This document shows, one piece after another, positions 1 to 64,000 of a stretch of 64,000 bases of DNA (positions are counted from its first letter, which is position 1; every line of letters starts with the position of its first letter). Below the pieces are notes generated by a model. The model did no database searches. It saw only the letters and a program-made list of their open reading frames with translations, and was not told the origin of the DNA. Source of the DNA: an uncultured Parvularculaceae bacterium (GTDB lineage Bacteria > Pseudomonadota > Alphaproteobacteria > Caulobacterales > Parvularculaceae). The stretch lies in NCBI GenBank assembly GCA_947259375.1, contig CAMYLZ010000009.1, forward strand, positions 62,001 to 126,000. Reading direction: 5' to 3'. The position numbers and the translations under genes were made by a program.

Positions 1-557
1 GTCCGGCAACCGAGCCTGATCGCCGAGGAAAGCAGCCGGTAGCCGGGGGCCGCGCGGGCGCCTTCATTTTCTGCGGTGTGCTTGTGTTCAAGCTCGTCAT
101 CGCGGAACTGGCGCACAGTATCGCAAAGTTGAGGCTCAACCCCGTCGAGCTCTTCGATCTGTTCGGCATAGTGCTTTTCGATGACGTCCTCGACGGCTTC
201 CGTGCAGGCCATCGCCGCTTTCTCACCCAGCAGCGCAGTTGCCGCGCCAAGGCCAAACCCGGCAGCGTTCCAGAGAGGCGCCAGCAGCGTCGGGCGAATG
301 CGACGCTCAGCCAGGAGCCGGTCGAAAGTTTCCAGATGATGCTGCTCGCCGTCTTCCATATGCTGGATAAGTTTTGCCGTGCGTTCCTTGTGCGGAAGAT
401 TTTCAAACACCGCCCGCTGGCCGCGATAGATCGCAACAGCGCCATATTCGCCTGCATGATCGACCCGCAGCATGTCGGCAATTCGCGCGCCGCGCGGGCC
501 GGGTCTTGCCGGCGATGGTTCGGGTGAAACGGGACTTGGCGAAACGGACTTGGCCAT
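1..557 (-). CDS. coq7: Demethoxyubiquinone hydroxylase, COQ7 family (3' end cut by window edge)
   Basis: Hydroxylates 5-demethoxyubiquinol in ubiquinone synthesis as a membrane-associated di-iron enzyme. Translating the minus strand from 557 gives 185 residues with no stop before base 1. The ferritin-like iron ligands are visible: E37 in DHAGEYGA, E71 and H74 in the ExxH of GEQHH, E120/E123 in CTEAVED, and E155/H158 in DELEH. The protein already reaches the conserved C-terminal region, so only a few residues should lie outside the window. The ATG shares one base with the TGA of dsbB (TGATG), so the two are probably translated together. The family call is secure; the ubiquinone role is from family knowledge. 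Confidence 0.93.
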   Translation of the reverse strand, partial: MAKSVSPSPVSPEPSPARPGPRGARIADMLRVDHAGEYGAVAIYRGQRAVFENLPHKERTAKLIQHMEDGEQHHLETFDRLLAERRIRPTLLAPLWNAAGFGLGAATALLGEKAAMACTEAVEDVIEKHYAEQIEELDGVEPQLCDTVRQFRDDELEHKHTAENEGARAAPGYRLLSSAIRLGCR

Positions 558-1099
558 CACGTCGCGCCTGTCTTGAAATGCCGCGCCGCACGGGTCTCGC
601 GAAGCGCGGCGAAAAGCGTCAGGGCGAACAGGCCGGCTGACACCAGGAGGTTGTAGCCGGCCATGGAAACGCCGAACAACCGCCATTGAACCTCTTCGCA
701 TGAGGGGCCGCTCGCCGCCTCGTTGAGCGACGCCGCCAGATCGGCAACCGAGATATCGACGCCGCCGCCTGCGCAAATCGCCGGGCCCGGCCAATAGCCG
801 TATTCCACGCCAATATGGAAAAAAGCGAGGCCGGCGCTCACCGCATAGACCAAGGCGGCCGCGCCGACGGCGCTTGCGGCGCCAAGCCGCGATTTAAAGG
901 CCCGCGCCAGCATCAGCCCCGCTGCGGCCAGCGCCAGCGCCGTCCAGTGGGCTTCACGCTGGTCGAGGCACAAAACGCACGGGATGAGGCCGCCGACCCG
1001 TTCAAACAAATGGGCGCCGGCAAGCAAGCCGGCGCTTGCCGCAAGGGCCAGCCCAAGCGTGCGTTCAGTAAAGGAAAAGCGCTGCAGCGACAAAAGCAT
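557..1099 (-). CDS. dsbB: Disulfide bond formation protein DsbB family
   Basis: Inner-membrane quinone-linked oxidase that recycles the periplasmic thiol oxidase DsbA. From the ATG at 1099 the protein has 180 residues and about four hydrophobic segments (roughly 15-33, 50-66, 76-96 and 144-166). The first periplasmic loop carries the CxxC pair C41/C44 in IPCVLC; the second loop holds C109 and C134, the pair that exchanges with DsbA. The open frame extends upstream over exoD, but that part is arginine-rich and unlike a membrane protein. An ATG at 1156, 14 bases after the exoD stop, is the alternative start. Neither start has a strong Shine-Dalgarno sequence. Confidence 0.9.
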   Translation of the reverse strand: MLLSLQRFSFTERTLGLALAASAGLLAGAHLFERVGGLIPCVLCLDQREAHWTALALAAAGLMLARAFKSRLGAASAVGAAALVYAVSAGLAFFHIGVEYGYWPGPAICAGGGVDISVADLAASLNEAASGPSCEEVQWRLFGVSMAGYNLLVSAGLFALTLFAALRETRAARHFKTGAT

Positions 1100-1170
1100 G
1101 CCGTCTATATAGCGCCGAAAGGCGCGGCGGCGCCTTAGACGGATCGTCACATCCATGCATGGCGGGTTGC

Positions 1171-1857
1171 CTAGAGGCCAAGCCAGCCCCGGATCAGGTG
1201 AACAGCTTCGGCGCCAAGAAAGATCAGCAGCATCACCCAGACAAAACCGACCAACAATCCGGCGATCACCAGAAGGCCATCCCGTTCGATCAGCCCGAGC
1301 GCGGTGATGGCGACGCCGATCCCCGGCACCGTGTTGGTCGAGGGCAGGGGCGTCAGAATCGACGCGATGGGTATGAGCATCAATGCGCCGACCAGGCGGT
1401 GCCCGAGATGGCCGGTGACCGGTCTCCATCGCGGCGAGGCGATGCGTTCCAGCCAGCCGACATATTTTTCCGCCCGTTTCAACACGCTCTGAAACGCGCC
1501 TACGGCAAAGGGGCGATCATGCAGCTTTCGGGGCAGCCACGGATGGCGCCCGCCCATCGCCATTTGGCCGGCCAGCGCGAGCATTGGCAGGGCAACAATT
1601 TGCGGCAGCAGGTAAACAAACGGCAAGCAGCATGGCAGCGCCAGCAACAACAGCAAAAAGCCGAAAGCGCGTTCGTCAAGCCGATCGACGATATCGCCAA
1701 GCCGGGCGGTGGAAGCGGGCTCGCTGTCGTGCGGGTCTGCGGCGTGCGGTTCTGCGGCGTTTACGCGCAAATCATCAAGGATTTCGTTCAAAACCTGCGT
1801 GGCGCCGCGCATGCGCGGCTGGGCGGCTCCGTCAGAGGCCATGGGTTTATCCAGCAT
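1171..1857 (-). CDS. exoD: Exopolysaccharide synthesis protein ExoD family
   Basis: 228-residue membrane protein of the ExoD family, named for a Sinorhizobium meliloti gene affecting exopolysaccharide and alkali tolerance; the biochemical role is unknown. After a polar N-terminus of about 60 residues come hydrophobic stretches near 65-100 (a leucine run, then CCLPFVYLLPQIVALPML) and 155-225. The proline-rich PIASILTPLPSTNTVPG segment is typical of the family. It is probably the first gene of an exoD-dsbB-coq7 minus-strand unit. An in-frame ATG five codons downstream is an alternative start, and no clear ribosome-binding site separates them. Confidence 0.85.
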   Translation of the reverse strand: MLDKPMASDGAAQPRMRGATQVLNEILDDLRVNAAEPHAADPHDSEPASTARLGDIVDRLDERAFGFLLLLLALPCCLPFVYLLPQIVALPMLALAGQMAMGGRHPWLPRKLHDRPFAVGAFQSVLKRAEKYVGWLERIASPRWRPVTGHLGHRLVGALMLIPIASILTPLPSTNTVPGIGVAITALGLIERDGLLVIAGLLVGFVWVMLLIFLGAEAVHLIRGWLGL

Positions 1858-1988
1858 CTTGTTTCACTCGCGATGTAAGCCGCTTTGCCCGATCCCAACA
1901 GGGCCGGCTTAATAAAACATCATCACCCGTCTTGACCCGGACTTCGCGCTACCTAATATGCCGCCCTCGTCGTCGACCGCGATCGGAT

Positions 1989-2074
1989 GCCCCTCTGGCG
2001 GAACTGGTAGACGCGCTGGATTCAAAATCCTGTTCCTTTTAGGAGTGCCGGTTCGATTCCGGCGGGGGGCACCA
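1989..2074 (+). tRNA. tRNA-Leu (anticodon CAA), CCA encoded
   Basis: A class II tRNA. The acceptor stem GCCCCTC pairs with GGGGGGC (one T-G wobble), the anticodon loop TTCAAAATC reads CAA, a long variable arm follows, then the T arm GGTTCGATTCC and a templated ACCA end at 2071-2074. It decodes UUG leucine codons. A T-run follows immediately. Confidence 0.96.
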
Positions 2075-2109
2075 ACTTTTTACGCGCGGCGACCAGGCCC
2101 GTTTCGCCG

Positions 2110-2445
2110 TCAGACTTTCTTCACGAACGCGGATTTCAGTTTCATCGCTCCAATGCCGTCTATGCGGCAATCAATGTCATGATCGCCGCCGACGAGGCGA
2201 ATGTTCTTCACTTTGACGCCGACTTTGACGACCTGGGAAGAGCCCTTGATTTTCAGATCCTTGATGACGGTCACCGTGTCGCCATCGGCGAGGGGCGCGC
2301 CGTTCGCATCGGTGATCGTTGGCGGACTGTCCTCGACAGCGTCGCTTGCGCTCCATTCATGGGCGCATTCAGGACAAACCAGCAAAACGCCGTCTTCATA
2401 GGTGAAGGCGGAAGCGCATTGCGGACAGGGCGGCAGTTCAGTCAT
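2110..2445 (-). CDS. yjdM: YjdM/PhnA family zinc-ribbon protein
   Basis: 111-residue cytoplasmic protein with the two-part YjdM architecture. An N-terminal zinc ribbon has two CxxC pairs (CPQC near residue 7 and CPEC near residue 24). The C-terminal PhnA domain contains [17 protein letters not shown] and ends in the typical FVKKV. The length matches the family. It was historically called alkylphosphonate uptake protein PhnA, but the E. coli member is not a phosphonate enzyme and its function remains unclear. It faces the tRNA-Leu gene from the opposite strand and appears to be a single-gene unit. Confidence 0.92.
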
Positions 2446-2535
2446 GGTTGTTCACCAGGCATTCTGCGGTTGGCATAAGCGCTGTCTGATCCAATGTCGA
2501 TGGCGCCGGGCGACCGCCGACGATCCTTGCGCGCT

Positions 2536-2566
2536 AATAAAAAAGCGCCCTGCCAGAGGGCGCTTC
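2536..2566 (-). terminator. Rho-independent terminator after the beta-helix gene
   Basis: Stem AAGCGCCC (2543-2550) and GGGCGCTT (2558-2565) with a 7-base loop. On the minus strand it is followed by a run of T. It lies 28 bases beyond the stop of the gene ending at 2594. Confidence 0.85.
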
Positions 2567-2593
2567 TTGTAACTGTTTGTTGTTCCAGTGAGG

Positions 2594-3670
2594 CTAGCAG
2601 CGGCCCTTGCGCCGGTCGCGCTTCGAGCATTTGTCGCCAGCGTTGTTCTCAATGACATTGTTCGTAATCTTGGGCTTCAGCCCTTCACGGACGAAAATTG
2701 ACAAGCCGTCATTGCCGACAATGTCGTTATCTTCGATGACGCCGTTGACGCCAAAGGGCACGGCGACCCCATCGCCGCTATTCTGGGCGATCTCATTATA
2801 ACGCACGAGGGAAAGCTTGGCGTATTTGTCGAGGATGACGCCAGAGCCTTTATTGTTGCGGATCTTGTTGCCGATCAGCTTGGCCGCGCCATAGCCTGAC
2901 GACTTCACGCCGCTATCCAGATTGTCGAAAATCTCGTTGCCCGCGATCACCACATCGGCGCGGCTGCCTGACGCAATGTCGACACCGACTTTGTTTTGCA
3001 GAATCTTGTTGTCGATAATGAAGCTTTGCGACAGTGAATGCGGCTGCGCGACAAATACGCCTTCAGAGCCGGCGCTGATCCGGTTTTTCTCCAGCATCAC
3101 CGTGCCGCCGCTGATGCGAACGGCCGGGCGGACGCCGGAGCCGAGAACGTCGCTCTCTTTCAGCGTGAAGACGCCCTGATCGACATCAATGCAGGCATTG
3201 GCCGAGGAGTTGATCCGGGCCTTAAATTGGACATTCGCCACGACCGCGTGGCTGGTGCCTTCCTTGGGCGAAAACCTAAGGCATGGCGCGTTCATCGGCG
3301 CGGCGATTTCAACGCCTGATCCCGGACCGCGATCGCCCTGAATGAAGACCGATTTGTCGAGCGTGATCGTCTCGTTATAGACGCCGTGCATTACGTAAAC
3401 GACGCCGCCTTCCGCTACGTCGTCAATCGCTTTTGAGATCGACTTGTAAGGGCCAGGGCCATTGGCGTCCACGATGATCTGCATGGGGCCTTTTTTGCCG
3501 GTGCTGGCGGATGTGGATGTCGATGAAGAAGCGTTTGCGCCTGGCTCGTGAATTGGAAACCCGCCGAGCGATTGTGCGTGCGCGCCGCTGAACGCCATTG
3601 CCGCAAAGAGGCCGCCGGCGCCGATTGTCAGCGCTTTCGGGGCGAAATTATTGAACCGTGTACGTGTCAT
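2594..3670 (-). CDS. Exported right-handed parallel beta-helix repeat protein
   Basis: 358 residues. A signal peptide (about residues 1-33, ending in GAHA-Q) is followed by a low-complexity Ser/Thr linker (SSSTSTSASTGKKG). Then come regular rungs of about 20-24 residues rich in N, G, I and V, such as NKIRNNKGSGVILD and NDIVGNDGLSIFV. This is the pattern of the pectate-lyase/NosD-like beta-helix fold. The start GPYKSISKAIDDVAEGGVVYV is the usual entry strand of secreted helices. No catalytic residues can be assigned. The C-terminus is short and basic (KRDRRKGRC). It starts 14 bases after the Sel1 gene stop, so the pair is likely co-transcribed and periplasmic or surface-exposed. Confidence 0.85.
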   Translation of the reverse strand: MTRTRFNNFAPKALTIGAGGLFAAMAFSGAHAQSLGGFPIHEPGANASSSTSTSASTGKKGPMQIIVDANGPGPYKSISKAIDDVAEGGVVYVMHGVYNETITLDKSVFIQGDRGPGSGVEIAAPMNAPCLRFSPKEGTSHAVVANVQFKARINSSANACIDVDQGVFTLKESDVLGSGVRPAVRISGGTVMLEKNRISAGSEGVFVAQPHSLSQSFIIDNKILQNKVGVDIASGSRADVVIAGNEIFDNLDSGVKSSGYGAAKLIGNKIRNNKGSGVILDKYAKLSLVRYNEIAQNSGDGVAVPFGVNGVIEDNDIVGNDGLSIFVREGLKPKITNNVIENNAGDKCSKRDRRKGRC

Positions 3671-3684
3671 CTCCCAGGAACCCC

Positions 3685-4989
3685 CTACTGAATGTCGCGC
3701 GTATATTCAAAGCTGAGCCGGCGAAGCGCGTCATTGGCCGGCGTATAGCCAAGGGCGGCGGCGCGGGCGAGGTGATAGGCTGATTTGCGTTCGTCAGGCG
3801 AAATCTCGTTGAGGCCGGTGGTGCCGTCGCGATAGACGACGCCAAGCGCGTAATGGGCGATGGCGAGGTCATGGTCGGCGGCGTCATTAAGCCATTTGAC
3901 GGCTTTTTCGCCGTCCTGTTCAACGCCAATGCCCCGCACATGCATGATTCCATAGACATATTGCGACATTGGGTGCTCGGCTCTTGCAGCGTCGCCAAAC
4001 AAGTCGACTGTCTGGCGCGGGGTCAGCACGCCGGTGACCACGGCCTGTTTTTCGTCCTCGCTCATATCCGCATCGCGGGCGACAGTAGAATACTGGAACC
4101 GGCGGATGGCGGCGCGGGTCGACGGGCCAAGCCGGTTGTCGATCGACCCAGCGCGGAAGCCCAGCGCGTTGAGCGACCGCTGGATCAGCTCGACGTCGAT
4201 ATCGGACACTGCTTCCAGCGCGTCGGCCATGCGAATTTCTTCTAGTTCTTTTTTCAGCCGCTCCAGCTCTTCTTGCTGGCGCGTCTTGCCGGTGTGCTCC
4301 GGCGGCAGCGGCGGTTGCCAGTCGACGGCTTTATCGAGCGCAGTTTCGATTTCTTTCTTGTTCATCAAAGGCTCGAGAAATTCATAAGCCGCGCTCGCTT
4401 CGCCGACGCCGCGTTCCTTGGCAAGCGCATACATTTGCAGTGCCTTGGTGTTGCTCTTATCGAGGCCGGCGCCTTTCTGATACATCTCGCCAAGACGATA
4501 AATATCATAGGCGCTGCCAGACTCGAAGGTGCGCGAAATCAGGTTTTCGGCCTTGCTGACATCGCCGGAACTCATGCGAAACCGAATTTCAGTGAGGCGT
4601 GCTTCGGCGAGGATCTGCGCATTCACTTCGGCCGCAGTCGGTAGTTGGTAGGCGGAGAAATCATGATAGGCGGCGAGCGTGTACCACAATAGCGCCTGCA
4701 CATTGTCGACCGGGATTTCTTCAAGCGGCGTTGCCGCGCCCGAAGCCACTTCAAGTGATTTGCCGGAATAAACGTCGCCGAGGATTTTTTTAGAGCGAAT
4801 ATCGCCGGCAACGGCGAAACGCCGCCAAATGTCGAGCGCTTGGGCGTATTGGCCGTTCTTGTAAGCCTCAAGGCCGGCCTCATAAGTGGCGTGAGCCGGA
4901 ACCGCGGTCAGCATGAGCGCCGACGCCGCGACAAGGCCGCCAAGCATGCGGCGCGCTTTTCCAATCAGCATCTTCGGATCTCTTTTCAT
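3685..4989 (-). CDS. Periplasmic Sel1-repeat protein with peptidoglycan-binding domain
   Basis: 434 residues from the ATG at 4989, preceded by AGGGGAAGCGGGGAA; the frame is open to a TTG at 5007, which is less likely. A signal peptide ends near AHA at about residue 34. Sel1/TPR-like helical repeats follow (for example ALLWYTLAAYHDFSAYQL and YDIYRLGEMYQKGAGLDKSNTKAL), then a charged coiled stretch near 235-255. A peptidoglycan-binding type 1 domain (LIQRSLNALGFRAGSIDNR, then GPSTRAAIRRFQ) lies near 265-297, followed by two more Sel1 repeats. The mix suggests an envelope scaffold that touches the cell wall. The downstream beta-helix protein may be a partner by operon context; no specific function is recognised. 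Confidence 0.87.
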   Translation of the reverse strand: MKRDPKMLIGKARRMLGGLVAASALMLTAVPAHATYEAGLEAYKNGQYAQALDIWRRFAVAGDIRSKKILGDVYSGKSLEVASGAATPLEEIPVDNVQALLWYTLAAYHDFSAYQLPTAAEVNAQILAEARLTEIRFRMSSGDVSKAENLISRTFESGSAYDIYRLGEMYQKGAGLDKSNTKALQMYALAKERGVGEASAAYEFLEPLMNKKEIETALDKAVDWQPPLPPEHTGKTRQQEELERLKKELEEIRMADALEAVSDIDVELIQRSLNALGFRAGSIDNRLGPSTRAAIRRFQYSTVARDADMSEDEKQAVVTGVLTPRQTVDLFGDAARAEHPMSQYVYGIMHVRGIGVEQDGEKAVKWLNDAADHDLAIAHYALGVVYRDGTTGLNEISPDERKSAYHLARAAALGYTPANDALRRLSFEYTRDIQ

Positions 4990-5215
4990 TTCCCCGCTTC
5001 CCCTCAACAGTACGCCCGGACTTCCTCAAGACCAGCGGAGCGCTGTTCCGGCGAAGTCTGACAGCGCGGCGCGATACGCTCGCCTCGCGCGCCATTAAAG
5101 CACGCCTTGCTGCGTCCCACTATATTAACCTTAGCATTATTGATCGGAAAAGGGCGCCCCTTGCGTCAAGGCGGCTGGCGCGGGGGCTTGCTTTTGCGCT
5201 GTGTTTGGCCGCCGG

Positions 5216-5494
5216 TCAGGCAACGTCCGGGGCGCAGGTGACTTCGAATACGCAGATCGGTTGTTTCGCGCTTCCTTCATCCGGCAGGCGCCGAACTAAG
5301 TGCCCGGATTCCTTGCAAAAATGTGGAATATCGACGACCGCCAACGGATCGTCGGCGCGGACCAGCAATTTCGTTCCGGATTGCAATCGCCGTAACGCGG
5401 CCTCCATCCGGATGACCGGCATCGGGCAGCGATAACCGGTCGCATCGACTTCAATCGCCGGTTGGCGCGTTTGTCTGTCAGGTTCCTGGCTCAC
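5216..5494 (-). CDS. tusA: TusA family sulfurtransferase
   Basis: 92-residue cytoplasmic sulfur carrier. The signature CPMPVIRME contains the persulfide-forming cysteine near residue 23, followed by the usual small alpha/beta fold ending in FEVTC. I chose the GTG at 5494 because AAGGG lies seven bases upstream; the frame extends to a TTG at 5518 with no site. TusA-like proteins relay sulfur for tRNA thiolation or other sulfur transfers; which one cannot be told, since no tusBCDE or dsr genes are nearby. It stands alone on the minus strand, 226 bases before the Sel1 gene. Confidence 0.88.
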   Translation of the reverse strand: MSQEPDRQTRQPAIEVDATGYRCPMPVIRMEAALRRLQSGTKLLVRADDPLAVVDIPHFCKESGHLVRRLPDEGSAKQPICVFEVTCAPDVA

Positions 5495-5592
5495 AAAATC
5501 ACCCTTGAAGGGACGCAAATGATCCCGATACGCGATTACGTCTCAATTGTGGAGAAATTTGTAGGCGCTCTTCATCGCCGCAGCGCAAAAGA

Positions 5593-5624
5593 AAGCCCCG
5601 CAAGGCGCGCGCCTTGCGGGGCGT
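5593..5624 (-). terminator. Terminator hairpin after the TonB receptor gene
   Basis: Perfect 12-base stem: GCCCCGCAAGGC (5595-5606) pairs with GCCTTGCGGGGC (5611-5622) over a GCGC loop. On the minus strand it is followed by TTTC, then TTTT. It sits about 20 bases past the stop of the receptor gene. Confidence 0.8.
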
Positions 5625-5642
5625 GTTGCGCCAGCCTGCTGA

Positions 5643-8012
5643 CTAGAGGCCCAGCTGCAGCTCGATGCCGACGACCCGGCCTTTGGTGAGCGGCGAGAAT
5701 GTGCCGCCGCCCAGACTGGCCGGCAATTGCGTGTCGCCGCCAAAATTCGGCTCATGCAACAGGTTTTTGCCGTAAATCGAAATCGTTACATGATTGTCGA
5801 GCGTGGTCAGCGCCACGCTGGCGTCGATGATCTCGAGTTCGTTCAGTACGCCGAGATTGTTGTCCGTATAGAACGAACGATCGCGGTGTGAATAATTGAA
5901 CCGCGTATTCAGCGTTCCGAGATTGCTCAGCGGCAATGAATGGACAAAGCCGGCGCTATAGGTCCATGGTACGAGCCGCGGGATTTCGAGCGCGAAATCC
6001 TCACTGTCAATGACCGATGGCCCCGGACTGCCGTCACTGCTGATGTCGGCGAGGATCTTGTCATAATCCCCATTGGCGTGACCGACCGAGGCGGTAAGCA
6101 GCAGATTGTCTGTGACGCTGTATCGGCCTTCGGCTTCAAACCCCCAGATCGTCGCATCCGCCGTGTTGTCGATAATCTGGACGACGCCGGTGACCGGGTC
6201 TGCGAGGTTGATTTCCCGCTGCATGTCGTTGATGTCGTTATAGAAGAAAGCCGCATTAAGGGTCGCGCGGCCATCGCCCGGCTGGGCTTTCAGACCGACC
6301 TCAAAGGCGTTGACTTTCTCTTCATCAAACGGGCCCGGATCAAAGACGGTCGTCGACGTATTGCGGAAATTATATCCGCCCGAACGCACGCCTTGCGTCC
6401 AGTGTCCGTAGATATTTACATTGTCCGCCGCGGCATATTCGAGGCCGATTTTCGGCGTGAAATTCGACCAGCTTTCGGAATCGGCGAAGTCAACCGGACA
6501 GGTGCCTTCAACAACGCCGCAGAAGGGCACGCCGAACAGGGTTGTCGCGATATTGCCATTGGCGCGGATATTCGAGATCTCCGCGTCTTTTTCTTCATGC
6601 GTCCAGCGCCCGCCCAGCGTGAGCACCAACCGGTCGCTGAGGTCATAATCAAGCTGGCCGAAAAGGCCGATGACGTCATGTTCTTGTGCGCCGCCGCCGA
6701 AGAAATTTTGCAGGCCGCCAAGGATAAAGCGGCGCTCCGTATACGCCAGATCCTGGGTGAAATAGTAAAATCCTGCCGTAACGTCGAGGCCTCCGAAACG
6801 TCCATTATATCGAAGTTCGTTCGACCACTGATCCTGATCGGAACTTGAAGTCGAGTGGAACAGGAAGAGCGGCGTTGCGTCAATGTCCCCATCGGTTTCG
6901 GATTCATACTCACGCCAGCCAAACAGATTGGTGACCGTGCCGTCGCCAAAGGGAACATCCCATGTAAACTCCGCCGTCAGCTGATTGGCCTCGCTGTCAT
7001 AGCTGCCCGGGTTGTCGATGGAAAAATCGAAGCCGTCGCGCGGCGCGGAGAAGAAGAAATTCGGCGCGCCGTTCCCGCCGATGTGATTTTGCGACGCCGG
7101 GCCGTCGCCATCGCTTTCGAAATGTTCGAAATTGACATGAATTTCGAAATTGTCGCTCGGCCGGAAGGTCAGCGACGGGCGGATGATAAAGGTTTCCGCG
7201 CGGCCGAAATCTTCAAAATCATCAACTCCTGGCCCTTGCACCAGCGCGCCGACAACGGCGCCGGTGCCGGCGCCCAAAAGCGGGTCAAGCGCCGCAGTGT
7301 AAAACGGCGCTGCGAGCGCGTTGGGAACCGGGCCGCCGAGATAACGTCGGTGATAGCCTTTGTCTTCATTGTAATAGACAGAAACGCGGGCGGCGAGGAC
7401 ATCCTTGATCAGCGGGCCGCTTATCGCGCCCATGGTGTAATAATTCTCGCCGGTCGAACGCAGGCCGCTTTCGATAGCGCCTTTGAACGATGCTTCAAAT
7501 TCTTGCAGGTTCGGGCGCTTGTAGTTCAACAAGACGGCGCCGCCGGTCACATTGCGGCCGAAGAGAATGCCTTGCGGACCGCGCAGCACTTCGATTGATT
7601 CAAGGTCGAAGATATCGAAGACGACGCCGCCATTGATGCCGAGATAAACGCCGTCCTTGAATACGCCGACGGTCGGGTCGATCGACGGGATCGACGAGTT
7701 AATCCCGATGCCGCGGATCGAAAAGTTGGCGGTGCCGCGGCTTGTTGCGATGTCATCGAACGACACGTTGGGGATCGCGGTGGTAAGGCTTTGCAGATCC
7801 CGTACTTTCAACGCATCGAGTTGCTCGTCGCCATAGGCGGTGACGGCCAGCGGCACGTCCTGGACGTCTTCCGCATTGGCCTTCTTGGTGCCGGTGACGA
7901 GAATTTGATCGCGCAGCGTTTGTACTGCGGACTGCGCCTGCGCCGCCCCCGGTGCGGCGATAGCCGCGGCGAGCGCCATTGCGGATGCCTTGACGGCATA
8001 CCCGTGTTTCAT
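5643..8012 (-). CDS. TonB-dependent outer-membrane receptor
   Basis: 789 residues from the ATG at 8012, which has a strong AGGGAGG site; upstream in-frame residues are not protein-like. A signal peptide (residues 1-26, AQA-Q) is followed by a short stretch with a TonB-box-like ILVTGTK. The plug domain has the usual DVPLAVTAYGDEQL, NFSIRGIG and LRGPQGILFGRNVTGGAV motifs. The 22-strand barrel region has many aromatic-ended strands. It ends GIELQLGL, lacking the common terminal aromatic residue. The closest recognisable type is the large alphaproteobacterial iron-complex/unknown-substrate receptor class; no neighbour reveals the ligand. An inverted repeat lies 38 bases upstream of the start. Confidence 0.93.
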   Translation of the reverse strand: MKHGYAVKASAMALAAAIAAPGAAQAQSAVQTLRDQILVTGTKKANAEDVQDVPLAVTAYGDEQLDALKVRDLQSLTTAIPNVSFDDIATSRGTANFSIRGIGINSSIPSIDPTVGVFKDGVYLGINGGVVFDIFDLESIEVLRGPQGILFGRNVTGGAVLLNYKRPNLQEFEASFKGAIESGLRSTGENYYTMGAISGPLIKDVLAARVSVYYNEDKGYHRRYLGGPVPNALAAPFYTAALDPLLGAGTGAVVGALVQGPGVDDFEDFGRAETFIIRPSLTFRPSDNFEIHVNFEHFESDGDGPASQNHIGGNGAPNFFFSAPRDGFDFSIDNPGSYDSEANQLTAEFTWDVPFGDGTVTNLFGWREYESETDGDIDATPLFLFHSTSSSDQDQWSNELRYNGRFGGLDVTAGFYYFTQDLAYTERRFILGGLQNFFGGGAQEHDVIGLFGQLDYDLSDRLVLTLGGRWTHEEKDAEISNIRANGNIATTLFGVPFCGVVEGTCPVDFADSESWSNFTPKIGLEYAAADNVNIYGHWTQGVRSGGYNFRNTSTTVFDPGPFDEEKVNAFEVGLKAQPGDGRATLNAAFFYNDINDMQREINLADPVTGVVQIIDNTADATIWGFEAEGRYSVTDNLLLTASVGHANGDYDKILADISSDGSPGPSVIDSEDFALEIPRLVPWTYSAGFVHSLPLSNLGTLNTRFNYSHRDRSFYTDNNLGVLNELEIIDASVALTTLDNHVTISIYGKNLLHEPNFGGDTQLPASLGGGTFSPLTKGRVVGIELQLGL

Positions 8013-8049
8013 TGGTAACCTCCCTGTACGCGCCTTGATCGAGCAAAGC

Positions 8050-8071
8050 GTCAATTCATTTTTTGAATGAC
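8050..8071. promoter_or_regulatory. Inverted repeat upstream of the TonB receptor gene
   Basis: GTCAATTCA and TGAATGAC face each other across TTTTT, with one unpaired A. It lies 38-59 bases upstream of the receptor start, where an operator or promoter would be expected. The binding factor is unknown. Confidence 0.3.
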
Positions 8072-8275
8072 AAGGATGATGACCGAGATTATGCGCGCCG
8101 CCAACGGGCATTCACAGCATGAAGAGCCAATAAAACCGAGCAAAATGAGTGATTTCGCTCATCACGTGGGAACTGTTGCGGTTTTTCAACACTTAGCGGC
8201 CGCGGCCAGGCCGGCGGCTTTGCGCGCCGGCAGGGCGGTCGAGCGGCCGGATTGGCGCAGGCCCTGCGCGGCTGG

Positions 8276-9025
8276 TTAGCCGCGCAGCTTTTCCGACAAT
8301 TGCGACATGGAAAATGGGAACACGATGGTATTCGTGCGATCTCCGGCGATTTCCTGGAGCGAGTTGAGGTAGCGCAGCTCCATGGCCCCCGGCGCTGTCG
8401 CGAGCACTGTCGCCGCTTCGGACAGTTTCGCCGCAGCCTGAAATTCGCCTTCGGCAAGAATGACTTTGGCTCGTCTTTCACGCTCGGCTTCGGCTTGTTT
8501 GGCGATGGCGCGGATCATCGATTGATCGACATCGACATGCTTGATCTCGACATTCGAAACCTTGATGCCCCAGGCCTCGGTTTGCTGATCGAGGATTTCC
8601 TGAATGTCCTTGTTGAGCTTGTCGCGCTCTTGCAGCATTTCATCGAGATCATGCTTGCCGAGCACCGAGCGCAGGGTGGTCTGGGCGAGCTGGCTGGTCG
8701 CCGCCATGTAATTTTCAACCTGTACGACGGCGCGCACCGCGTCGACCACGCGATAATAAATCACTGCATTCACTTTCACCGAGACGTTATCCTGGGAAAT
8801 CACATCCTGTGTCGGAACGTCATGGACGAGCGTGCGCATATCCACCTTGCGCATGACCTGAATGACAGGGATGAGCAGGATAAGGCCGGGCCCGGCGGCG
8901 CGCCGGCCAACGCGGCCAAGCGTGAAAATGACGCCGCGTTCGTACTCTTTGAGGATCTTGATGATGCTCGTCAAAATTACAAATCCGAAGACGAGGATCG
9001 GGATGAAAAAACCAATGCCGCTCAT
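8276..9025 (-). CDS. Slipin/stomatin-family SPFH membrane protein
   Basis: 249 residues. One N-terminal membrane segment (about 5-22) is followed by the band 7/SPFH domain (EYERGVIFTLGRVG, GPGLILLIPVIQVMRKVDMR) and a coiled C-terminal part with QAEAERERRAKVILAEGE, typical of prokaryotic stomatins. Such proteins oligomerise in membrane microdomains. In archaea and bacteria they are partners and substrates of NfeD/1510-type proteases, which fits this operon: long NfeD, short NfeD, slipin. Its ATG overlaps the short NfeD stop by four bases (ATGA), and a good AAAGGAG site precedes it. Confidence 0.94.
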   Translation of the reverse strand: MSGIGFFIPILVFGFVILTSIIKILKEYERGVIFTLGRVGRRAAGPGLILLIPVIQVMRKVDMRTLVHDVPTQDVISQDNVSVKVNAVIYYRVVDAVRAVVQVENYMAATSQLAQTTLRSVLGKHDLDEMLQERDKLNKDIQEILDQQTEAWGIKVSNVEIKHVDVDQSMIRAIAKQAEAERERRAKVILAEGEFQAAAKLSEAATVLATAPGAMELRYLNSLQEIAGDRTNTIVFPFSMSQLSEKLRG

Positions 9026-9381
9026 GAGCTGCTCCTTTGATTCGACGTCACGGGCGCGTATTCGCGTTCCTTTTGTACATGTTCGACTGTCAATAATAAT
9101 CCGTTTACGGCACGGATTTTGACAAAATCCCCGGCGGCGAGCCTATCACTCGAGACCGCGCGCCATAATTCGCCGCCGGCGGACACATATCCTTCGTTTC
9201 CGGACCACTCGACCACCTCCGCACGCTGAACATCCATCGTCTCGCCGACGCGAAAAGGCGTTTTCCAGCGCATGAAAAACAGCCCCCAGAGCTTGGCGAG
9301 GGCGACCGCACCGAAGCCGGCTAGCAATGCAATCAGGATAAACGCTCCGGGGTTGGAGGTAAGGCCTATCGCATCGAGCAT
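9022..9381 (-). CDS. Short NfeD-like membrane protein (OB-fold)
   Basis: 119 residues from the ATG at 9381, seven bases after the long NfeD stop; the frame continues upstream into the nfeD coding region, where it is not protein-like. There is one transmembrane helix (about 11-29, GAFILIALLAGFGAVALAKLW). A C-terminal OB-fold domain resembles the NfeD C-terminus (RAEVVEWSGNEGYVSAGGE, DFVKIRAVNGLLLTVE). It lacks any protease domain, as in the NfeD1b short class. It probably bridges the slipin and the NfeD protease; this role is inferred from conserved gene pairs. Confidence 0.85.
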   Translation of the reverse strand: MLDAIGLTSNPGAFILIALLAGFGAVALAKLWGLFFMRWKTPFRVGETMDVQRAEVVEWSGNEGYVSAGGELWRAVSSDRLAAGDFVKIRAVNGLLLTVEHVQKEREYAPVTSNQRSSS

Positions 9382-9388
9382 CGCCGGT

Positions 9389-10900
9389 TCAGGCCTCTTT
9401 GGTCTGCAGCACGTCGAGAAGGCCGCCAGCCTTGGCCTGTTTGACCACCAAGACAAGCCCGTCGACGTCAATGACGCGAATTCTATCGCCCGGCGATAGC
9501 GGTTTGTCGGCGCGTGCGCGCCAGCGTTCGCCTTCGACGATCACCCAGCCTTCGCGCCCGTCCCATTCATCCACCACGCCCTCGCGCCGCCTTACGGCCT
9601 CGGCGCCGATCAGCGGCCCGTGGCTGCGCGATCCGACAATGGCAAACAGGATAAGCGCCAACAGCGCGCCTGCGATCGCCACAATGGCGCCGATGACGGT
9701 GGCTGACACACGGAAGCCTTCAGGGAAAACTACGAACAGCCCGAACCCGAACAACAACAAGCCGCCCAGACCGACAAGCCCGAATGTCGGCGTATAGGCT
9801 TCGAGCACGATCATTGCGACGCCAACGCCCATCAGCGCGAGACCGAGCCAGTTAAACGGCAGCACCTGAAAGGCGTAGAAACCGAGAATGAGGCAGACGA
9901 CGCCAACCACGCCCGGAAAGATGGAGCCCGGATTCCACATCTCGATAATGATGCCGGTGGTGGCGAGCGACATCAAGATGACGGCCACATTCGGGTCGGC
10001 GATGAAATTGAGGATTGTCTCGACCAGCGTTGGCTCGACCCGTTCCAGGCGCACATTCGCCGTTTCGAGGGTTTTCTCGCCGGAAACGACAGTGACGGTG
10101 CGCCCGTCCATTTGCGTCAGGAGGTCGTCAATGTCGCGCGCGACGATGTCGACCACACCGAGCTCAAGCGCTTCGTTCGCCGTCACCGAGACCGCCTCGC
10201 GCACCGCGCGTTCCGCCCAGTCGCCATTGCGCCCGCGCTCTTCAGCCAGCGCGCGAATATAAGCAACGGAATCATTGATTATCTTGGCGCGCAGCGCGTC
10301 ATTGGTCGAAAGCGGGCCGGTCGTTTCCGGTTCCTCCGTCAACGCGGGCGCCGCCTCCTCAATGGTCGTACCCTCTTCTGCTTCGGCTATATCGCTTGCG
10401 CCTTCTTGCGCCCCGTCATTTTCACTTTCGCCAAAGCCGGGGTCGTTTTCGTCAAACGGGCTTTCATCGCGCGACGGCGCGCCGCCAACCTCGACGGGCG
10501 TCGCCGCGCCGGTATTGGTCGCCGGCGCCATTGCGGAAACATGCGCCGCATACATGATATAAAGGCCGGCGCTGGCGGAGCGCGCGCCCTGCGGCGACAC
10601 GTAAGTCGCCACCGGCGTGTTTGAGGCCAGGACCGCCTTGATAATGGTTTTCATCGAATCCATCAGCCCGCCGGGCGTATCGATTTCGACGATGATGATT
10701 TCCTTGCCGGCGTCAGAGGCGGCGGCGATTTCGCGCGCCAGATATTGCGCCGCGGGCGGGGTGACCGCGCCGTCGAGGGTCAGGATGACGCCTTCTTTTT
10801 GGATCTCGCTGGCCGGTTGCGCGAGGGCCGCGAGCCCCATTAGCGCAGCGCCAATCGCGAAAAGCCCCGCGAAAATTCGGATGCCCAATGTCCGTCGCAT
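9389..10900 (-). CDS. nfeD: NfeD-family membrane serine protease (ClpP-like)
   Basis: 503 residues. A signal peptide or anchor (1-28) precedes a ClpP-fold protease domain (about 35-250) with IVEIDTPGGLMDSM and the Ser motif ARSASAGLY (Ser near 110). The Lys of the Ser-Lys dyad is probably in DALRAKIINDSVAYIR. Four or five membrane helices follow (about 290-430), then a C-terminal OB-fold (EGWVIVEGERWRARADKPL). In Pyrococcus the relative cleaves the stomatin C-terminus, consistent with the slipin encoded downstream. Odd: a roughly 55-residue acidic, Pro/Ser-rich insertion (DESPFDENDPGFGESENDG region) separates the catalytic Ser and Lys. Confidence 0.93.
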   Translation of the reverse strand: MRRTLGIRIFAGLFAIGAALMGLAALAQPASEIQKEGVILTLDGAVTPPAAQYLAREIAAASDAGKEIIIVEIDTPGGLMDSMKTIIKAVLASNTPVATYVSPQGARSASAGLYIMYAAHVSAMAPATNTGAATPVEVGGAPSRDESPFDENDPGFGESENDGAQEGASDIAEAEEGTTIEEAAPALTEEPETTGPLSTNDALRAKIINDSVAYIRALAEERGRNGDWAERAVREAVSVTANEALELGVVDIVARDIDDLLTQMDGRTVTVVSGEKTLETANVRLERVEPTLVETILNFIADPNVAVILMSLATTGIIIEMWNPGSIFPGVVGVVCLILGFYAFQVLPFNWLGLALMGVGVAMIVLEAYTPTFGLVGLGGLLLFGFGLFVVFPEGFRVSATVIGAIVAIAGALLALILFAIVGSRSHGPLIGAEAVRRREGVVDEWDGREGWVIVEGERWRARADKPLSPGDRIRVIDVDGLVLVVKQAKAGGLLDVLQTKEA

Positions 10901-11240
10901 ATTACCTCGCCCCTCTAACCTGCCTTAAAGATAGAGCTGAATGGATGGGAATCAACGAAAGATTGCGTGCCGCTATAATGGCGGGTGTGACTTTGGCTTG
11001 TTTTGACGCGCCCCAGTGAAGATTTCCGGTTGGGAAGCATTGGCGCATGACGCGGCGGTCAATTGCGAACCCGCGTTGATCAGGCAAGGAAACGGCATGC
11101 GTGAAATTTGTGATTTTTCTGATCATGACGGACAAGTGGAGCGTTCTGCGCGGCGAAGTGAATTGCGCCGACGCGCTATGAACGCATAAAGGTTTGAAAG
11201 AACCTATTCGTAAGAACAAACACCCGTGGGGGCCGACGCC
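10901..11240. other. Intergenic region between divergent nfeD and M28 peptidase genes
   Basis: 340 bases without a supported gene. A TATAAT hexamer occurs at 10974-10979 on the plus strand, but no convincing -35 is correctly spaced. The promoters of both flanking genes should lie here. An open minus-strand frame across it extends into the peptidase gene and looks like a shadow. Confidence 0.4.
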
Positions 11241-12854
11241 ATGAAAACAACACTGCTTGCCGCTGCATTCGCAGCGGTAATGACTTTGCCCGCCAATGCG
11301 CAGGTAGAACCGCTTGACTATGACATGATCAACAAGATCACGGATGAAGGCTTTAAGCGTTCGGAAGTGATGGAAACGGCGACGCATCTTACCGATGTGA
11401 TCGGCGCGCGCCTAGCCAACTCACCCGGCATGCGCGAAGCGGCGCGCTGGACGCGCGATCAGTTCGCCGCCTATGGGTTGAAGAACGCCAGGCTGGAGCC
11501 GTTCGAGTTCGGTCGAGGCTGGAGTTTCGATACCGTCACCGTTCACATGACCGCGCCGCGGCGACTGCAATTGCAGGCTTTGCCCGTCGCCTGGCATCCC
11601 GGGACGGACGGCCTGATCGAGGCCGAGACGGTTTTCGCCCCCATGTCGGATGAGAGCGATTTCGAAAAATACAAAGGCAAACTCGCGGGCAAGATCGTCC
11701 TGGTGAGCCGCCCGCGCGAACAAGACGAGCCGAGCCGGCCGATTTTCACACGGCTTGACGAAAGCCAACTCAAACAACGCACTGAGTTCCGCATTCCCAA
11801 TCGGCCGAGCATGGGACCGGGCGGATTTGAACGCTTTGTCGCATTTTCTGAAAAGCTGGCCCGGTTCCTCGAAGAAGAAGGCGCGGCGGCGATGGTTCGC
11901 CGGTCGCGCCGCGACGCCGGGCTGCTGGACGGCAGCGGTTATTTGCACCGGACGGATTACACGCCCGCGACGCCGGCCGTCGAAGTGGCGAGCGAGGATT
12001 ATGACCGCATGGCGCGCCTTGCGGATCGCGGCATGAATGTCAGCATGGCGATTAATGTGGTTGCGCAATACCACGACGCCAGTTCGAAAGCGCAAAACGT
12101 CATTGCGGAAATCCCGGGGCGCGGCGGCCGCCCGGAGATTGTCATGGCGGGCGCCCATCTCGATAGCTGGTTTGCCGCCGACGGCGCCGTTGATAACGGC
12201 GCGGGTTCTGCTGTGGTGATGGAAGCGGCGCGAATTTTGGCGTCGCTGAATGTCAAGCCGAAGCGCACCATTCGCTTTGCCTTGTGGGATGCGGAAGAAC
12301 AAGCGCTAGGCGGCTCGCTCCATCATGTGGAGACGCATTTTGCATCGCGGCCGGCGCTTGATGATGAAAGCCGCAAAAACGCCTCACGCTATGATACGGT
12401 CAATGACGCCTGGCCGGTGAGGCCGGGGCGTGATTACGAGCGGCTTTCGGGCTATTTCAACCTCGATAATGGTTCAGGGCGGATACGCGGCATTTATGGC
12501 GAAGGGAACTTTGCGTTGCAGCCGATCTTCGAGCGCTGGCTAGAGCCGTTCCATCAGTTTGGCGCCGAGACGGTGGCGCTGAACCCGACCGGCGGGACCG
12601 ATCATGAATCGTTTCAGGCGATGGGCCTGCCGGGCTTCCAGTTCATTCAGGATCCGCTCGATTACGGCTCGCGCCTGCACCACACCGATATCGACACCGC
12701 CTCGCATCTTTATGAAAAGGATTTGCAACAGGCGGCGGTAATCATGGCGAGCGTGTTGTGGCACGCAGCCAATCGCGACGAGCGCCTTCCGCGCAAGCCG
12801 CTTCCCACCCGGCCGAACTATCCGGAAACAAAAACCGGCGGCGATCACGAATAA
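11241..12854 (+). CDS. Exported M28-family zinc aminopeptidase/carboxypeptidase-like
   Basis: 537 residues from the ATG at 11241; an in-frame GTG 15 bases earlier is less likely. A signal peptide ends ANA-Q at about 20. An N-terminal region with an inserted PA-like domain (roughly 130-260) precedes the metallopeptidase domain. Zinc-site motifs are visible: AGAHLDSW (His and Asp), DNGAGSAVVMEAAR (bridging Asp), WDAEEQALGGS (catalytic Glu pair), NPTGGTDHESF and FIQDPLDYGSRLHHTDIDT (terminal His). The domain order matches secreted M28 exopeptidases similar to plasma glutamate carboxypeptidase. Substrate unknown; probably periplasmic peptide breakdown. Monocistronic. Confidence 0.9.
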   Translation: MKTTLLAAAFAAVMTLPANAQVEPLDYDMINKITDEGFKRSEVMETATHLTDVIGARLANSPGMREAARWTRDQFAAYGLKNARLEPFEFGRGWSFDTVTVHMTAPRRLQLQALPVAWHPGTDGLIEAETVFAPMSDESDFEKYKGKLAGKIVLVSRPREQDEPSRPIFTRLDESQLKQRTEFRIPNRPSMGPGGFERFVAFSEKLARFLEEEGAAAMVRRSRRDAGLLDGSGYLHRTDYTPATPAVEVASEDYDRMARLADRGMNVSMAINVVAQYHDASSKAQNVIAEIPGRGGRPEIVMAGAHLDSWFAADGAVDNGAGSAVVMEAARILASLNVKPKRTIRFALWDAEEQALGGSLHHVETHFASRPALDDESRKNASRYDTVNDAWPVRPGRDYERLSGYFNLDNGSGRIRGIYGEGNFALQPIFERWLEPFHQFGAETVALNPTGGTDHESFQAMGLPGFQFIQDPLDYGSRLHHTDIDTASHLYEKDLQQAAVIMASVLWHAANRDERLPRKPLPTRPNYPETKTGGDHE

Positions 12855-12861
12855 TGAAAAC

Positions 12862-12891
12862 CGCCGCATACTGATAAATCAATATGCGGCG
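12862..12891. terminator. Possible shared terminator hairpin between convergent genes
   Basis: CGCCGCATA (12862-12870) pairs with TATGCGGCG (12883-12891) across a 12-base loop, between the M28 stop and the ilvA stop. The right arm overlaps the last ilvA codons. No strong T-run follows on either strand, so this is tentative. Confidence 0.35.
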
Positions 12892-14099
12892 ATTTCCACT
12901 TCAAAGCCTTCTTCGCGCAGGTTTCGCAGGATCCGATCGAGATGATCCTGCCCCTGCGTGTCGATGGTGACGTCCATGCAGGTCATTTTCGCCGGCAGGT
13001 CGGAATAGGTGCGGTGGTGTCCCACATCGATCACGTTGCCAGCCTGATGGGCGATGATGGTTGCGACATTCACGAGCTGGCCCGGCATGTCGAGAAGCTT
13101 GACGCGCAGGCGCGCAAGGCGGCCGGAGCGCGCCAGATCGCGCATCAGGATCATCGATAAAAGCCGCGCGTCAATATTGCCGCCGCACAGGACCAGCCCG
13201 ATCTTTTTGCCGGTAAAACGCACGGGATCGGCGAGGATCGCCGCAAGGCCGGCCGCGCCGGCGCCTTCGACCAGCAGTTTCTGCTCCATCATCAGCATAG
13301 AAAGCGCGCGTTCGAGAATGCGTTCATCGACGAGGACAATATCGTCGACATTTTCGCGCACGATTTCGCGGGTGATGCGGCCCGCTTCCCTAACGGCGAT
13401 GCCTTCGGCGAGCGTGTTGCCGCCAGATACGCGCTCGCCGCCGTCAAGTGCGTTTTTCATGGATGGGAATAGGGCGGTCTGTACACCAATGATTTCCGTT
13501 TCAGGCGCTGCGTTCTTCACCGCCAGCGCCATGCCAGCGATCAATCCGCCGCCGCCGATGGGGATGATCATGGCGTCGAATGCCGGCCCGTCCTCTAGCA
13601 TCTCGACCGCAACGGCGCCCTGTCCGGCGATCACATCCGGGTCGTCAAACGGATGCACGAAGATCAGGCCGCGTTCTTCCTGCAATGCCGCCGTCGCCGC
13701 CTTCGCCTCATCGAAGTCGCAGCCGGACAGGATGACTTCCGCGCCGAGGTCGCGGGTCTGGCGGACCTTCACGTCCGGCGTGGTTATGGGCATGACGATT
13801 GTGGCGTGTATGCCGAGATCCTGCGCATGGCGCGCGAGCCCCTGGGCATGGTTGCCGGCCGAGGCGGCGATGACGCCGCGGCGGCGATCTTCCGCCGGCA
13901 ATCTCATCAATTTGTTGAGCGCTCCGCGCTCCTTGAAGGCGCCCGTATATTGGAGGTTTTCAAGCTTGAGCCAGATATCCGCGCCGGTCAGCGCCGACAG
14001 CTTGCGCGCATGCACGAGCGGGGTTCGCTTGATGCGCCCGGCGATGCGTTCTGCGGCGGCGGCGACATCGTCGGCGGTGGGTAGTCGGGAGGTGTTCAT
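12879..14099 (-). CDS. ilvA: Threonine ammonia-lyase (threonine dehydratase) with ACT domain
   Basis: 406 residues; deaminates threonine to 2-oxobutanoate, the first step toward isoleucine. The fold type II PLP domain shows the lysine in TGAFKERGA (K56), the SAGNHAQG substrate loop (80-87) and the glycine-rich phosphate loop PIGGGGLIAG (180-189). A single C-terminal ACT-like domain (about 330-406) gives the roughly 400-residue catabolic-length form with one regulatory domain rather than the 500-residue biosynthetic IlvA with two. Either a biosynthetic or a degradative role is possible. A perfect 16-base palindrome lies 70 bases upstream of the start. Confidence 0.93.
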   Translation of the reverse strand: MNTSRLPTADDVAAAAERIAGRIKRTPLVHARKLSALTGADIWLKLENLQYTGAFKERGALNKLMRLPAEDRRRGVIAASAGNHAQGLARHAQDLGIHATIVMPITTPDVKVRQTRDLGAEVILSGCDFDEAKAATAALQEERGLIFVHPFDDPDVIAGQGAVAVEMLEDGPAFDAMIIPIGGGGLIAGMALAVKNAAPETEIIGVQTALFPSMKNALDGGERVSGGNTLAEGIAVREAGRITREIVRENVDDIVLVDERILERALSMLMMEQKLLVEGAGAAGLAAILADPVRFTGKKIGLVLCGGNIDARLLSMILMRDLARSGRLARLRVKLLDMPGQLVNVATIIAHQAGNVIDVGHHRTYSDLPAKMTCMDVTIDTQGQDHLDRILRNLREEGFEVEIAAY

Positions 14100-14169
14100 G
14101 AACCTGTCTCGTCGGGGCGGTTTGAGTCGTTGCCGCTGCGCCTTCGCGCCTGCAGCAAAGCCCGCTTTT

Positions 14170-14185
14170 GGCGCATATATGCGCC
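14170..14185. promoter_or_regulatory. Perfect 16-base palindrome upstream of ilvA
   Basis: GGCGCATATATGCGCC is fully self-complementary. It sits 70 bases before the ilvA start, between ilvA and the DUF1028 gene. It could be an operator. It is not followed by a T-run, which argues against a terminator. Confidence 0.35.
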
Positions 14186-14271
14186 GAGGTCCATATTAAA
14201 AGCAGAAAATCCCGAGCTGGCGCCACAGGTTGGCGATTTTACGCGGAGTGCTCTGTTTGCCCGAGTTGTGA

Positions 14272-15270
14272 TTATTCCACTGCAAGGATCGCTTGGATGA
14301 GTGCCGGGTCGTCAGGCAGAATGTCCGAGGCGGGCAGGCGTGGGATTAGCTCGCGCCATAGCGGCCAGGCATCGAACGCCACTTTGAAATAGGGTAGCGC
14401 TTCATCGACATCGCCGACAGAGGCGAGCGTGACCGCCCGCCAGAACACCATTTCATGATTGTCCGGCGCGAGGTCGGCCGCCGCAGCGTAAAGGGCGTTG
14501 GCTTTTTCCATGTCGCCGTCAGACACGGCTGCATCGCCGGCGTTCATCAGATTATAGGCGCGGTTCAGCACCAGAAGCCGGCGTAATTCGCTAATCGGTT
14601 TAGCGTGGTCCTCGATGCGCACATCGATGATGCGCCCTTCCCACGGGTTTTCATGCCGCTCGCCATCGACAACGACCATCGCCGCGGATTGCTTGCCGCG
14701 AATGTCGCCGCCGGCGCTTTGCGCGCCTTCAAGCGCGGCCATCAACCGTTCGGCGAGATCGCCTTTCGCCGATTCAAAAGCGGCCGCCATGGCGTCGCAA
14801 ACGCTGTCCGTTTCCATCAGGTTGGCTTGAACCGAATAGCCGGCGCCCTGACGGTCGCAGGCGTGAATGATCGCCTTGTCGCCGGTATGTCCGGCGACGC
14901 GCCCCTTGGCGTCGACAAACGCGACCTGCCGGACATTCTCGTTTTCATCTTTCGCAAGCAAGGCGGCGAGCGCGTCCCGCGGCGCCGCGCCGTTCTTCAT
15001 CGCGGCGAGACCGCGCGGGCCATAGGCAGGCTCGACGAAGGATTGCGTGGCGACAGCGCCGACGCCCGCTTCCGCCCAGGAAACGATCGAGCCGACGGAA
15101 AACCAGTGCGATTGCACTGCGACGCCCATTTGGCCAGTCTCGGCATCATGCGCGACGATGGAGTATGTGGCGACTGGCCGGCGCGGGTCCGCTTCACCGA
15201 AATCATCTGCTGCGGCTGTAAATGGCGCGAGCGGCAGGATGGGCAGGACGGCAAGCAAACACTTCTTCAT
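14272..15270 (-). CDS. Exported DUF1028 protein with C-terminal TPR-like region
   Basis: 332 residues from the ATG at 15270 (MKKCLLAVLPILPLAPFTAAA signal peptide); the frame runs further upstream without protein-like sequence and into selO on the other strand. The DUF1028 domain (about 30-235) begins TYSIVAHDAETGQMGVAVQS and contains GVGAVATQSFVEPAYGPRGL, features of an Ntn-hydrolase-like fold family of unknown activity. The last roughly 90 residues (RAYNLMNAGDAAVSDGDM, DVDEALPYFKVAFDAWP) look like two TPR units that pack near the binding site. Probably secreted to the periplasm. No functional neighbour. Confidence 0.85.
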   Translation of the reverse strand: MKKCLLAVLPILPLAPFTAAADDFGEADPRRPVATYSIVAHDAETGQMGVAVQSHWFSVGSIVSWAEAGVGAVATQSFVEPAYGPRGLAAMKNGAAPRDALAALLAKDENENVRQVAFVDAKGRVAGHTGDKAIIHACDRQGAGYSVQANLMETDSVCDAMAAAFESAKGDLAERLMAALEGAQSAGGDIRGKQSAAMVVVDGERHENPWEGRIIDVRIEDHAKPISELRRLLVLNRAYNLMNAGDAAVSDGDMEKANALYAAAADLAPDNHEMVFWRAVTLASVGDVDEALPYFKVAFDAWPLWRELIPRLPASDILPDDPALIQAILAVE

Positions 15271-15375
15271 GAGGGCCCTCGATTTGTTTTGCGTTAGACT
15301 AACGCAGCGCGCGAAAACGTAAATGGCTGCGCCTTGCGCGCGAACGGTAATGACCTGATTGCGATTGAACACGAT

Positions 15376-16836
15376 ATGACTGAACGCCATGACTACAAGC
15401 CGGCGCCTGCTTTCATCTCGCTCGGCGATGATGACGGCGCGCCTTTCTATGATGCGGTCGAGGCTGCGCAATTTCCCAAGCATTTTTTGCGCTATCGCAA
15501 CCAGCGCTGGGCGGGGCGCGTTGGTTTGGGGGCGCTGAGCGCGGACGAGTGGCTTGAGCATTTCGGTGCGTTCAAGCCATTGCCGAAAAATATCGAGCGG
15601 CCGATGGCCCTTCGTTATCACGGCCATCAGTTTCGGGTTTACAACCCCGACATTGGCGACGGACGCGGTTTCTTGTTTGCGCAACTGCGCGATGATCAGG
15701 GCCGGCTTCTCGATCTCGGCAGCAAGGGCTCGGGACAGACGCCCTATTCGCGGCTTGCGGACGGGCGGCTGACCCTGAAGGGCGGCTTGCGCGAAGTGCT
15801 GGCGACGGAAATGCTCGAGGCGCTCGGCGTTTATACCTCCAAAACCTTCAGCCTCATTGAGACCGGCGAGGATCTGCAGCGCGAGGACGAGCCATCGCCA
15901 ACGCGCTCAGCGGTCATGTTGCGCTTGTCCCATTCTCATATGCGCTTCGGTGTGTTCCAGCGTCACGCTTATGAAGAAAACGCAAAGGCGATTGAAGAGC
16001 TGATCGGCTATTGCGTTGCGAATTTCTACCCTGAGCTTGCCGCGTTTGAAGGCGAAGAAAGAGCGCTCGCTTTTTTTGAAGGCGTTGTTCAGCGTACGGC
16101 GCGCCTTGTCGCTCAATGGATGGCGGCGGGTTTCGTTCACGGAGTCTTAAACACCGACAATATGAACATCACGGGCGAAAGTTTCGATTACGGTCCGTGG
16201 CGTTTCGCACCGGTGGCGGATCCGGGGTTCACCGCCGCTTATTTCGACCGCTCGGGGCTTTACGCCTTCGGGCGGCAGGCGGAAGCATGTGCGTGGAACC
16301 TTGCTCAGCTCGGCGGGGCTTTGTCGCTGGTTGCCGACACCGATGCGCTCAATGCTGCATTGCAGACCTTTTCCGGTCATTATGAAAACGCCATGGCGGA
16401 GGCGTTTTTCCGCCGTCTCGGGCTAACCCGTACGGGCCCGGATGATTTCGCGTTTGTAGGCGAGTTCCTGACATGGATGACGGCGGTCGGCGCGCCTTAT
16501 GAGCAAGTGTTTTTCGACTGGTTCTGCGGCGCAGCGTCAGCCGAACGCGCTGGCGAGAGCCCGGTTGGCGAGCTTTACGAGCAAGAAAAATTCGCCGCGC
16601 TAAAGACCCGTATTGCCGGCTTCGCGCCAGAAAACCCGGAGCGGCTCGATCATGAATATTTCCGGCGACGAAAGCCGTGCACCATGCTGGTCGATGACGT
16701 TGAGGCGGTCTGGGCGCCGATCGCGGAACACGACGACTGGGCGGCGCTGAGCGAAAAACTCGATGAGATCGCCACCATGCGCAAAGCCTATGGCTTCAAT
16801 GCGTCATTGTATTCGCCCTTGTCAAAAAAAGGCTAG
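15376..16836 (+). CDS. selO: Protein adenylyltransferase SelO (YdiU family)
   Basis: 486 residues from the ATG at 15376; an in-frame TTG at 15334 is rejected. SelO pseudokinases transfer AMP to Ser, Thr or Tyr of proteins, linked to redox stress. Visible features: the RYHGHQFRVYNP segment, the nucleotide-binding LDLGSKGSGQTPYSR loop, RLTLKGGLREVLATEML, and the metal/active-site region VHGVLNTDNMNITGESFDYG with its NxDN and the later Asp. Length equals the E. coli protein (about 480). Odd: the C-terminus ends SPLSKKG and lacks the terminal Cys (or Sec) motif found in many homologues. Confidence 0.93.
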   Translation: MTERHDYKPAPAFISLGDDDGAPFYDAVEAAQFPKHFLRYRNQRWAGRVGLGALSADEWLEHFGAFKPLPKNIERPMALRYHGHQFRVYNPDIGDGRGFLFAQLRDDQGRLLDLGSKGSGQTPYSRLADGRLTLKGGLREVLATEMLEALGVYTSKTFSLIETGEDLQREDEPSPTRSAVMLRLSHSHMRFGVFQRHAYEENAKAIEELIGYCVANFYPELAAFEGEERALAFFEGVVQRTARLVAQWMAAGFVHGVLNTDNMNITGESFDYGPWRFAPVADPGFTAAYFDRSGLYAFGRQAEACAWNLAQLGGALSLVADTDALNAALQTFSGHYENAMAEAFFRRLGLTRTGPDDFAFVGEFLTWMTAVGAPYEQVFFDWFCGAASAERAGESPVGELYEQEKFAALKTRIAGFAPENPERLDHEYFRRRKPCTMLVDDVEAVWAPIAEHDDWAALSEKLDEIATMRKAYGFNASLYSPLSKKG

Positions 16837-16875
16837 TAGGCGACAGTCCCGCTTTAATAAAAAGGGCGGGGCGCC

Positions 16876-17617
16876 ATGAAAAATCTAACAATCATTATTG
16901 CCGCAGGATTCGTTTCAGGGTGCCTGCCGACGGCGACGCCAAACCAGATAGTGGTCGATGGCGAGGCGTCGATGGAATTTGAGCCGGATACATTTTCCTT
17001 GCGCGCATCCTCGCTCGCGCCGGGAAAGCCAGTCGGCGGCGCTTGCAGATATTGCGGAAAGGCTCGGATCGATCCGCGAAACCATGCCCAATCTTGAAGG
17101 GCTGACGCATCTGACGATTGACGCCTCCTCGGCGGAGGTCACGCCCATTCAAGATCCGGAATGTCTGGAATCGAGACGATACAATTCCGAAGATGCTTGT
17201 CCCGTCACGGCGCATTTCGGGTCGATAACCCTCAATTTGAAAGGGTCGCCTGCCAAATCCTCCGGCCGCGCCTTGTCTTTGCTGTCCGAGCTTGGCGCTG
17301 AGAGCGTCGCATTGACGGGCTATTCATTGGCCGACATGGAGGCGGCGTGGAACGAAGCGCTCGACGCTGCAGTGAAGATGGCGCGTGAGAACGCTGAAAG
17401 CATTGCGGGCGCAGCAGGATCAACATTGATTGGCCCGATACGCATCCAGCATGGCGAGGGGTTCGGCGATAGAAGCGTCGGAGATTTGTATGCACCAGGC
17501 GCCGATCAGATCGTTGTGATGGCGGACCGCCAAGTCGTACCGGAAACCGATCTCGATCTCGACCCGCAGCCTATTGCCATACGTGCAAAAGTCGTCGCCG
17601 CGTTCGAAATCGACTAG
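16876..17617 (+). pseudogene. SIMPL-domain (DUF541) lipoprotein gene broken by a frameshift
   Basis: The first frame (16876 to a stop at 17095) encodes a lipoprotein signal with lipobox VSGC, then VDGEASMEFEPDTFSLRA, the standard start of a SIMPL domain. Near 17020-17035 similarity moves to the next frame, which continues SQSAALADIAERLGSIRE and runs to 17617 with the rest of the domain (MEAAWNEALDAAVKMARENA; GADQIVVMADRQVV). Going from the first frame to the second needs one base skipped, so there is one extra base or two missing around GCGCCGGGAAAGCC. Together the two parts would give a normal protein of about 245 residues. A sequencing error, recent decay and programmed shifting cannot be told apart here. 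An RBS-like GGGCGGGG precedes the start. Confidence 0.75.
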
Positions 17618-17620
17618 CGC

Positions 17621-17758
17621 CTATTCGCCAGCCGCGCCGGTAAGGCGGCGGATGCTTTGCTGCACGATGTAAACGCTCGCGAGGGTCATATTCGCGCCGA
17701 TAAAGCTGAAGATGACCCACTCGACCAGACTGAACATTTCCAAGAAGCCTTGCGCCAT
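17621..17758 (-). CDS. Possible small single-helix membrane protein
   Basis: 45 residues from the ATG at 17758, chosen because GGAGG lies eight bases upstream; ATGs at 17773 and 17794 are alternatives. One hydrophobic helix (FSLVEWVIFSFIGANMTLAS) is followed by VYIVQQSIRRLTGAAGE. It converges on the SIMPL gene, three bases from its stop. I do not recognise a family. Support rests on the ribosome-binding site, the clean membrane segment and the otherwise empty interval. Confidence 0.45.
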   Translation of the reverse strand: MAQGFLEMFSLVEWVIFSFIGANMTLASVYIVQQSIRRLTGAAGE

Positions 17759-18062
17759 TGCCCTAGCCTCCATTTCGGCAGGACCAGCCTCCATTAAATT
17801 TATGAAAGATTTGCTGAATTTTCTGGGGGTGATGATTAACCGATGATCACCCTGGGCCCGGCCGAATTCTGCCGGGTTTCGCGGCTTGCCGGCCGCGCGC
17901 TTGTTCCCAAGGGCGGGTTTTGCCGTTAACATCAGGTAAATGAAGGCGCGCGGCGAGGCCGGAAACGGCAAATGGCGGGCGCCGTTTGGGGAACGTCGCG
18001 AGCCCGCGCGCCGCTTGGCGCATAAGGCGGACGGCTTGTTGTAGGGGAGTCGTGAGGGGCCG
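17759..18062. other. Divergent intergenic region before the Ntn-hydrolase-like gene
   Basis: 304 GC-rich bases with several imperfect palindromes, for example CCCGGCCGAATTCTGCCGGG near 17857. No gene is supported. It should hold promoters for the flanking divergent genes; no clear hexamer pair is visible. Confidence 0.35.
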
Positions 18063-19346
18063 ATGACATCGGAAGTCGTGTTAATGAACCGCCAGGCGGT
18101 GGCGATGGCAGCCGATAGCGCCGTGACCATCTCCGGCGACCGGTATCTGAAAACCTATCAGTCCGTCGACAAGCTGTTTCCGCTGGTGGAGAACCAGCCG
18201 GTTGCGGTGATGATTTATAACAACGCTGAAATCATGTCGACGCCGTGGGAGACGGTGATCTCGCTTTACCGCGAACAGGCGAAAGGCCGGCCGCTCGACA
18301 CGGTCAATGCTTACGCCGAAGATTTCATGGAGTTTATTTCCGGTAATCCGGATCTCTTTCCTGCGGACCATCAGGATACGGAATTCTTCAAGGTCGTGGC
18401 GGTGGTCTTTACCGTGCTCGCCGAAGAGTTCGACCATCAGGTGCGCAAATTTACTGACTCTCACAAGAGCGGCGTGCGCGACCACATATCGTCGATTTTC
18501 GAATTTGTGGTCGGCCAGCTCCATATGGATTATCAGCGCTGCCCCGACGACAGTCCGCGCGGCGACCTTGGCTGTTTCCCGAAAGGCATGGCCGAACAGG
18601 TCCGCAGGCGTTATGGCAATGAAATTGATCAGCTGATGCACAGCCTGATCAATTCGCTGCGTCAGGAATATCCGGGTCTGTCGGTCGGCGAGGGAACGCA
18701 AGCAAAATTGCGTGAAATCGCCGTTTTCGCCGTCGTCAAGGATGCGTTTTTCGAGCATTACACCGGCGTCGTTTTCGCTGGCTTTGGCGCGAAGGAAAAG
18801 TTTCCCTCCATGCGTTCCTATCTTGCTTCCAGCGTCGTGCTTGGCATTTTGAAGCGCAAGCGTGACCGGCAGGCTGATATTGGCGCTGATTCAGGGCCGG
18901 TGTTCCAGCCTTTCGCCCAGGACCGGATGATCCGCACCTTTCTTACCGGCATGGACCAGTATTTGCGGATGTTCATTTATTCCGAGACCTTGAAGCTCTC
19001 GACCGGGCTCGTTTCGGATATTGTCGGGCGCACGCCCAATCTCACAGACGCTCAGCGGAACGCGATATTTCGCGACTATAGCCAGAATAATCTTGGCGTG
19101 GCGCTCAATGAATTTTTCCGTTCCGTAGATAATTATCAGTATGCGGTGCACACGCGCCCGATCCTCAGGGCGATCAACTCCCTGCCGAGAAAAGAGCTTG
19201 GCGAGACCGCGGCGTCGCTGATCAAGCTGAACTCCTTCCAGCAAAAGGTGATGCATTCGGTGGAGACGGTGGGCGGACCCATCGACGTCGCGGTGATCAC
19301 CCGTAATGGCGGCCTTGAATGGTCGCGCGAGAAACCGGAGCTTTAA
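18063..19346 (+). CDS. Putative proteasome-like Ntn hydrolase with large C-terminal extension
   Basis: 427 residues; no family name recognised. After removal of Met1 the N-terminus would be Thr1. With that numbering AVAMAADS puts Asp at 17 and Ser at 18, exactly as in HslV (GD17) and Anbu (SDS at 16-18), and a Lys in SVDKLFPL (K36) falls near the catalytic K33. The next stretch (NQPVAVMIYNNAEI) matches the usual second sandwich strand. The first 60 or so residues therefore look like a proteasome beta fold; the rest, about 350 residues, is mostly helical. The C-terminal GPIDVAVITRNGGLEW could supply a closing beta strand. AGGGG precedes the ATG by five bases. Four bases separate it from the next gene, so they form an operon. 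Function is inferred only. Confidence 0.6.
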   Translation: MTSEVVLMNRQAVAMAADSAVTISGDRYLKTYQSVDKLFPLVENQPVAVMIYNNAEIMSTPWETVISLYREQAKGRPLDTVNAYAEDFMEFISGNPDLFPADHQDTEFFKVVAVVFTVLAEEFDHQVRKFTDSHKSGVRDHISSIFEFVVGQLHMDYQRCPDDSPRGDLGCFPKGMAEQVRRRYGNEIDQLMHSLINSLRQEYPGLSVGEGTQAKLREIAVFAVVKDAFFEHYTGVVFAGFGAKEKFPSMRSYLASSVVLGILKRKRDRQADIGADSGPVFQPFAQDRMIRTFLTGMDQYLRMFIYSETLKLSTGLVSDIVGRTPNLTDAQRNAIFRDYSQNNLGVALNEFFRSVDNYQYAVHTRPILRAINSLPRKELGETAASLIKLNSFQQKVMHSVETVGGPIDVAVITRNGGLEWSREKPEL

Positions 19347-19349
19347 GTC

Positions 19350-19790
19350 ATGAGTGATCGGCTGAAACAGATCTGGACCGGGTTTTCGTCAGAAACGACA
19401 CGGCGCCTGACGGGGCGCGGCGTCGAAAATATCCTGGTCCCGCACCGTAATGATTATGCGGCGACCGATGAGAGCTTCCTGCCGCAAAATTACGACGCGC
19501 CGGCGCAAGCCGCCTTTGCGTCCTTGCGCGAAAGCCTTTCCCGCAAGGAGAAAATGTTCGGCGCGAAGAAGGCGCCGCAAACGAGTGTGAAGCTGCCGAC
19601 GGAAGCGGAGGATTTTACCGCCGCAACGGCGTTTTCATCGTCGAGCGACGATCTTGTTCGGGGATTGCGCGCTACGGCGATGCGCCTTGAGCGGCCGGAT
19701 ATCGACTATGGCGTGTTTTTCGACTCAGCAGAAGGACAAGCACAATTCAAGAAGCATAAAAAGAAGAAAAAGCGCTTCGGTATTTTCTAG
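19350..19790 (+). CDS. Hypothetical basic-tailed protein, partner of the Ntn-like gene
   Basis: 146 residues with no recognised domain. The middle part is polar and Ala/Ser-rich (APAQAAFASLRESLSRKEKM); residues 105-130 include LRGLRAT-like and IDYGVFF segments. The end is strikingly basic and then hydrophobic: KKHKKKKKRFGIF. It starts four bases after the Ntn-like gene, so it is almost certainly co-expressed. A flexible C-terminal tail ending in hydrophobic residues is how HslU docks on HslV, but this protein has no ATPase motif and the comparison is speculative. No signal peptide or membrane segment is visible. Confidence 0.7.
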   Translation: MSDRLKQIWTGFSSETTRRLTGRGVENILVPHRNDYAATDESFLPQNYDAPAQAAFASLRESLSRKEKMFGAKKAPQTSVKLPTEAEDFTAATAFSSSSDDLVRGLRATAMRLERPDIDYGVFFDSAEGQAQFKKHKKKKKRFGIF

Positions 19791-19889
19791 TTCGAGTGGT
19801 CGCAAAGTTTGTGTCGTGCGGTTCGGCCGCGAGTTGAATCCCCGCCTGACGGCTCCCATCTTTCATGAAAGAAACTGGGAGGCGTTTTC

Positions 19890-20213
19890 ATGCAAATCAC
19901 CACAACCGACGGCGTGCCGGGGCGCGAGGTGCACGACAGCCTTGGCGTCGTCGCCGGAGAGGCGATCCTCGGCGTTAATATATTTCGCGATCTTTTTGCG
20001 GGCATAACCGACATTCTCGGCGGGCGTTCGCAAGGCTATCAAAAGGCCCTGCGCGAGGCGCGCGATCACGCCATGCGCGACATGGAAGAGGAAGCCGCGC
20101 GGCTCGGCGCCGATGCGGTGATCGGCGTCGATATCGATTATGAGGCGGTGGACACGCAAAAAGGCGCGATGCTGCTTGTCTCATGCAACGGCACCGCGGT
20201 GCGGCTTCAGTGA
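19890..20213 (+). CDS. YbjQ/UPF0145 family protein
   Basis: 107 residues, the standard length of the UPF0145 (YbjQ) family, whose members form pentamers. The diagnostic sequence runs from VHDSLGVVAGEAILGVNIFRD through QGYQKALREARDHAMRDME to GADAVIGVDIDYE. The function is unknown; it is sometimes annotated as heavy-metal binding. A strong GGGAGG site lies seven bases before the ATG. It is transcribed alone and closed by the perfect palindromic terminator at 20252-20283. Confidence 0.93.
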   Translation: MQITTTDGVPGREVHDSLGVVAGEAILGVNIFRDLFAGITDILGGRSQGYQKALREARDHAMRDMEEEAARLGADAVIGVDIDYEAVDTQKGAMLLVSCNGTAVRLQ

Positions 20214-20251
20214 TCGCGGCGCTGCGGGCTTTGTTGATTAGCGTTTAACGC

Positions 20252-20283
20252 AAAAGGCCTTGCCGGCGCCGGCAAGGCCTTTT
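20252..20283. terminator. Bidirectional rho-independent terminator
   Basis: A perfect palindrome of 16-base arms: AAAAGGCCTTGCCGGC (20252-20267) and its complement (20268-20283). Both strands end in TTTT. It lies between convergent genes (YbjQ-like on plus, cytochrome c on minus) and serves both. Confidence 0.9.
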
Positions 20284-20311
20284 CTAATTCTGTACTCAAC
20301 TTCGCCAACGC

Positions 20312-20926
20312 TTAATGCGCTTCGCCTTCGGCTTGCGCTTCGCCGTGCATTTCCTCGCCGGCGCTTTCCATCATCGCAGGCTCGGGAAAAGGAACAGGAT
20401 CGCTCGATAGGGTTGAGAGATAGGCGAGAAGGTCCGCGCGCTGACCGTCTTTGGCGAAGCGTTGAACCATGGCGGTGCCGGGAATGTATTCTTGCGAATT
20501 TTTCAGATAGAGGTCGAGGCGTTCATAAGTCCACGCGCCCCCGGCGTCTTTCAAGGCGCCGGTGTAATTGTAGCCTGAAACGCTGGCCAGAGGGCGGCCA
20601 ACCACATTCCAGAGATTGGGGCCGGTACCGTTTGCGCCGCCTTCCTCAAACGTATGACAGGATTTGCAAAGCGCTGCGCGGCGTTCGCCTCCAGCTGCGC
20701 TGGCTTCGGCGAGCAGCGCGCCAAGGTCGGCTTTCGGCTCTTCCGCCGCCGGCGCGGCGCCGGTATCGAGATCAAGCTCGCCGCCATAGGCAAGATGCAG
20801 CTCGCCGCCGGCGCCATGATGGCCGCCGCCGAAAATCGCCGCCGTCAATTGCGGCAGACCGAAAATGAGCAACAGCGCCGTCAACACCGCCGCCGCAACC
20901 TTGTTTCCGAATAATGGGTCTTTCAT
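20312..20926 (-). CDS. Membrane-anchored c-type cytochrome (CycM-like)
   Basis: 204 residues from the ATG at 20926. An uncleaved N-terminal anchor (about 7-25, VAAAVLTALLLIFGLPQLTAA) is followed by a linker rich in Gly, Ala and acidic residues. A class I cytochrome c domain has the heme site CKSCH near residue 86 and GTGPNLWNVVGRP. The sixth ligand Met is probably in YIPGTAMVQRF. A C-terminal acidic/His tail follows. It matches the membrane-bound cytochrome c552/CycM type that carries electrons to the terminal oxidase. The frame extends 20 codons upstream; the second ATG was chosen because it sits directly before the membrane anchor. Confidence 0.9.
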   Translation of the reverse strand: MKDPLFGNKVAAAVLTALLLIFGLPQLTAAIFGGGHHGAGGELHLAYGGELDLDTGAAPAAEEPKADLGALLAEASAAGGERRAALCKSCHTFEEGGANGTGPNLWNVVGRPLASVSGYNYTGALKDAGGAWTYERLDLYLKNSQEYIPGTAMVQRFAKDGQRADLLAYLSTLSSDPVPFPEPAMMESAGEEMHGEAQAEGEAH

Positions 20927-21169
20927 GGAGCCGGCCCCAATGTGTTCGCACAAAAAGCGCCTGACGCTCAGACGCAGATCCTTCAATTGGGCGGCGTTCT
21001 AGCGGCCTTCCGTCGGGTGCGCAATGCGGCGCATGCGCATTGCGGCGCGGCCTTTGGGCGCGGGGCGGCCCTATAAAGGCGCTTCGAGATTGCCTTTACC
21101 GCGCCGTGTCGGGCATAACCTCCCGTTCGCGCCGCATCCTGCGCAAGGGCTATCGGGAACGCCAAGTTC

Positions 21170-22021
21170 ATGAGTGAGATGATGACAGAGAATAAGGGTT
21201 TCATTGCTTATCAAGGGGAGCCGGGGGCGTTTTCCGAACTGGCCTGCCTGCAATATGCGCCCGAATTGACGCCGCTCGCCTGCGCGACATTCGAGGACGC
21301 GCTTGATGCGGTGAAATCGGCGCGCGCCGTAAAAGCGATGCTGCCGATCGAAAATTCCCTGGCCGGCCGCGTTGCGGATATTCACCACCTCTTGCCGGAT
21401 GCGGGGCTGCATATCGTCGCCGAGCATTTTCTGCCCGTAGAGCATCATTTGATGGTCCGCCCCGGGGTTGCGCTCGACCAGGTGAAGACCGCAAGCAGTC
21501 ACGCGATGGCGCTCGGCCAATGCCGCCGTTTCCTCAAAAAACATGGGCTGAAGGCCGAAATGGCCGGCGATACGGCGGGGGCCGCGCGCCATCTGGCGGC
21601 GGAGGGCCGGGACGACGAGGCGGTGGTCGCGTCGCGGCACGCCGCCAAGCATTACGGGCTTAATATCATCGCCGAGAATATCGAAGATGAGGCGCACAAT
21701 ACGACCCGCTTTCTTGAAATGGCGTTAGCGCCCGAAGACGCGGCGCCCGATGAGGCGCCGGTGGTGACAAGCTTTGTCTTTGAAGTGCGCAACATTCCGG
21801 CGGCGCTTTACAAGGCGTTGGGCGGCTTCGCCACAAACGGGGTCAACATGACCAAACTGGAAAGCTATCAGCTTAATGGCGGTTTCACGGCGACCATGTT
21901 TTACGCGGACATTGAAGGCCACCCCGCCCATGAGCCGGTGCGGTTGGCGCTCGAAGAGCTCAGCTTTTTTTCGTCGTCGCTCAAAATCCTCGGCGTCTAC
22001 AAGGCGGCGCTGGAGCGGTAG
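21170..22021 (+). CDS. pheA: Prephenate dehydratase
   Basis: 283 residues; converts prephenate to phenylpyruvate in phenylalanine synthesis. The PDT domain (about 10-190) starts IAYQGEPGAFSELA and contains the conserved LPIENSLAGRV and the catalytic NTTRF motif (near 175-179). A C-terminal ACT domain (about 198-280) with KLESYQLNGG in place of the usual ESRP gives phenylalanine feedback control. There is no chorismate mutase domain, the normal arrangement in alphaproteobacteria. ATGs at codons 4 and 5 are possible alternative starts. It converges on nudC, nine bases between stops. Confidence 0.95.
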   Translation: MSEMMTENKGFIAYQGEPGAFSELACLQYAPELTPLACATFEDALDAVKSARAVKAMLPIENSLAGRVADIHHLLPDAGLHIVAEHFLPVEHHLMVRPGVALDQVKTASSHAMALGQCRRFLKKHGLKAEMAGDTAGAARHLAAEGRDDEAVVASRHAAKHYGLNIIAENIEDEAHNTTRFLEMALAPEDAAPDEAPVVTSFVFEVRNIPAALYKALGGFATNGVNMTKLESYQLNGGFTATMFYADIEGHPAHEPVRLALEELSFFSSSLKILGVYKAALER

Positions 22022-22030
22022 CGCATGGCG

Positions 22031-22936
22031 TCACTCGGCCCAGCGTTCGATTAATTGCCGGGCGATCGTGAATTGCGGCGGCAGAAATACGCCGTCGCGT
22101 TCCTCGCCATTAAGGAGCGCGCGAATGTCGTTGAGCGAAATCCATTTCGCCTCTTCAATTTCATCCGTATCAAGAGTGAGTGTCTTGTCGGCGGCATCCG
22201 CGAGAAAGCCTATCATGAGCGATGATGGAAACGGCCAAGGCTGCGAGAACTGGTAGCGCACATCCGTCAGGGTGACGCCGGCTTCCTCGAAAATCTCGCG
22301 CTTCGCCGCTTCTTCGGGCGTCTCGCCCGCTTCGACAAAGCCCGCCAGCGCTGACAGGAAGCCAGGCGGAAAATGCGGCCCGCGTCCCAGCAGGCAGTGA
22401 TTGTCATGCAGCGCCAGCACAATCGCCACCGGGTCTGATCGCGGGAAATGCTGGGTCTCGCAATCGGGGCAAACTCTCTTGGCGCCGCCGGCGATGGCGT
22501 CGGTCAGCGCGCCGCAAACCGCGCAATGGCGATGCTTGCGATGCCATTCGAACAGCCAGCGGGCGTGGCCAATAATAGCGAGATCGTCGCGCGAGATGAT
22601 GCTTGCCGCTGCGCGGATCGCCATATATTCGCCAATGTCGGCAAAGGGTGCGGTTTCCGCCATTTGCGCGCTTGATGCATCAACGCCGAAATAGGCGATG
22701 TTTTCCCTGAGGCCGAGAAAGACAACCGCCGCGTCCTTGGGAAATTCCGCCAACGCCGCCGCCGAAAGAAATCCGGCTTTGCCGCCGGCCACCAGCGGGT
22801 CGCCGCGCCAAAGCGGCATGATGCGGCTGTTTGGATCGCTTAACCGCTCTGCAACGAAAGCGGCGTTGTCCTTTTCGTTATTGAGGCGCTCAAGCGGATT
22901 GTTGGCGAACCAGTTCGGGTTTTGATCAGGTTTCAT
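22031..22936 (-). CDS. nudC: NAD+ diphosphatase / NADH pyrophosphatase
   Basis: 301 residues from the ATG at 22936; the extra 15 upstream codons are not typical. It has an N-terminal NUDIX-like domain, then a zinc ribbon (CAVC near 144, CPDC near 164), then the Nudix domain. The Nudix box is GFVEAGETPEEAAKREIFEE followed by AG. The family-specific motif after the box corresponds here to SQPWPFPSSLMIGF, the hallmark of NADH diphosphatases. The enzyme splits NADH and can remove NAD caps from RNA in E. coli. The membrane-protein gene lies 41 bases upstream on the same strand, so co-transcription is possible. Confidence 0.95.
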   Translation of the reverse strand: MKPDQNPNWFANNPLERLNNEKDNAAFVAERLSDPNSRIMPLWRGDPLVAGGKAGFLSAAALAEFPKDAAVVFLGLRENIAYFGVDASSAQMAETAPFADIGEYMAIRAAASIISRDDLAIIGHARWLFEWHRKHRHCAVCGALTDAIAGGAKRVCPDCETQHFPRSDPVAIVLALHDNHCLLGRGPHFPPGFLSALAGFVEAGETPEEAAKREIFEEAGVTLTDVRYQFSQPWPFPSSLMIGFLADAADKTLTLDTDEIEEAKWISLNDIRALLNGEERDGVFLPPQFTIARQLIERWAE

Positions 22937-22977
22937 GACGCTCGCCTTGTGCCGCGCACAAGGCTGGCGCGCAAGCT

Positions 22978-23484
22978 TCACCCTTCGCTCGCCTGCTTTT
23001 CAAACGTGTTTGTGAGCGCTCCAAGGCGGCCGCGATGCATGATGAGAATGACCAGGGCGAAAAGCCAGCTCACACAGGCCGAGTAAAATAATGCAGCGGA
23101 GAATTGAGTTGGCGTATCGCCGCTCCATTCAACGGGCGTTTCTATGCCGAGCGGGGTGAACAGGTGAAAAAAGATGGCGCCGCTCATGATCCCAATGGCG
23201 ATTAATGCGCCAAAAAATTGGGATGGTGCGATGAGCGCTCTTTTGTTGGTCAACAGCAGCAGAACCGGCAGGCCTATCAATAATAATGACGATCCGAGCT
23301 CGCCAAGGCCGATGATCCACGGGCCGGCGGGATAAAAAAGGCTGATGCCCGACCATTCGCGCAAGGTCCTGAAAATATGTTCCGGGGTCGGGTGTCCAAA
23401 GAATTTGAAGCGCAGTGAATCGACAAAAATCGCGGAAATGAACAGTCCGCCCGCCCAGGGAAAAAGTGACGCAATCCGGCCCAT
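22978..23484 (-). CDS. Multi-pass membrane protein (DoxX-like), unknown function
   Basis: 168 residues from the ATG at 23484, which has GGGGAGG five bases upstream; an ATG four codons earlier overlaps that site. Four hydrophobic segments are visible (about 10-26, 58-78, 88-110 and 130-148). The sequence FKFFGHPTPEHIFRTLREWSG between helices 1 and 2 resembles DoxX/DoxD-like small integral proteins, but the match is weak. It lies upstream of nudC on the same strand. No further function can be given. Confidence 0.75.
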   Translation of the reverse strand: MGRIASLFPWAGGLFISAIFVDSLRFKFFGHPTPEHIFRTLREWSGISLFYPAGPWIIGLGELGSSLLLIGLPVLLLLTNKRALIAPSQFFGALIAIGIMSGAIFFHLFTPLGIETPVEWSGDTPTQFSAALFYSACVSWLFALVILIMHRGRLGALTNTFEKQASEG

Positions 23485-23620
23485 AAGCCTCCCCATTCAA
23501 AATTTGCGCGAGCGATCCCACGCCGCCAATGCGCGATTTTTCTATCACGGCGCCGCAAAGAATGCAGCATCACATCCTGCCCACTTGCAATCACGAGGCG
23601 GAGCGATGATATTCCGCCCC

Positions 23621-23712
23621 GGAAGGCTGGCGGACGCGCTTCTCGCCAACCCGGTCAGGTCCGGAAGGAAGCAGCCGTAACGAGTTTCTAGCGCGGGTCG
23701 TTTCAGCCTTCC
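23621..23712 (+). ncRNA. ffs: Signal recognition particle RNA (4.5S, bacterial small type)
   Basis: The conserved apical domain GGTCAGGTCCGGAAGGAAGC is present, with the GGAA tetraloop and the asymmetric loop, followed by AGCCGTAACGA. The ends pair perfectly: GGAAGGCTG (23621-23629) with CAGCCTTCC (23704-23712). About 92 bases, the usual size. It binds Ffh, whose receptor FtsY is encoded at the right end of this window. The location upstream of dnaX-ybaB-recR is a common alphaproteobacterial arrangement. Transcript ends are approximate. Confidence 0.95.
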
Positions 23713-23792
23713 ACTCTCTACATCATCCTGCAAGGCGCAACCCGCGGGCTATCCGCAGGCCGGATTGGCGGCAACTTGTATGTTAAAAATAC

Positions 23793-23821
23793 TTGACATA
23801 ATGTGTATTGCGCCATACCTC
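23793..23821 (+). promoter_or_regulatory. Possible promoter for the membrane protein/XRE pair
   Basis: A perfect -35 TTGACA (23793-23798) is followed after 17 bases by TACCTC, a poor -10. Around it, AATAC and GTATT form a short inverted repeat, which could be a repressor site for the XRE regulator encoded two genes down. Both ideas are tentative. Confidence 0.35.
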
Positions 23822-23862
23822 ATGAGTATCTTGATTACCATCATTGAAGCGGGAGGCAGGTT

Positions 23863-24270
23863 ATGAGTTTCAAGGAAAAAAGCGCGTGGATCGTGCTGGC
23901 GGCGATGCTCTGGATTTTCGGCGGCTATGCATGGGCGCTTTACCAGGCTGGCAGTTTCGGCGCCGGAACGACGGGTATGATGTTCGGTACGATCATTGGA
24001 TTCATTATCGTGGTTGTCGTCGGGCATATCGTCGTGGCGATTTTCTCAGCCAAGCCTGGCGACGATGCTGAAGACGAACGTGACCGCTTGATCGAGCTCA
24101 AGGCCGACAGCCTTTCGGGGTATGTTTTGGGTGCAGCCGCATTGGGGGCGCTCGCGCTGGCGCTGTTTGAGGGCGCGTATCTCATCGCCAATGTTCTATT
24201 TCTGGGGCTGGCCGCATCTGAAATCATCAAGAATGGCTGGCAAGTCGCGCTTTATCGGCGAGGGGCGTGA
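23863..24270 (+). CDS. Four-helix membrane protein paired with an XRE regulator
   Basis: 135 residues with about four transmembrane segments (10-30, 40-62, 85-103 and 108-122) and a charged cytoplasmic loop [17 protein letters not shown] between the second and third. This layout (two helices, a DERxxxIxxKA loop, two helices) is that of small DUF2178-like membrane proteins usually encoded next to a short XRE-type repressor, as here. GGGAGGCAGGTT precedes the ATG. Its stop overlaps a GTG of the regulator frame, indicating coupling. Function of the family is unknown. Confidence 0.8.
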
Positions 24271-24278
24271 CCGGCCTC

Positions 24279-24533
24279 ATGGCGAAAACGCCCATCAGCA
24301 ACAATATCAGGACTTTGCGTTTTCATCACGATGAAATGACGCAAAGCGAGCTTGCAGAGCGCATCGGGGTGACGCGCCAGACCATTGCTGCGATCGAAAA
24401 GGGGAAATATGCGCCGTCTTTAGAGGCGGCGTTTCGCATCGCCGCCGTTTTCGGCGTCCCATTTGACGAGGCATTCCGCTATGAACGCGATGAAGATGCG
24501 CAATTCATGAAGCGGTTGAAAAAGGATGGTTGA
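24279..24533 (+). CDS. XRE-family helix-turn-helix transcriptional regulator
   Basis: 84 residues, essentially a lone HTH_3 domain: [20 protein letters not shown], then [24 protein letters not shown]. This is the YgzD/YozG type of short regulator that controls the adjacent membrane-protein gene. Start is uncertain: GTG at 24267 overlaps the upstream stop (GTGA), but GAGGGG is too close to it; from the ATG at 24279 the spacing is 13. Probably autoregulates the pair. Confidence 0.88.
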
Positions 24534-24573
24534 GGCGGCGCGCCGCACTCTCCATAATCGCTTGAATTTCTAA

Positions 24574-26394
24574 ATGGGTATGATGGCCGACACGACAACA
24601 AAAGCGGAGAGCGAGGCTGCGGGCGCCTATCAGGTGCTGGCGCGCAAATACCGCCCGCAACGATTTGAAGATTTGATCGGCCATGGTCCCATGGTGCGCA
24701 CGCTGAAAAACGCATTTGCTGCGGATCGCATTGCGCATGCCTATATCCTCACCGGGGTGCGCGGCGTCGGCAAGACGACGACCGCGCGCATTCTGGCGCG
24801 GGCCCTCAATTATGTGGGCGTTGACGGCGCAGATAACGGCCCGCAGATCGAGATGGCCGAAGAAGGCCGGCACTGCCGCGCCATCGCTGAATCGCGCCAC
24901 CCGGACGTTTTGGAAATGGACGCCGCCTCGCGTACTGGCGTCGGCGATATTCGCGAATTGATCGAGGGCGTGCGCTATGCGCCGGTCGAAGCGCGCTTCA
25001 AGGTCTATATCATCGACGAAGTGCACATGCTGTCGACGGCCGCATTCAACGCTTTGTTGAAGACGCTCGAAGAACCGCCGCCGCATGTGAAATTCATTTT
25101 CGCGACGACGGAAATTCGCAAGCTTCCCGTGACGGTCCTGTCGCGCTGCCAGCGTTTCGATCTGCGCCGCATCGATCCTGAAACCTTGACTGCGCATCTT
25201 GAGCAAATCGCTGAAAAGGAAGGCGTGACGATCGAGCATGATGGGCTCTGGATGGTCGCCCGCGCCGCCGAAGGCTCGGTGCGCGACGCGCTGTCAATTC
25301 TCGATCAGGCGATCGTCCAGCATGGCGGCAAGGGCGAGGACGCGGTGACGGCCGAAGAAATCCGCGACATGCTCGGGCTTGCCGATCGCTCTTCGGTCTG
25401 GGCGCTGCTTGATGCGGCGATGAAGGGCGACGCCAAGACTGCGCTTGAGAGCTTTCGCTCGCAATATGACGCCGGCGCGGAACCGGCGCAGATCCTGCGC
25501 GATTTGCTTGACCTCACCCATTTGCTGACCCGGATCAAGGCGGCGGGTCCGGCCGCGGCGGCGCACGGCCCGGCGGGCGAGGCCGATGCGGAGCGCGCGC
25601 GCAACATGGCCGACGGGCTCGAAATGAATGCGCTGACGCGCACATGGTCGTTGTTGATGAAGGGCCTTGGCGAGACGCAGGTCGCGCCGGACGCCGCTGC
25701 GGCGGGCGAAATGGCGCTGATCCGGCTCGCCTTCGCGGCGGATCTGCCGACCCCGGATGAGGCTTTACGCGCCTTAAAAAAAAATAGTTCCGGCGCCATA
25801 GGCGCGGGAGCCGCAGGTCAGACCGCATCCTCGCCCGCACCGGTGAGCGCGCAAAAAACACCGCCTAGGGAAGAAACGGCGCGCGTCATTGCCATGCCGG
25901 CGCCGCGCCCGCGCAAGGCGGAAACGCCGCCGGCGCTGCGCAATTTCGATGATGTGGCGCGCCTTGCCGGCCGCATGCGAGACGCCAAGTTGCGGACCGA
26001 GCTTGAATCTTACGTCCATGTGGTCTCGTTCAGTGACGGCAGGGTAGAATTGCGCCTTCATGATCAGGCGCCCAAAGACCTCGCCAACCGGCTGACCTTG
26101 CGCCTCAAGGAATGGACCGGCAGGGCGTGGATCGTCTCGGTTACCGCCGAGGAAAACGGCGCGGAAACCCTGCGCGACGCCCGCACCCGCGAGGTGATGG
26201 CCCATCCGATGGTCAAACATGCGCTTGAACTCTTTCCCGGGGCGCAAGTCACCGCTATTCGGGAGACCGAATTGGCGCCCGCACCTGATGAATTGAGTGA
26301 TGATGCGGATGAAGCGGGCGAGGCGGCGGACGACGCCGAGAGGAATGCGCCCATGGCGGCAAGCGCCGGGCGAAAGGAAACAGGTAACGCGTGA
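24574..26394 (+). CDS. dnaX: DNA polymerase III subunit tau (and predicted gamma)
   Basis: 606-residue clamp-loader ATPase of the replisome. Walker A is [10 protein letters not shown] (61-70), Walker B is IIDEVHML (near 146-153), and the SRC sensor occurs in TVLSRCQRF. The zinc-module region holds only one Cys (C101), as I recall for other alphaproteobacteria. A Pro/Ala-rich linker (about 405-450) precedes the tau-specific C-terminal domain. An A9 run at 25776-25784 is followed by TAG in the -1 frame. Ribosomal -1 slipping at A AAA AAA, or transcripts with one extra A, would end after Leu401-Lys-Lys-Lys and give a 404-residue gamma form. ATGs at codons 3 and 4 are alternative starts. The stop overlaps ybaB (TGATG). 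Confidence 0.96.
25776..25787 (+). promoter_or_regulatory. Predicted dnaX slippage/frameshift site
   Basis: Nine consecutive A read as TTA AAA AAA AAT in the tau frame and as AAA AAA AAA TAG one base back. A purine-rich, SD-like GGATGAGG lies about 14 bases upstream, and a small hairpin (GCGCC, ATA, GGCGC) begins seven bases after the TAG. The A9 length equals that reported for the slippage site of Thermus dnaX. Confidence 0.65.
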
Positions 26395-26714
26395 TGGATA
26401 TCGGAAAACTCATGAAACAGGCCGGCGAAATGCAGGCCAAGATGCAGGAAATGCAAGACCAGCTCGCCGATATGGAAGCGACCGGCGAGGCTGGCGGCGG
26501 CATGGTGAAAGTCGTCCTCACGGGCAAGGGCTATGCAAAAGCGGTCGCCATTGAGCGCGCGCTGATGAAAGAGGACGAGGCGGAAATCCTCGAAGACCTG
26601 ATCGCCGCCGCCATCAATGACGCGAAATCAAAACTCGAGACCGAGACGCAGGAACGCATGAAAGATATGACGGCCGGCCTGCCTTTGCCCCCGGGCATGA
26701 AGCTGCCGTTTTAG
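26394..26714 (+). CDS. ybaB: YbaB/EbfC nucleoid-associated protein
   Basis: 106 residues; a DNA-binding dimer associated with the nucleoid. It starts with [20 protein letters not shown], an amphipathic helix, and ends with the typical [12 protein letters not shown]. The ATG shares its A with the dnaX TGA; the frame also has a GTG one codon earlier, less likely. It sits between dnaX and recR, the conserved order across bacteria, which suggests a link with recombination or replication that is not yet defined. Confidence 0.95.
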
Positions 26715-26733
26715 TGCTAGTATCTGTAGCGTT

Positions 26734-27339
26734 ATGCCCGCAGCCACCATCGGTCCCGAATTACAGCGTTTGATTGACCTCCTGGCGAAAATGCCGGGGC
26801 TTGGGCCGCGCTCGGCCAAGCGCGCCGCCCTTTATCTCCTCAAAAAACGCCAGCAAGTGATGGAGCCGCTGGCCTTCGCCCTTGATGACGCGGCCAACAA
26901 GGTCAAGCCCTGTTCGGTCTGCGGCAACTGGGATTCGATCGATCCGTGCGCGGTGTGCACCGACCATGACCGCGACGCGGCGCTGCTTTGCGTGGTGCAG
27001 GATGTCGGCGACCTGTGGGCGCTTGAACGCGCCGGCGCCCATAAGGGCCGTTACCATGTGCTTGGCGGGCTCTTGTCGCCGCTCGATGGCGTCGGGCCGG
27101 ACGACCTCAATATGGGCGCGCTCGTCGCCCGTGCGAAGGAAGACGCGATCGCCGAGATCGTGCTGGCGCTCCCCGCCACTGTCGATGGTCAGACCACGGC
27201 GCATTATTTGACCGAGCACCTCGAGGGCTCGGGCGTCAAGGTGACGCGCCTCAGTCAGGGCGTGCCGGTCGGCGGCGAGCTCGATTATCTCGATGAAGGC
27301 ACGCTCGCAGCGGCGATGAAATCCCGTCGCGAGTTTTGA
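26734..27339 (+). CDS. recR: Recombination mediator RecR
   Basis: 201 residues, normal for RecR; acts with RecO (and RecF) to load RecA on SSB-coated gaps. N-terminal helix-hairpin-helix ([18 protein letters not shown]), a four-Cys zinc finger ([16 protein letters not shown], near 60-75), a Toprim domain beginning [18 protein letters not shown], and the C-terminal Walker-like segment [19 protein letters not shown]. Nineteen bases separate it from ybaB; the dnaX-ybaB-recR unit is classical. Confidence 0.96.
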
Positions 27340-27351
27340 CCCCGGACCGCG

Positions 27352-27378
27352 AAACGGATGAATGAGCGCCCGTTTTTA
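27352..27378 (+). terminator. Possible terminator after recR
   Basis: AAACGG (27352-27357) can pair with CCGTTT (27370-27375) across a 12-base loop, and the right arm runs into a T stretch. The stem is short, so this is a weak call. Confidence 0.3.
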
Positions 27379-27487
27379 TAGTGACTGGCCTTTTTTCCAC
27401 GCCGCTCTTACCGCGGCGGGCCGCGCCTCGCTTCATTAGCGGTTCTAAGGAAACCATTCCGGCTCCGAATCGGCTTAGGTGAAGGTT

Positions 27488-28918
27488 ATGTTTTTAGATC
27501 CTCTTGAAAATATCGGGCTCGCCCCGGACGCGCCAGGCTTCTGGCTGGTTGTCGCGCTCGCCGTTGCGACGGTTTTCTTCATCCTCCAGTCGCGTCGTGC
27601 GGGGGCTGAGGCCCGCCGCTCTCGCGGCGCGCTGGAAGAGGCGCGCATTGCGCTCGCCGCCGCGAAAGAACAGGCGGCGGCGGCCGAAGCATTGCGCGAA
27701 GAGGTTGAGCGCGAGCGCTCCATGCGCCAGCGCCTCGAAATGGGCGCTTCGGCCAATGCCGTCAAACTTGAAGAGCGCGAGCGCGCGCTCGCCGAGCTCA
27801 AAGCCCGCATGGAAACGCAGTTCAAGGCGATGACGTCCGAACTTCTCGAAGGCGCCAATGAAGCGTTTTTGAAACGCGCCGGCGAAACCTTTCAGCGCTA
27901 TAGCGAGAATGCGCAAAGCGACGGCGAAAAGCGCCGCAAGGCGCTCGATGATTTGCTGAAACCTGTCAGCGAGACTTTGCAGCGTTATGAAAAAGGCCTC
28001 GCGGAAATGCGCGAGGAGCAATTCAAATCGCGCGGCGCCTTGTCGAGCCAGATCGGCGAGCTCGCGAAATCCACTCATGATGTGCGCGCCGAAGCGCAAA
28101 AGCTGGCGACGGCGTTGCGCGCCGGCCCGAAAACGCGCGGGCGCTGGGGCGAAGAACAGCTTCGGAATGTCGTCGAGATCGCCGGCATGAGCGCTTATGT
28201 GGATTTCGTTGAACAGGCGAGCCATGACGACGGCGAACGCCGCAAGCAGCCGGACATGGTGGTGCGCCTGCCGGGCGGGCGCGTCGTCGCGGTGGATTCC
28301 AAAGTTTCGCTCGGCGCTTATCTCGACGCCATCGAGGCGGAGACGGAAGATGCGCGCGCCGGTCATCTGTCACGCCATGCCGATGATTTATGGAAGCATG
28401 TGAAGGGCCTGTCAGCAAAGGAATATGCGGCGTCTCTTAAAGACTCGCTCGATTATGTGGTGATGTTCGTACCCGGAGAAAATTACTTCTCCGCCGCACT
28501 CGAAGCACGCCCGCAACTCTACCAGGATGCGTTTGACCGCAAGATCCTCATCGCCTCGCCGACCATCCTCATTGCTATGCTGAAATCTGCGGCGCTCAAC
28601 TGGCGCCAGGAGAAAATGACGGAAAACGCGCAAGCCGTCGCCGCCATGGCGAAGGATCTCTATGACAGCCTTAACACCATGAGCCGCAATTTGGCGGGGC
28701 TCGGCAAGGCGCTGGACGGCGCGCTTAAAAAATATAACGCGACGGTCGGCGGTTTTGAGAGCAGGGTTCTGTCCCGCGCGCGCCGTTTCGCGGATTATGA
28801 ATTGCCAGGCGTTGATGCGGCGATTGAGCCGCTCAGCGAGATTGACGGCGCGCCGCGCGAATTGCGCGAGCAGAACCTCTTGTCAAAGCCGGAAAAACCA
28901 CAGGACGACGCAGCGTAA
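27488..28918 (+). CDS. rmuC: RmuC family protein
   Basis: 476 residues from the ATG at 27488 (GTG at 27479 possible). One N-terminal membrane helix (about 14-32) and a long coiled coil (35-200, Ala/Glu/Arg-rich) lead into the RmuC nuclease-like domain. The latter is marked by RGRWGEEQLRNVVEIAGM, YVDFVEQ, KQPDMVVRLPGGRVVAVDSKVSL, LDYVVMFVPGENYFSAAL and KILIASPTILIAMLKSAAL. The D-S-K core is that of restriction-like folds. RmuC limits recombination at inverted repeats. Its stop faces the stop of a second, diverged RmuC-like gene only eight bases away. Confidence 0.94.
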   Translation: MFLDPLENIGLAPDAPGFWLVVALAVATVFFILQSRRAGAEARRSRGALEEARIALAAAKEQAAAAEALREEVERERSMRQRLEMGASANAVKLEERERALAELKARMETQFKAMTSELLEGANEAFLKRAGETFQRYSENAQSDGEKRRKALDDLLKPVSETLQRYEKGLAEMREEQFKSRGALSSQIGELAKSTHDVRAEAQKLATALRAGPKTRGRWGEEQLRNVVEIAGMSAYVDFVEQASHDDGERRKQPDMVVRLPGGRVVAVDSKVSLGAYLDAIEAETEDARAGHLSRHADDLWKHVKGLSAKEYAASLKDSLDYVVMFVPGENYFSAALEARPQLYQDAFDRKILIASPTILIAMLKSAALNWRQEKMTENAQAVAAMAKDLYDSLNTMSRNLAGLGKALDGALKKYNATVGGFESRVLSRARRFADYELPGVDAAIEPLSEIDGAPRELREQNLLSKPEKPQDDAA

Positions 28919-28926
28919 GAGCCAGC

Positions 28927-30525
28927 TCATCGTAGCGCTTCAGGGCGCGGAAATGGCAGCGGTTCCTTGATCTTCAACTCGCGCGCCGCGGGCGTTGGCT
29001 CTTCATCATTTTCATGATGCCCGACAATGTCGTCCCTATGGCTCCCATTGCCATTCCGGGTTTGCGCAATGATTGGCGCGGGCGCTGGCTTTTCTTGCGC
29101 ATAGCCGCTCACCGCGCCGATTGCATGCAGCGTCGCCATCAGCGATGTCGGTCCGACAATCCAGATCCGGGCGCGATAGGCGTCCTGAACGAGATCGGGG
29201 AAATAAGCATGCAATTCCGCGAGGATAAGCTCGGAAGGCATGAACATTAAAGCGCAATCGGCGGTTTCCCCCGCCATGATCAGCTTTTCGCCGGCGTCTG
29301 CAATGTGGCGCAACACAGCCCGGCGCATTTCCGTTTCGGTTTCTTCTTCACGACCGCCAATGTCGCGGGCGCGCCGCCAGTCATCAAAGGTCTCGACCGG
29401 AAAACGCGCATCAATCGCGACAGGAGCGAGATCGCCCGGCATGGTGATCAGCGCGTCGGCGGTGCGCCCCGACGCCAGCTTGGAGGAAAGCGCGAAGCGT
29501 TGCGGCGGCAGCGCATCGCGCAAAAGATCCGCAAGCTGAATACGCGCCGCTGTCAATGCAGGCGCGCGCGGCGTAGCGGCCAGCGCGTCAACGCGGTGCG
29601 ACAGGCGCTTGATGGCGTCATCCACCGTGCTGCGCAAATGCTCGAACTGTTCACCCATCAAATTGGCGAGCTCTTCGAAATGCGCTTCAGAGAGGCCGCC
29701 ATGAGCGTCGCGCGCATTCGCGTCATTGGCCGACTGCGCGGCCGCAAAGCGGGTCTGGAATTCGTTCGCCAACGCGGTCAGCCTTTCGCTCATGGCCGAA
29801 ACCGCCGTTTCGTTTTCCCGCAGGCCGAGGCGGATCACCCGTTCGGTATTTTCATTGGCGCGTGCGAGGTCGCGTGCAAGCGCTTCGGCGTCGCGGGCGC
29901 GCGAGAGCGCGGTATGTGCCGCCTGTTCGGCTTCGTTGATGCGCGCTTCCGCGAATGATGCGAGTTGCGGCTGCCGGATCGGCGGCGCGGTTTCTTCAAT
30001 CTGCGGCGCCGCGCGTTCCGCCGCTGCTTTGACTTCGCTCTCTGGCGCATCTTTTTTCTTGGCGAACAACCCGGAAAAGGCTGATTTTTTTTGCTTGGCC
30101 GGCGCCGGGTCTTCGTCGGTCTCATTGAGGTCGCCGCTGTGGCGGCCGTCAAATTGGGCGTGATGGCCGGCGTGGTTCATTGTGCGTCGCGCGTCATCGT
30201 GATGCGTTTCTTCATAATGCGCGGGGGCGGCCTTTTCCGGCTGCGGCGCCGTTTCTTCGTCGCCGAAAGAAATTTGCGCGCCGTCGCCGGCGGGTTCGAA
30301 ATAGGTTTGCTTGGTTGTAGCGCCCGTCCGGTTCGGAGTAACGACGCGGCCGCGAATGATCAGCATCAAGACGCTGATGAAAATGAGCAGAAATACGCTG
30401 ACGCCGGCCCACAAAATCGGGGCGGAGCCGCTGATCAGCGGCTCGGCGAGCGCGACTTGGGCGCCGCTCGCCGCGCTTTCAGATCCATCGGCCCCCTGCC
30501 AGGCCGAGGGCGTCAGCAGTTGCAT
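28927..30525 (-). CDS. Diverged RmuC-like membrane-anchored protein
   Basis: 532 residues from the ATG at 30525 (GGGGA seven bases upstream). A transmembrane helix (about 40-62, WAGVSVFLLIFISVLMLII) is followed by a long charged, low-complexity linker and a coiled coil (about 190-300). The C-terminal part aligns by eye with RmuC: LASGRTADALITMPGDLAPV, then AIDARFPVETFDDW (RmuC has AVDSKVSLGAY), ADCALMFMPSELILAELHAY and ARIWIVGPTSLMATLHAIGAV. The D-x-K core has become D-A-R, and the N-terminal GRWGE motif is missing. It is probably an inactive or specialised RmuC relative. It converges on the true rmuC. Confidence 0.75.
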   Translation of the reverse strand: MQLLTPSAWQGADGSESAASGAQVALAEPLISGSAPILWAGVSVFLLIFISVLMLIIRGRVVTPNRTGATTKQTYFEPAGDGAQISFGDEETAPQPEKAAPAHYEETHHDDARRTMNHAGHHAQFDGRHSGDLNETDEDPAPAKQKKSAFSGLFAKKKDAPESEVKAAAERAAPQIEETAPPIRQPQLASFAEARINEAEQAAHTALSRARDAEALARDLARANENTERVIRLGLRENETAVSAMSERLTALANEFQTRFAAAQSANDANARDAHGGLSEAHFEELANLMGEQFEHLRSTVDDAIKRLSHRVDALAATPRAPALTAARIQLADLLRDALPPQRFALSSKLASGRTADALITMPGDLAPVAIDARFPVETFDDWRRARDIGGREEETETEMRRAVLRHIADAGEKLIMAGETADCALMFMPSELILAELHAYFPDLVQDAYRARIWIVGPTSLMATLHAIGAVSGYAQEKPAPAPIIAQTRNGNGSHRDDIVGHHENDEEPTPAARELKIKEPLPFPRPEALR

Positions 30526-30686
30526 GTTCAAATCCCCAGCGCGTCCCAATATCCGTTAATGAAAAGTTTATGGGAAAATCGTAGAAAAAGCGAGGGTTTA
30601 GCGTTAATCATGTTTCCCGTTGCAGGCGAAAAGCAATGCCTCGCGCCGCTCTTGACGGCGGCCGGGCCCGGTCATAGGTGAAGGCC

Positions 30687-31205
30687 ATGGCTCTCCGACC
30701 GATCATTACCGCGCCCGACCCGCGCCTGCGCGAGGTTTCAAAACCCGTCGAGAAGGTGGACGATGCGTTGCGCGCGCTGATGGATGACATGCTCGAGACC
30801 ATGTATGACGCGCCTGGCATTGGCCTCGCCGCAATCCAGATCGGCGTGCCCAAGCGGGTCATCGTTATGGATCTCGCAGGCAAGGACGAGGAGCCGGAAC
30901 CGCGATATTTCGTCAATCCGGAAATCCTCGACCCGTCCGAAGAAATGCAAGCCTATGAAGAAGGCTGCCTTTCGGTGCCCGACTATTTTGACGAGGTGGA
31001 GCGGCCGGCGCGCTGCCGGGTGAAATATCTCGATTACAATGGCGAGAGCCAAGTGCTCGATGCTGAAGGCATGCTGGCGATTTGCATCCAACATGAAATG
31101 GATCACCTCGAAGGCGTTCTCTTCATCGATTATCTTTCGCGCTTGAAGCGCGAGCGCGTCCTGAAAAAACTCAAGAAAGAACAGCGTCTCGCTGCGGCGT
31201 CATAA
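30687..31205 (+). CDS. def: Peptide deformylase
   Basis: 172 residues from the ATG at 30687 (an in-frame GTG at 30678 is rejected). Removes formyl from N-terminal Met. All three family motifs are present: [10 protein letters not shown] (motif 1), EEGCLSVP (motif 2, metal-binding Cys) and [10 protein letters not shown] (motif 3, two His ligands and the catalytic Glu). First gene of a def-fmt-truA unit; fmt follows after 27 bases. Def and Fmt act on opposite ends of the formylation cycle, explaining their linkage. Confidence 0.97.
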
Positions 31206-31232
31206 AGCCCGGCGCAAACAGGAAACCCCGCC

Positions 31233-32150
31233 ATGCGTCTTGCTTTCATGGGCACGCCGGAATTTTCCGTTTCCGTGCTGGCCGAACTTGTCGCCGCCGG
31301 TCATGAGATCGCCGCCGTGTACACGCGCGCACCGCAGCCCTCCGGGCGCGGACACAAGCTCACCCCCTCGCCGGTGCATCGCTTTGCGGAGAGTTTTGGC
31401 CTCGATGTCAAAACGCCGAAGAATTTCAAATCCGCGGAAGAGCGCGCGGCCTTTGCGGCGCTCGACCTCGATGTCGCTGTCGTTGTCGCTTACGGGCTGA
31501 TCCTGCCGCAAGCAGTGCTTGACGCGCCGCGCCATGGCTGCCTCAATTTGCATGCCTCGCTATTGCCGCGCTGGCGCGGGGCGGCGCCGATCCAGCGCGC
31601 GATCATGGCGGGCGACGCAGTCACCGGCGTGCAGGTGATGCAGATGGAGGCGGGGCTCGACACGGGGCCTGTGCTTTTGTCGGAAAGCGTTTCGATCACC
31701 AAAGAAGACACGGCCGGCGCGCTGCATGACCGCCTTGCGGGCGTCGCCGCGCAGCTTGCCCCTCGCGCTTTGGCGGCGTTGGATCGCGGCGCGCTTGTGG
31801 AAACGCCGCAGGCCGAAAGCGGGGTCACCTATGCGCACAAAATCTCGCCGGCCGAGGCGCGGATTGACTGGGCGAAGCCGGCTGAGGCGGTTGATTGCCA
31901 TATTCGCGGGCTCTCGCCCTTTCCGGGCGCCTGGTTCGAGGCGGGCGGCGCGCGGGTCAAGGCGCTTTTCTCACATGTCGCAGATGGAAAGGGCGCACCG
32001 GGAACAATTCTTGATGCGGATGAAAAGCTGATCGTTGCTTGCGGCGAAAACGCCATTGAGCTTGTCATGCTGCAGCGCGCCGGCAAGAAAGCGCAATCGG
32101 CGGGCGAATTTTTGCGCGGGTTTCCGATGCCGCAGGGCGACCTGCTTTAG
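31233..32150 (+). CDS. fmt: Methionyl-tRNA formyltransferase
   Basis: 305 residues. Transfers formyl from 10-formyl-THF to initiator Met-tRNA. The N-terminal formyltransferase domain begins [19 protein letters not shown] and holds the signature [20 protein letters not shown] with the catalytic Asn/His and SLLP. The loop [11 protein letters not shown] and the DTGPVLLSE motif are typical. A C-terminal OB-like tRNA-binding domain spans about 205-300. Length is normal (E. coli 315). Three bases separate it from truA. Confidence 0.97.
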
Positions 32151-32153
32151 CCT

Positions 32154-32900
32154 ATGCCGCGATACAAGCTGACCATCGAATATGACGGAAGAGGCTTTGT
32201 CGGCTGGCAGCGGCAGATCAATGGCCCTTCCATTCAGGAAGCGCTTGAAACCGCGGCGAAAGCGTTTTGCGGCGAAAAAACCATCTCGCATGCGGCAGGT
32301 CGAACCGACGCCGGCGTGCACGCGCTCGCCATGGTCGCGCATATCGATCTTGGAAGGGGTTTTCGCCCAGACACGGTGCGCGACGCCATTAACCAGCATT
32401 TAAAACCGGCGCCGATCGCGATTGTCGCTTGCGAGATGGTCAATGACGATTTCCATGCGCGGTTTTCCTGCCGGCGCCGGGCCTATGAATATCGCATCGT
32501 CAATCGCCGCGCGCCGCTGGCGCTCGACAAAGGGCGGGCCTGGCGCGTGTCGCCAACGCTCGATGCGGACGCCATGGACGCCGCCGCGCAATGCCTTGTG
32601 GGCCGGCATGATTTCACCACCTTCCGCGCCGCCGCTTGCCAGTCGGAATCGCCGGTGAAGACGCTCGATGAGATTTCCGCAGCGCGTATCGGCGAAGAGA
32701 TCGTCATCCGCTGCGCGGCGCGTTCATTCTTGCATCACCAGGTGCGCTCGATCACCGGCTCGCTCGTCGAGGTCGGCAAGGGCAAATGGCGCCCGCGCGA
32801 TGTGAGGGCGGCGCTGGACGCCGCTGACCGCAAGGCATGCGGTCCGGTCGCTCCGCCGGATGGGCTCTATTTTGTAAGGGCGGAATATGACGATGCGTAG
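32154..32900 (+). CDS. truA: tRNA pseudouridine(38-40) synthase TruA
   Basis: 248 residues; makes pseudouridine in the anticodon stem-loop. The start [18 protein letters not shown] is typical and the catalytic Asp is D52 in GRTDAGVHA. Further motifs are [16 protein letters not shown] and [19 protein letters not shown] near the C-terminus. Third gene of the def-fmt-truA unit; its stop lies three bases from the convergent dapE stop. Confidence 0.97.
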
Positions 32901-32903
32901 ACC

Positions 32904-34061
32904 CTATTTCTTCGCGCTGAAGCGCTTGAAATATTGTGCGATCACCGTTTCATAAATATCCGTAAGCGTCGCAATGTCGCCGACCGCCACATGCTCATCG
33001 GTTTGGTGCATGGTCGCGCCGACAAGCCCAAATTCGGCGACCGGCGCATAATCCTTGATGAACCGCGCGTCGGATGTGCCGCCGGAGGTTGAAAATTCCG
33101 GCTTACGGCCCGTTTTTGCGTGAACGCAGTCAGCCAGCAGCGTTAGGAATTCCATATCGGTCGTCAAAAACGCTTCGCCTGACACGATGGTTTCAAGGTC
33201 ATATTCGGCGCCGGTCTCGACTGCGAGTGCGTTAAGCGTTTCGCGCAGCCATGCGTCAATCGACGCGCCGGTCCAGGTCGGGTTGAAGCGGATATTAAAC
33301 CGCGCCGTCGCCTTTTCCGGAATGACATTATGGGCCGGATTGCCGATGTGAATGTCCGTTACCTGAAGGCTTGACGGCTGAAAGCGTTCATATCCTTCAT
33401 CGAGCGGCGTTTCGCTTAAATAGAGGAGCTTGCGCAACAGCGCCGGGATCGGGTTTTGCGCGCGATGCGGATAGGCTACATGGCCCTGGCGGCCCTTGAC
33501 CGTCAGCCAGCAATTGATCGAGCCGCGCCGGCCGACCTTGATCATGTCGCCCATGGCGTCAGGATTGGAGGGCTCCCCGACGAGGCAGTGGTCAATCGCA
33601 ATTTTCTGTTCGGTCAGCCAGCCGAGCATCTTTTTCGTGCCGTTGACGGCCGCCCCTTCTTCATCGCCGGTGATCAGGAATGATACCGAGCCTTTGACCG
33701 CGCCCTTAGCAATTGCGCGCGAGGCGGCGGCGGCGAAAGCGGCGATCGCGCCTTTCATGTCAGCCGCGCCGCGGCCCCATAGTTTCCCGTCCTCGACTTC
33801 CGCCGCGAAGGGCGGCAGGGCCCAGGCGCTCTCATCGCCAGGCGGGACGACATCCGTATGCCCGGCGAAACAAAGATGCGGCCCGCTATCGCCGACCCGC
33901 GCGAACAGATTATCGACATCTTCGAATTTCAACCGCCTGCAGGCGAACCCCAGCCCGGCAAGCGTTCCTTCGAGAACATCAAGCGCCCCTTCATCCGCCG
34001 GTGTGACGGAGGGGCGGCGGATCAGGGCGCGGGCGGTTTCAAGCGGGTCGATTTCAGTCAT
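32904..34061 (-). CDS. dapE: Succinyl-diaminopimelate desuccinylase
   Basis: 385 residues. Di-zinc M20 enzyme that releases LL-diaminopimelate for lysine and peptidoglycan synthesis. Metal ligands are visible: His in AGHTDVVPPGD, bridging Asp in GRGAADMKGA, catalytic and ligand Glu in ITGDEEGAAVNGTKKM, and the C-terminal His in GATMHQTDEHV. The TDARFIKDYAPVAEFG segment is specific to DapE. A dimerisation domain occupies about 185-300. dapD, the earlier pathway enzyme, is 318 bases upstream on the same strand with a cupin remnant between. Confidence 0.96.
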   Translation of the reverse strand: MTEIDPLETARALIRRPSVTPADEGALDVLEGTLAGLGFACRRLKFEDVDNLFARVGDSGPHLCFAGHTDVVPPGDESAWALPPFAAEVEDGKLWGRGAADMKGAIAAFAAAASRAIAKGAVKGSVSFLITGDEEGAAVNGTKKMLGWLTEQKIAIDHCLVGEPSNPDAMGDMIKVGRRGSINCWLTVKGRQGHVAYPHRAQNPIPALLRKLLYLSETPLDEGYERFQPSSLQVTDIHIGNPAHNVIPEKATARFNIRFNPTWTGASIDAWLRETLNALAVETGAEYDLETIVSGEAFLTTDMEFLTLLADCVHAKTGRKPEFSTSGGTSDARFIKDYAPVAEFGLVGATMHQTDEHVAVGDIATLTDIYETVIAQYFKRFSAKK

Positions 34062-34170
34062 GCCGATCAGCTAGAACAGAGCGGCGGTCAAAACAAGCGC
34101 CCGCACGCGCAGCAAGAGGGTCAAACCTTACGCCGAGGATCGGTCTTGATCATGTGCAAATGCGTGCGGC

Positions 34171-34383
34171 TTGCGCTTATCCGGCGATGTCGCGGCGTTC
34201 GAGGCAGGCGTCGCCAACGGTCATATGCTGGTCAATCGTTCAAAAACCGACGCCGTATTTATCGAGGTCGGCATGCGGGCGACGGAGGAGGCCGTGACCT
34301 ATACCGATCCGAATGTTGATTTGCAGATGGTCAAGCAGGACGGCGATTGGATTGCGCACCGGAAAGACGGAACGCGCTCTTAA
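34171..34383 (+). pseudogene. Remnant of a cupin-domain protein gene (3' part only)
   Basis: 70 codons whose translation matches the end of a common alphaproteobacterial cupin family: AAFEAGVANGHMLVNRSKTD, then AVFIEVGMRATEEAVTYTDP, with the metal-site His followed by LVNRS and the final HRKDGT. The N-terminal half of the barrel is absent; the 109 bases upstream (34062-34170) encode nothing similar. No ribosome-binding site is evident before the ATG. It overlaps the convergent dapD stop by four bases. Most likely a decayed fragment wedged between dapE and dapD. Confidence 0.65.
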
Positions 34384-35219
34384 TCGCGCAACAATTCGTT
34401 GACGGAGGTTTTTGCGCGCGTCTTTTCGTCGACCTGTTTGACGATGACCGCGCAATAAAGATTGGGTCCGCCTTTCGCCGACGGCATCGTCCCGGAGACG
34501 ACAACAGAATAAGGCGGCACCTCGCCATACAGCACGTCGCCGGTTTCGCGATTGACGATTTTGGTCGATGCGCCGAGATAAACGCCCATGGAAAGAACCG
34601 AGCCTTCGCGCACGATAACGCCTTCTGCGACCTCGGCGCGGGCGCCGATGAAGCAATTGTCTTCAATGATCACCGGGTTCGCCTGCAGCGGCTCGAGCAC
34701 GCCGCCGATCCCGGCCCCGCCGGAGATGTGACAATGGGCGCCAATCTGCGCGCACGACCCTACCGTCGCCCAAGTGTCGATCATCGCGCCTTCGCCAACA
34801 AAGGCGCCGATATTGACATAGGACGGCATCAAAACGGCGTTTTTGGCGATGAATGCGCCGCGTCGCACGGTCGCCGGCGGGACGACGCGAAAGCCGCCTT
34901 TGCGAAAATCCCCTTCGCTCCAGCCGGAGAATTTCGTTGGAACCTTGTCGAACCACGGCCCGTTGGCGCCCTCGACAAGCGCATTGTCATTGAGGCGGAA
35001 TGACAACAGCACGGCTTTTTTGAGCCACTGATTGACGCGCCATTCCTGCACATTGCCGCCACCGGCGACCGGTTCGGCGACCCGCGCCGCGCCGCTATCG
35101 AGCAGTCCAAGCGTTTCATCGACGGCGTCGCGCACAGCCCCCCTGGTGGCGAAGGAAATATCGGCGCGGCCTTCCCAGGCCTCGTTAATGACGGTTTCAA
35201 GCGTGGCTTTGTCGGTCAT
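34380..35219 (-). CDS. dapD: Tetrahydrodipicolinate N-succinyltransferase
   Basis: 279 residues. Succinylates tetrahydrodipicolinate in the lysine/DAP pathway. An N-terminal helical domain is followed by left-handed beta-helix hexapeptide repeats (roughly 105-230), for example [35 protein letters not shown] and [20 protein letters not shown]. The signature [21 protein letters not shown] is conserved. Length is standard (E. coli 274). With dapE downstream it supplies the succinylase route. The HAD nucleotidase gene lies ten bases upstream, so they are likely one transcript. Confidence 0.97.
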
Positions 35220-35229
35220 GGAAATCTCT

Positions 35230-35937
35230 TCAGGCGTTGTCTTGGCGCGCCTTCATGGCGGCGTTTAAAAACGCCGTCAAATCATCAGTGACATAATGCA
35301 CATGCGGCGCAGTTTCGCCGGGTTTGGCCGGGCGTTTGTCATGCGGCTCGTCGTCGAGCCATGCGGCGTCGGAGTGCACGAGCACGGTGGTCATGCCCAG
35401 CGCATGCGGCGCTTCGAGGTTTTGCAGCAGATCTTCGAACATCACCGCGCGGGCCGGGTTGATGCCATGCGAGGCGAGGAATTTTTCATAAGGCTCGCGC
35501 TTCGGCTTCGGCGCATAACCGGCGGCCTTGATGTCGAACACCTCGTCAAAATGGTGCAGCACGCCCAACGCGCCGGCGACGTTTTCCGCGTGCTTCACCG
35601 ATCCGTTGGTGAAGATGAATTTGCGGCCCGGCAAAAGGCCGAGCGCGGCGCCGAGCGCCGGGTTTTCGTCGATTGGTGCAAGATCGATATCGTGGACATA
35701 TTCGAGGAACTCATCCGGACACACGCCATGTTCGTTCATCAGTCCGCTCATGGTTGTTCCGTATTCGACGTAATATCCCTTTTGCAGGCGTCGCGCATCA
35801 TCGTGATCGAGCGACAGACGCTCGCGAATGAATGTCGTCATGCGCGTGTCGATTTGCGCAAACAACCGGCATTCGGCGCCGTAAAGCGTGTTATCGAGGT
35901 CGAAAACCCAGTTCTCGACATGCTTGAGATCAGCCAA
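35230..35937 (-). CDS. HAD-family pyrimidine 5'-nucleotidase (SDT1-like)
   Basis: 235 residues. HAD motif I is [10 protein letters not shown] (nucleophile Asp near 13), motif II is FIFTNGS, the Lys of motif III is in [12 protein letters not shown], and motif IV is [11 protein letters not shown] helical cap (about 20-95, with [14 protein letters not shown]) is characteristic of the yeast SDT1/plant pyrimidine nucleotidase group, often found beside dapD in alphaproteobacteria. It probably dephosphorylates pyrimidine nucleotides or related phosphates; the substrate is inferred. Lies ten bases upstream of dapD. Confidence 0.9.
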
Positions 35938-35979
35938 TGGAACGGGCCTTCCTTTGCTCGCGGCGTTATGGCGCCGCTT

Positions 35980-36996
35980 TTATTCCGCGCTGGGCGCGCC
36001 GGTGGCGAACATTTCCGGCGTAAAGTCAAAATTGAGGGACTGCGCACCGCCGATCTCGATACGCCGAAATGAAGCCTCTTCAAGGCTCTGGTCCGTGCAG
36101 GAAAGATCATCAGCGGCGTTGAACATGACGGTATTGACGCAAAAAGCCTTTTCGCCGCCGGTCAGTTGAAAGTCGCCGCCGGGCGTTTCCATAACGCCGT
36201 ATACGTAATAATGATCCTTTTCGAGCGCGCCCTTGAGGATTTTTGCGCAGTCGCCGGGTTCGAGTTTCCACCAGCCTTTGGATCGATAACTCTCGCCTTC
36301 ATTTTGCTCGGCGACGGCGCTCCAGACCGGGTTGTCGGTCTTGTTGCAATGGAAAAGGCCGAGCTTGGCCTCGCGGCCATTGGCGTCCTCGATCAGCGCG
36401 TCAATGACTTCGTCGTCAATCGAATAACCGTCTGAAAGCCCTTTCGAGCGCCGATAATTGGCAAGCGCGCGCTGGGTGGTGCGCCCCATGGCGCCGTCGA
36501 CCCGTCCGGCGTCAATGTCGATATCGCTGAGCAGGCGCTGTACGCCCGCGACTTCCGCGGAATAGACCGTATAGGTGCTCGCCTCTGTAAAGTCGGTCTG
36601 CCAGGCGCCGCCTGCGGCTTCGGTAACCTCGACATTGAAAAACTTGCGCTGTCGCAACGGGTCGTCACGGCAGACATCCTGATTGCGCAGGTTAAAAAAG
36701 CCATTGTTTTCAACGCACAAAGCTGTATCGCCCGACCAGGTGCGCAATGGTCCCTTGTGACCGGGAATTGCTTCGGCAAAGACAAAATAGCGTCCGGGCT
36801 TGGCCTGTTCGGTCAGCACCACCTTGCATTGGCCGGGGCGCAGGCGCCACCAGCCGCGCGTCGCCAGGCGGTCGCCATCCACATAACCGATGGCGGCGGA
36901 CAGTGCGTAGCTCGATTTGTTGCAGAAACTGTATTTTGCGTCAGCCGCGCCGGCGCCGCAGACGAAAAGCAGGAGAGAGACTATGATAAGACGCAT
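35980..36996 (-). CDS. Exported protein with two DUF1036 domains around a PG-binding-like core
   Basis: 338 residues from the ATG at 36996. Signal peptide 1-20 (GAADA-K). First DUF1036 domain (about 21-125): FCNKSSYALSAAIGY, TRGWWRLRPGQCKVVL. A middle section (about 150-215) resembles a peptidoglycan-binding repeat: VQRLLSDIDIDAGRVDGAMG, then RTTQRALANYRRSKGL. Second DUF1036 domain (about 222-325): FHCNKTDNPVWSAVAEQ, SKGWWKLEPGDCAKIL. Paired Cys residues suggest disulfides. DUF1036 proteins are periplasmic and of unknown role. The gene starts only 30 bases from the divergent priA start, leaving little promoter space. Confidence 0.85.
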   Translation of the reverse strand: MRLIIVSLLLFVCGAGAADAKYSFCNKSSYALSAAIGYVDGDRLATRGWWRLRPGQCKVVLTEQAKPGRYFVFAEAIPGHKGPLRTWSGDTALCVENNGFFNLRNQDVCRDDPLRQRKFFNVEVTEAAGGAWQTDFTEASTYTVYSAEVAGVQRLLSDIDIDAGRVDGAMGRTTQRALANYRRSKGLSDGYSIDDEVIDALIEDANGREAKLGLFHCNKTDNPVWSAVAEQNEGESYRSKGWWKLEPGDCAKILKGALEKDHYYVYGVMETPGGDFQLTGGEKAFCVNTVMFNAADDLSCTDQSLEEASFRRIEIGGAQSLNFDFTPEMFATGAPSAE

Positions 36997-37026
36997 TGCG
37001 CTTCGCCCGGATTGCACTACCGATGG

Positions 37027-39276
37027 ATGGCGGTAATTCACCCGAAACTGGAGCAAGGATCAAGCGCGCGCGTGACGAATATCGACCGAGGCATTTTTGA
37101 AGGAGGCGCACAGGGCGCCGCCGCCACTGTCAGCGTCCTGTTTCCGCTGCCCTTGCCGAAGGCGTATGACTATTTGAGCCCCGGGGCCCTCGCGCCGGGG
37201 ACTTTTGTGCGCGCGCCGCTCGGCCCGCGCGAGGCGGTGGGCGTCGTCTGGCCGTCGCCGCCGGATGGCGCGTCGCCTGAAAAGCTGAAGCCCCTTGCAG
37301 AGGTCATCAATGCCCCGCCCTTGTCGCCGGCGGTCGTGGATTTCATCCAGTGGACGGCGGATTACACGATGTTTCCGCTGGGCGCGATCCTGCGCATGGT
37401 GTTGCGGGCCAATGACGCGCTGGAGACCCCGCGCATGCAAACGGCGTTTGTCGCGGCCGGCGCGGCGCCGTCCAGAATGACGCCGCAGCGCAAGGCGGTG
37501 CTTGATATTGCCGATGACCGCCCGCAAACGGCGGCTGCGCTTGCCGCGGCGGCCGGCGTCAGCGATGCGGTGGTGCGGGGCCTTGCCGATGCCGGCGCGC
37601 TTCGTCGGGTGGAAATCGATCCGGACCCGCCTTTTGCGCCGCCCGACCTTGACCGGCCGGGGCGCGATTTGACCGATGACCAGGCATTTGCGGCGGACGA
37701 AATCGCCGCCCTGATCGCTCGTCGCGCACATAAAGCGATCCTCATCGACGGCGTCACCGGTTCCGGCAAGACGGAAGTTTATTTCGAAGCGGCGGCCGCG
37801 GCGCTGCGCCAGGATCCGGCCGGCCAGGCGTTGATCCTGCTGCCGGAAATCGCCTTGACCTTGCCCTTTCTCGCCCGCGTCGAGGAGCGGTTCGGCGCGC
37901 CGCCTGCGCCCTGGCATTCGGAGCTGACGGCTGCGCAACGCCGGCGCACCTGGCGGCGGGTCGCCGAAGGTCAGGCGCGGCTGGTGGTGGGGGCCCGTTC
38001 GGCATTGTTCCTGCCCTTTGCCGATCTCAAGCTCATCATCGTCGATGAAGAACATGACAACGCCTATAAGCAGGAAGAAGGCGTCATCTATCATGCGCGC
38101 GATCTCGCCGTGGCGCGGGGTGCGCGCGGCGGCTTTCCGGTCGTGCTCGCCTCGGCGACGCCGTCGCTCGAAACCGTCGTCAATGTCGATGAGGGCCGAT
38201 ATGAGGCGGTGGGGCTTTCGTCGCGATTTGCCGATGCGGCGCTGCCGGATATCGAGCTTGTCGATATGCGCGAGGATGCGGCCGAAGCCGGCAAGTGGCT
38301 CTCGCCGAAGCTCGTCGCCGCGATCAATGAAAAACTTGTTCTACGCGAGCAGTCCTTGCTGTTCTTGAACCGCCGCGGTTACGCGCCGCTGACCTTGTGC
38401 CGGCGCTGCGGTCACAAGATGACGGCGCCGGGCTCGGACACCATGCTGGTCGAGCATCGCTTTGAGCAGCGCCTCGTGTGCCATCACACCGGCTTTTCCA
38501 TGCCGAAACCCTCCGCATGCCCCCAATGCAATGCGGTCGATTCCCTGACGCCATGCGGGCCGGGGGTGGAGCGGGTCGCCGAAGAAGCGCGCGAACGTTG
38601 GCCCGAGGCGCGCATCGCCGTCCTTTCCTCCGACACCGCGCCGGGCCCGCGCAGCATGCGCGAGGTGCTCGACGCCATGAAAAACGGCGCGGTCGATATT
38701 CTGATCGCGACGCAAGTTGCGGCGAAGGGCCATCATTTTCCGAATCTGACGCTGGTCGGCGTCGTTGACGCCGATCTCGGCCTTGCAGGCGGCGATCTGC
38801 GCGCCGCGGAGCGCACTTACCAGCTCTTGAGTCAGGTGACGGGTCGCGCCGGCCGCGCGGAAAAGCCGGGGCGCGCCCTCCTTCAGACCTATCAGCCGCG
38901 CGCGGCGGTGTTGGAGGCGCTGGCTTCCGGCGATCGCGATGCGTTTCTGGCGGCCGAAGCGGAAGGGCGCAAGACGCTCGGTTTTCCGCCTTACGGGCGG
39001 CTCGCCGCCGTCACCTTGAAATCGCGCGACGAGGCGGCGCTGGAAGCGAGCGCGCGCGCCATGCGGGCTTTGGCGCCCAATGCCGACGGGGTGGAGATAT
39101 TGGGCCCGGCGCGAACGCCAATTTATCGCCTGCGCGGCGTCGCGCGCCAGCGCATGCTGGTCAAGGCGCGGCGCAATGTGAACCTGCAGGCGTTTCTCGC
39201 CGATTGGCTGGCGCGGGTGAAAAAATCCTCCGCAGTGCGCATCACGGTCGACATCAATCCGTACAATTTCCTTTAG
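37027..39276 (+). CDS. priA: Primosomal replication protein N' (PriA helicase)
   Basis: 749 residues. Restarts stalled forks by loading the replicative helicase. The 3'-DNA-binding domain begins VSVLFPLPLPKAYDYLSPGA. Helicase core: Walker A GVTGSGKTEVY, DEEH in IIVDEEHDNAYKQE, ASATPSLE, and LLSQVTGRAGRAEKPG. The zinc region has CRRCGH, CHHTG (second Cys replaced by His), CPQC and PCG. Start is uncertain: ATG 37027 is used, and a GTG at 37072 would leave more room for divergent promoters. The last 56 bases, including the stop, recur with four differences at 40476-40531. Confidence 0.94.
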   Translation: MAVIHPKLEQGSSARVTNIDRGIFEGGAQGAAATVSVLFPLPLPKAYDYLSPGALAPGTFVRAPLGPREAVGVVWPSPPDGASPEKLKPLAEVINAPPLSPAVVDFIQWTADYTMFPLGAILRMVLRANDALETPRMQTAFVAAGAAPSRMTPQRKAVLDIADDRPQTAAALAAAAGVSDAVVRGLADAGALRRVEIDPDPPFAPPDLDRPGRDLTDDQAFAADEIAALIARRAHKAILIDGVTGSGKTEVYFEAAAAALRQDPAGQALILLPEIALTLPFLARVEERFGAPPAPWHSELTAAQRRRTWRRVAEGQARLVVGARSALFLPFADLKLIIVDEEHDNAYKQEEGVIYHARDLAVARGARGGFPVVLASATPSLETVVNVDEGRYEAVGLSSRFADAALPDIELVDMREDAAEAGKWLSPKLVAAINEKLVLREQSLLFLNRRGYAPLTLCRRCGHKMTAPGSDTMLVEHRFEQRLVCHHTGFSMPKPSACPQCNAVDSLTPCGPGVERVAEEARERWPEARIAVLSSDTAPGPRSMREVLDAMKNGAVDILIATQVAAKGHHFPNLTLVGVVDADLGLAGGDLRAAERTYQLLSQVTGRAGRAEKPGRALLQTYQPRAAVLEALASGDRDAFLAAEAEGRKTLGFPPYGRLAAVTLKSRDEAALEASARAMRALAPNADGVEILGPARTPIYRLRGVARQRMLVKARRNVNLQAFLADWLARVKKSSAVRITVDINPYNFL

Positions 39277-39278
39277 CG
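39223..39278 (+). repeat. priA 3'-end repeat, copy 1 (functional gene)
   Basis: Covers the last codons (encoding SSAVRITVDINPYNFL) and stop of priA. It matches 40476-40531 at 52 of 56 bases in the same orientation. Confidence 0.9.
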
Positions 39279-39281
39279 CCT

Positions 39282-40295
39282 TCAGCCGACTATGAATCGG
39301 CGCGTAAAACGTATCAGCGGGCGTTCAACCCAAAGATATACCCCGTGGCTGACGAAGATGCAGGCTGCGATCAACGCCAAAACCAGAGCGAGCCCCAGTG
39401 AGTCATTAAACTTAAGCACACGGCCAGCCGCAATTGTTATTGGTGGAACCAAAACTGCGTGAGCCAAATATAGGGAATAGGAACTATCACCCAGCGGGTT
39501 GAGCCGCTTGAGGAATTTTTTCGGCGTAGATTGTCTTTCCGAAAACACCAATCCTGCGACCATTAAAGCGCTAGGCACGCCGAAGCTGATTACTGTCGGT
39601 AATGCGTCATGCCCAGCGATGGCTGTTGCGATAAGGCCCAAACCGCCGGCGCCAAGCAGCAGCCGCGGTACCCAATTAGGAATCGATTCAGCCGAGCGAG
39701 CGACGACGGCAATCCATGCACCCATAACAAACTCAAGCAAGAGCGAGTTTGTTGCGATATCCAAAAAAGGGTTCTCAATCGAAACAACCACGCCCGCCAA
39801 GCCCGTAAACAGCACCGAAAATGCAATCAAAGCTGTCGCTTGTCGCATCATCAAAAAGAATGCGAAGACTCCGTAGAAAAACAATTCAAAGCTTAATGTC
39901 CAACCAACGAAAATCAGCTTGGAAGAATGACCGGGCAAAAGCATGGCGCCGCCAATCACCTCTCCAACGGTATGGAGATTGATATTGGCGAACATGTCCA
40001 GGAGGATGATGTTAATGGCGGCAAGGGCCCAATAGATTGGGAATATCCGTACGAATCGACGCTTTAGAAACGCGCTAATGTTCGAGGCGCGCCCAAATCG
40101 GTTGTGGTTGGTCCAAACGATTATGAAACCGCTGATAACGAAGAATATATGTACGCCGGATGCGCCGAAGGAAGCGACATGCATGAAGCGCTCGCCTAAT
40201 GTGTGAACGTTCAGGTCTACGAAATGCGCGGCGTGATGCGTCACGACAAGCGCAGCTGCGGCGAATCTCAGAAATTGAATTGAATATAGGACCAT
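39282..40295 (-). CDS. Acyltransferase 3 family membrane protein (OafA/ExoZ type)
   Basis: 337 residues from the ATG at 40295 (an upstream TTG is rejected). About ten transmembrane helices. Family motifs: SIQFLRFAAAALVVTHHAAHF (the His after the first helix is catalytic), FFVISGFIIV, RRFVRIFPIYWA and SYSLYLAHAVLV. These enzymes acylate sugars of O-antigen, exopolysaccharide or other glycans. The gene is visibly richer in A and T than its neighbours. It lies between two diverged copies of the priA tail, which marks it as a probable acquisition. Its stop is six bases from the priA stop. Confidence 0.92.
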   Translation of the reverse strand: MVLYSIQFLRFAAAALVVTHHAAHFVDLNVHTLGERFMHVASFGASGVHIFFVISGFIIVWTNHNRFGRASNISAFLKRRFVRIFPIYWALAAINIILLDMFANINLHTVGEVIGGAMLLPGHSSKLIFVGWTLSFELFFYGVFAFFLMMRQATALIAFSVLFTGLAGVVVSIENPFLDIATNSLLLEFVMGAWIAVVARSAESIPNWVPRLLLGAGGLGLIATAIAGHDALPTVISFGVPSALMVAGLVFSERQSTPKKFLKRLNPLGDSSYSLYLAHAVLVPPITIAAGRVLKFNDSLGLALVLALIAACIFVSHGVYLWVERPLIRFTRRFIVG

Positions 40296-40629
40296 GTGTG
40301 TCAATGCCAGGCAATTACGTCAAAATTTATTATGCTTCTTCTCTTTTAAAATCAGTAAATACTTTCATGGGCTATTGTTAGTCTGTGTGTCATTTGAATG
40401 GGTGCTGCGTCAGGCTCAATGAAAATGATGTCGTGCATCGCGCTATGGATGCGGAAGAAACGGCCTTAAGTGCATAAATCCTCCGCGGTGCGCGTTACGG
40501 TCGACATCAATCCGTACAACTTCCTTTAGCGTCAACGGATTAGGGCGTTACCGAATTGTCATTACGTAACGCTTCGTTAACCGATTAACCGTCTAACAAG
40601 GAAAGCCTTTTACGGGGGCCTGTGAGCCG
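40296..40629. other. Intergenic region with a priA-tail relic
   Basis: 334 bases. The first part (to about 40440) is AT-rich, like the acyltransferase gene, and should contain its promoter. At 40476-40531 lies a second copy of the priA 3' end. After it comes GCGTTACCG and a TAACGCTTCGTTAACC stretch leading to the lipid A deacylase gene. Confidence 0.7.
40476..40531 (+). repeat. priA 3'-end repeat, copy 2 (relic)
   Basis: Encodes SSAVRVTVDINPYNFL and TAG in frame with itself but is not attached to a priA body. Three of the four differences from copy 1 are third-position changes and one converts Ile to Val, the pattern of divergence between homologous alleles. Confidence 0.88.
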
Positions 40630-41184
40630 ATGCGTCATGTTGTTCTGTGTTTGAGTTTCGCCCTTTGTGCGGCCGGAAGCGCCGCCGCACAAGGCCCGAT
40701 CGATGAAGTGCGCGCGGGCGTTTATGCGCAAAGCTGTTGCGGTCCGGGCACCAGCAAAGAGCAGGGCGCCGCGTTCAACACAGAAGTGCTTTTCTCATCG
40801 CCGCGATTTTTGTCCGTACTCGGCGCGCCGCGCCCGTTGATCGGCGCGACGCTGGCGAGCGATCCCGACGCCACCAACCAGGCTTATGCGGGTTTGGAAT
40901 GGCGGCTTGATCTTGCTTCGCGCTGGTTCGTCGCAGCGAGCGTCGGCGGCGCGATCCATGACGGCGAGACCGACGATTTCGATCCGGTTGCGGATGCGGG
41001 CCGCGTCGACAGCACGGTGTTTTTCGGCTGCCGTGCGCATTTCCGCCTTGCCGGCGATGCCGGTTATCGCGTCACCCGGCGCATCAGCACGTCGGTGCAT
41101 TGGAACCACATTTCCAATGCCGGGCTGTGCCGCGAAAATGAAGGCCTAGACCAGCTTGGCGCGCGCGTCGGCGTGCGGTTTTAG
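40630..41184 (+). CDS. pagL: Lipid A 3-O-deacylase (PagL) family outer-membrane protein
   Basis: 184 residues. A signal peptide (1-20, AAA-Q) is followed by an eight-strand barrel pattern with alternating hydrophobic residues. The family signature at the C-terminus is SVHWNHISNAGLCRENEG, giving catalytic His160 and Ser162, and the chain ends GARVGVRF with the terminal Phe of outer-membrane barrels. PagL removes the 3-linked acyl chain from lipid A, lowering endotoxicity. Cysteines in SCCGP and GLC could form disulfides. It is transcribed alone, downstream of the inserted acyltransferase. The family call is good; the substrate is from family knowledge. Confidence 0.87.
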   Translation: MRHVVLCLSFALCAAGSAAAQGPIDEVRAGVYAQSCCGPGTSKEQGAAFNTEVLFSSPRFLSVLGAPRPLIGATLASDPDATNQAYAGLEWRLDLASRWFVAASVGGAIHDGETDDFDPVADAGRVDSTVFFGCRAHFRLAGDAGYRVTRRISTSVHWNHISNAGLCRENEGLDQLGARVGVRF

Positions 41185-41208
41185 GCTGGCTTCATTCTTC
41201 GGCTCGCG

Positions 41209-43233
41209 TCACTGCGCTGCTGTGCTGGCCCCCTGGCCGCCGCCGTCGCCAATATGCCGGTCGATGAAAGCGATCGACGCGCCAAGCATGCGCAGCCGCG
41301 TCGGGCCGTCGGAGAGCCAGTGATCTTCGCCCTCGAGCTCCATGAAAATGACGGGTTTTCCCGCCTCGCGCAGCGCATCGCGCATGCGCTTGGCATGGCT
41401 GATGGGCACCACAATGTCATCCTTGCCGTGCAGTAATAGCACCGCCGCTTTCACCTTATGCGCATTGGCGACCGGCGACACGCTCATGATCTTTTTGCGC
41501 TCACGGCCGAGATCGCCGATCCGCCGCTCCCAATAGGCAAGCGAATATTCGCCGCTGCGTCTTTTGTGCGAGAGGATGTGTACGAGGTCGGCGACGCCGT
41601 TGACGCTGACCGCGCATTTGTAGAGATCCGGCGTCAGCGTGGCGCCGGCGAGGGCGGCATAACCGCCGTAACTGGCGCCGACGATACAAATGCGACCACG
41701 GTCAGCTATGCCGCCGGCGACGAGCTTTTCGACGCCGGCCGTGACGTCGCTCTGCATCTTGCGGCCCCATTCGCCAAAACCGGCGGCGCGAAAAGAAAAT
41801 CCGTACCCGTCAGAGCCGCGGAAATTAGGCTGATAGACGAGGTAACCGCGTGACGCATAAAACGCCGCCCACCAGTCGAATTCCATGCTGTCGCGCCCTT
41901 CCGGGCCGCCATGCGGCAGAACGATCAGCGGCAGATTTTGCTTTTCGCGCCCGGCGGGCACAGTCAGATATCCGCGAATGATCAGCCCGTCTTCCGCCTG
42001 CACGTCAAATCGTTCACGGATAGCGACGCCAGCGGTTTTGTCATCATACGCCGTGCCGAGCAGGCTTACGGATTTGGCGTTATCATCATAAAGATAAAAC
42101 TCCGGCGACCGGTCGCGGTAAGCTGCGCGGATGATGGCGGCCGATCCGTCCGCGGTTTCCGATCTTAGCGTGATCGCTGCGGCGGGCAGCGCCGCTGACA
42201 AGGCTTCAAACAGGCTGCGGCGCCGGTCGTCGAAGAAAACGTTGCGTTGAAAATCATCAATGTAATTTGCGCCGATGACGCGGCCGGTATTCGGATCGTA
42301 AATGGTGTAATTGACGTCGTAAGTAGCGCTCTGGAATAGCGGCGTTGAGATCGCGCCATTGGCAAGGTCATATTCGAATACGCTGAGTTTGTCCGAACCG
42401 TTATAGGAGCGCGCAACTGGGCGCAGCGGCGACTTGCCGGCGCCGGCGATGGTTATTTTAACGCCTTCGCCAGGCGGTTCGCGATAGCGGGCGACCTCCT
42501 TATAACGCGAGCTGTCCGGCTGGCGTTTGTAGATGACTCGCTCTTCTTTGGTGTTGTCGAAATCAACCCGTCCGACGACATTTGCGTCTTCGTCGATGAT
42601 CCAGTCGATAGTCTCAGGTTCTCCTTTCTCGAAAAGGCGCTCACGGCCGGTATAAAGATCCGCCAGGTAAAGATTGTACCCGCGTCTGGCGCCTGATCTG
42701 GAAGGATCGAATTGCGCGATCAGCACATGGCGCGGGTCGTCTGGCATGCTGTGGAACAAGGCCCCGGCGCCGATGATCAGGTTGAAAGCGTCGGAGCCGT
42801 TCATCATCTGAACGATCGAGCCGTCATGACGGTCGATTGAAAAATACTGACCAAATTCATACTTCTTCTTACCGGCGTTGGTCGTTAGCTCGATTGTCTT
42901 GGTGGCGCGCATCAGGAGTTTTTCATGATTGCCCCAGACGATATCGCGCGGCCGCGACTCGCCCAGCTCAACCGCTACCGGCGCGCCCTCGCCTACAAGG
43001 TCGTAAAACACGATCAGCGTTTTGCCGTCTCCGGCTTGCACCATGGCGACGCTGGCGCCGTCGGGTGAAATTTCCGCATCGCTGATAAACGGCAGCTCCC
43101 CGAACAAGCTTGCCGGCAATTCCTGCGCCGCGGCTGCGCTTCCGGCCCATAAACCACCGGCAAGCAGGCTGATGCGTAAAAGAACGCGCAAAGCCGATGC
43201 GCGCACGCCAAGCGCTCGAATTGTATAATTCAT
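41209..43233 (-). CDS. S9 family (prolyl oligopeptidase-type) exported peptidase, copy 1
   Basis: 674 residues from the ATG at 43233. Signal peptide 1-36 (AAA-QELP). An N-terminal beta-propeller (about 45-400) is followed by an alpha/beta-hydrolase domain. Catalytic triad: Ser in VGASYGGYAALAG, Asp in LLHGKDDIVVP, His in EGEDHWLS. The oxyanion region LPLIVLPHGGPEGRDSMEFD and WWAAFYASRGYLVYQPNFRG are typical of acylaminoacyl-peptidase/DPP-like S9C enzymes. It lies 110 bases downstream of a close paralogue of identical length, so this is a tandem duplication. Likely periplasmic peptide degradation. Confidence 0.93.
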   Translation of the reverse strand: MNYTIRALGVRASALRVLLRISLLAGGLWAGSAAAAQELPASLFGELPFISDAEISPDGASVAMVQAGDGKTLIVFYDLVGEGAPVAVELGESRPRDIVWGNHEKLLMRATKTIELTTNAGKKKYEFGQYFSIDRHDGSIVQMMNGSDAFNLIIGAGALFHSMPDDPRHVLIAQFDPSRSGARRGYNLYLADLYTGRERLFEKGEPETIDWIIDEDANVVGRVDFDNTKEERVIYKRQPDSSRYKEVARYREPPGEGVKITIAGAGKSPLRPVARSYNGSDKLSVFEYDLANGAISTPLFQSATYDVNYTIYDPNTGRVIGANYIDDFQRNVFFDDRRRSLFEALSAALPAAAITLRSETADGSAAIIRAAYRDRSPEFYLYDDNAKSVSLLGTAYDDKTAGVAIRERFDVQAEDGLIIRGYLTVPAGREKQNLPLIVLPHGGPEGRDSMEFDWWAAFYASRGYLVYQPNFRGSDGYGFSFRAAGFGEWGRKMQSDVTAGVEKLVAGGIADRGRICIVGASYGGYAALAGATLTPDLYKCAVSVNGVADLVHILSHKRRSGEYSLAYWERRIGDLGRERKKIMSVSPVANAHKVKAAVLLLHGKDDIVVPISHAKRMRDALREAGKPVIFMELEGEDHWLSDGPTRLRMLGASIAFIDRHIGDGGGQGASTAAQ

Positions 43234-43343
43234 GACTGCCCCGTCTTTTGGTAAAACGAAGCATAATAGAATATTATGCATCATTGAAGATCAAAAATGC
43301 GGGGCTGTGAAAATACAGTTACGCGGGTTTTTCCAGGTGCATT

Positions 43344-45368
43344 TTATTGCGCGGCGTTGGCCGGCGCTGTGGCTGGTCCTCCGCCAATATGTTGATCAAT
43401 GAAGGCGATGGACCGGCGCAGCATTTCGGTGCGCATGTCGCCGGTTGACAGCCAGTGGTCCTCGTTTTTCATCTCCACGAACTCGAAGTCTTTTCCGGCT
43501 TCGTTGAGCGCCCGGCGCATGCGTTCGGCCTGGGCGTAGGGGACCACCGTGTCGGCCGTGCCGTGAATGATCATCAGCGGGGGGCGAATATGCTGCGCCT
43601 GGTGCAATGGCGAGACCGCTTCAATTTCGGCCATGTCCCTGAAACGGCTGCCGATCCGCCGTTCCCAATAGGCGACGGAAAATTCGCTTTGCTCCGCTTC
43701 CGCGCCGAGCATGGAGACGAGGTCCGTCACGCCATTGACGCTGACGGCGCAGCTGAAAAGGTCAGGCGTCAGCGTTGCCCCGGCGAGCGCGGCATAACCG
43801 CCATAGCTGGCGCCGACAATGCACATGCGTTGCGGATCGGCGACGCCTTCGGCAATCAGTTTTCCAACGCCTTCGGTGATGTCGTCCTGCATCCTGCGGC
43901 CCCATTCGCCATAACCGCTCGATCGAAACCGATAGCCATAACCATCAGAGCCGCGGAAATTGGGCTGATACACCACATAGCCGCGCTGGGCGTAAAACGC
44001 CGCCCACCAATCAAAGGCGAGCGTGTCGCGCGCTTCAGGGCCGCCATGCGGCATGACGATCATCGGCAGGTTCTCGCGCCCGCCGCGCGGAAAGGTGACA
44101 TAGCCGGGGATCATCACCCCGTCGGAGGCGATATAGTCATAGGCGGTGCGTTCAACTTTCGGCGCGGCGTCGATTTGCGGATAGGTCGAGCCCAGCGCGG
44201 ACAGCTCGCCCGCTGTCTTGTCATAGAGGAAATATTTCGATGGCGCGTCAGCGTAATTTGCGCGCACGACGGCCATTCGGCGATCTCGCGACATGGACAG
44301 GATGGCGAGGCTTTTGGCGTTCAGCGCGGACGATAATGCTGAATGGAGATTTTCGAACGTCTTGTCGAAATAAACCCTCTCAGGAAAATGCTTCGTATAC
44401 GCAACGCCTATGATGCGCGACGTCGCCGGATCGCGCAGAAGCCGGTCAACGTCATATGCGTCCGAGTAAAAGACAGGCGCGCCAATCGCGCCGGTCGCCG
44501 CGTCCAGGCGATAGACGCCGAGCGTATCGCGGCCGTGATAGCCGAAAGCATACAGGACGCTGTCATCATCCGACATGGCGAAGGAATATGGCGCCGTCGC
44601 GCCTTTGGGCTGGTCGAATTCGGCGATCGTCGTCACTTTGCGAACGCCCTCTATGCGCCGCAAAAGGCGTTTTCCCTTGTCTTCGTCATAATCGATGCGA
44701 AACGCCGGCGCGCCATTGCTGTCGACGATATAGTCGGCCGTTTGTGTTGTCCCGGCGACGATCTTCTTCTCGCGGCCATTGCGCAAATTGACCTTGTAGA
44801 TCGACCAGCCGCGCCGATAGAGGTCGTCATTATCCTGAATATTCGACATGCGCATGGCGCCGCTGAACGTATCGTTCAGATTGGCGATCAGCGCGTGCTC
44901 GGGATCGTCAGGGAGCGTGTGCAGCAAGTCGCCAGCCGTCGTCGTCGCGCCGAACACGCCGTCGCCAGTGAACAGATATTGCATATGCTCGCCGTCTTTC
45001 GAGATCGACAGATATCGCCAGACTTCCCAGTTCTGGAGGCCGGCCGTCGTGTCGACGCGGTCGGTGACGGATACGAGCAGCAGGAGATATTCATTGCCGG
45101 CCCAGGTGATGTCCCGGGCTTTCAGCTTGCCAAGACTCGCTAAGCTGGGTTTGCCGCCGTCAAGCGGATAGATGCCGACGATCGTGACGCCGTCGACATT
45201 TTCCAGAAGCGCGAGTGTTTTCCCGTCCGGCGACAGCTCCGCCGCATCAATCGAAGGCAGCGCGCCATAAGCGGCCGGATCGGCCTGCGCATCCGCGTTT
45301 GTCGGGATGGAAACAAGGATAACGCAAATAAACAGGCTGGCCCATGCCAGCATATTCTGGTGTCTCAT
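43344..45368 (-). CDS. S9 family (prolyl oligopeptidase-type) exported peptidase, copy 2
   Basis: 674 residues, the same length as its downstream paralogue. Signal peptide 1-27 (ADA-QADP). Propeller about 35-400, then a hydrolase domain with Ser in VGASYGGYAALAG, Asp in IIHGTADTVVPYAQA and His in NEDHWLSTGD. The hydrolase halves of the two paralogues are nearly identical in motif regions (WWAAFYAQRGYVVYQPNFRG; TLTPDLFSCAVSVNGVTDLV), while the propellers differ more. That pattern suggests duplication followed by a change in substrate access. It is divergent from atpH; the first gene of the pair. Confidence 0.93.
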   Translation of the reverse strand: MRHQNMLAWASLFICVILVSIPTNADAQADPAAYGALPSIDAAELSPDGKTLALLENVDGVTIVGIYPLDGGKPSLASLGKLKARDITWAGNEYLLLLVSVTDRVDTTAGLQNWEVWRYLSISKDGEHMQYLFTGDGVFGATTTAGDLLHTLPDDPEHALIANLNDTFSGAMRMSNIQDNDDLYRRGWSIYKVNLRNGREKKIVAGTTQTADYIVDSNGAPAFRIDYDEDKGKRLLRRIEGVRKVTTIAEFDQPKGATAPYSFAMSDDDSVLYAFGYHGRDTLGVYRLDAATGAIGAPVFYSDAYDVDRLLRDPATSRIIGVAYTKHFPERVYFDKTFENLHSALSSALNAKSLAILSMSRDRRMAVVRANYADAPSKYFLYDKTAGELSALGSTYPQIDAAPKVERTAYDYIASDGVMIPGYVTFPRGGRENLPMIVMPHGGPEARDTLAFDWWAAFYAQRGYVVYQPNFRGSDGYGYRFRSSGYGEWGRRMQDDITEGVGKLIAEGVADPQRMCIVGASYGGYAALAGATLTPDLFSCAVSVNGVTDLVSMLGAEAEQSEFSVAYWERRIGSRFRDMAEIEAVSPLHQAQHIRPPLMIIHGTADTVVPYAQAERMRRALNEAGKDFEFVEMKNEDHWLSTGDMRTEMLRRSIAFIDQHIGGGPATAPANAAQ

Positions 45369-45643
45369 GGCTTGCCCCCCGCAAGTTTTCAGTCATTAAT
45401 TGCGTTATTCTTGCAAATGACCGGCGATAACTTAACCAAAAAAACCAAACCCCTAAACCCCCTCGCCATTCCGCCGCATCGTGCAATTGTTGCGTCGCGG
45501 CGGGGGCCATGCTACGCCCTCGCGCGATCTCGCAATGTGGGGCTGCGGCGGGTTCCGTGCGGTCCTATTTTCGTATGTTAATTCAAGGGCTTAGGCGCGA
45601 CGTGGTGCGCGCCGCCAGTGTGAGCAGGAGCACGGAAGCGCTA
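45369..45643. other. Divergent regulatory region: S9 peptidases and atp operon
   Basis: 275 bases between divergent starts. It holds an A-rich stretch near 45432-45455 and a TTGTTG/TTGCGT sequence near 45487-45495, which could be a -35. No convincing -10 was found. The atpHAGDC promoter must lie here or inside the first bases. Confidence 0.35.
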
Positions 45644-46213
45644 ATGTCTGATCAAGGATCGGCAAACCATGCCCCGGTTTCCGGCGTTGCCGGCCGTTAT
45701 GCGGCGGCGTTGTTCGACCTCGCCAGGGAAGAAGACGCCGTTGCGGCTGTCGAGGGCGAGCTTGCCGCACTGCATGCGTCGATTGAGGCTTCAGCGGATT
45801 TGCGCGGCTTTTTGAAAAGCCCGGTCTATGACGCCGGCGCGCAAATGGCGGCGGTCACGGCGCTGGCGGAAAAAGCCGGCTTTGGCGCGCTTGTGACGAA
45901 TTTCCTCAAGCTTATCGCTCAGAACCGGCGCCTGTTTGCGGTCGAAGACATGATCCGCGCTTTTCGCGCGCTTGCCGCTAGCGATCGCGGCGAGATCAGC
46001 GCCGAGGCGGTCACCGCCGCGCCGATGAGCGACGAGCAAGTCAAGGCGTTGCGCCTTGAGATCGAACGCATGGCGGGCAAGGCGGTGAACCTTGGAACCC
46101 GCGTCGACCCCGATTTGCTGGGCGGGCTGATCGTCAAGATCGGTTCCAAGATGATCGACGCATCGCTCAGAACAAAACTCAATCGTTTGAAGACCGTAAT
46201 GAAAGAGGCCTAA
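45644..46213 (+). CDS. atpH: F1Fo ATP synthase subunit delta
   Basis: 189 residues from the ATG at 45644; the frame is open 45 codons further upstream but that part is not conserved. Stalk subunit linking F1 to the b subunits. Typical motifs: [16 protein letters not shown] at the start and the C-terminal [20 protein letters not shown], then [13 protein letters not shown]. First gene of atpHAGDC; six bases to atpA. The Fo genes (atpB, E, F) are absent here, as usual in alphaproteobacteria, where they form a separate operon. Confidence 0.96.
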
Positions 46214-46218
46214 GGCAC

Positions 46219-47748
46219 ATGGAACTCAACGCGGCGGAAATCTCCTCCATTTTGAAACAGCAGATCAAGGATTTCGGCAAGGACGCCGAAGTCTCCGAGA
46301 TCGGTCAGGTGCTGTCGGTCGGCGACGGCATTGCGCGCATCTACGGCCTCGACAATGTCCAGGCCGGCGAGATGGTCGAATTCGCAAACGGGGTGAAGGG
46401 CATGGCCCTCAACCTTGAAAGCGACAATGTCGGCGTTGTGATCTTCGGCGAAGACCGCGAGATCAAAGAAGGCGACACCGTCAAGCGGACCAAATCGATC
46501 GTTGACGTGCCGGTGGGCAAGGGGCTGCTCGGCCGCGTTGTCGACCCGCTGGGCAACCCGATTGACGGCAAGGGCCCGATCGAGGCGACCGAGCGCCGCG
46601 TGGTCGACGTTAAGGCGCCGGGCATTCTGCCGCGCAAATCCGTGCATGAGCCGGTGCAGACCGGCATCAAGGCGGTGGACGCGATGATCCCGATTGGCCG
46701 CGGCCAGCGCGAGCTCGTCATTGGCGACCGCCAGACCGGCAAGACGGCTGTGTGCGTCGACGCGATTCTCAACCAGAAGGACATCAACGCCTCTGGCGAC
46801 GAGTCGAAAAAACTTTACTGCGTTTACGTCGCCATCGGCCAGAAACGCTCGACCGTGGCGCAGATCGTCAAGACGCTCGAAGACAATGGCGCGATGGAAT
46901 ATTCGATCGTCGTCGCCGCGACGGCTTCCGAGCCGGCGCCGCTGCAATTCCTCGCGCCTTTCGCCGGTTGCGCCATGGGCGAATATTTCCGCGATAACGG
47001 CATGCACTCGCTGATCATCTATGATGATTTGTCGAAACAGGCGGTGTCCTATCGCCAGATGTCGCTCCTGCTGCGCCGTCCGCCGGGCCGCGAAGCCTAT
47101 CCGGGCGACGTCTTCTACCTGCACTCGCGCCTGCTTGAGCGCGCGGCGAAACTCAATGAAGACAATGGCGCGGGCTCGCTGACGGCGCTGCCGATTATTG
47201 AAACGCAGGCCAACGACGTTTCGGCCTATATCCCGACCAATGTGATCTCGATCACCGACGGCCAGATCTTCCTTGAGACTGATCTGTTCTACCAGGGCAT
47301 TCGCCCGGCGGTGAATGTCGGCCTTTCTGTGTCGCGCGTTGGTTCCGCAGCGCAGATCAAGGCGATGAAACAGGTCGCCGGCAAGATCAAAGGCGAGCTT
47401 GCTCAGTACCGGGAGCTTGCAGCCTTCGCGCAGTTCGGCTCCGACCTCGATGCGACGACGCAGCGGATCTTGAACCGCGGCGACCGCCTCACCGAGCTGA
47501 TGAAGCAGGCGCAATACTCGCCGCTTCAGGTCGAAGAGCAGGTCTGCGTCATTTACGCCGGCACGCAAGGCTATCTCGACAAGATCAAGAAAGAGCAAGT
47601 TGGTCATTTCGAGCGCGAATTCCTGCGCAAGCTGCATGCCGACCACGCGGAAATCCTTAAAACCATCCGCGAGACCGGCAAGCTTGATGAAGAGACCGAG
47701 AAAAACCTCAAAGACGCGCTCGACGCGTTTTCCAAGAGCTTTGCGTAA
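46219..47748 (+). CDS. atpA: F1Fo ATP synthase subunit alpha
   Basis: 509 residues. Non-catalytic nucleotide-binding subunit of the F1 hexamer. N-terminal beta-barrel ([20 protein letters not shown]), Walker [12 protein letters not shown] (near 170-180), Walker B region [18 protein letters not shown], the ATP synthase alpha/beta signature and the arginine-finger region [14 protein letters not shown]. Length is standard. GTG- or ATG-led alternatives are not needed: the ATG is six bases after atpH. A 796-codon open frame on the opposite strand is an artefact of base composition. Confidence 0.98.
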
Positions 47749-47766
47749 AACCATAAGGCGTGATCG

Positions 47767-48648
47767 ATGCCCTCTTTGAAGGATCTCAAAAACCGGATCT
47801 CTTCCGTCAAGTCGACGCAGAAGATCACCAAGGCGAAGCAGATGGTCGCTGCCGCGAAACTGCGCCGCGCGGAAGAACGCGCGACGCAGGCCCGTCCCTA
47901 TACGGAGCGGATGGAAGCGGTTCTCGGCAATCTCGCCTCGGGGGCAAAAGACAATCCGGGCGCGCCGAAGCTGCTTGCCGGTACCGGTAAGGACGAAACC
48001 CATTTGCTGATCGTCGCGACCGCTGACAAAGGCCTTTGCGGCGGTTTCAACTCGTCGATCGTGCGCCTTGCGCGTGAGCACATCATCCGGCTGCAGGGCG
48101 AAGGCAAGACGGTGAAAATCGTCTGTGTCGGCCGCAAGGGCGAGGAGCAACTGAAGCGCCTTTATGGCGAGCTCATCATCTGGAAGACCAATTTCGTCGA
48201 GGTCCGCCAGATTGGTTTCGCCGAGGCCCATGAGATCGCTGAAAAAGTGCTCGGCATGTTCGATGCGGGCGAGTTCGATGTGGCGACGCTGTTCTTCGGC
48301 AAATTCAAGAATGTCGTGACACAGACGCCGACCGCCCAACAGGTCATCCCCGCGCAGGCGCCGGAAAGCGCCCGCACGCCGGACCTTAAAGGCGCCGTCT
48401 ATGATTACGAGCCGGATGAGGGCGAAATCCTGCGCGCGCTGCTGCCGCGTTATGTGGGCGTGCAGATTTTCCGCGCGCTGCTTGAAAATGTCGCGTCGGA
48501 ACAGGCCGCATCCATGACCGCCATGGACAACGCCACCCGAAACGCTGGCGAAATGATTGACAAGCTGACGCTGCAATATAACCGCGCGCGTCAGGCCCAA
48601 ATCACCAAAGAACTGATTGAAATTATCTCCGGCGCGGAAGCGCTGTAG
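47767..48648 (+). CDS. atpG: F1Fo ATP synthase subunit gamma
   Basis: 293 residues. Central rotor shaft of F1. N-terminal coiled-coil helix [20 protein letters not shown] followed by [18 protein letters not shown]. The GGFNSSIVR strand belongs to the Rossmann-like middle domain ([12 protein letters not shown]). The C-terminal helix carries the signature [20 protein letters not shown], then [20 protein letters not shown]. Length normal. Eighteen bases after atpA, 29 before atpD. Confidence 0.98.
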
Positions 48649-48665
48649 AAAAGACGAATAGCTGA

Positions 48666-50111
<1,446 letters not shown>

Positions 50112-50118
50112 AGAAAGG

Positions 50119-50182
50119 GAGTAGGCAATAGGCATTAGGCAATGGTGGAAGCCTCTACTCACTACTGCCTACTCACTACTGC
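50119..50182 (+). repeat. Short repeat element between atpD and atpC
   Basis: It contains a 14-base unit CTACTCACTACTGC twice in tandem (50155-50168, 50169-50182) and an inverted pair GAGTAGGCA (50119-50127) / TGCCTACTC (50166-50174). The left part also has AATAGGCATTAGGCAA, a degenerate complement of the unit. The T/A-rich pattern is unlike the rest of the operon. Confidence 0.8.
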
Positions 50183-50192
50183 CTAAATCAAA

Positions 50193-50588
50193 ATGGCTGA
50201 CAAACTCCATTTCAATCTCGTCTCGCCGGAAAAAGAGCTGATGTCGGCGGATGTCGACCAGGTCGATATTCCGGGCGCTGAAGGCTGGATCGGCATCTTG
50301 CCGAACCACGCGCCGATGATGACGACGCTCGCGCCGGGTATGGTGCGCATCAAATCCGGCTCGGATGAGACGCGCATTTTCGTGCGCGGCGGTTTTGCGG
50401 AAATCTCGCCGGCCGGTCTCACAGTGCTGGCCGAAGAAGCGGTCAAGGCCGAAGAACTCGACGCGACGGCGATTGCGGCGAAACTGAAAGACGCCGAGGA
50501 AGATCTCGCGGACGCCGACAGCGATGAGAAAAAATTCACCGCCCAGCAATCGATCGACCGGCTGAAAGAGGTTCAGGCCGCGCTTTAG
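50193..50588 (+). CDS. atpC: F1Fo ATP synthase subunit epsilon
   Basis: 131 residues. Rotor/inhibitory subunit. N-terminal beta-sandwich: KLHFNLVSPEKELMSADVDQ, PGAEGWIGILPNHAPMMTTL, then FVRGGFAEISPAGLTVLAEE. A C-terminal helical part (about 90-131) has the usual Ala/Asp/Glu/Lys pattern. Odd: the ATG is preceded by CTGCCTAAATCAAA with no Shine-Dalgarno sequence. The likely original site AAAGGGAG lies just after atpD, beyond the repeat element. Expression may depend on translational coupling or on the hairpin bringing the two together. Confidence 0.96.
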   Translation: MADKLHFNLVSPEKELMSADVDQVDIPGAEGWIGILPNHAPMMTTLAPGMVRIKSGSDETRIFVRGGFAEISPAGLTVLAEEAVKAEELDATAIAAKLKDAEEDLADADSDEKKFTAQQSIDRLKEVQAAL

Positions 50589-50613
50589 CGCTAGCATTTC
50601 AGGATGAATGTTT

Positions 50614-50642
50614 AAGGGGCGCTTTTGGCGCCCCTTTTTTCT
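50614..50642 (+). terminator. Terminator of the atp operon
   Basis: Stem GGGGCGC/GCGCCCC-type (50616-50634, TTTT loop region) followed by TTTTTT, 26 bases after the atpC stop. A second GC hairpin (GCCCCTGTAAAGGGGC at 50664) follows. Confidence 0.88.
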
Positions 50643-50685
50643 TCATATCCGTGGTGCGAAACCGGCCCCTGTAAAGGGGCGCTTT

Positions 50686-50738
50686 GGGTCCCGGGTCTCC
50701 ACCGCAATGTTTTGCATTGCAGTGCGTCCCGGAGGACC
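50686..50738. repeat. Imperfect palindromic intergenic repeat
   Basis: GGGTCCCGGGTCTCCACC and its imperfect complement (GTGCGTCCCGGAGGACC) flank a GCAATG/CATTGC stem over TTTTG. It resembles the CCGGG-capped extragenic palindromes common in alphaproteobacteria. It lies between the atp operon and dut. Confidence 0.5.
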
Positions 50739-50878
50739 GTTGAGAAGGCAGTCTCAAGTCTCCGCCAGCGCAATTACAGCTAAGGAAGAATCTGAGGAAA
50801 AACTGGGGAAATTAAGAAATGCCGCGACGCCGATTCAGGCGATAGTAGCGGGCGTTACTGATTTTGAGGGAGTCGTCC

Positions 50879-51358
50879 ATGTCCGCCACCGCGCTCAATC
50901 CGGCAAGCCAGCCAGAACTCACCGTCCGCATCAAGCGTCTCGCTCATGGGCGCGGCCTTGACCTGCCGCGCTATGAAACCGCGCTTGCCGCCGGCTGCGA
51001 TGTGCGCGCTGCGGTGACGGAGGCGATCACCTTGCGGCCCGGCGAGCGCTATATGGTCCCGACCGGCATCGCCATCGCCATGCCGCCGGGCTGGGAGGCG
51101 CAGATGCGCCCGCGCTCCGGCCTTGCCGCCAAGCACGGCATCGCTTGCGTCAACGCGCCGGGCACCATCGATGCGGATTATCGCGGCGAACTGCGTGTCA
51201 TCCTGATAAATCACGGGGCGGAGGATTTCACCATCAATCGCGGCGATCGTATTGGCCAGATGGTCTTCGCGCCGGTCTACCAGGCGGTGTTCGAGGAAGT
51301 GGACGAACTCGACGAAACCGCGCGCGGGAGCGGTGGGTTCGGGTCGACAGGGGTTTAA
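50879..51358 (+). CDS. dut: dUTP diphosphatase
   Basis: 159 residues from the ATG at 50879 (GAGGGAG about six bases upstream). Hydrolyses dUTP to dUMP, preventing uracil in DNA and feeding dTMP synthesis. All five trimeric dUTPase motifs are visible: AGCDVRAAV (1), [13 protein letters not shown] (2), [18 protein letters not shown] (3), [13 protein letters not shown] (4) and GSGGFGSTG (5, the C-terminal arm). Length is standard (E. coli 152). Transcribed alone. Confidence 0.97.
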
Positions 51359-51381
51359 CCCCGTTCGAAGCCCAGCCTAGA

Positions 51382-51582
51382 TCACTTCCCCCAAAAACGG
51401 AAAATCAGCGTCAGGACGATCGAGATAATGATCATCGTCGTCAGCGGGAAATAGAGTGAAAACCCCTCGCGCCGGATGACGATATCGCCGGGCAGCCGGC
51501 CGAACCCGAGCTTTGAGATCACCGGCCATAACAGCCCCGCGACCAGCAAGACGATCCCGACGGTGATCAACAGTCTCTGCAT
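51382..51582 (-). CDS. DUF2905 small membrane protein
   Basis: 66 residues from the ATG at 51582; longer frames lack conservation. Two hydrophobic helices (about 3-19 and 41-60) flank the diagnostic loop LGFGRLPGDIVIRREGFSLY, which identifies the DUF2905 family of widespread two-helix membrane proteins of unknown function. The stop is 23 bases from the convergent dut stop. Confidence 0.9.
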   Translation of the reverse strand: MQRLLITVGIVLLVAGLLWPVISKLGFGRLPGDIVIRREGFSLYFPLTTMIIISIVLTLIFRFWGK

Positions 51583-51651
51583 GGGGCGAGTATAGCCGCC
51601 GCGCGCCGCGCAGAAAAGGAAAGATAGCGCGGCAATGCCAATCGGGCGCCT

Positions 51652-51749
51652 CCCCACGCTTTAAGCGTGGGGTCCATCTCCCGTCTTTTCCTTAAAGTGC
51701 ATCGCTTGCCGAAGGGGCGGGAGATGGGCTCCACGGTCCAGCCGTGGAG
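51652..51749. repeat. Composite extragenic palindrome (REP-like doublet)
   Basis: Three nested inverted repeats: hairpin CCCCACGCTT/AAGCGTGGGG (51652-51672), outer arms CCATCTCCCG (51674-51683) and CGGGAGATGG (51718-51727), and hairpin CTCCACGG/CCGTGGAG (51729-51749). The whole fills the interval between the DUF2905 gene and the LpoA-like gene. Confidence 0.7.
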
Positions 51750-51797
51750 AGTCGGCAACTGCGAAGTTTGTTCATGCTTGCGCCAGAGTGAGCGTTG

Positions 51798-53159
51798 CTA
51801 ATAGGCCGGTGCAAAGCTGCGCGGCGCCGGGTCGACCACCTGAATGCCGCCGGGCTGGATCTCCAGGATCGCAAGACCGCGATCAACCGTACCGTCCGGG
51901 TTCAGACGAAACAGGCCGTCGGCGCCGAAATAACCGTTCGGGTCGGCGATCGCTTCAATCGTAAACCTGTCGCGCTTGCGCTTTGTCGCCGCAAGCCGGG
52001 CGGACAACAGCGTCGCATCATAAGCGAGCGAGGCGAGCCGTGGCGGCGCTGCGCCAAAGGCGCCCGCATAATGGTTTTCGAAATTGCGGGTGATTTCCGG
52101 CTCGGGCGCGGCGAACCAGCCGCCGCGCAGCGCCGGCTCGCGCGTCAGGCGCGGATTGTTCCAGGCGGAAATGCCGAGGATTTTCACGCGGTTGATATCG
52201 ACATTGTAATAAGGCAGTAGCGGCGCCAGCGCGCGCAACAAGGTTCCCTGCTCCGGCATCAGCACCGCTTCAAAGCCGAGCGTGTAGCCCGCTTCGGCGC
52301 TTGCATTTTCCGGCAGCGGTTCGGTGCGCTCGCCCTCATATTCGTGACGCATCTCCAGTGGAATGATCTCTTGCGAATATTTGGCCAGGCGTTTGGCCGG
52401 CTCAAGCATCGCATCCGGGTTCTGCTCATAGCGTTCTTCGTGAACGATGACGCCGCCGCGGGTGAACACTTCCTCCGCAAAGGCGCCGGAGACGCGGTCG
52501 CCATATGCATTGCGCGGGGCGAGCACGCCAAAGCGGGTCAGCTCCTGCGACATGGCGAATTCGGTGACCCGCGAGATTTCAAGTTCCGGCGGGAAGCTCA
52601 GCAAAAAGACCCCGTCGCCGGCGGCGGTGAGGTCTGATGAAAACGCGATCATCGGCGTTGCGGCTGCGCGGGTGACGGCGGCGGCGGCTTCGACGGATTC
52701 GGCGAATAGCGGGCCGAGAATAATTTCCGCGCCTTCGGACAGCGCCGCGCGTGCGGCGGAGGCCGCGCCTTCCGCATCGCCGCGGGTGTCTTTGGGGATC
52801 AGCAAAAAGCGTTCATCGCCGGCGTCGAAGACGGCGAGCTGTGCGGCGTCGAACATGGCGGAGGCGACCCGCCTTGCGGCTTCGTTTTCGGCTGAGAAAG
52901 GCAGCAACAGGCCTACCCGGACCGGTTCGTCGCCTTGCATATGCGGCGGCTCAATAAAGCCCCGCCGGTCATAGCTTTGCGCCTCGCCGCGCGCGGTGTC
53001 GGGCAGTTCGAACGGGGTTTCGGCTTCGCGCTCGGGCGCGCGCGGTTCGGCGATCTCCGGTCGTGTCGGCCGCGCCGGCGCCGCCGTCTCGCACGCGATC
53101 AGACCAGCGGTCAGCACCGCGCCTGCAAAAAACTTCATCGCCCAAACACCAAAACGCAT
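51798..53159 (-). CDS. LpoA-like penicillin-binding protein activator lipoprotein
   Basis: 453 residues from the ATG at 53159 (an in-frame TTG upstream is rejected). Signal with lipobox LIAC (Cys near 23), then a Pro/Glu-rich linker. From about 80 a type I periplasmic-binding fold begins: VRVGLLLPFSAENEAARRVA, MFDAAQLAVFDAGDERFLLI, then GAEIILGPLFAESVEAAA. This matches the LppC/LpoA C-terminal domain, which activates class A PBPs in gammaproteobacteria; the N-terminal TPR domain of LpoA is missing here. In alphaproteobacteria this gene is often divergent from rsmI-yraN, as here. Role in wall synthesis is inferred. Confidence 0.87.
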   Translation of the reverse strand: MRFGVWAMKFFAGAVLTAGLIACETAAPARPTRPEIAEPRAPEREAETPFELPDTARGEAQSYDRRGFIEPPHMQGDEPVRVGLLLPFSAENEAARRVASAMFDAAQLAVFDAGDERFLLIPKDTRGDAEGAASAARAALSEGAEIILGPLFAESVEAAAAVTRAAATPMIAFSSDLTAAGDGVFLLSFPPELEISRVTEFAMSQELTRFGVLAPRNAYGDRVSGAFAEEVFTRGGVIVHEERYEQNPDAMLEPAKRLAKYSQEIIPLEMRHEYEGERTEPLPENASAEAGYTLGFEAVLMPEQGTLLRALAPLLPYYNVDINRVKILGISAWNNPRLTREPALRGGWFAAPEPEITRNFENHYAGAFGAAPPRLASLAYDATLLSARLAATKRKRDRFTIEAIADPNGYFGADGLFRLNPDGTVDRGLAILEIQPGGIQVVDPAPRSFAPAY

Positions 53160-53308
53160 TCGCCTGGTCCCTCTTTTCAAGCCCCGCCGGAGACTAGCCG
53201 GGCCTTGCTTCCTCGTAAACGCCGCAAATGCTGCGCGTTCCTTGCAAATCGCCCATATTCGTTACGCGGCGATTGACGCCGGCGCCCCGCGCGGGCCATG
53301 GCTTTGAT

Positions 53309-54157
53309 ATGACGAAGACCGCCTTACATCCCGAACCCGGCCTTTATGTGACGGCGACGCCGATCGGCAATCTGCGCGATATGACTTACCGGGCGGTTGA
53401 CGTGATGAACGGGGCCGAGCTGATTTTGTGCGAGGATACCCGCCAGACAGCGAAACTTTGCGCCGCTTATGGGATCAACACGCCGCGCGCGCCCTATCAC
53501 GATCATAATGCGGCGAAGGTCCGGCCAGGGATCATTCGACGGCTGCAGGAAGGCGCGGTGATCTGTCTTGTTTCGGACGCGGGCACGCCGCTGATTTCCG
53601 ACCCCGGTTACAAGCTGGTGCGCGAGGCGCGCGACGCCGGCATTGCGGTCTATCCCGTGCCGGGCGCTTCCGCCGCCATCGCCGGTTTGAGCGCCGCCGG
53701 CGCGCCGTCCGACCAGTTTCATTTCGCCGGATTTTTGCCGGCCAAGCCCGGCGCCCGCGACCGCGCGCTTGAACGCCTTGCCGCAATTGACGCGACATTG
53801 ATCTTTTACGAGACCGCGCCCCGGCTCGCCGGATCGCTTGCGGCGATGGCTTTGGCTTTCGGCGCGCGTCAGGCTGTCGTTGCGCGCGAGCTCACCAAGC
53901 TGCATGAGACGTTTCACGAAGGCGCTCTCGGCGCACTGGCCGAACGCTTCAACGCGGCGCCGGTAAAGGGAGAGATCGTCATTATCGTTTTTCCGCCGGA
54001 ACAAGCCGAAACGAGTGCTGAAGCGCTGGATGAATTCCTGGCGGAGGCGCTTGCGACCATGCGGGTCAGCGAAGCAGCGGCGGCGGCGGCGCAAACGCTC
54101 GGCATTGCGCGAAAACACGCTTATCAACGCGCGCTCGCCCTGAAAGACGGCAAATGA
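53309..54157 (+). CDS. rsmI: 16S rRNA (cytidine1402-2'-O)-methyltransferase RsmI
   Basis: 282 residues from the ATG at 53309; 27 extra upstream codons are not conserved. SAM-dependent, tetrapyrrole methylase fold. Motifs: GLYVTATPIGNLRDMTYRAV, CEDTRQTAKL, CLVSDAGTPLISDPGY (SAM loop), VYPVPGASAAIAGLSAAG and ARELTKLHETFHEG. A C-terminal region after 225 (helix-turn-helix-like ARKHAYQRAL) completes the protein. The stop overlaps yraN by four bases (ATGA). Confidence 0.96.
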   Translation: MTKTALHPEPGLYVTATPIGNLRDMTYRAVDVMNGAELILCEDTRQTAKLCAAYGINTPRAPYHDHNAAKVRPGIIRRLQEGAVICLVSDAGTPLISDPGYKLVREARDAGIAVYPVPGASAAIAGLSAAGAPSDQFHFAGFLPAKPGARDRALERLAAIDATLIFYETAPRLAGSLAAMALAFGARQAVVARELTKLHETFHEGALGALAERFNAAPVKGEIVIIVFPPEQAETSAEALDEFLAEALATMRVSEAAAAAAQTLGIARKHAYQRALALKDGK

Positions 54158-54531
54158 CGGCGCGGCCGCGCGCCTTGTCGCGCCGCGCCGCCGAAAGGCG
54201 CGGCCGCATCGGCGAGTGGGCGGCGGCGCTGATGCTGATGCTCAAAGGCTTTGCGATTATCGAACGCCGGTTTCGCGCGCCGGCCGGCGAGATTGATCTC
54301 ATCGCCCGTCGCGGGCGGCTGCTGATCTTTGTCGAGGTCAAAGCGCATGCGCGCCATGATGCGGCGATCGAGGCGGTCACCCCTCGCGCCCGGCGGCGGA
54401 TCGGCGCGGCGGCGCGCGCATTCCTCGCGCGCAAACGCCATCTTGCGGATTGCGAGATCCGCTATGATATCGTCACCATGGCCGGCTGGCGCTTGCGGCA
54501 CCTGCCGGATGCGTGGCGCGATGCGGCGTAA
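54154..54531 (+). CDS. yraN: YraN family (UPF0102) endonuclease-like protein
   Basis: 125 residues. PD-(D/E)xK-like fold: GRIGEWAAALMLMLKGFAII, then GEIDLIARRGRLLIFVEVKA, containing the catalytic-type Asp and E-x-K residues. The family is widespread, normally beside rsmI, and may act in DNA repair or uptake; the activity is unproven. The basic N-terminus (RPRALSRRAAERRGR) is consistent with nucleic-acid binding. Translationally coupled to rsmI. Confidence 0.93.
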   Translation: MTARPRALSRRAAERRGRIGEWAAALMLMLKGFAIIERRFRAPAGEIDLIARRGRLLIFVEVKAHARHDAAIEAVTPRARRRIGAAARAFLARKRHLADCEIRYDIVTMAGWRLRHLPDAWRDAA

Positions 54532-54643
54532 GCGATGACCGGGCGCGCTCGCAAACGCGCGGGTGGTTTTCATCTTTCTCGAAACAGCGCAAGGATAATC
54601 GCGTTTTTGATATTGCCGCGACCCTTTCGAAGGAGTGACGCCG

Positions 54644-55183
54644 ATGACGTTTCGTCCCGTTCTGCTTTTGACCGCTTTTGCGCTGCTGGCGCTTGGCGCT
54701 TGCGCCTCGAGCCGGTCGCTGGATCAGAGTTTTTCCGACCTCTCCGGCGATGTGGAGCTGAAAAACGTGTTGTTCGAGGATCGCAGCCATGATTATGGCG
54801 ATATCGATACGACCCTTTATGAAGGCCGATTGCTCCTCACCGGGACCATGCGGTCCGAGGCGGGGCGCCGCAAGCTGATCGAAAACGCCTGGAAGGCGGA
54901 AAATATCGATGCGGTGATTGACGAGGTTGTGATTGGCGAAAAAACATCGTTCGGTCAGGGATTTGAAGACGGCCGCATTGACAAGGTGCTGCGCGCGCGC
55001 CTTATCGCTCATGGCGACGTCTCGAGCGTGGAATATAAGATCGCCGTGTCCGGCGCGGTGGTTTATCTGATCGGCGCGGCGCGCAACCAGAAAGAGCTCG
55101 ATACAGTGCTGGCAATGGCGCGTTCCATCGCCGGCGTTGAGAAAGTCGTCAGTCACGTGATCGTCAAGGACGTCACCAGATAA
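54644..55183 (+). CDS. BON-domain lipoprotein
   Basis: 179 residues from the ATG at 54644 (AAGGAG eight bases upstream; GTG at 54635 rejected). Lipobox LGAC (Cys near 19). Two BON domains: the first (about 42-110) with HDYGDIDTTLYEGRLLLTGT, the second (about 112-178) with KIAVSGAVVYLIGAARNQKE and IAGVEKVVSHVIV. This is the DolP/OsmY arrangement; DolP in E. coli is a periplasmic lipoprotein needed for outer-membrane integrity. It is encoded next to yraN in E. coli too, so the DolP identity is supported by order. Confidence 0.9.
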   Translation: MTFRPVLLLTAFALLALGACASSRSLDQSFSDLSGDVELKNVLFEDRSHDYGDIDTTLYEGRLLLTGTMRSEAGRRKLIENAWKAENIDAVIDEVVIGEKTSFGQGFEDGRIDKVLRARLIAHGDVSSVEYKIAVSGAVVYLIGAARNQKELDTVLAMARSIAGVEKVVSHVIVKDVTR

Positions 55184-55213
55184 GCGGTGACGTCCGCAAA
55201 TATAGAGTTTTCA

Positions 55214-56158
55214 ATGCTGAAAATCGCCATTCAGATGGACCCGATCGAAGCGGTCGACGTCAATGCGGATACGTCTTTCGACATGGCGCTAGAGGCCCAT
55301 AGCCGGGGCCATGCAGTGTCTGTATATCAGCCGGGCAGCCTGCAATTGAACGGGGCGGACGTGCTGGCGCGGGTGCGCGCCATTGACGAGATTCGCCGGA
55401 TCCAGGGCGAACATGTGCGCCTCGGCGCGCCGGCGCTTGCCGATTTGCGCGCGTTCGACGTGGTTTTGATCCGCCAGGATCCGCCCTTTGACATGGCCTA
55501 TATCACCACCGCGCAGATCCTTGAGCGGCTGACGCCTGACGTATTGGTCCTGAATAATCCGCGCGCCATTCGCGATGCGCCGGAAAAACTGTTCGTCACA
55601 GAATTCCAGGACCTCACCCCGCCGACGCTGATCACCAGCGATCTCGAAGCCATCCGGGCTTTCCGGGCGGAGCATGCAGACATCATCATGAAGCCGCTTT
55701 ACGGCAATGGCGGCGCCGGAGTTTTCCGGATGGCCCCGAGCGACGGTAATTTCAATGCGCTGCTCGAGCTTTTCAGCGAGACCTTCCGCGAACCGGTAAT
55801 CGCGCAGAAATTTATCCCCGCAGTCACCAAGGGCGATAAACGCATCATTCTGCTTGATGGTGAGGCGGTCGGCGCTATCAATCGCGTGCCGGCGGCAGGC
55901 GAGACCCGTTCCAACATGCATGTGGGCGGGCGCGCCGAGGCGGTCGAAATGTCGGAGCGCGATCAGGAGATTTGCGACCGGATCGGGCCGGTGCTCGCGG
56001 AACGGGGGCTGGTTTTCGCCGGCATTGACGTGATCGGCGACTATTTGACGGAAATCAACGTCACCTCGCCGACGGGCGTTCAGGAAGTACGCCGTTTCGG
56101 CGGCGCGGATATTTCTGCGCTCCTGTGGGATTGGGCCGAAGGCCAGCGCGGCGGCTAG
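55214..56158 (+). CDS. gshB: Glutathione synthetase
   Basis: 314 residues from the ATG at 55214 (upstream GTG frame rejected; E. coli GshB has 316). ATP-grasp ligase joining gamma-glutamylcysteine and glycine. Opening LKIAIQMDPIEAVDVNADTS; ATP-grasp features include DIIMKPLYGNGGAGVFRM, RIILLDGEAVGAINRVPAAG and the metal-binding end VIGDYLTEINVTSPTGVQEV. Probably co-transcribed with the upstream BON lipoprotein gene (30 bases). Confidence 0.97.
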   Translation: MLKIAIQMDPIEAVDVNADTSFDMALEAHSRGHAVSVYQPGSLQLNGADVLARVRAIDEIRRIQGEHVRLGAPALADLRAFDVVLIRQDPPFDMAYITTAQILERLTPDVLVLNNPRAIRDAPEKLFVTEFQDLTPPTLITSDLEAIRAFRAEHADIIMKPLYGNGGAGVFRMAPSDGNFNALLELFSETFREPVIAQKFIPAVTKGDKRIILLDGEAVGAINRVPAAGETRSNMHVGGRAEAVEMSERDQEICDRIGPVLAERGLVFAGIDVIGDYLTEINVTSPTGVQEVRRFGGADISALLWDWAEGQRGG

Positions 56159-56259
56159 CGCAAGGCGGGGGCGGCGTCCGGTGGTTGATTGCCGCGTCGT
56201 ATAGTGCTTTTTTCGCGCCCTTGAAGATACTGAACCGCTAATCGCGACCGGGTGAAAAG

Positions 56260-57480
56260 ATGAACGCGCAAGCGCCGGCGCCGGATAAAAAGCTTCGCGT
56301 CGCTCTTTTCTCCGGCAATTATAATTACGTTATGGACGGCCCGGTGCGGGCGCTGAACATGCTGGTCGCCTATCTTGAACGCCAGGGCCATGAGGTGCTG
56401 GTGTTTGCGCCGACCGGCCCCAAGGCGGCGTTCGAACATTCCGGCACGCTTGTTTCCATTCCGTCCGTCGCGCTGCCGGGCAAGCGCAGCGAATACCGGC
56501 TTGGCCTCGGTCTTTATGGCGCAGCCAAGCGCAAGCTCGACGCCTTCGACCCCGACCTCATTCACATCGCCGCGCCGGACTACACCGGCTATGGCGCGCT
56601 CAATTATGCGCGCAAGCGAAGAATTCCCGCCGTCGCGTCGTTCCATACGCGCTTTGACACCTATCCGCGGTATTACCGCCTCGGCTGGCTTGAAAAGCAC
56701 CTGACCAATTACATGCGGCATTTCTATAACCGGTGCGAACATGTCTATGCGCCGTCTCATTCGATGACGGACGAATTACGCGCGGACCGGATCGGCCGCG
56801 ATGTTCGCTTGTGGACGCGGGGCGTTGACGGGGATTTGTTCAATCCGGGCAAGCGCGACATCGAATGGCGGCGCGCCAACGGCTTTGGCGATGATGAGGT
56901 CGTTGCCGCGTTTGTCGGCCGCCTGGTGCTCGAAAAGGGCATCGATATTTTCGTCGACGCGTTCAAACGCGCAAGGGCGCACGCGCCGTCGCTGAAAGCC
57001 CTGGTGGTCGGCGACGGCCCGGAACGTGCAGGCTTTGAAAGGCTGTTGCCTGACGGCGTTTTCGCCGGATATTTGCAGGGTGAAGGGCTTGCGCGCGCTT
57101 ACGCCAGCGCGGACATGTTTTTTAACCCCAGCATCACCGAGACGTTTGGCAATGTCACGCTTGAAGCGATGGCGTCCGGCCTTCCCAGCGTCGGCGCGGC
57201 GGCGGCCGGCAGCCGCTCGCTGATCGAGGACGGCGTCACCGGCTATGTCGCCGAACCGAATGCGGCGAGTTTTGCGGAAAAAGTCGCGCAACTGGCGAGC
57301 GATAGGGCGTTGCGGGAAAGTCTCGGCAAGACGGCCCGCGCGCGCAGCGAGAAATTCCGCTGGGATGCGGTGCTCGCCGAACTGGTGAGCCATTACCGTG
57401 AGGCGATCGCCCATTATGGCCGCGCGACATCGCCCGCGCCCGGCAAACCCGCGCCGTCCGCCCGCGAACACGTGGCCTGA
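56260..57480 (+). CDS. GT4 family glycosyltransferase
   Basis: 406 residues. Two Rossmann domains of the GT-B fold. N-terminal domain: KLRVALFSGNYNYVMDGPVR, then PDLIHIAAPDYTGYGALNYA. The C-terminal donor domain has AAFVGRLVLEKGIDIFVDAF, LVVGDGPERAGFE and the EX7E motif in ITETFGNVTLEAMASGLPSV. It resembles glycolipid glycosyltransferases such as the SqdX/MgtA-type that act on diacylglycerol, but the acceptor is unknown. A membrane protein gene follows after 14 bases. A polar Pro/Ala tail ends the protein. Confidence 0.88.
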   Translation: MNAQAPAPDKKLRVALFSGNYNYVMDGPVRALNMLVAYLERQGHEVLVFAPTGPKAAFEHSGTLVSIPSVALPGKRSEYRLGLGLYGAAKRKLDAFDPDLIHIAAPDYTGYGALNYARKRRIPAVASFHTRFDTYPRYYRLGWLEKHLTNYMRHFYNRCEHVYAPSHSMTDELRADRIGRDVRLWTRGVDGDLFNPGKRDIEWRRANGFGDDEVVAAFVGRLVLEKGIDIFVDAFKRARAHAPSLKALVVGDGPERAGFERLLPDGVFAGYLQGEGLARAYASADMFFNPSITETFGNVTLEAMASGLPSVGAAAAGSRSLIEDGVTGYVAEPNAASFAEKVAQLASDRALRESLGKTARARSEKFRWDAVLAELVSHYREAIAHYGRATSPAPGKPAPSAREHVA

Positions 57481-57494
57481 GCCGGGTTTTTCAA

Positions 57495-58457
57495 ATGGTC
57501 ATGGAGGCGCTTAAACAGGCGGCGGCCGACGCGCGGGAGCTATGGCGGCGCCTGCGTGAGCGCAAAGAGGTGCAGCGCGCGCTGAAAGTCATTCAATATG
57601 CGCTGCTTGCCTGCATTGTCGGTTATCTGGTCTTGAAGCTCTCTCGCGTCGGCTGGCTCGACGTGCTCGGCTCGCTGCCTGAATCGCTATGGTTTTATTT
57701 CTTCTTCCTGCTGCGTTTTCTGGCGCTGCCGGTTTCCGAAATTGCGCTTTACGAAATCATCTGGTCGCTGCCGCTGATGCGCCATTTTTTCGTGTTCATC
57801 CGCAAGCGCGTCTATAATTTCGCGGTGATGGGCTATTCCGGCGAGGCGTTCTTGACCTTGTGGGCGCGCCGGCGCTTGCACCTTCCGCAAAAGACCATCC
57901 TGGTCGGCGTCAAGGACAACAATCTTCTTTCCGCCTTTGCGTCGAATGCGGCGACCGTCATCCTCGTCGCCATCCTGGCGGCGACTGGCGGGCTGCAGGC
58001 CGGGCTGGATGCGTTTCCGGGGGCGGGCTGGCTGTTCACATTGGCGTTCTTGTCGTCGGGCGTCTTGTCGGCCCTGGTGCTGATCTTTCGCGACAAGCTG
58101 ATGGCGTTGCCCAAGGGCGTGATGCCGAAACTGATCAGCGTGCATGGCGGGCGCCAGGCGTTGATCATCCTGCTGCATGCGGCGATGTATGCGGCCGCCC
58201 TGCCGGGCGCGCCGGTGATGGCGTGGATGACTTTTATCGCCATGCAGCTTGTTTTGAGCCGGATTCCCTTTCTGCCGAACCAGGACATCGTCTATCTCGG
58301 CGCGGCGCTCAGCCTATCGGCGATTGTCGGCGCGCCGGCGGCCGCGGTCGCCGGCATGCTGGTGGCCGAAGCCGGCTTGTCGCAAGCTTTCAACATGGCC
58401 ATGTTCATGGCGACGGCGCATCTGGCGCGCACCGAATATAAAAGATCGCCTGCTTGA
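57495..58457 (+). CDS. Multi-pass membrane protein of unknown function
   Basis: 320 residues with about seven hydrophobic segments (35-52, 66-85, 147-165, 175-198, 215-232, 238-255 and 270-290). The N-terminus is a charged amphipathic helix (ALKQAAADARELWRRLRERK). The pattern is reminiscent of the flippase-like UPF0104/lysylphosphatidylglycerol-synthase membrane domain, but I could not identify a signature. It lies 14 bases after the GT4 gene, so the two probably cooperate, perhaps in making or moving a glycolipid. Alternative ATG two codons in. Confidence 0.75.
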   Translation: MVMEALKQAAADARELWRRLRERKEVQRALKVIQYALLACIVGYLVLKLSRVGWLDVLGSLPESLWFYFFFLLRFLALPVSEIALYEIIWSLPLMRHFFVFIRKRVYNFAVMGYSGEAFLTLWARRRLHLPQKTILVGVKDNNLLSAFASNAATVILVAILAATGGLQAGLDAFPGAGWLFTLAFLSSGVLSALVLIFRDKLMALPKGVMPKLISVHGGRQALIILLHAAMYAAALPGAPVMAWMTFIAMQLVLSRIPFLPNQDIVYLGAALSLSAIVGAPAAAVAGMLVAEAGLSQAFNMAMFMATAHLARTEYKRSPA

Positions 58458-58582
58458 TCTGCACAATTTACGCTCCCGGCTTTCGAATTGGTCCGGAATT
58501 CGCTACAGAGCCAGTCTAGTGCGATCGCCGGAGCGTCGGCAGTCGCGGTTTTCAGCCTGTCCGGCAGGTGCGTCCTCGCTTT

Positions 58583-59764
58583 ATGCATCTTATTGATCGG
58601 TATATTTTGCGCGCTGTCGCCACGCCGTTGATATTGGCGCTGTGCGTCGCGGGCATGCTCTTGATGCTTGAGCATATGCTGCGGCTGTTTGATTTCGTGC
58701 TCGCTGAGCAAGGGCCGGTGGATGTGGTCTGGCGCATGCTGGCCAATCTCGTGCCGCATTATCTCGGGCTGGCGTTGCCGCTCGGCGCGTTTCTCGGCGT
58801 GATGCTCGCTTTTCGCAATTTTTCCATGTCGAGCGAGCTTGACGCGCTATCGTCCAGCGGCGCTTCCTTTGGCCGGCTGATGCGGCCGATTTATATTCTC
58901 ACGGTGTTCTTGATGCTGGCGGACTTCCTGCTGGTGTCCTATATCCAGCCCTTCGCTCGCTATGAATACCGGCAGATCCGTTTTGACGTGACCAGCGGCG
59001 CGCTCGGCATCAAGATCCCGGCCGGTGAGTTTATTGAGGTTAGCGACCAGGTCACGATCCGGCTCGGCGAGATTAACGCCGAAACGCGCGAAGCGCGGGA
59101 AATTTTTCTCGAGCGGCGCGGTCTTGACGGCGGCAAGACCATTATCACCGCTCGCAATGGCTCCATTTCAACGACGCCGCAGATTTCATCGCTGCTGCTC
59201 AAATTGAGCGACGGCCGCCAGGTGATCATCAATGCGCTGGGCGATCGCATCCAGTCGCTGAATTTCGACACTTTCGATCTGGAGATCGACTTGCCGGCCA
59301 TCGGCGTTTTTCGGGCGCGCGGCGGCGATGAAGAAGAAGCGACGATCAATGAAATCATCCGGCTTCTCGCTAGTGAAACACCGCAATCCTCGCCGCTATA
59401 TTATGACTATCGCGCGGGTCTGCATTGGCGGATCCTGCATCCGCTGACCTTTCTGGTGCTGCCGATCCTTGCGGTGGCGACCGGCGTCACGGGGCGCCGT
59501 CGCGCATCGAACCTGAAGCCGGTGCTTGGGATCGCCATCCTGATTGTCTATCACGAACTGCTTGAGGAATGGGGCAAATCGGTCGCGCAGGAAGGCACGC
59601 TGTCGCCGTTTGTTTCAATGTGGGGCGTGTTCGCTATTTTTACGGTGGTTTCCATTTCGCTTTACACCGGCTCGATCGATCAGGCGCGCACCGCGAAAGT
59701 CATGGCGCGGCGCTCGCAGGAAACTGTACGGATCGCGGCGCCGGCGACGGGGCCTGCTGAATGA
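58583..59764 (+). CDS. lptF: LPS export permease LptF
   Basis: 393 residues from the ATG at 58583. Inner-membrane subunit of the LptB2FG ABC transporter that extracts LPS toward LptC/LptA. First helix after IDRYILRAVATPLILALCVA, then three-helix half, a periplasmic beta-jellyroll (about 120-265; GIKIPAGEFIEVSDQVTIRL) and three C-terminal helices (HPLTFLVLPILAVATGVTG). The cytoplasmic coupling helix ELDALSSSGASFGRLMRPIY is typical. Four-base overlap with lptG. Confidence 0.95.
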   Translation: MHLIDRYILRAVATPLILALCVAGMLLMLEHMLRLFDFVLAEQGPVDVVWRMLANLVPHYLGLALPLGAFLGVMLAFRNFSMSSELDALSSSGASFGRLMRPIYILTVFLMLADFLLVSYIQPFARYEYRQIRFDVTSGALGIKIPAGEFIEVSDQVTIRLGEINAETREAREIFLERRGLDGGKTIITARNGSISTTPQISSLLLKLSDGRQVIINALGDRIQSLNFDTFDLEIDLPAIGVFRARGGDEEEATINEIIRLLASETPQSSPLYYDYRAGLHWRILHPLTFLVLPILAVATGVTGRRRASNLKPVLGIAILIVYHELLEEWGKSVAQEGTLSPFVSMWGVFAIFTVVSISLYTGSIDQARTAKVMARRSQETVRIAAPATGPAE

Positions 59765-60855
59765 AGCTCGCTGGCCAGATATTCACCCTTTATGTCGGCC
59801 GGATGTTCCTGATCCGGTTTTTGGGATTGCTGTTCTTTTTCGTGCTGCTGTTGCAGATGCTCGATTTGCTGAACCGGTCGAGCGATATTCTCGCCCCGGA
59901 CGGCGCCGGCATGGAATCGGTGATGCGCTATATATCCTTGCGCGCGCCGCAGATCGCCAGCCAGTTTACGCCCTTTGCCGCGTTGCTCGGCATCGTTTTC
60001 ACGCTGGCGGGCCTTAGTCATACAAGCGAAATCACGGTGATGCGCGCGGCCGGACTATCCGTGCACCGCGTTTTGTTTCCGCTCGGTTTTTCCTGTTTCC
60101 TGATCGCATGCGCGCATTTCGTATTCCACGAGGTAGTGACGGTGAAGACGTCCGAAGCGCTCGATTACTGGGAGGTGAATGACTACGCCGTCGATTTGCC
60201 GCCTGAAGATAGCGATACGCGTACGGATATTCGCATCAATTATGACGGCGAGATTATCGCCGCTGCGAGTGCGGCGCGGATTGGCGGGGTTGTCCTGTTG
60301 ACGGGCGTTACGATCAGCAGCCTCGACAACACCGGGCTGATCACCAATGTCATTGAAGCGCGCGCCGCGCGCTATGAGGATGGCGGCTGGCGGCTTTTCA
60401 ATGCGCGTCGTTTCGGGGCCTTGTCATTGGCGGTTGATGACAATGCGGATGTGATCTGGACCAATACGCTGGACCCGGAGCTTTTGTTCGCGATGACGCT
60501 GGAGCCGGATCAGACGAGCCTTGGCGAGCTGACCGCGCAGATTAATCAACTCAATCAGGACCGGGCTGATACGCGCGGATCGATGACGTCGTTGCTGTCG
60601 CGCTTTTCAAAACCCATGGCGACCCTGGTGATGCCGCTCCTCGGGGCGATCGCCGGTTTCGGCGTTCATCGCCAGGGTGTGTTGCTGGCCCGCGCGGTCA
60701 CCGGTGCGGCGCTTGGTTTCGCTTATTTCGTCGCTGAAAACCTGGCGCTGGCGCTGGGCGCGCTGGGGGTGGTGCCCGCCATTATTGGCGCGTTTTTTCC
60801 TTTGGCTTTGTTTATGGTTGTCGGCTTTTCCATTCTGTTGGCGATGGAAAATTAG
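59761..60855 (+). CDS. lptG: LPS export permease LptG
   Basis: 364 residues. Partner of LptF with the same architecture: helices near 14-33, 60-82 and 103-120, a jellyroll (about 125-260; DIRINYDGEIIAAASAARIG) and terminal helices from 285 (LVMPLLGAIAGFG). The coupling helix region SEITVMRAAGLSVHRVLFPL matches LptG. Start overlaps the lptF stop by four bases (ATGA). The two permeases of one transporter are therefore made together. Confidence 0.95.
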   Translation: MKLAGQIFTLYVGRMFLIRFLGLLFFFVLLLQMLDLLNRSSDILAPDGAGMESVMRYISLRAPQIASQFTPFAALLGIVFTLAGLSHTSEITVMRAAGLSVHRVLFPLGFSCFLIACAHFVFHEVVTVKTSEALDYWEVNDYAVDLPPEDSDTRTDIRINYDGEIIAAASAARIGGVVLLTGVTISSLDNTGLITNVIEARAARYEDGGWRLFNARRFGALSLAVDDNADVIWTNTLDPELLFAMTLEPDQTSLGELTAQINQLNQDRADTRGSMTSLLSRFSKPMATLVMPLLGAIAGFGVHRQGVLLARAVTGAALGFAYFVAENLALALGALGVVPAIIGAFFPLALFMVVGFSILLAMEN

Positions 60856-60979
60856 CGCTTTTCTCGCCTATTTGCGCGAGATGACTTGCAAAGATTCACG
60901 TTATAGTTGTAGTGTCTGCAACTGGGGCTTGTGGTTCCGGGCAATAATCCTTGAACAGGTTTAGCTGGACGGACATTAC

Positions 60980-61393
60980 ATGAGTGGATTGGTACTGAAA
61001 CTAAAGCCATTTGAAGAGTTATTGGTCAATGGCGTTCTTTTGGAAAATGGCGAGCGAAATACGCGGCTGCGCGTAAAAACCGAAGGCGCCCATATCCTCC
61101 GTTTGCGGGATGCTTTGCAGCCGGAGGAAGCGACGACGCCGGTCAAGCGCGCTTATTATATCGCGCAACTCGCGGTTTCCGGGCAGATTGCGACCGCCGA
61201 GGCGGCGGCGATCCTGGACAAGGCGCTTGCCGAAAACCCGGATTTTGGCGCGGGGCCCGATTTGCACGCCTGTGTTGCGGCGCATGATTTCTACAAGTTG
61301 ATGCGGCGGTTGCGGCCGCTGGCGATGCCAGAGCGCAGCGAACGCGGCGCGGGGGGTGATGGACGCCCGCAAGCCATGGCCGCCGCAGGCTAA
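60980..61393 (+). CDS. flbT: Flagellin mRNA regulator FlbT
   Basis: 137 residues, the FlbT length. In Caulobacter FlbT binds the 5' end of flagellin mRNA and, with FlaF, controls its stability. The diagnostic N-terminal half is present: LVLKLKPFEELLVNGVLLEN, ERNTRLRVKTEGAHILRLRD and the strongly conserved TPVKRAYYIAQLAVSG. The C-terminal helical part ends FYKLMRRLRPL. No flagellin, flaF or other flagellar gene lies in the window, so this copy is isolated between lptG and mtaB. About 125 bases separate it from lptG, enough for its own promoter. Confidence 0.88.
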   Translation: MSGLVLKLKPFEELLVNGVLLENGERNTRLRVKTEGAHILRLRDALQPEEATTPVKRAYYIAQLAVSGQIATAEAAAILDKALAENPDFGAGPDLHACVAAHDFYKLMRRLRPLAMPERSERGAGGDGRPQAMAAAG

Positions 61394-61532
61394 AGGCGGG
61401 ACGGCCTGTCTCATTGCGCCGGCGGGTTTTGCCGCGCCGTCCGCGACGAAACGGCCGGGCTTGGTCTCGATCAACGGCGTCATACGACGCCGATGTGTTG
61501 ACTTGGCGGCGCAAAGGCTCAAATAGCCTGCC

Positions 61533-62792
61533 ATGCCCGATCCTGCCGACATTATCACGCTCGGCTGCCGCCTTAATCTGGCGGAGAGCGAAGTCATGCG
61601 CCGGCTGATGCGCGAAAGCGGCGTCGCCGACGCGGTCGTGATCAATAGCTGTGCGGTGACCAATGAGGCTGTCCGCACCGCCCGCCAGCGTATTCGCCGC
61701 ATGCGCCGAGAGCGCCCGGAGGCGCGCATTATCGTCACCGGCTGTGCGGCGCAGACCGAGCCGGAGACTTTTGCGCAAATGCCGGAGGTCTCGGCGGTCA
61801 TCGGCAATCAGGAAAAGCTCGATCCCGCGCAATGGCGCGCGCTTGCCGGCGCAAAAGACGGCGTTATCCGCGTCAATGACATCATGTCGGCGCGCGAGAC
61901 CGCCGGACATCTTATCGACGGCTATGGCGACCGGGCCCGCGCCTTTGTTCAGGTGCAAAACGGCTGCGATCATCGCTGCACGTTCTGCATCATTCCCTTC
62001 GGGCGCGGCAATTCGCGTTCTGCGCCGATCGACGCCGTAATCAATCAGACCCGTGCGCTTGTCGACGCCGGCCATAAAGAGATTGTTTTGACCGGGGTCG
62101 ACATCACGTCTTATGGCGCCGATCTCGATGGCGCGCCGAGCCTCGGCCGTTTGGTCAGCCGATTACTTGACGCCGTGCCGTCCCTTCACCGCTTGCGCCT
62201 GTCATCCATTGACGGGGCGGAAATCGACGATGAGCTGTTCGAACGCATCACCGGCGACAGCCGGGTCGCGCCGCATGTGCATTTGTCGCTGCAATCCGGC
62301 GACAATATGATCCTGAAACGAATGAAACGCCGCCATAGCCGCGAGCAGGCGATTGGCCTGTGCCGCGATATTCGCGCGCACCGCCCTGAGGTCGCGTTCG
62401 GCGCGGATATTATCGTCGGTTTCCCGACGGAAACGGAGGCCATGTTCGAGCGCAGCCTCGACATTGTCGGCGAGGCGGGGCTGCAATATCTCCATGTCTT
62501 TCCTTATTCGCCGCGCAAGGGCACGCCGGCGGCGCGGATGCCGCAGGTCGCGGGCGACGTCGCCAAGGCCCGCGCCCGGCGACTGCGCACGGCTGGGGCG
62601 GAAAGCCTCAAGCGGTTTCTTGACGCCCAGATCGGGCGCGAAACTGACGCCATTCAGGAAAGCGGGGGGCGCGCACGGCTGGGCAATTTCGCCGCCATTC
62701 GTCTTGATGGGGCGGCGGCGCCAGTGGGCGACGTGGTGACGGTCAAGGTGACGGCGCGCGACGGCGACGGCCTGGTGGGGGAGCGCTTGTGA
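61533..62792 (+). CDS. mtaB: tRNA t6A37 methylthiotransferase MtaB
   Basis: 419 residues. Radical SAM enzyme converting t6A37 to ms2t6A37. The UPF0004 domain holds three cluster Cys: LGCRLNLAESEVM (near 12), VINSCAVTNEAVRTARQ (near 40) and VTGCAAQTEP (near 74). The radical SAM motif CDHRCTFCIIPFGRGNSRS has the CxxxCxxC. Next comes HLSLQSGDNMILKRMKRRH, and a C-terminal TRAM domain starts near 360. NxAE and R-x-R-x order identify MtaB rather than MiaB. Follows flbT by 140 bases. Confidence 0.95.
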   Translation: MPDPADIITLGCRLNLAESEVMRRLMRESGVADAVVINSCAVTNEAVRTARQRIRRMRRERPEARIIVTGCAAQTEPETFAQMPEVSAVIGNQEKLDPAQWRALAGAKDGVIRVNDIMSARETAGHLIDGYGDRARAFVQVQNGCDHRCTFCIIPFGRGNSRSAPIDAVINQTRALVDAGHKEIVLTGVDITSYGADLDGAPSLGRLVSRLLDAVPSLHRLRLSSIDGAEIDDELFERITGDSRVAPHVHLSLQSGDNMILKRMKRRHSREQAIGLCRDIRAHRPEVAFGADIIVGFPTETEAMFERSLDIVGEAGLQYLHVFPYSPRKGTPAARMPQVAGDVAKARARRLRTAGAESLKRFLDAQIGRETDAIQESGGRARLGNFAAIRLDGAAAPVGDVVTVKVTARDGDGLVGERL

Positions 62793-62823
62793 CGCGCGTC
62801 AGGGCGATGAAAGCGGCCAAACG

Positions 62824-62856
62824 AAAAAGCCGCCTTTTGGAAGGGCGGCTCTTTTT
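62824..62856. terminator. Bidirectional terminator
   Basis: AGCCGCC (62828-62834) pairs with GGCGGCT (62844-62850). The stem is flanked by AAAAA and TTTTT, so it can serve mtaB on plus and the small gene on minus. Confidence 0.88.
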
Positions 62857-62871
62857 CGTGCGTGTGGGGCG

Positions 62872-62985
62872 TTATTTACCCGATTTGCCAGCAGGTTTCG
62901 CCGCCGGTTTGCCGGTAGGTTTGCCGGCCGGTTGTGCGGTCGGTTTTTTGTCGGCAGGTTTGGTTTGAGGTTTCATGTTAGCCAT
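62872..62985 (-). CDS. Tiny Lys/Pro/Ala-rich basic protein
   Basis: 37 residues from the ATG at 62985, preceded by GGAGAG at good distance. Composition is almost only K, P, A, G, T and Q. The second half is built of PAGKP/PTGKP/PAAKP repeats, like the tails of bacterial histone H1-like or AlgP-type DNA-binding proteins. No hydrophobic core, so it is probably unstructured and binds nucleic acid or ribosomes. The terminator at 62824-62856 lies just beyond its stop. Divergent from ftsY. No family name recognised. Confidence 0.6.
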   Translation of the reverse strand: MANMKPQTKPADKKPTAQPAGKPTGKPAAKPAGKSGK

Positions 62986-63071
62986 CAGGCTCTCCATAAG
63001 CGGGCTGGAACATTCCAGCCACGCCATAATAATTACACCGTATAGAAACTTTTCAAGAGGGTGCGTTAGGC

Positions 63072-64000
63072 GTGGCGAATAAATTTTTGTCCACCTTGTT
63101 CGGGAAGCGGAAAAACCAAAAAGCGGAGGCTTCCGCGCTTGAGCAGGCAGAGCCGGAACGCGGCGAGCCCGAGTCGGGCGAAGCGGAACAGGCTGAAGCC
63201 GGCCCGTCGACGCCGGATCAGGGCGGCAAGGTGCGTGCCGAACCGGCGCCGGGGTCTGTTGGCGCCGCCGGGACGCAGGCGACGCCCGAAGCTTGTGAAC
63301 CAGAGCAGCAAGAACCCAAACCAACTGAGCCGGAAGTCGCAGCGCCGGAAGTTGCAGCGCCAGGCGACGCCCGACCGCAAGCGCCGAGCCCGGCGACAAT
63401 AACGCCGGCGGACGCGGCGACGCCCGCGCCTGAATCCGAATCCGAACCCGAAAAAAAACGCGGCTGGTTCTCGCGCTTGCGCGACGGTCTGTCGAAATCC
63501 TCAAACCGGCTGAGCGAAGGCGTTGCTGCGATCTTCACCAAGCGCAAGCTTGATGACGAGATGCTTGAGGATTTGCACGACCTTCTGATTACGGCCGATC
63601 TCGGCGTTCCCGCTGCAACGCGGATCACCGATGCGTTGGCCAGAGACAAATTCGACAAGGACATCGCCGGCGACGAGGTGCGCGCGGCGCTGGCGGCTGA
63701 GGTCGCCGCGACGCTGAAACCGCTCGAGGCGCCGCTCGACATTGACGGCGCGAAGCGCCCGCACATCCTGTTGATGGTCGGCGTCAATGGCGCGGGCAAG
63801 ACCACGACCATCGGCAAGCTTGCGCGCAAATTCGCCGATGACGGGTTGAAAGTGGTGCTCGCCGCCGGCGACACCTTCCGTGCGGCGGCGATTGAGCAAT
63901 TACAGGTCTGGGGCGAGCGCGCCGGCGCGCCGGTGGTGGCGCGCGCGGTCGGCGCCGATGCGGCGGGCCTTGCTTTCGACGCGGTCAAGCAGGCGCAGGA
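63072..64000 (+). CDS. ftsY: Signal recognition particle receptor FtsY (3' end beyond window)
   Basis: 309 codons visible from the GTG at 63072 and open at the window edge. FtsY docks Ffh-4.5S RNA-ribosome complexes at the membrane. A short basic start (ANKFLSTLFGKRKNQK) is followed by an acidic, Pro/Ala/Glu-rich A domain of about 110 residues. The N domain begins GWFSRLRDGLSKSSNRLSEG. The G domain holds the P-loop GVNGAGKTTTIGKLA (near 237-251) and AAGDTFRAAAIEQL. The missing part should carry the DTAGR and TKLD motifs. AGAGGG lies ten bases upstream of the GTG. The partner RNA gene is at 23621. Confidence 0.95.
   Translation, partial: MANKFLSTLFGKRKNQKAEASALEQAEPERGEPESGEAEQAEAGPSTPDQGGKVRAEPAPGSVGAAGTQATPEACEPEQQEPKPTEPEVAAPEVAAPGDARPQAPSPATITPADAATPAPESESEPEKKRGWFSRLRDGLSKSSNRLSEGVAAIFTKRKLDDEMLEDLHDLLITADLGVPAATRITDALARDKFDKDIAGDEVRAALAAEVAATLKPLEAPLDIDGAKRPHILLMVGVNGAGKTTTIGKLARKFADDGLKVVLAAGDTFRAAAIEQLQVWGERAGAPVVARAVGADAAGLAFDAVKQAQ

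Follow-up and report, generated by a model that had tools for sequence, protein, structure and literature searches.

A genus-wide A9 run in dnaX of Hyphococcus/Marinicaulis is probably a programmed slippage site yielding a gamma-like clamp-loader subunit

The window, by which we mean the whole 64,000-nucleotide stretch analysed (C9:62001-126000 of a 3.2-Mb, 32-contig genome), carries a dnaX gene whose zero frame encodes a 606-residue tau. Pfam matches on DnaX comprise a delta-prime-like ATPase, the lid, domain III and the tau C-terminal DUF3646. Two overlapping ORFs precede dnaX, one membrane-protein-like (23863-24270) and one small and helix-turn-helix-like (24267-24533), both assigned by eye, and the ORFs that follow dnaX are, we presume, YbaB-like and then RecR-like. 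The features of the gene are as follows.

24574-26394, plus strand: dnaX ORF, 606-residue tau in the zero frame (PF13177, PF22608, PF12169, PF12362)
25345-25776, plus strand: domain III, PF12169, residues 258-401 (E 4.5e-47), end of the predicted gamma
25755-25762, plus strand: SD-like GGATGAGG, in which ATGAGG, 13 nt upstream of the run, agrees with AGGAGG at 5/6 positions (duplex -5.6 kcal/mol)
25776-25784, plus strand: A9 slippery run, exactly A9 and in the same frame in 26/26 congeneric dnaX
25785-25787, plus strand: stop TAG of the -1 frame, where an A10 message would also end (26/26 congeners have a -1 stop within 3 codons)
25787-25811, plus strand: local hairpin with a two-part stem of ten base pairs (32 nt: -18.3 kcal/mol, z -2.21, p 0.023)
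25799-25801, plus strand: stop TAG of the +1 frame, where A8 and A11 messages would end (25/26 congeners have a +1 stop within 16 codons)
25939-26259, plus strand: tau C-terminal domain, PF12362/DUF3646, residues 456-562 (E 3.1e-30), missing from the predicted gamma

The run consists of the third base of Leu401, the codons AAA AAA and the first two bases of Asn404, and is read TTA AAA AAA AAT AGT in the zero frame and AAA AAA AAA TAG in the -1 frame. Leu401, where the run begins, is the last residue of the domain III match. An earlier note on this DNA had described an A9 with a directly adjoining -1 TAG inside dnaX, at the junction of domain III and the tau tail, and had proposed a 404-residue product after a -1 slip or one added A. 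The coordinates confirm the run, its stop and its place at the domain boundary, and the predicted product of a -1 shift or an A10 message is indeed 404 residues long, ending in LKKK, with a computed mass of 43.8 kDa. Messages with A8 and A11 are predicted to give 408 and 409 residues, both ending at the +1-frame TAG, and an A7 message 403 residues, while A9 and A12 messages would give 606 and 607. The run by itself is weak evidence, because the genome holds A9 or longer at six distinct places (both strands, 3.2 Mb). The sole A10 of the genome lies at G000:C5:66311-66320, where a brief inspection showed open frames of 119 and 113 codons but no convincing long gene. Viral contigs, searched for exact matches to the site with its TAG, gave 29 hits.

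Conservation within the genus gives the run its weight. NCBI taxonomy places Marinicaulis in Hyphococcus (Parvularculaceae, Parvularculales, Alphaproteobacteria), and we took genus membership from the label given by the genome search; one member locus (G009, L012) is identical over 3,638 bases to JAJFGE010000134.1, from the MAG Marinicaulis sp. OFTM318. A dnaX match was found in 26/28 genomes of the genus, two having none at E 1e-60, and the 26 genes have diverged to a median pairwise nucleotide identity of 75.7% (lowest 68.0%, best BLAST stretch). In all 26 the run is exactly A9 in the same codon phase, with all nine positions invariant. The Leu codon at its start is TTA in 20 genes and CTA in 6, although A-ending codons make up 6% of Leu codons elsewhere in these ORFs, and the two Lys codons are AAA in 52/52 cases, against 59% elsewhere in the same ORFs. 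Beside the run this constraint vanishes: codon 404 ends in T in 14 genes, in C in 11 and in G in 1, the third base varies at each of the 14 codons upstream, and in one congener residue 404 is Lys (AAG) with the A9 still kept. Since the 26 genes are related and their counts are not independent trials, we took the number of changes from a protein tree built without the site. On it, run and stop persisted through at least 11 changes in the bases that carry the -1 stop, at least 4 switches between TTA and CTA at the first base of the Leu codon and at least 6 changes in the third base of codon 404. The presence of A9 in 26/26 congeneric dnaX is thus not due to chance, and the genus-wide conservation of run, frame and -1 stop strongly supports a gene built for gamma as well as tau. 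Of the earlier note's statement that this bacterium makes both subunits, the design of the gene is well founded, and production itself is predicted.

Outside the genus but within the family, the run is missing. None of the 30 dnaX from other Parvularculaceae genera carries it, and their A runs reach 6 at most (of 34 genomes, 4 gave no dnaX match at E 1e-60). One of the 30 (L128) has a -1 stop no more than 3 codons from the homologous place. Relatives lacking the run, which the earlier note had named as counterevidence, therefore exist in the rest of the family (0/30 with the run) but not inside the genus (26/26). The contrast marks the site as a genus-level trait, one that arose at the genus root or was lost elsewhere.

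Stops in the other frames are close throughout the genus. All 26 congeners have a -1 stop within 3 codons, for which the same ORFs give a background of 10.0%. The +1 stop is at most 16 codons away in 25/26 and 29 codons away in L014, against a background of 51.5%; the background for both jointly is 5.2%. We also resampled synonymous codons downstream of the run with the protein held fixed. In the window's gene, where the -1 and +1 stops lie 1 and 6 codons past the run, the joint p is 0.015. Over the 26 genes the -1 stop has a median p of 0.24 and the +1 stop one of 0.095; in the joint test the median is 0.034, with 20 genes below 0.1, 6 above 0.1 and 5 above 0.2. The value of 0.24 indicates that the -1 stop alone is largely dictated by the amino acids after the run, and each stop taken alone is only modestly closer than synonymous resampling predicts in the 26 congeners.

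Taken together, these patterns suggest that dnaX of Hyphococcus/Marinicaulis probably contains a selected, programmed slippage site, mainly transcriptional, that yields a gamma-like subunit. RNA polymerase would slip on the A9 (T9 on the template), producing mRNAs with 8, 10, 11 or other numbers of A. Messages with A9 and A12 would be translated to full-length tau, and the others would end after about 404-409 residues, at the -1-frame stop 1 codon beyond the run or the +1-frame stop 6 codons beyond it. The short product, with the ATPase part and domain III but not the tau tail, may then join the clamp loader. The arrangement resembles that of Thermus thermophilus, whose dnaX encodes tau in a single ORF, has an A9 closely followed by stops in the two other frames and yields a short product that lacks the C-terminal part (PMC5009743, PMC1088944). 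It differs in that the window's site is alphaproteobacterial and genus-restricted within its family, and in that slippage here is predicted from sequence; in addition, a single tRNA-Lys was found in the window's genome, whereas Thermus has two.

The main alternative is ribosomal -1 frameshifting of the E. coli type at A_AAA_AAA, with the A9 of the mRNA intact and gamma ending at the -1 TAG, which we regard as rather unlikely. The likeness to E. coli dnaX is real: a -1 stop stands just behind an A-rich site after domain III (in 26/26 congeners), and tRNA-Lys(UUU) is the only tRNA-Lys among the 41 tRNA hits of the genome, an E. coli-like set that leaves ribosomal -1 shifting open. The scan covered 30 loci, 8 stretches and 1 place in the window, with the other two hits inside scanned loci; two tRNA-Lys as in Thermus were not found among the 41 hits, a list that may be incomplete because no hit is named Ile. 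One of the hits scanned is a tRNA-Leu. A_AAA_AAG with a -1 stop 2-3 codons behind also stands near the same place in dnaX of L244, L245, L247 and a Bartonella (L092), and these are candidate ribosomal frameshift sites elsewhere in the class. The window's gene further has a hairpin beginning 2 nt behind the run and an SD-like stretch upstream, which the earlier note had likened to the stimulators of E. coli. Both are present, the hairpin being longer than first described, but neither is supported as conserved. The same folding test over 60 nt finds no excess stability in the window's gene (z +1.45, p 0.92, synonymous resampling), and across the genus the hairpin reaches p<0.05 in 2/26 genes, with a mean z of 0.09. 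The SD-like stretch sits within conserved Asp-Glu-Ala codons and is probably mostly their by-product; a 5/6 match to AGGAGG occurs in 16/26 congeneric genes. These results speak against hairpin and SD-like stretch as conserved stimulators.

The earlier note had allowed both the ribosomal and the transcriptional route, and several features favor the transcriptional one. Codon 403 is never AAG in the genus (0/26), leaving A_AAA_AAA as the only heptamer, although A_AAA_AAG is reported to be much more shift-prone in E. coli (PMC5009743). All nine A positions are kept, yet one ribosomal heptamer needs seven, and two would be superfluous. Run lengths in the class jump to 9-10, with few 7s or 8s (below). 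Stops stand in both other frames, a signature reported for Thermus (PMC5009743, PMC1088944), and close +1 stops would be useless to a -1 shift. Lastly, there is no conserved hairpin. Against transcriptional slippage stand the single tRNA-Lys(UUU), the significant 3' hairpin and SD-like stretch in the window's own genome, the absence of the run from the other family genera and the joint-stop p above 0.1 in 6/26 genes.

It is very improbable that any gamma arises by partial proteolysis through ClpXP with the A run incidental. Caulobacter, also an alphaproteobacterium, makes gamma in this way (PMC5422525, PMC5009743), by ClpXP processing of tau; a Gly-rich stretch in the linker of domains III and IV is reported to stop this processing (PMC6677533). 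The two cases share a class and a similar presumed end product, but the Caulobacter route acts on protein and needs the Gly-rich stretch, which DnaX of this genus lacks: 0/26 congeners reach 5 Gly in 8 residues of the domain III-IV linker, with at most 3 in any 8. An incidental A9 would also leave the invariant rare Leu codons and the kept -1 stops unexplained. Linker Gly is 5.6% in the genus against 11.5% in other family genera, a weak contrast because merely 5/30 of the latter reach 5 in 8. Loss of a Gly tract is likewise only suggestive as a signal of replacement, because AT-rich genes without A runs are Gly-poor too (1/20 reach 5 in 8). The Gly-poor linker fits a change in the route by which gamma is made, though it does not show one.

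The remaining two explanations are hardly credible. Homopolymer tracts of A9 are mutable in general, and a phase-variable switch at the DNA level could turn tau off and on; yet 26/26 genomes are tau-on with exactly A9, and neither A8 nor A10 occurs. Chance or a pure coding constraint on Leu-Lys-Lys-Asn, to which the six genomic places with A9 or longer might lend support, is in our view already refuted by the synonymous choices, which are fixed precisely along the run and vary next to it. It also conflicts with the retention of A9 where residue 404 is Lys and with the 30 other-genus proteins of the family, which do not keep the Lys-Lys pair at the homologous place.

Runs of A9 or A10 recur at the same place in dnaX across the class. 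Our class set holds 258 distinct dnaX, an uneven draw of 26 from the genus and 232 others: 30 from other family genera, 16 from other families of the order, 78 from a search of named genomes (80 best of 593) and the rest from a class draw. Left out were L002 and L003 (weaker matches in the window's genome, taken as other AAA proteins) and the duplicates L033 (identical to L012) and L095 (identical to L236). Among the 232 non-genus genes the longest A run at the site is 6 in 13, 7 in 4, 8 in 2, 9 in 10, 10 in 8 and 11 or more in none, such that 18/232 carry A9 or A10; one of these is an A10 among the 16 genes from other families of the order (L154). Below a GC of 0.55, 18/66 non-genus genes have a run of 9 or 10 where 0.11 are expected from stretches elsewhere in the same ORFs, and at or above 0.55 the count is 0/166. 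In the class-wide draw, 179/190 genomes had dnaX at the threshold and 150/179 were examined (4 of the 150 cut near the site, 1 with no A in the stretch; the histogram holds 149 genes); A9 or A10 occurs in 17/50 low-GC genes and 1/99 high-GC genes, the one high-GC gene being the window's.

The slippery dnaX of the genome searches are spread over 13 families (group codes) besides the window's. A quick FastTree of 257/258 genes, which includes 25/26 genus members (the missing one, by length, is L143), implies at least 11 changes of slippery state; support is low for some slippery clades, and several AT-rich slippery lineages that lie close on the tree may share a common origin. In 15/18 of the non-genus A9/A10 genes tau lies in the zero frame, and all 15 have stops in both other frames within 16 codons. 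Elsewhere in these ORFs stops lie less close (combined p 1.6e-6). Against synonymous resampling, single-frame stops are not closer (combined p 0.23 and 0.68), and the two together give 0.0014; the combined values of the resampling test are too small, because they treat related species as independent. L089 and L230 have tandem runs, an A9 and then an A10 about 20 codons on, with other-frame stops close to both; we used the run with the closer stops in the analyses of GC class and of stop distance against the rest of the ORFs.

The other three genes (L250, L254 and L255) show a reversed order. Their zero frame stops 3-6 codons behind the A9/A10 run, and the -1 frame continues for 126, 142 and 169 codons, respectively, tails that we read from their translations as probable tau tails. 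Slippage would then be needed for tau. This layout corresponds to the two-ORF ("reversed") poly-A dnaX type of a GeneTack survey (PMC3711429). The window's gene shares with that type a poly-A run in dnaX but differs from it in that tau is the zero-frame product and no zero-frame stop follows the run.

Poly-A transcriptional slippage in dnaX is already known from Thermus, as are two-ORF poly-A dnaX genes (PMC3711429), and the class-wide recurrence of A9/A10 is the more novel part of our results than the window's own case. We found no paper on poly-A slippage in alphaproteobacterial dnaX among titles, abstract beginnings and selected passages, a search whose scope took in few subscription papers. 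One review holds that most other bacteria have no kept frameshift signature in dnaX (PMC3290774), and production of a short clamp-loader subunit by bacteria other than Thermus, Caulobacter and the relatives of E. coli is unsettled.

A broader reading, which we offer tentatively and at somewhat less than even confidence, is that a gamma-type DnaX is widely selected in Alphaproteobacteria while the route to it has been swapped repeatedly among proteolysis, RNA polymerase slippage and ribosomal frameshifting, Hyphococcus having gained slippage at its root. Proteolysis would be represented by Caulobacter, slippage by the A9/A10 genes of Hyphococcus and of 13 further family codes in the class draw, which include genes with tandem runs and genes in which tau and gamma exchange roles, and ribosomal frameshifting by the A_AAA_AAG forms; in Hyphococcus the Gly-poor linker would stand in place of the Caulobacter-type proteolytic stop. 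A strictly kept, genus-wide site in a GC-rich alphaproteobacterium, together with similar sites in other families of a class whose model member relies on proteolysis to make gamma, argues for selection on gamma itself and for several molecular routes to it. The site offers simple reporters and natural comparisons with which selection for gamma may be tested.
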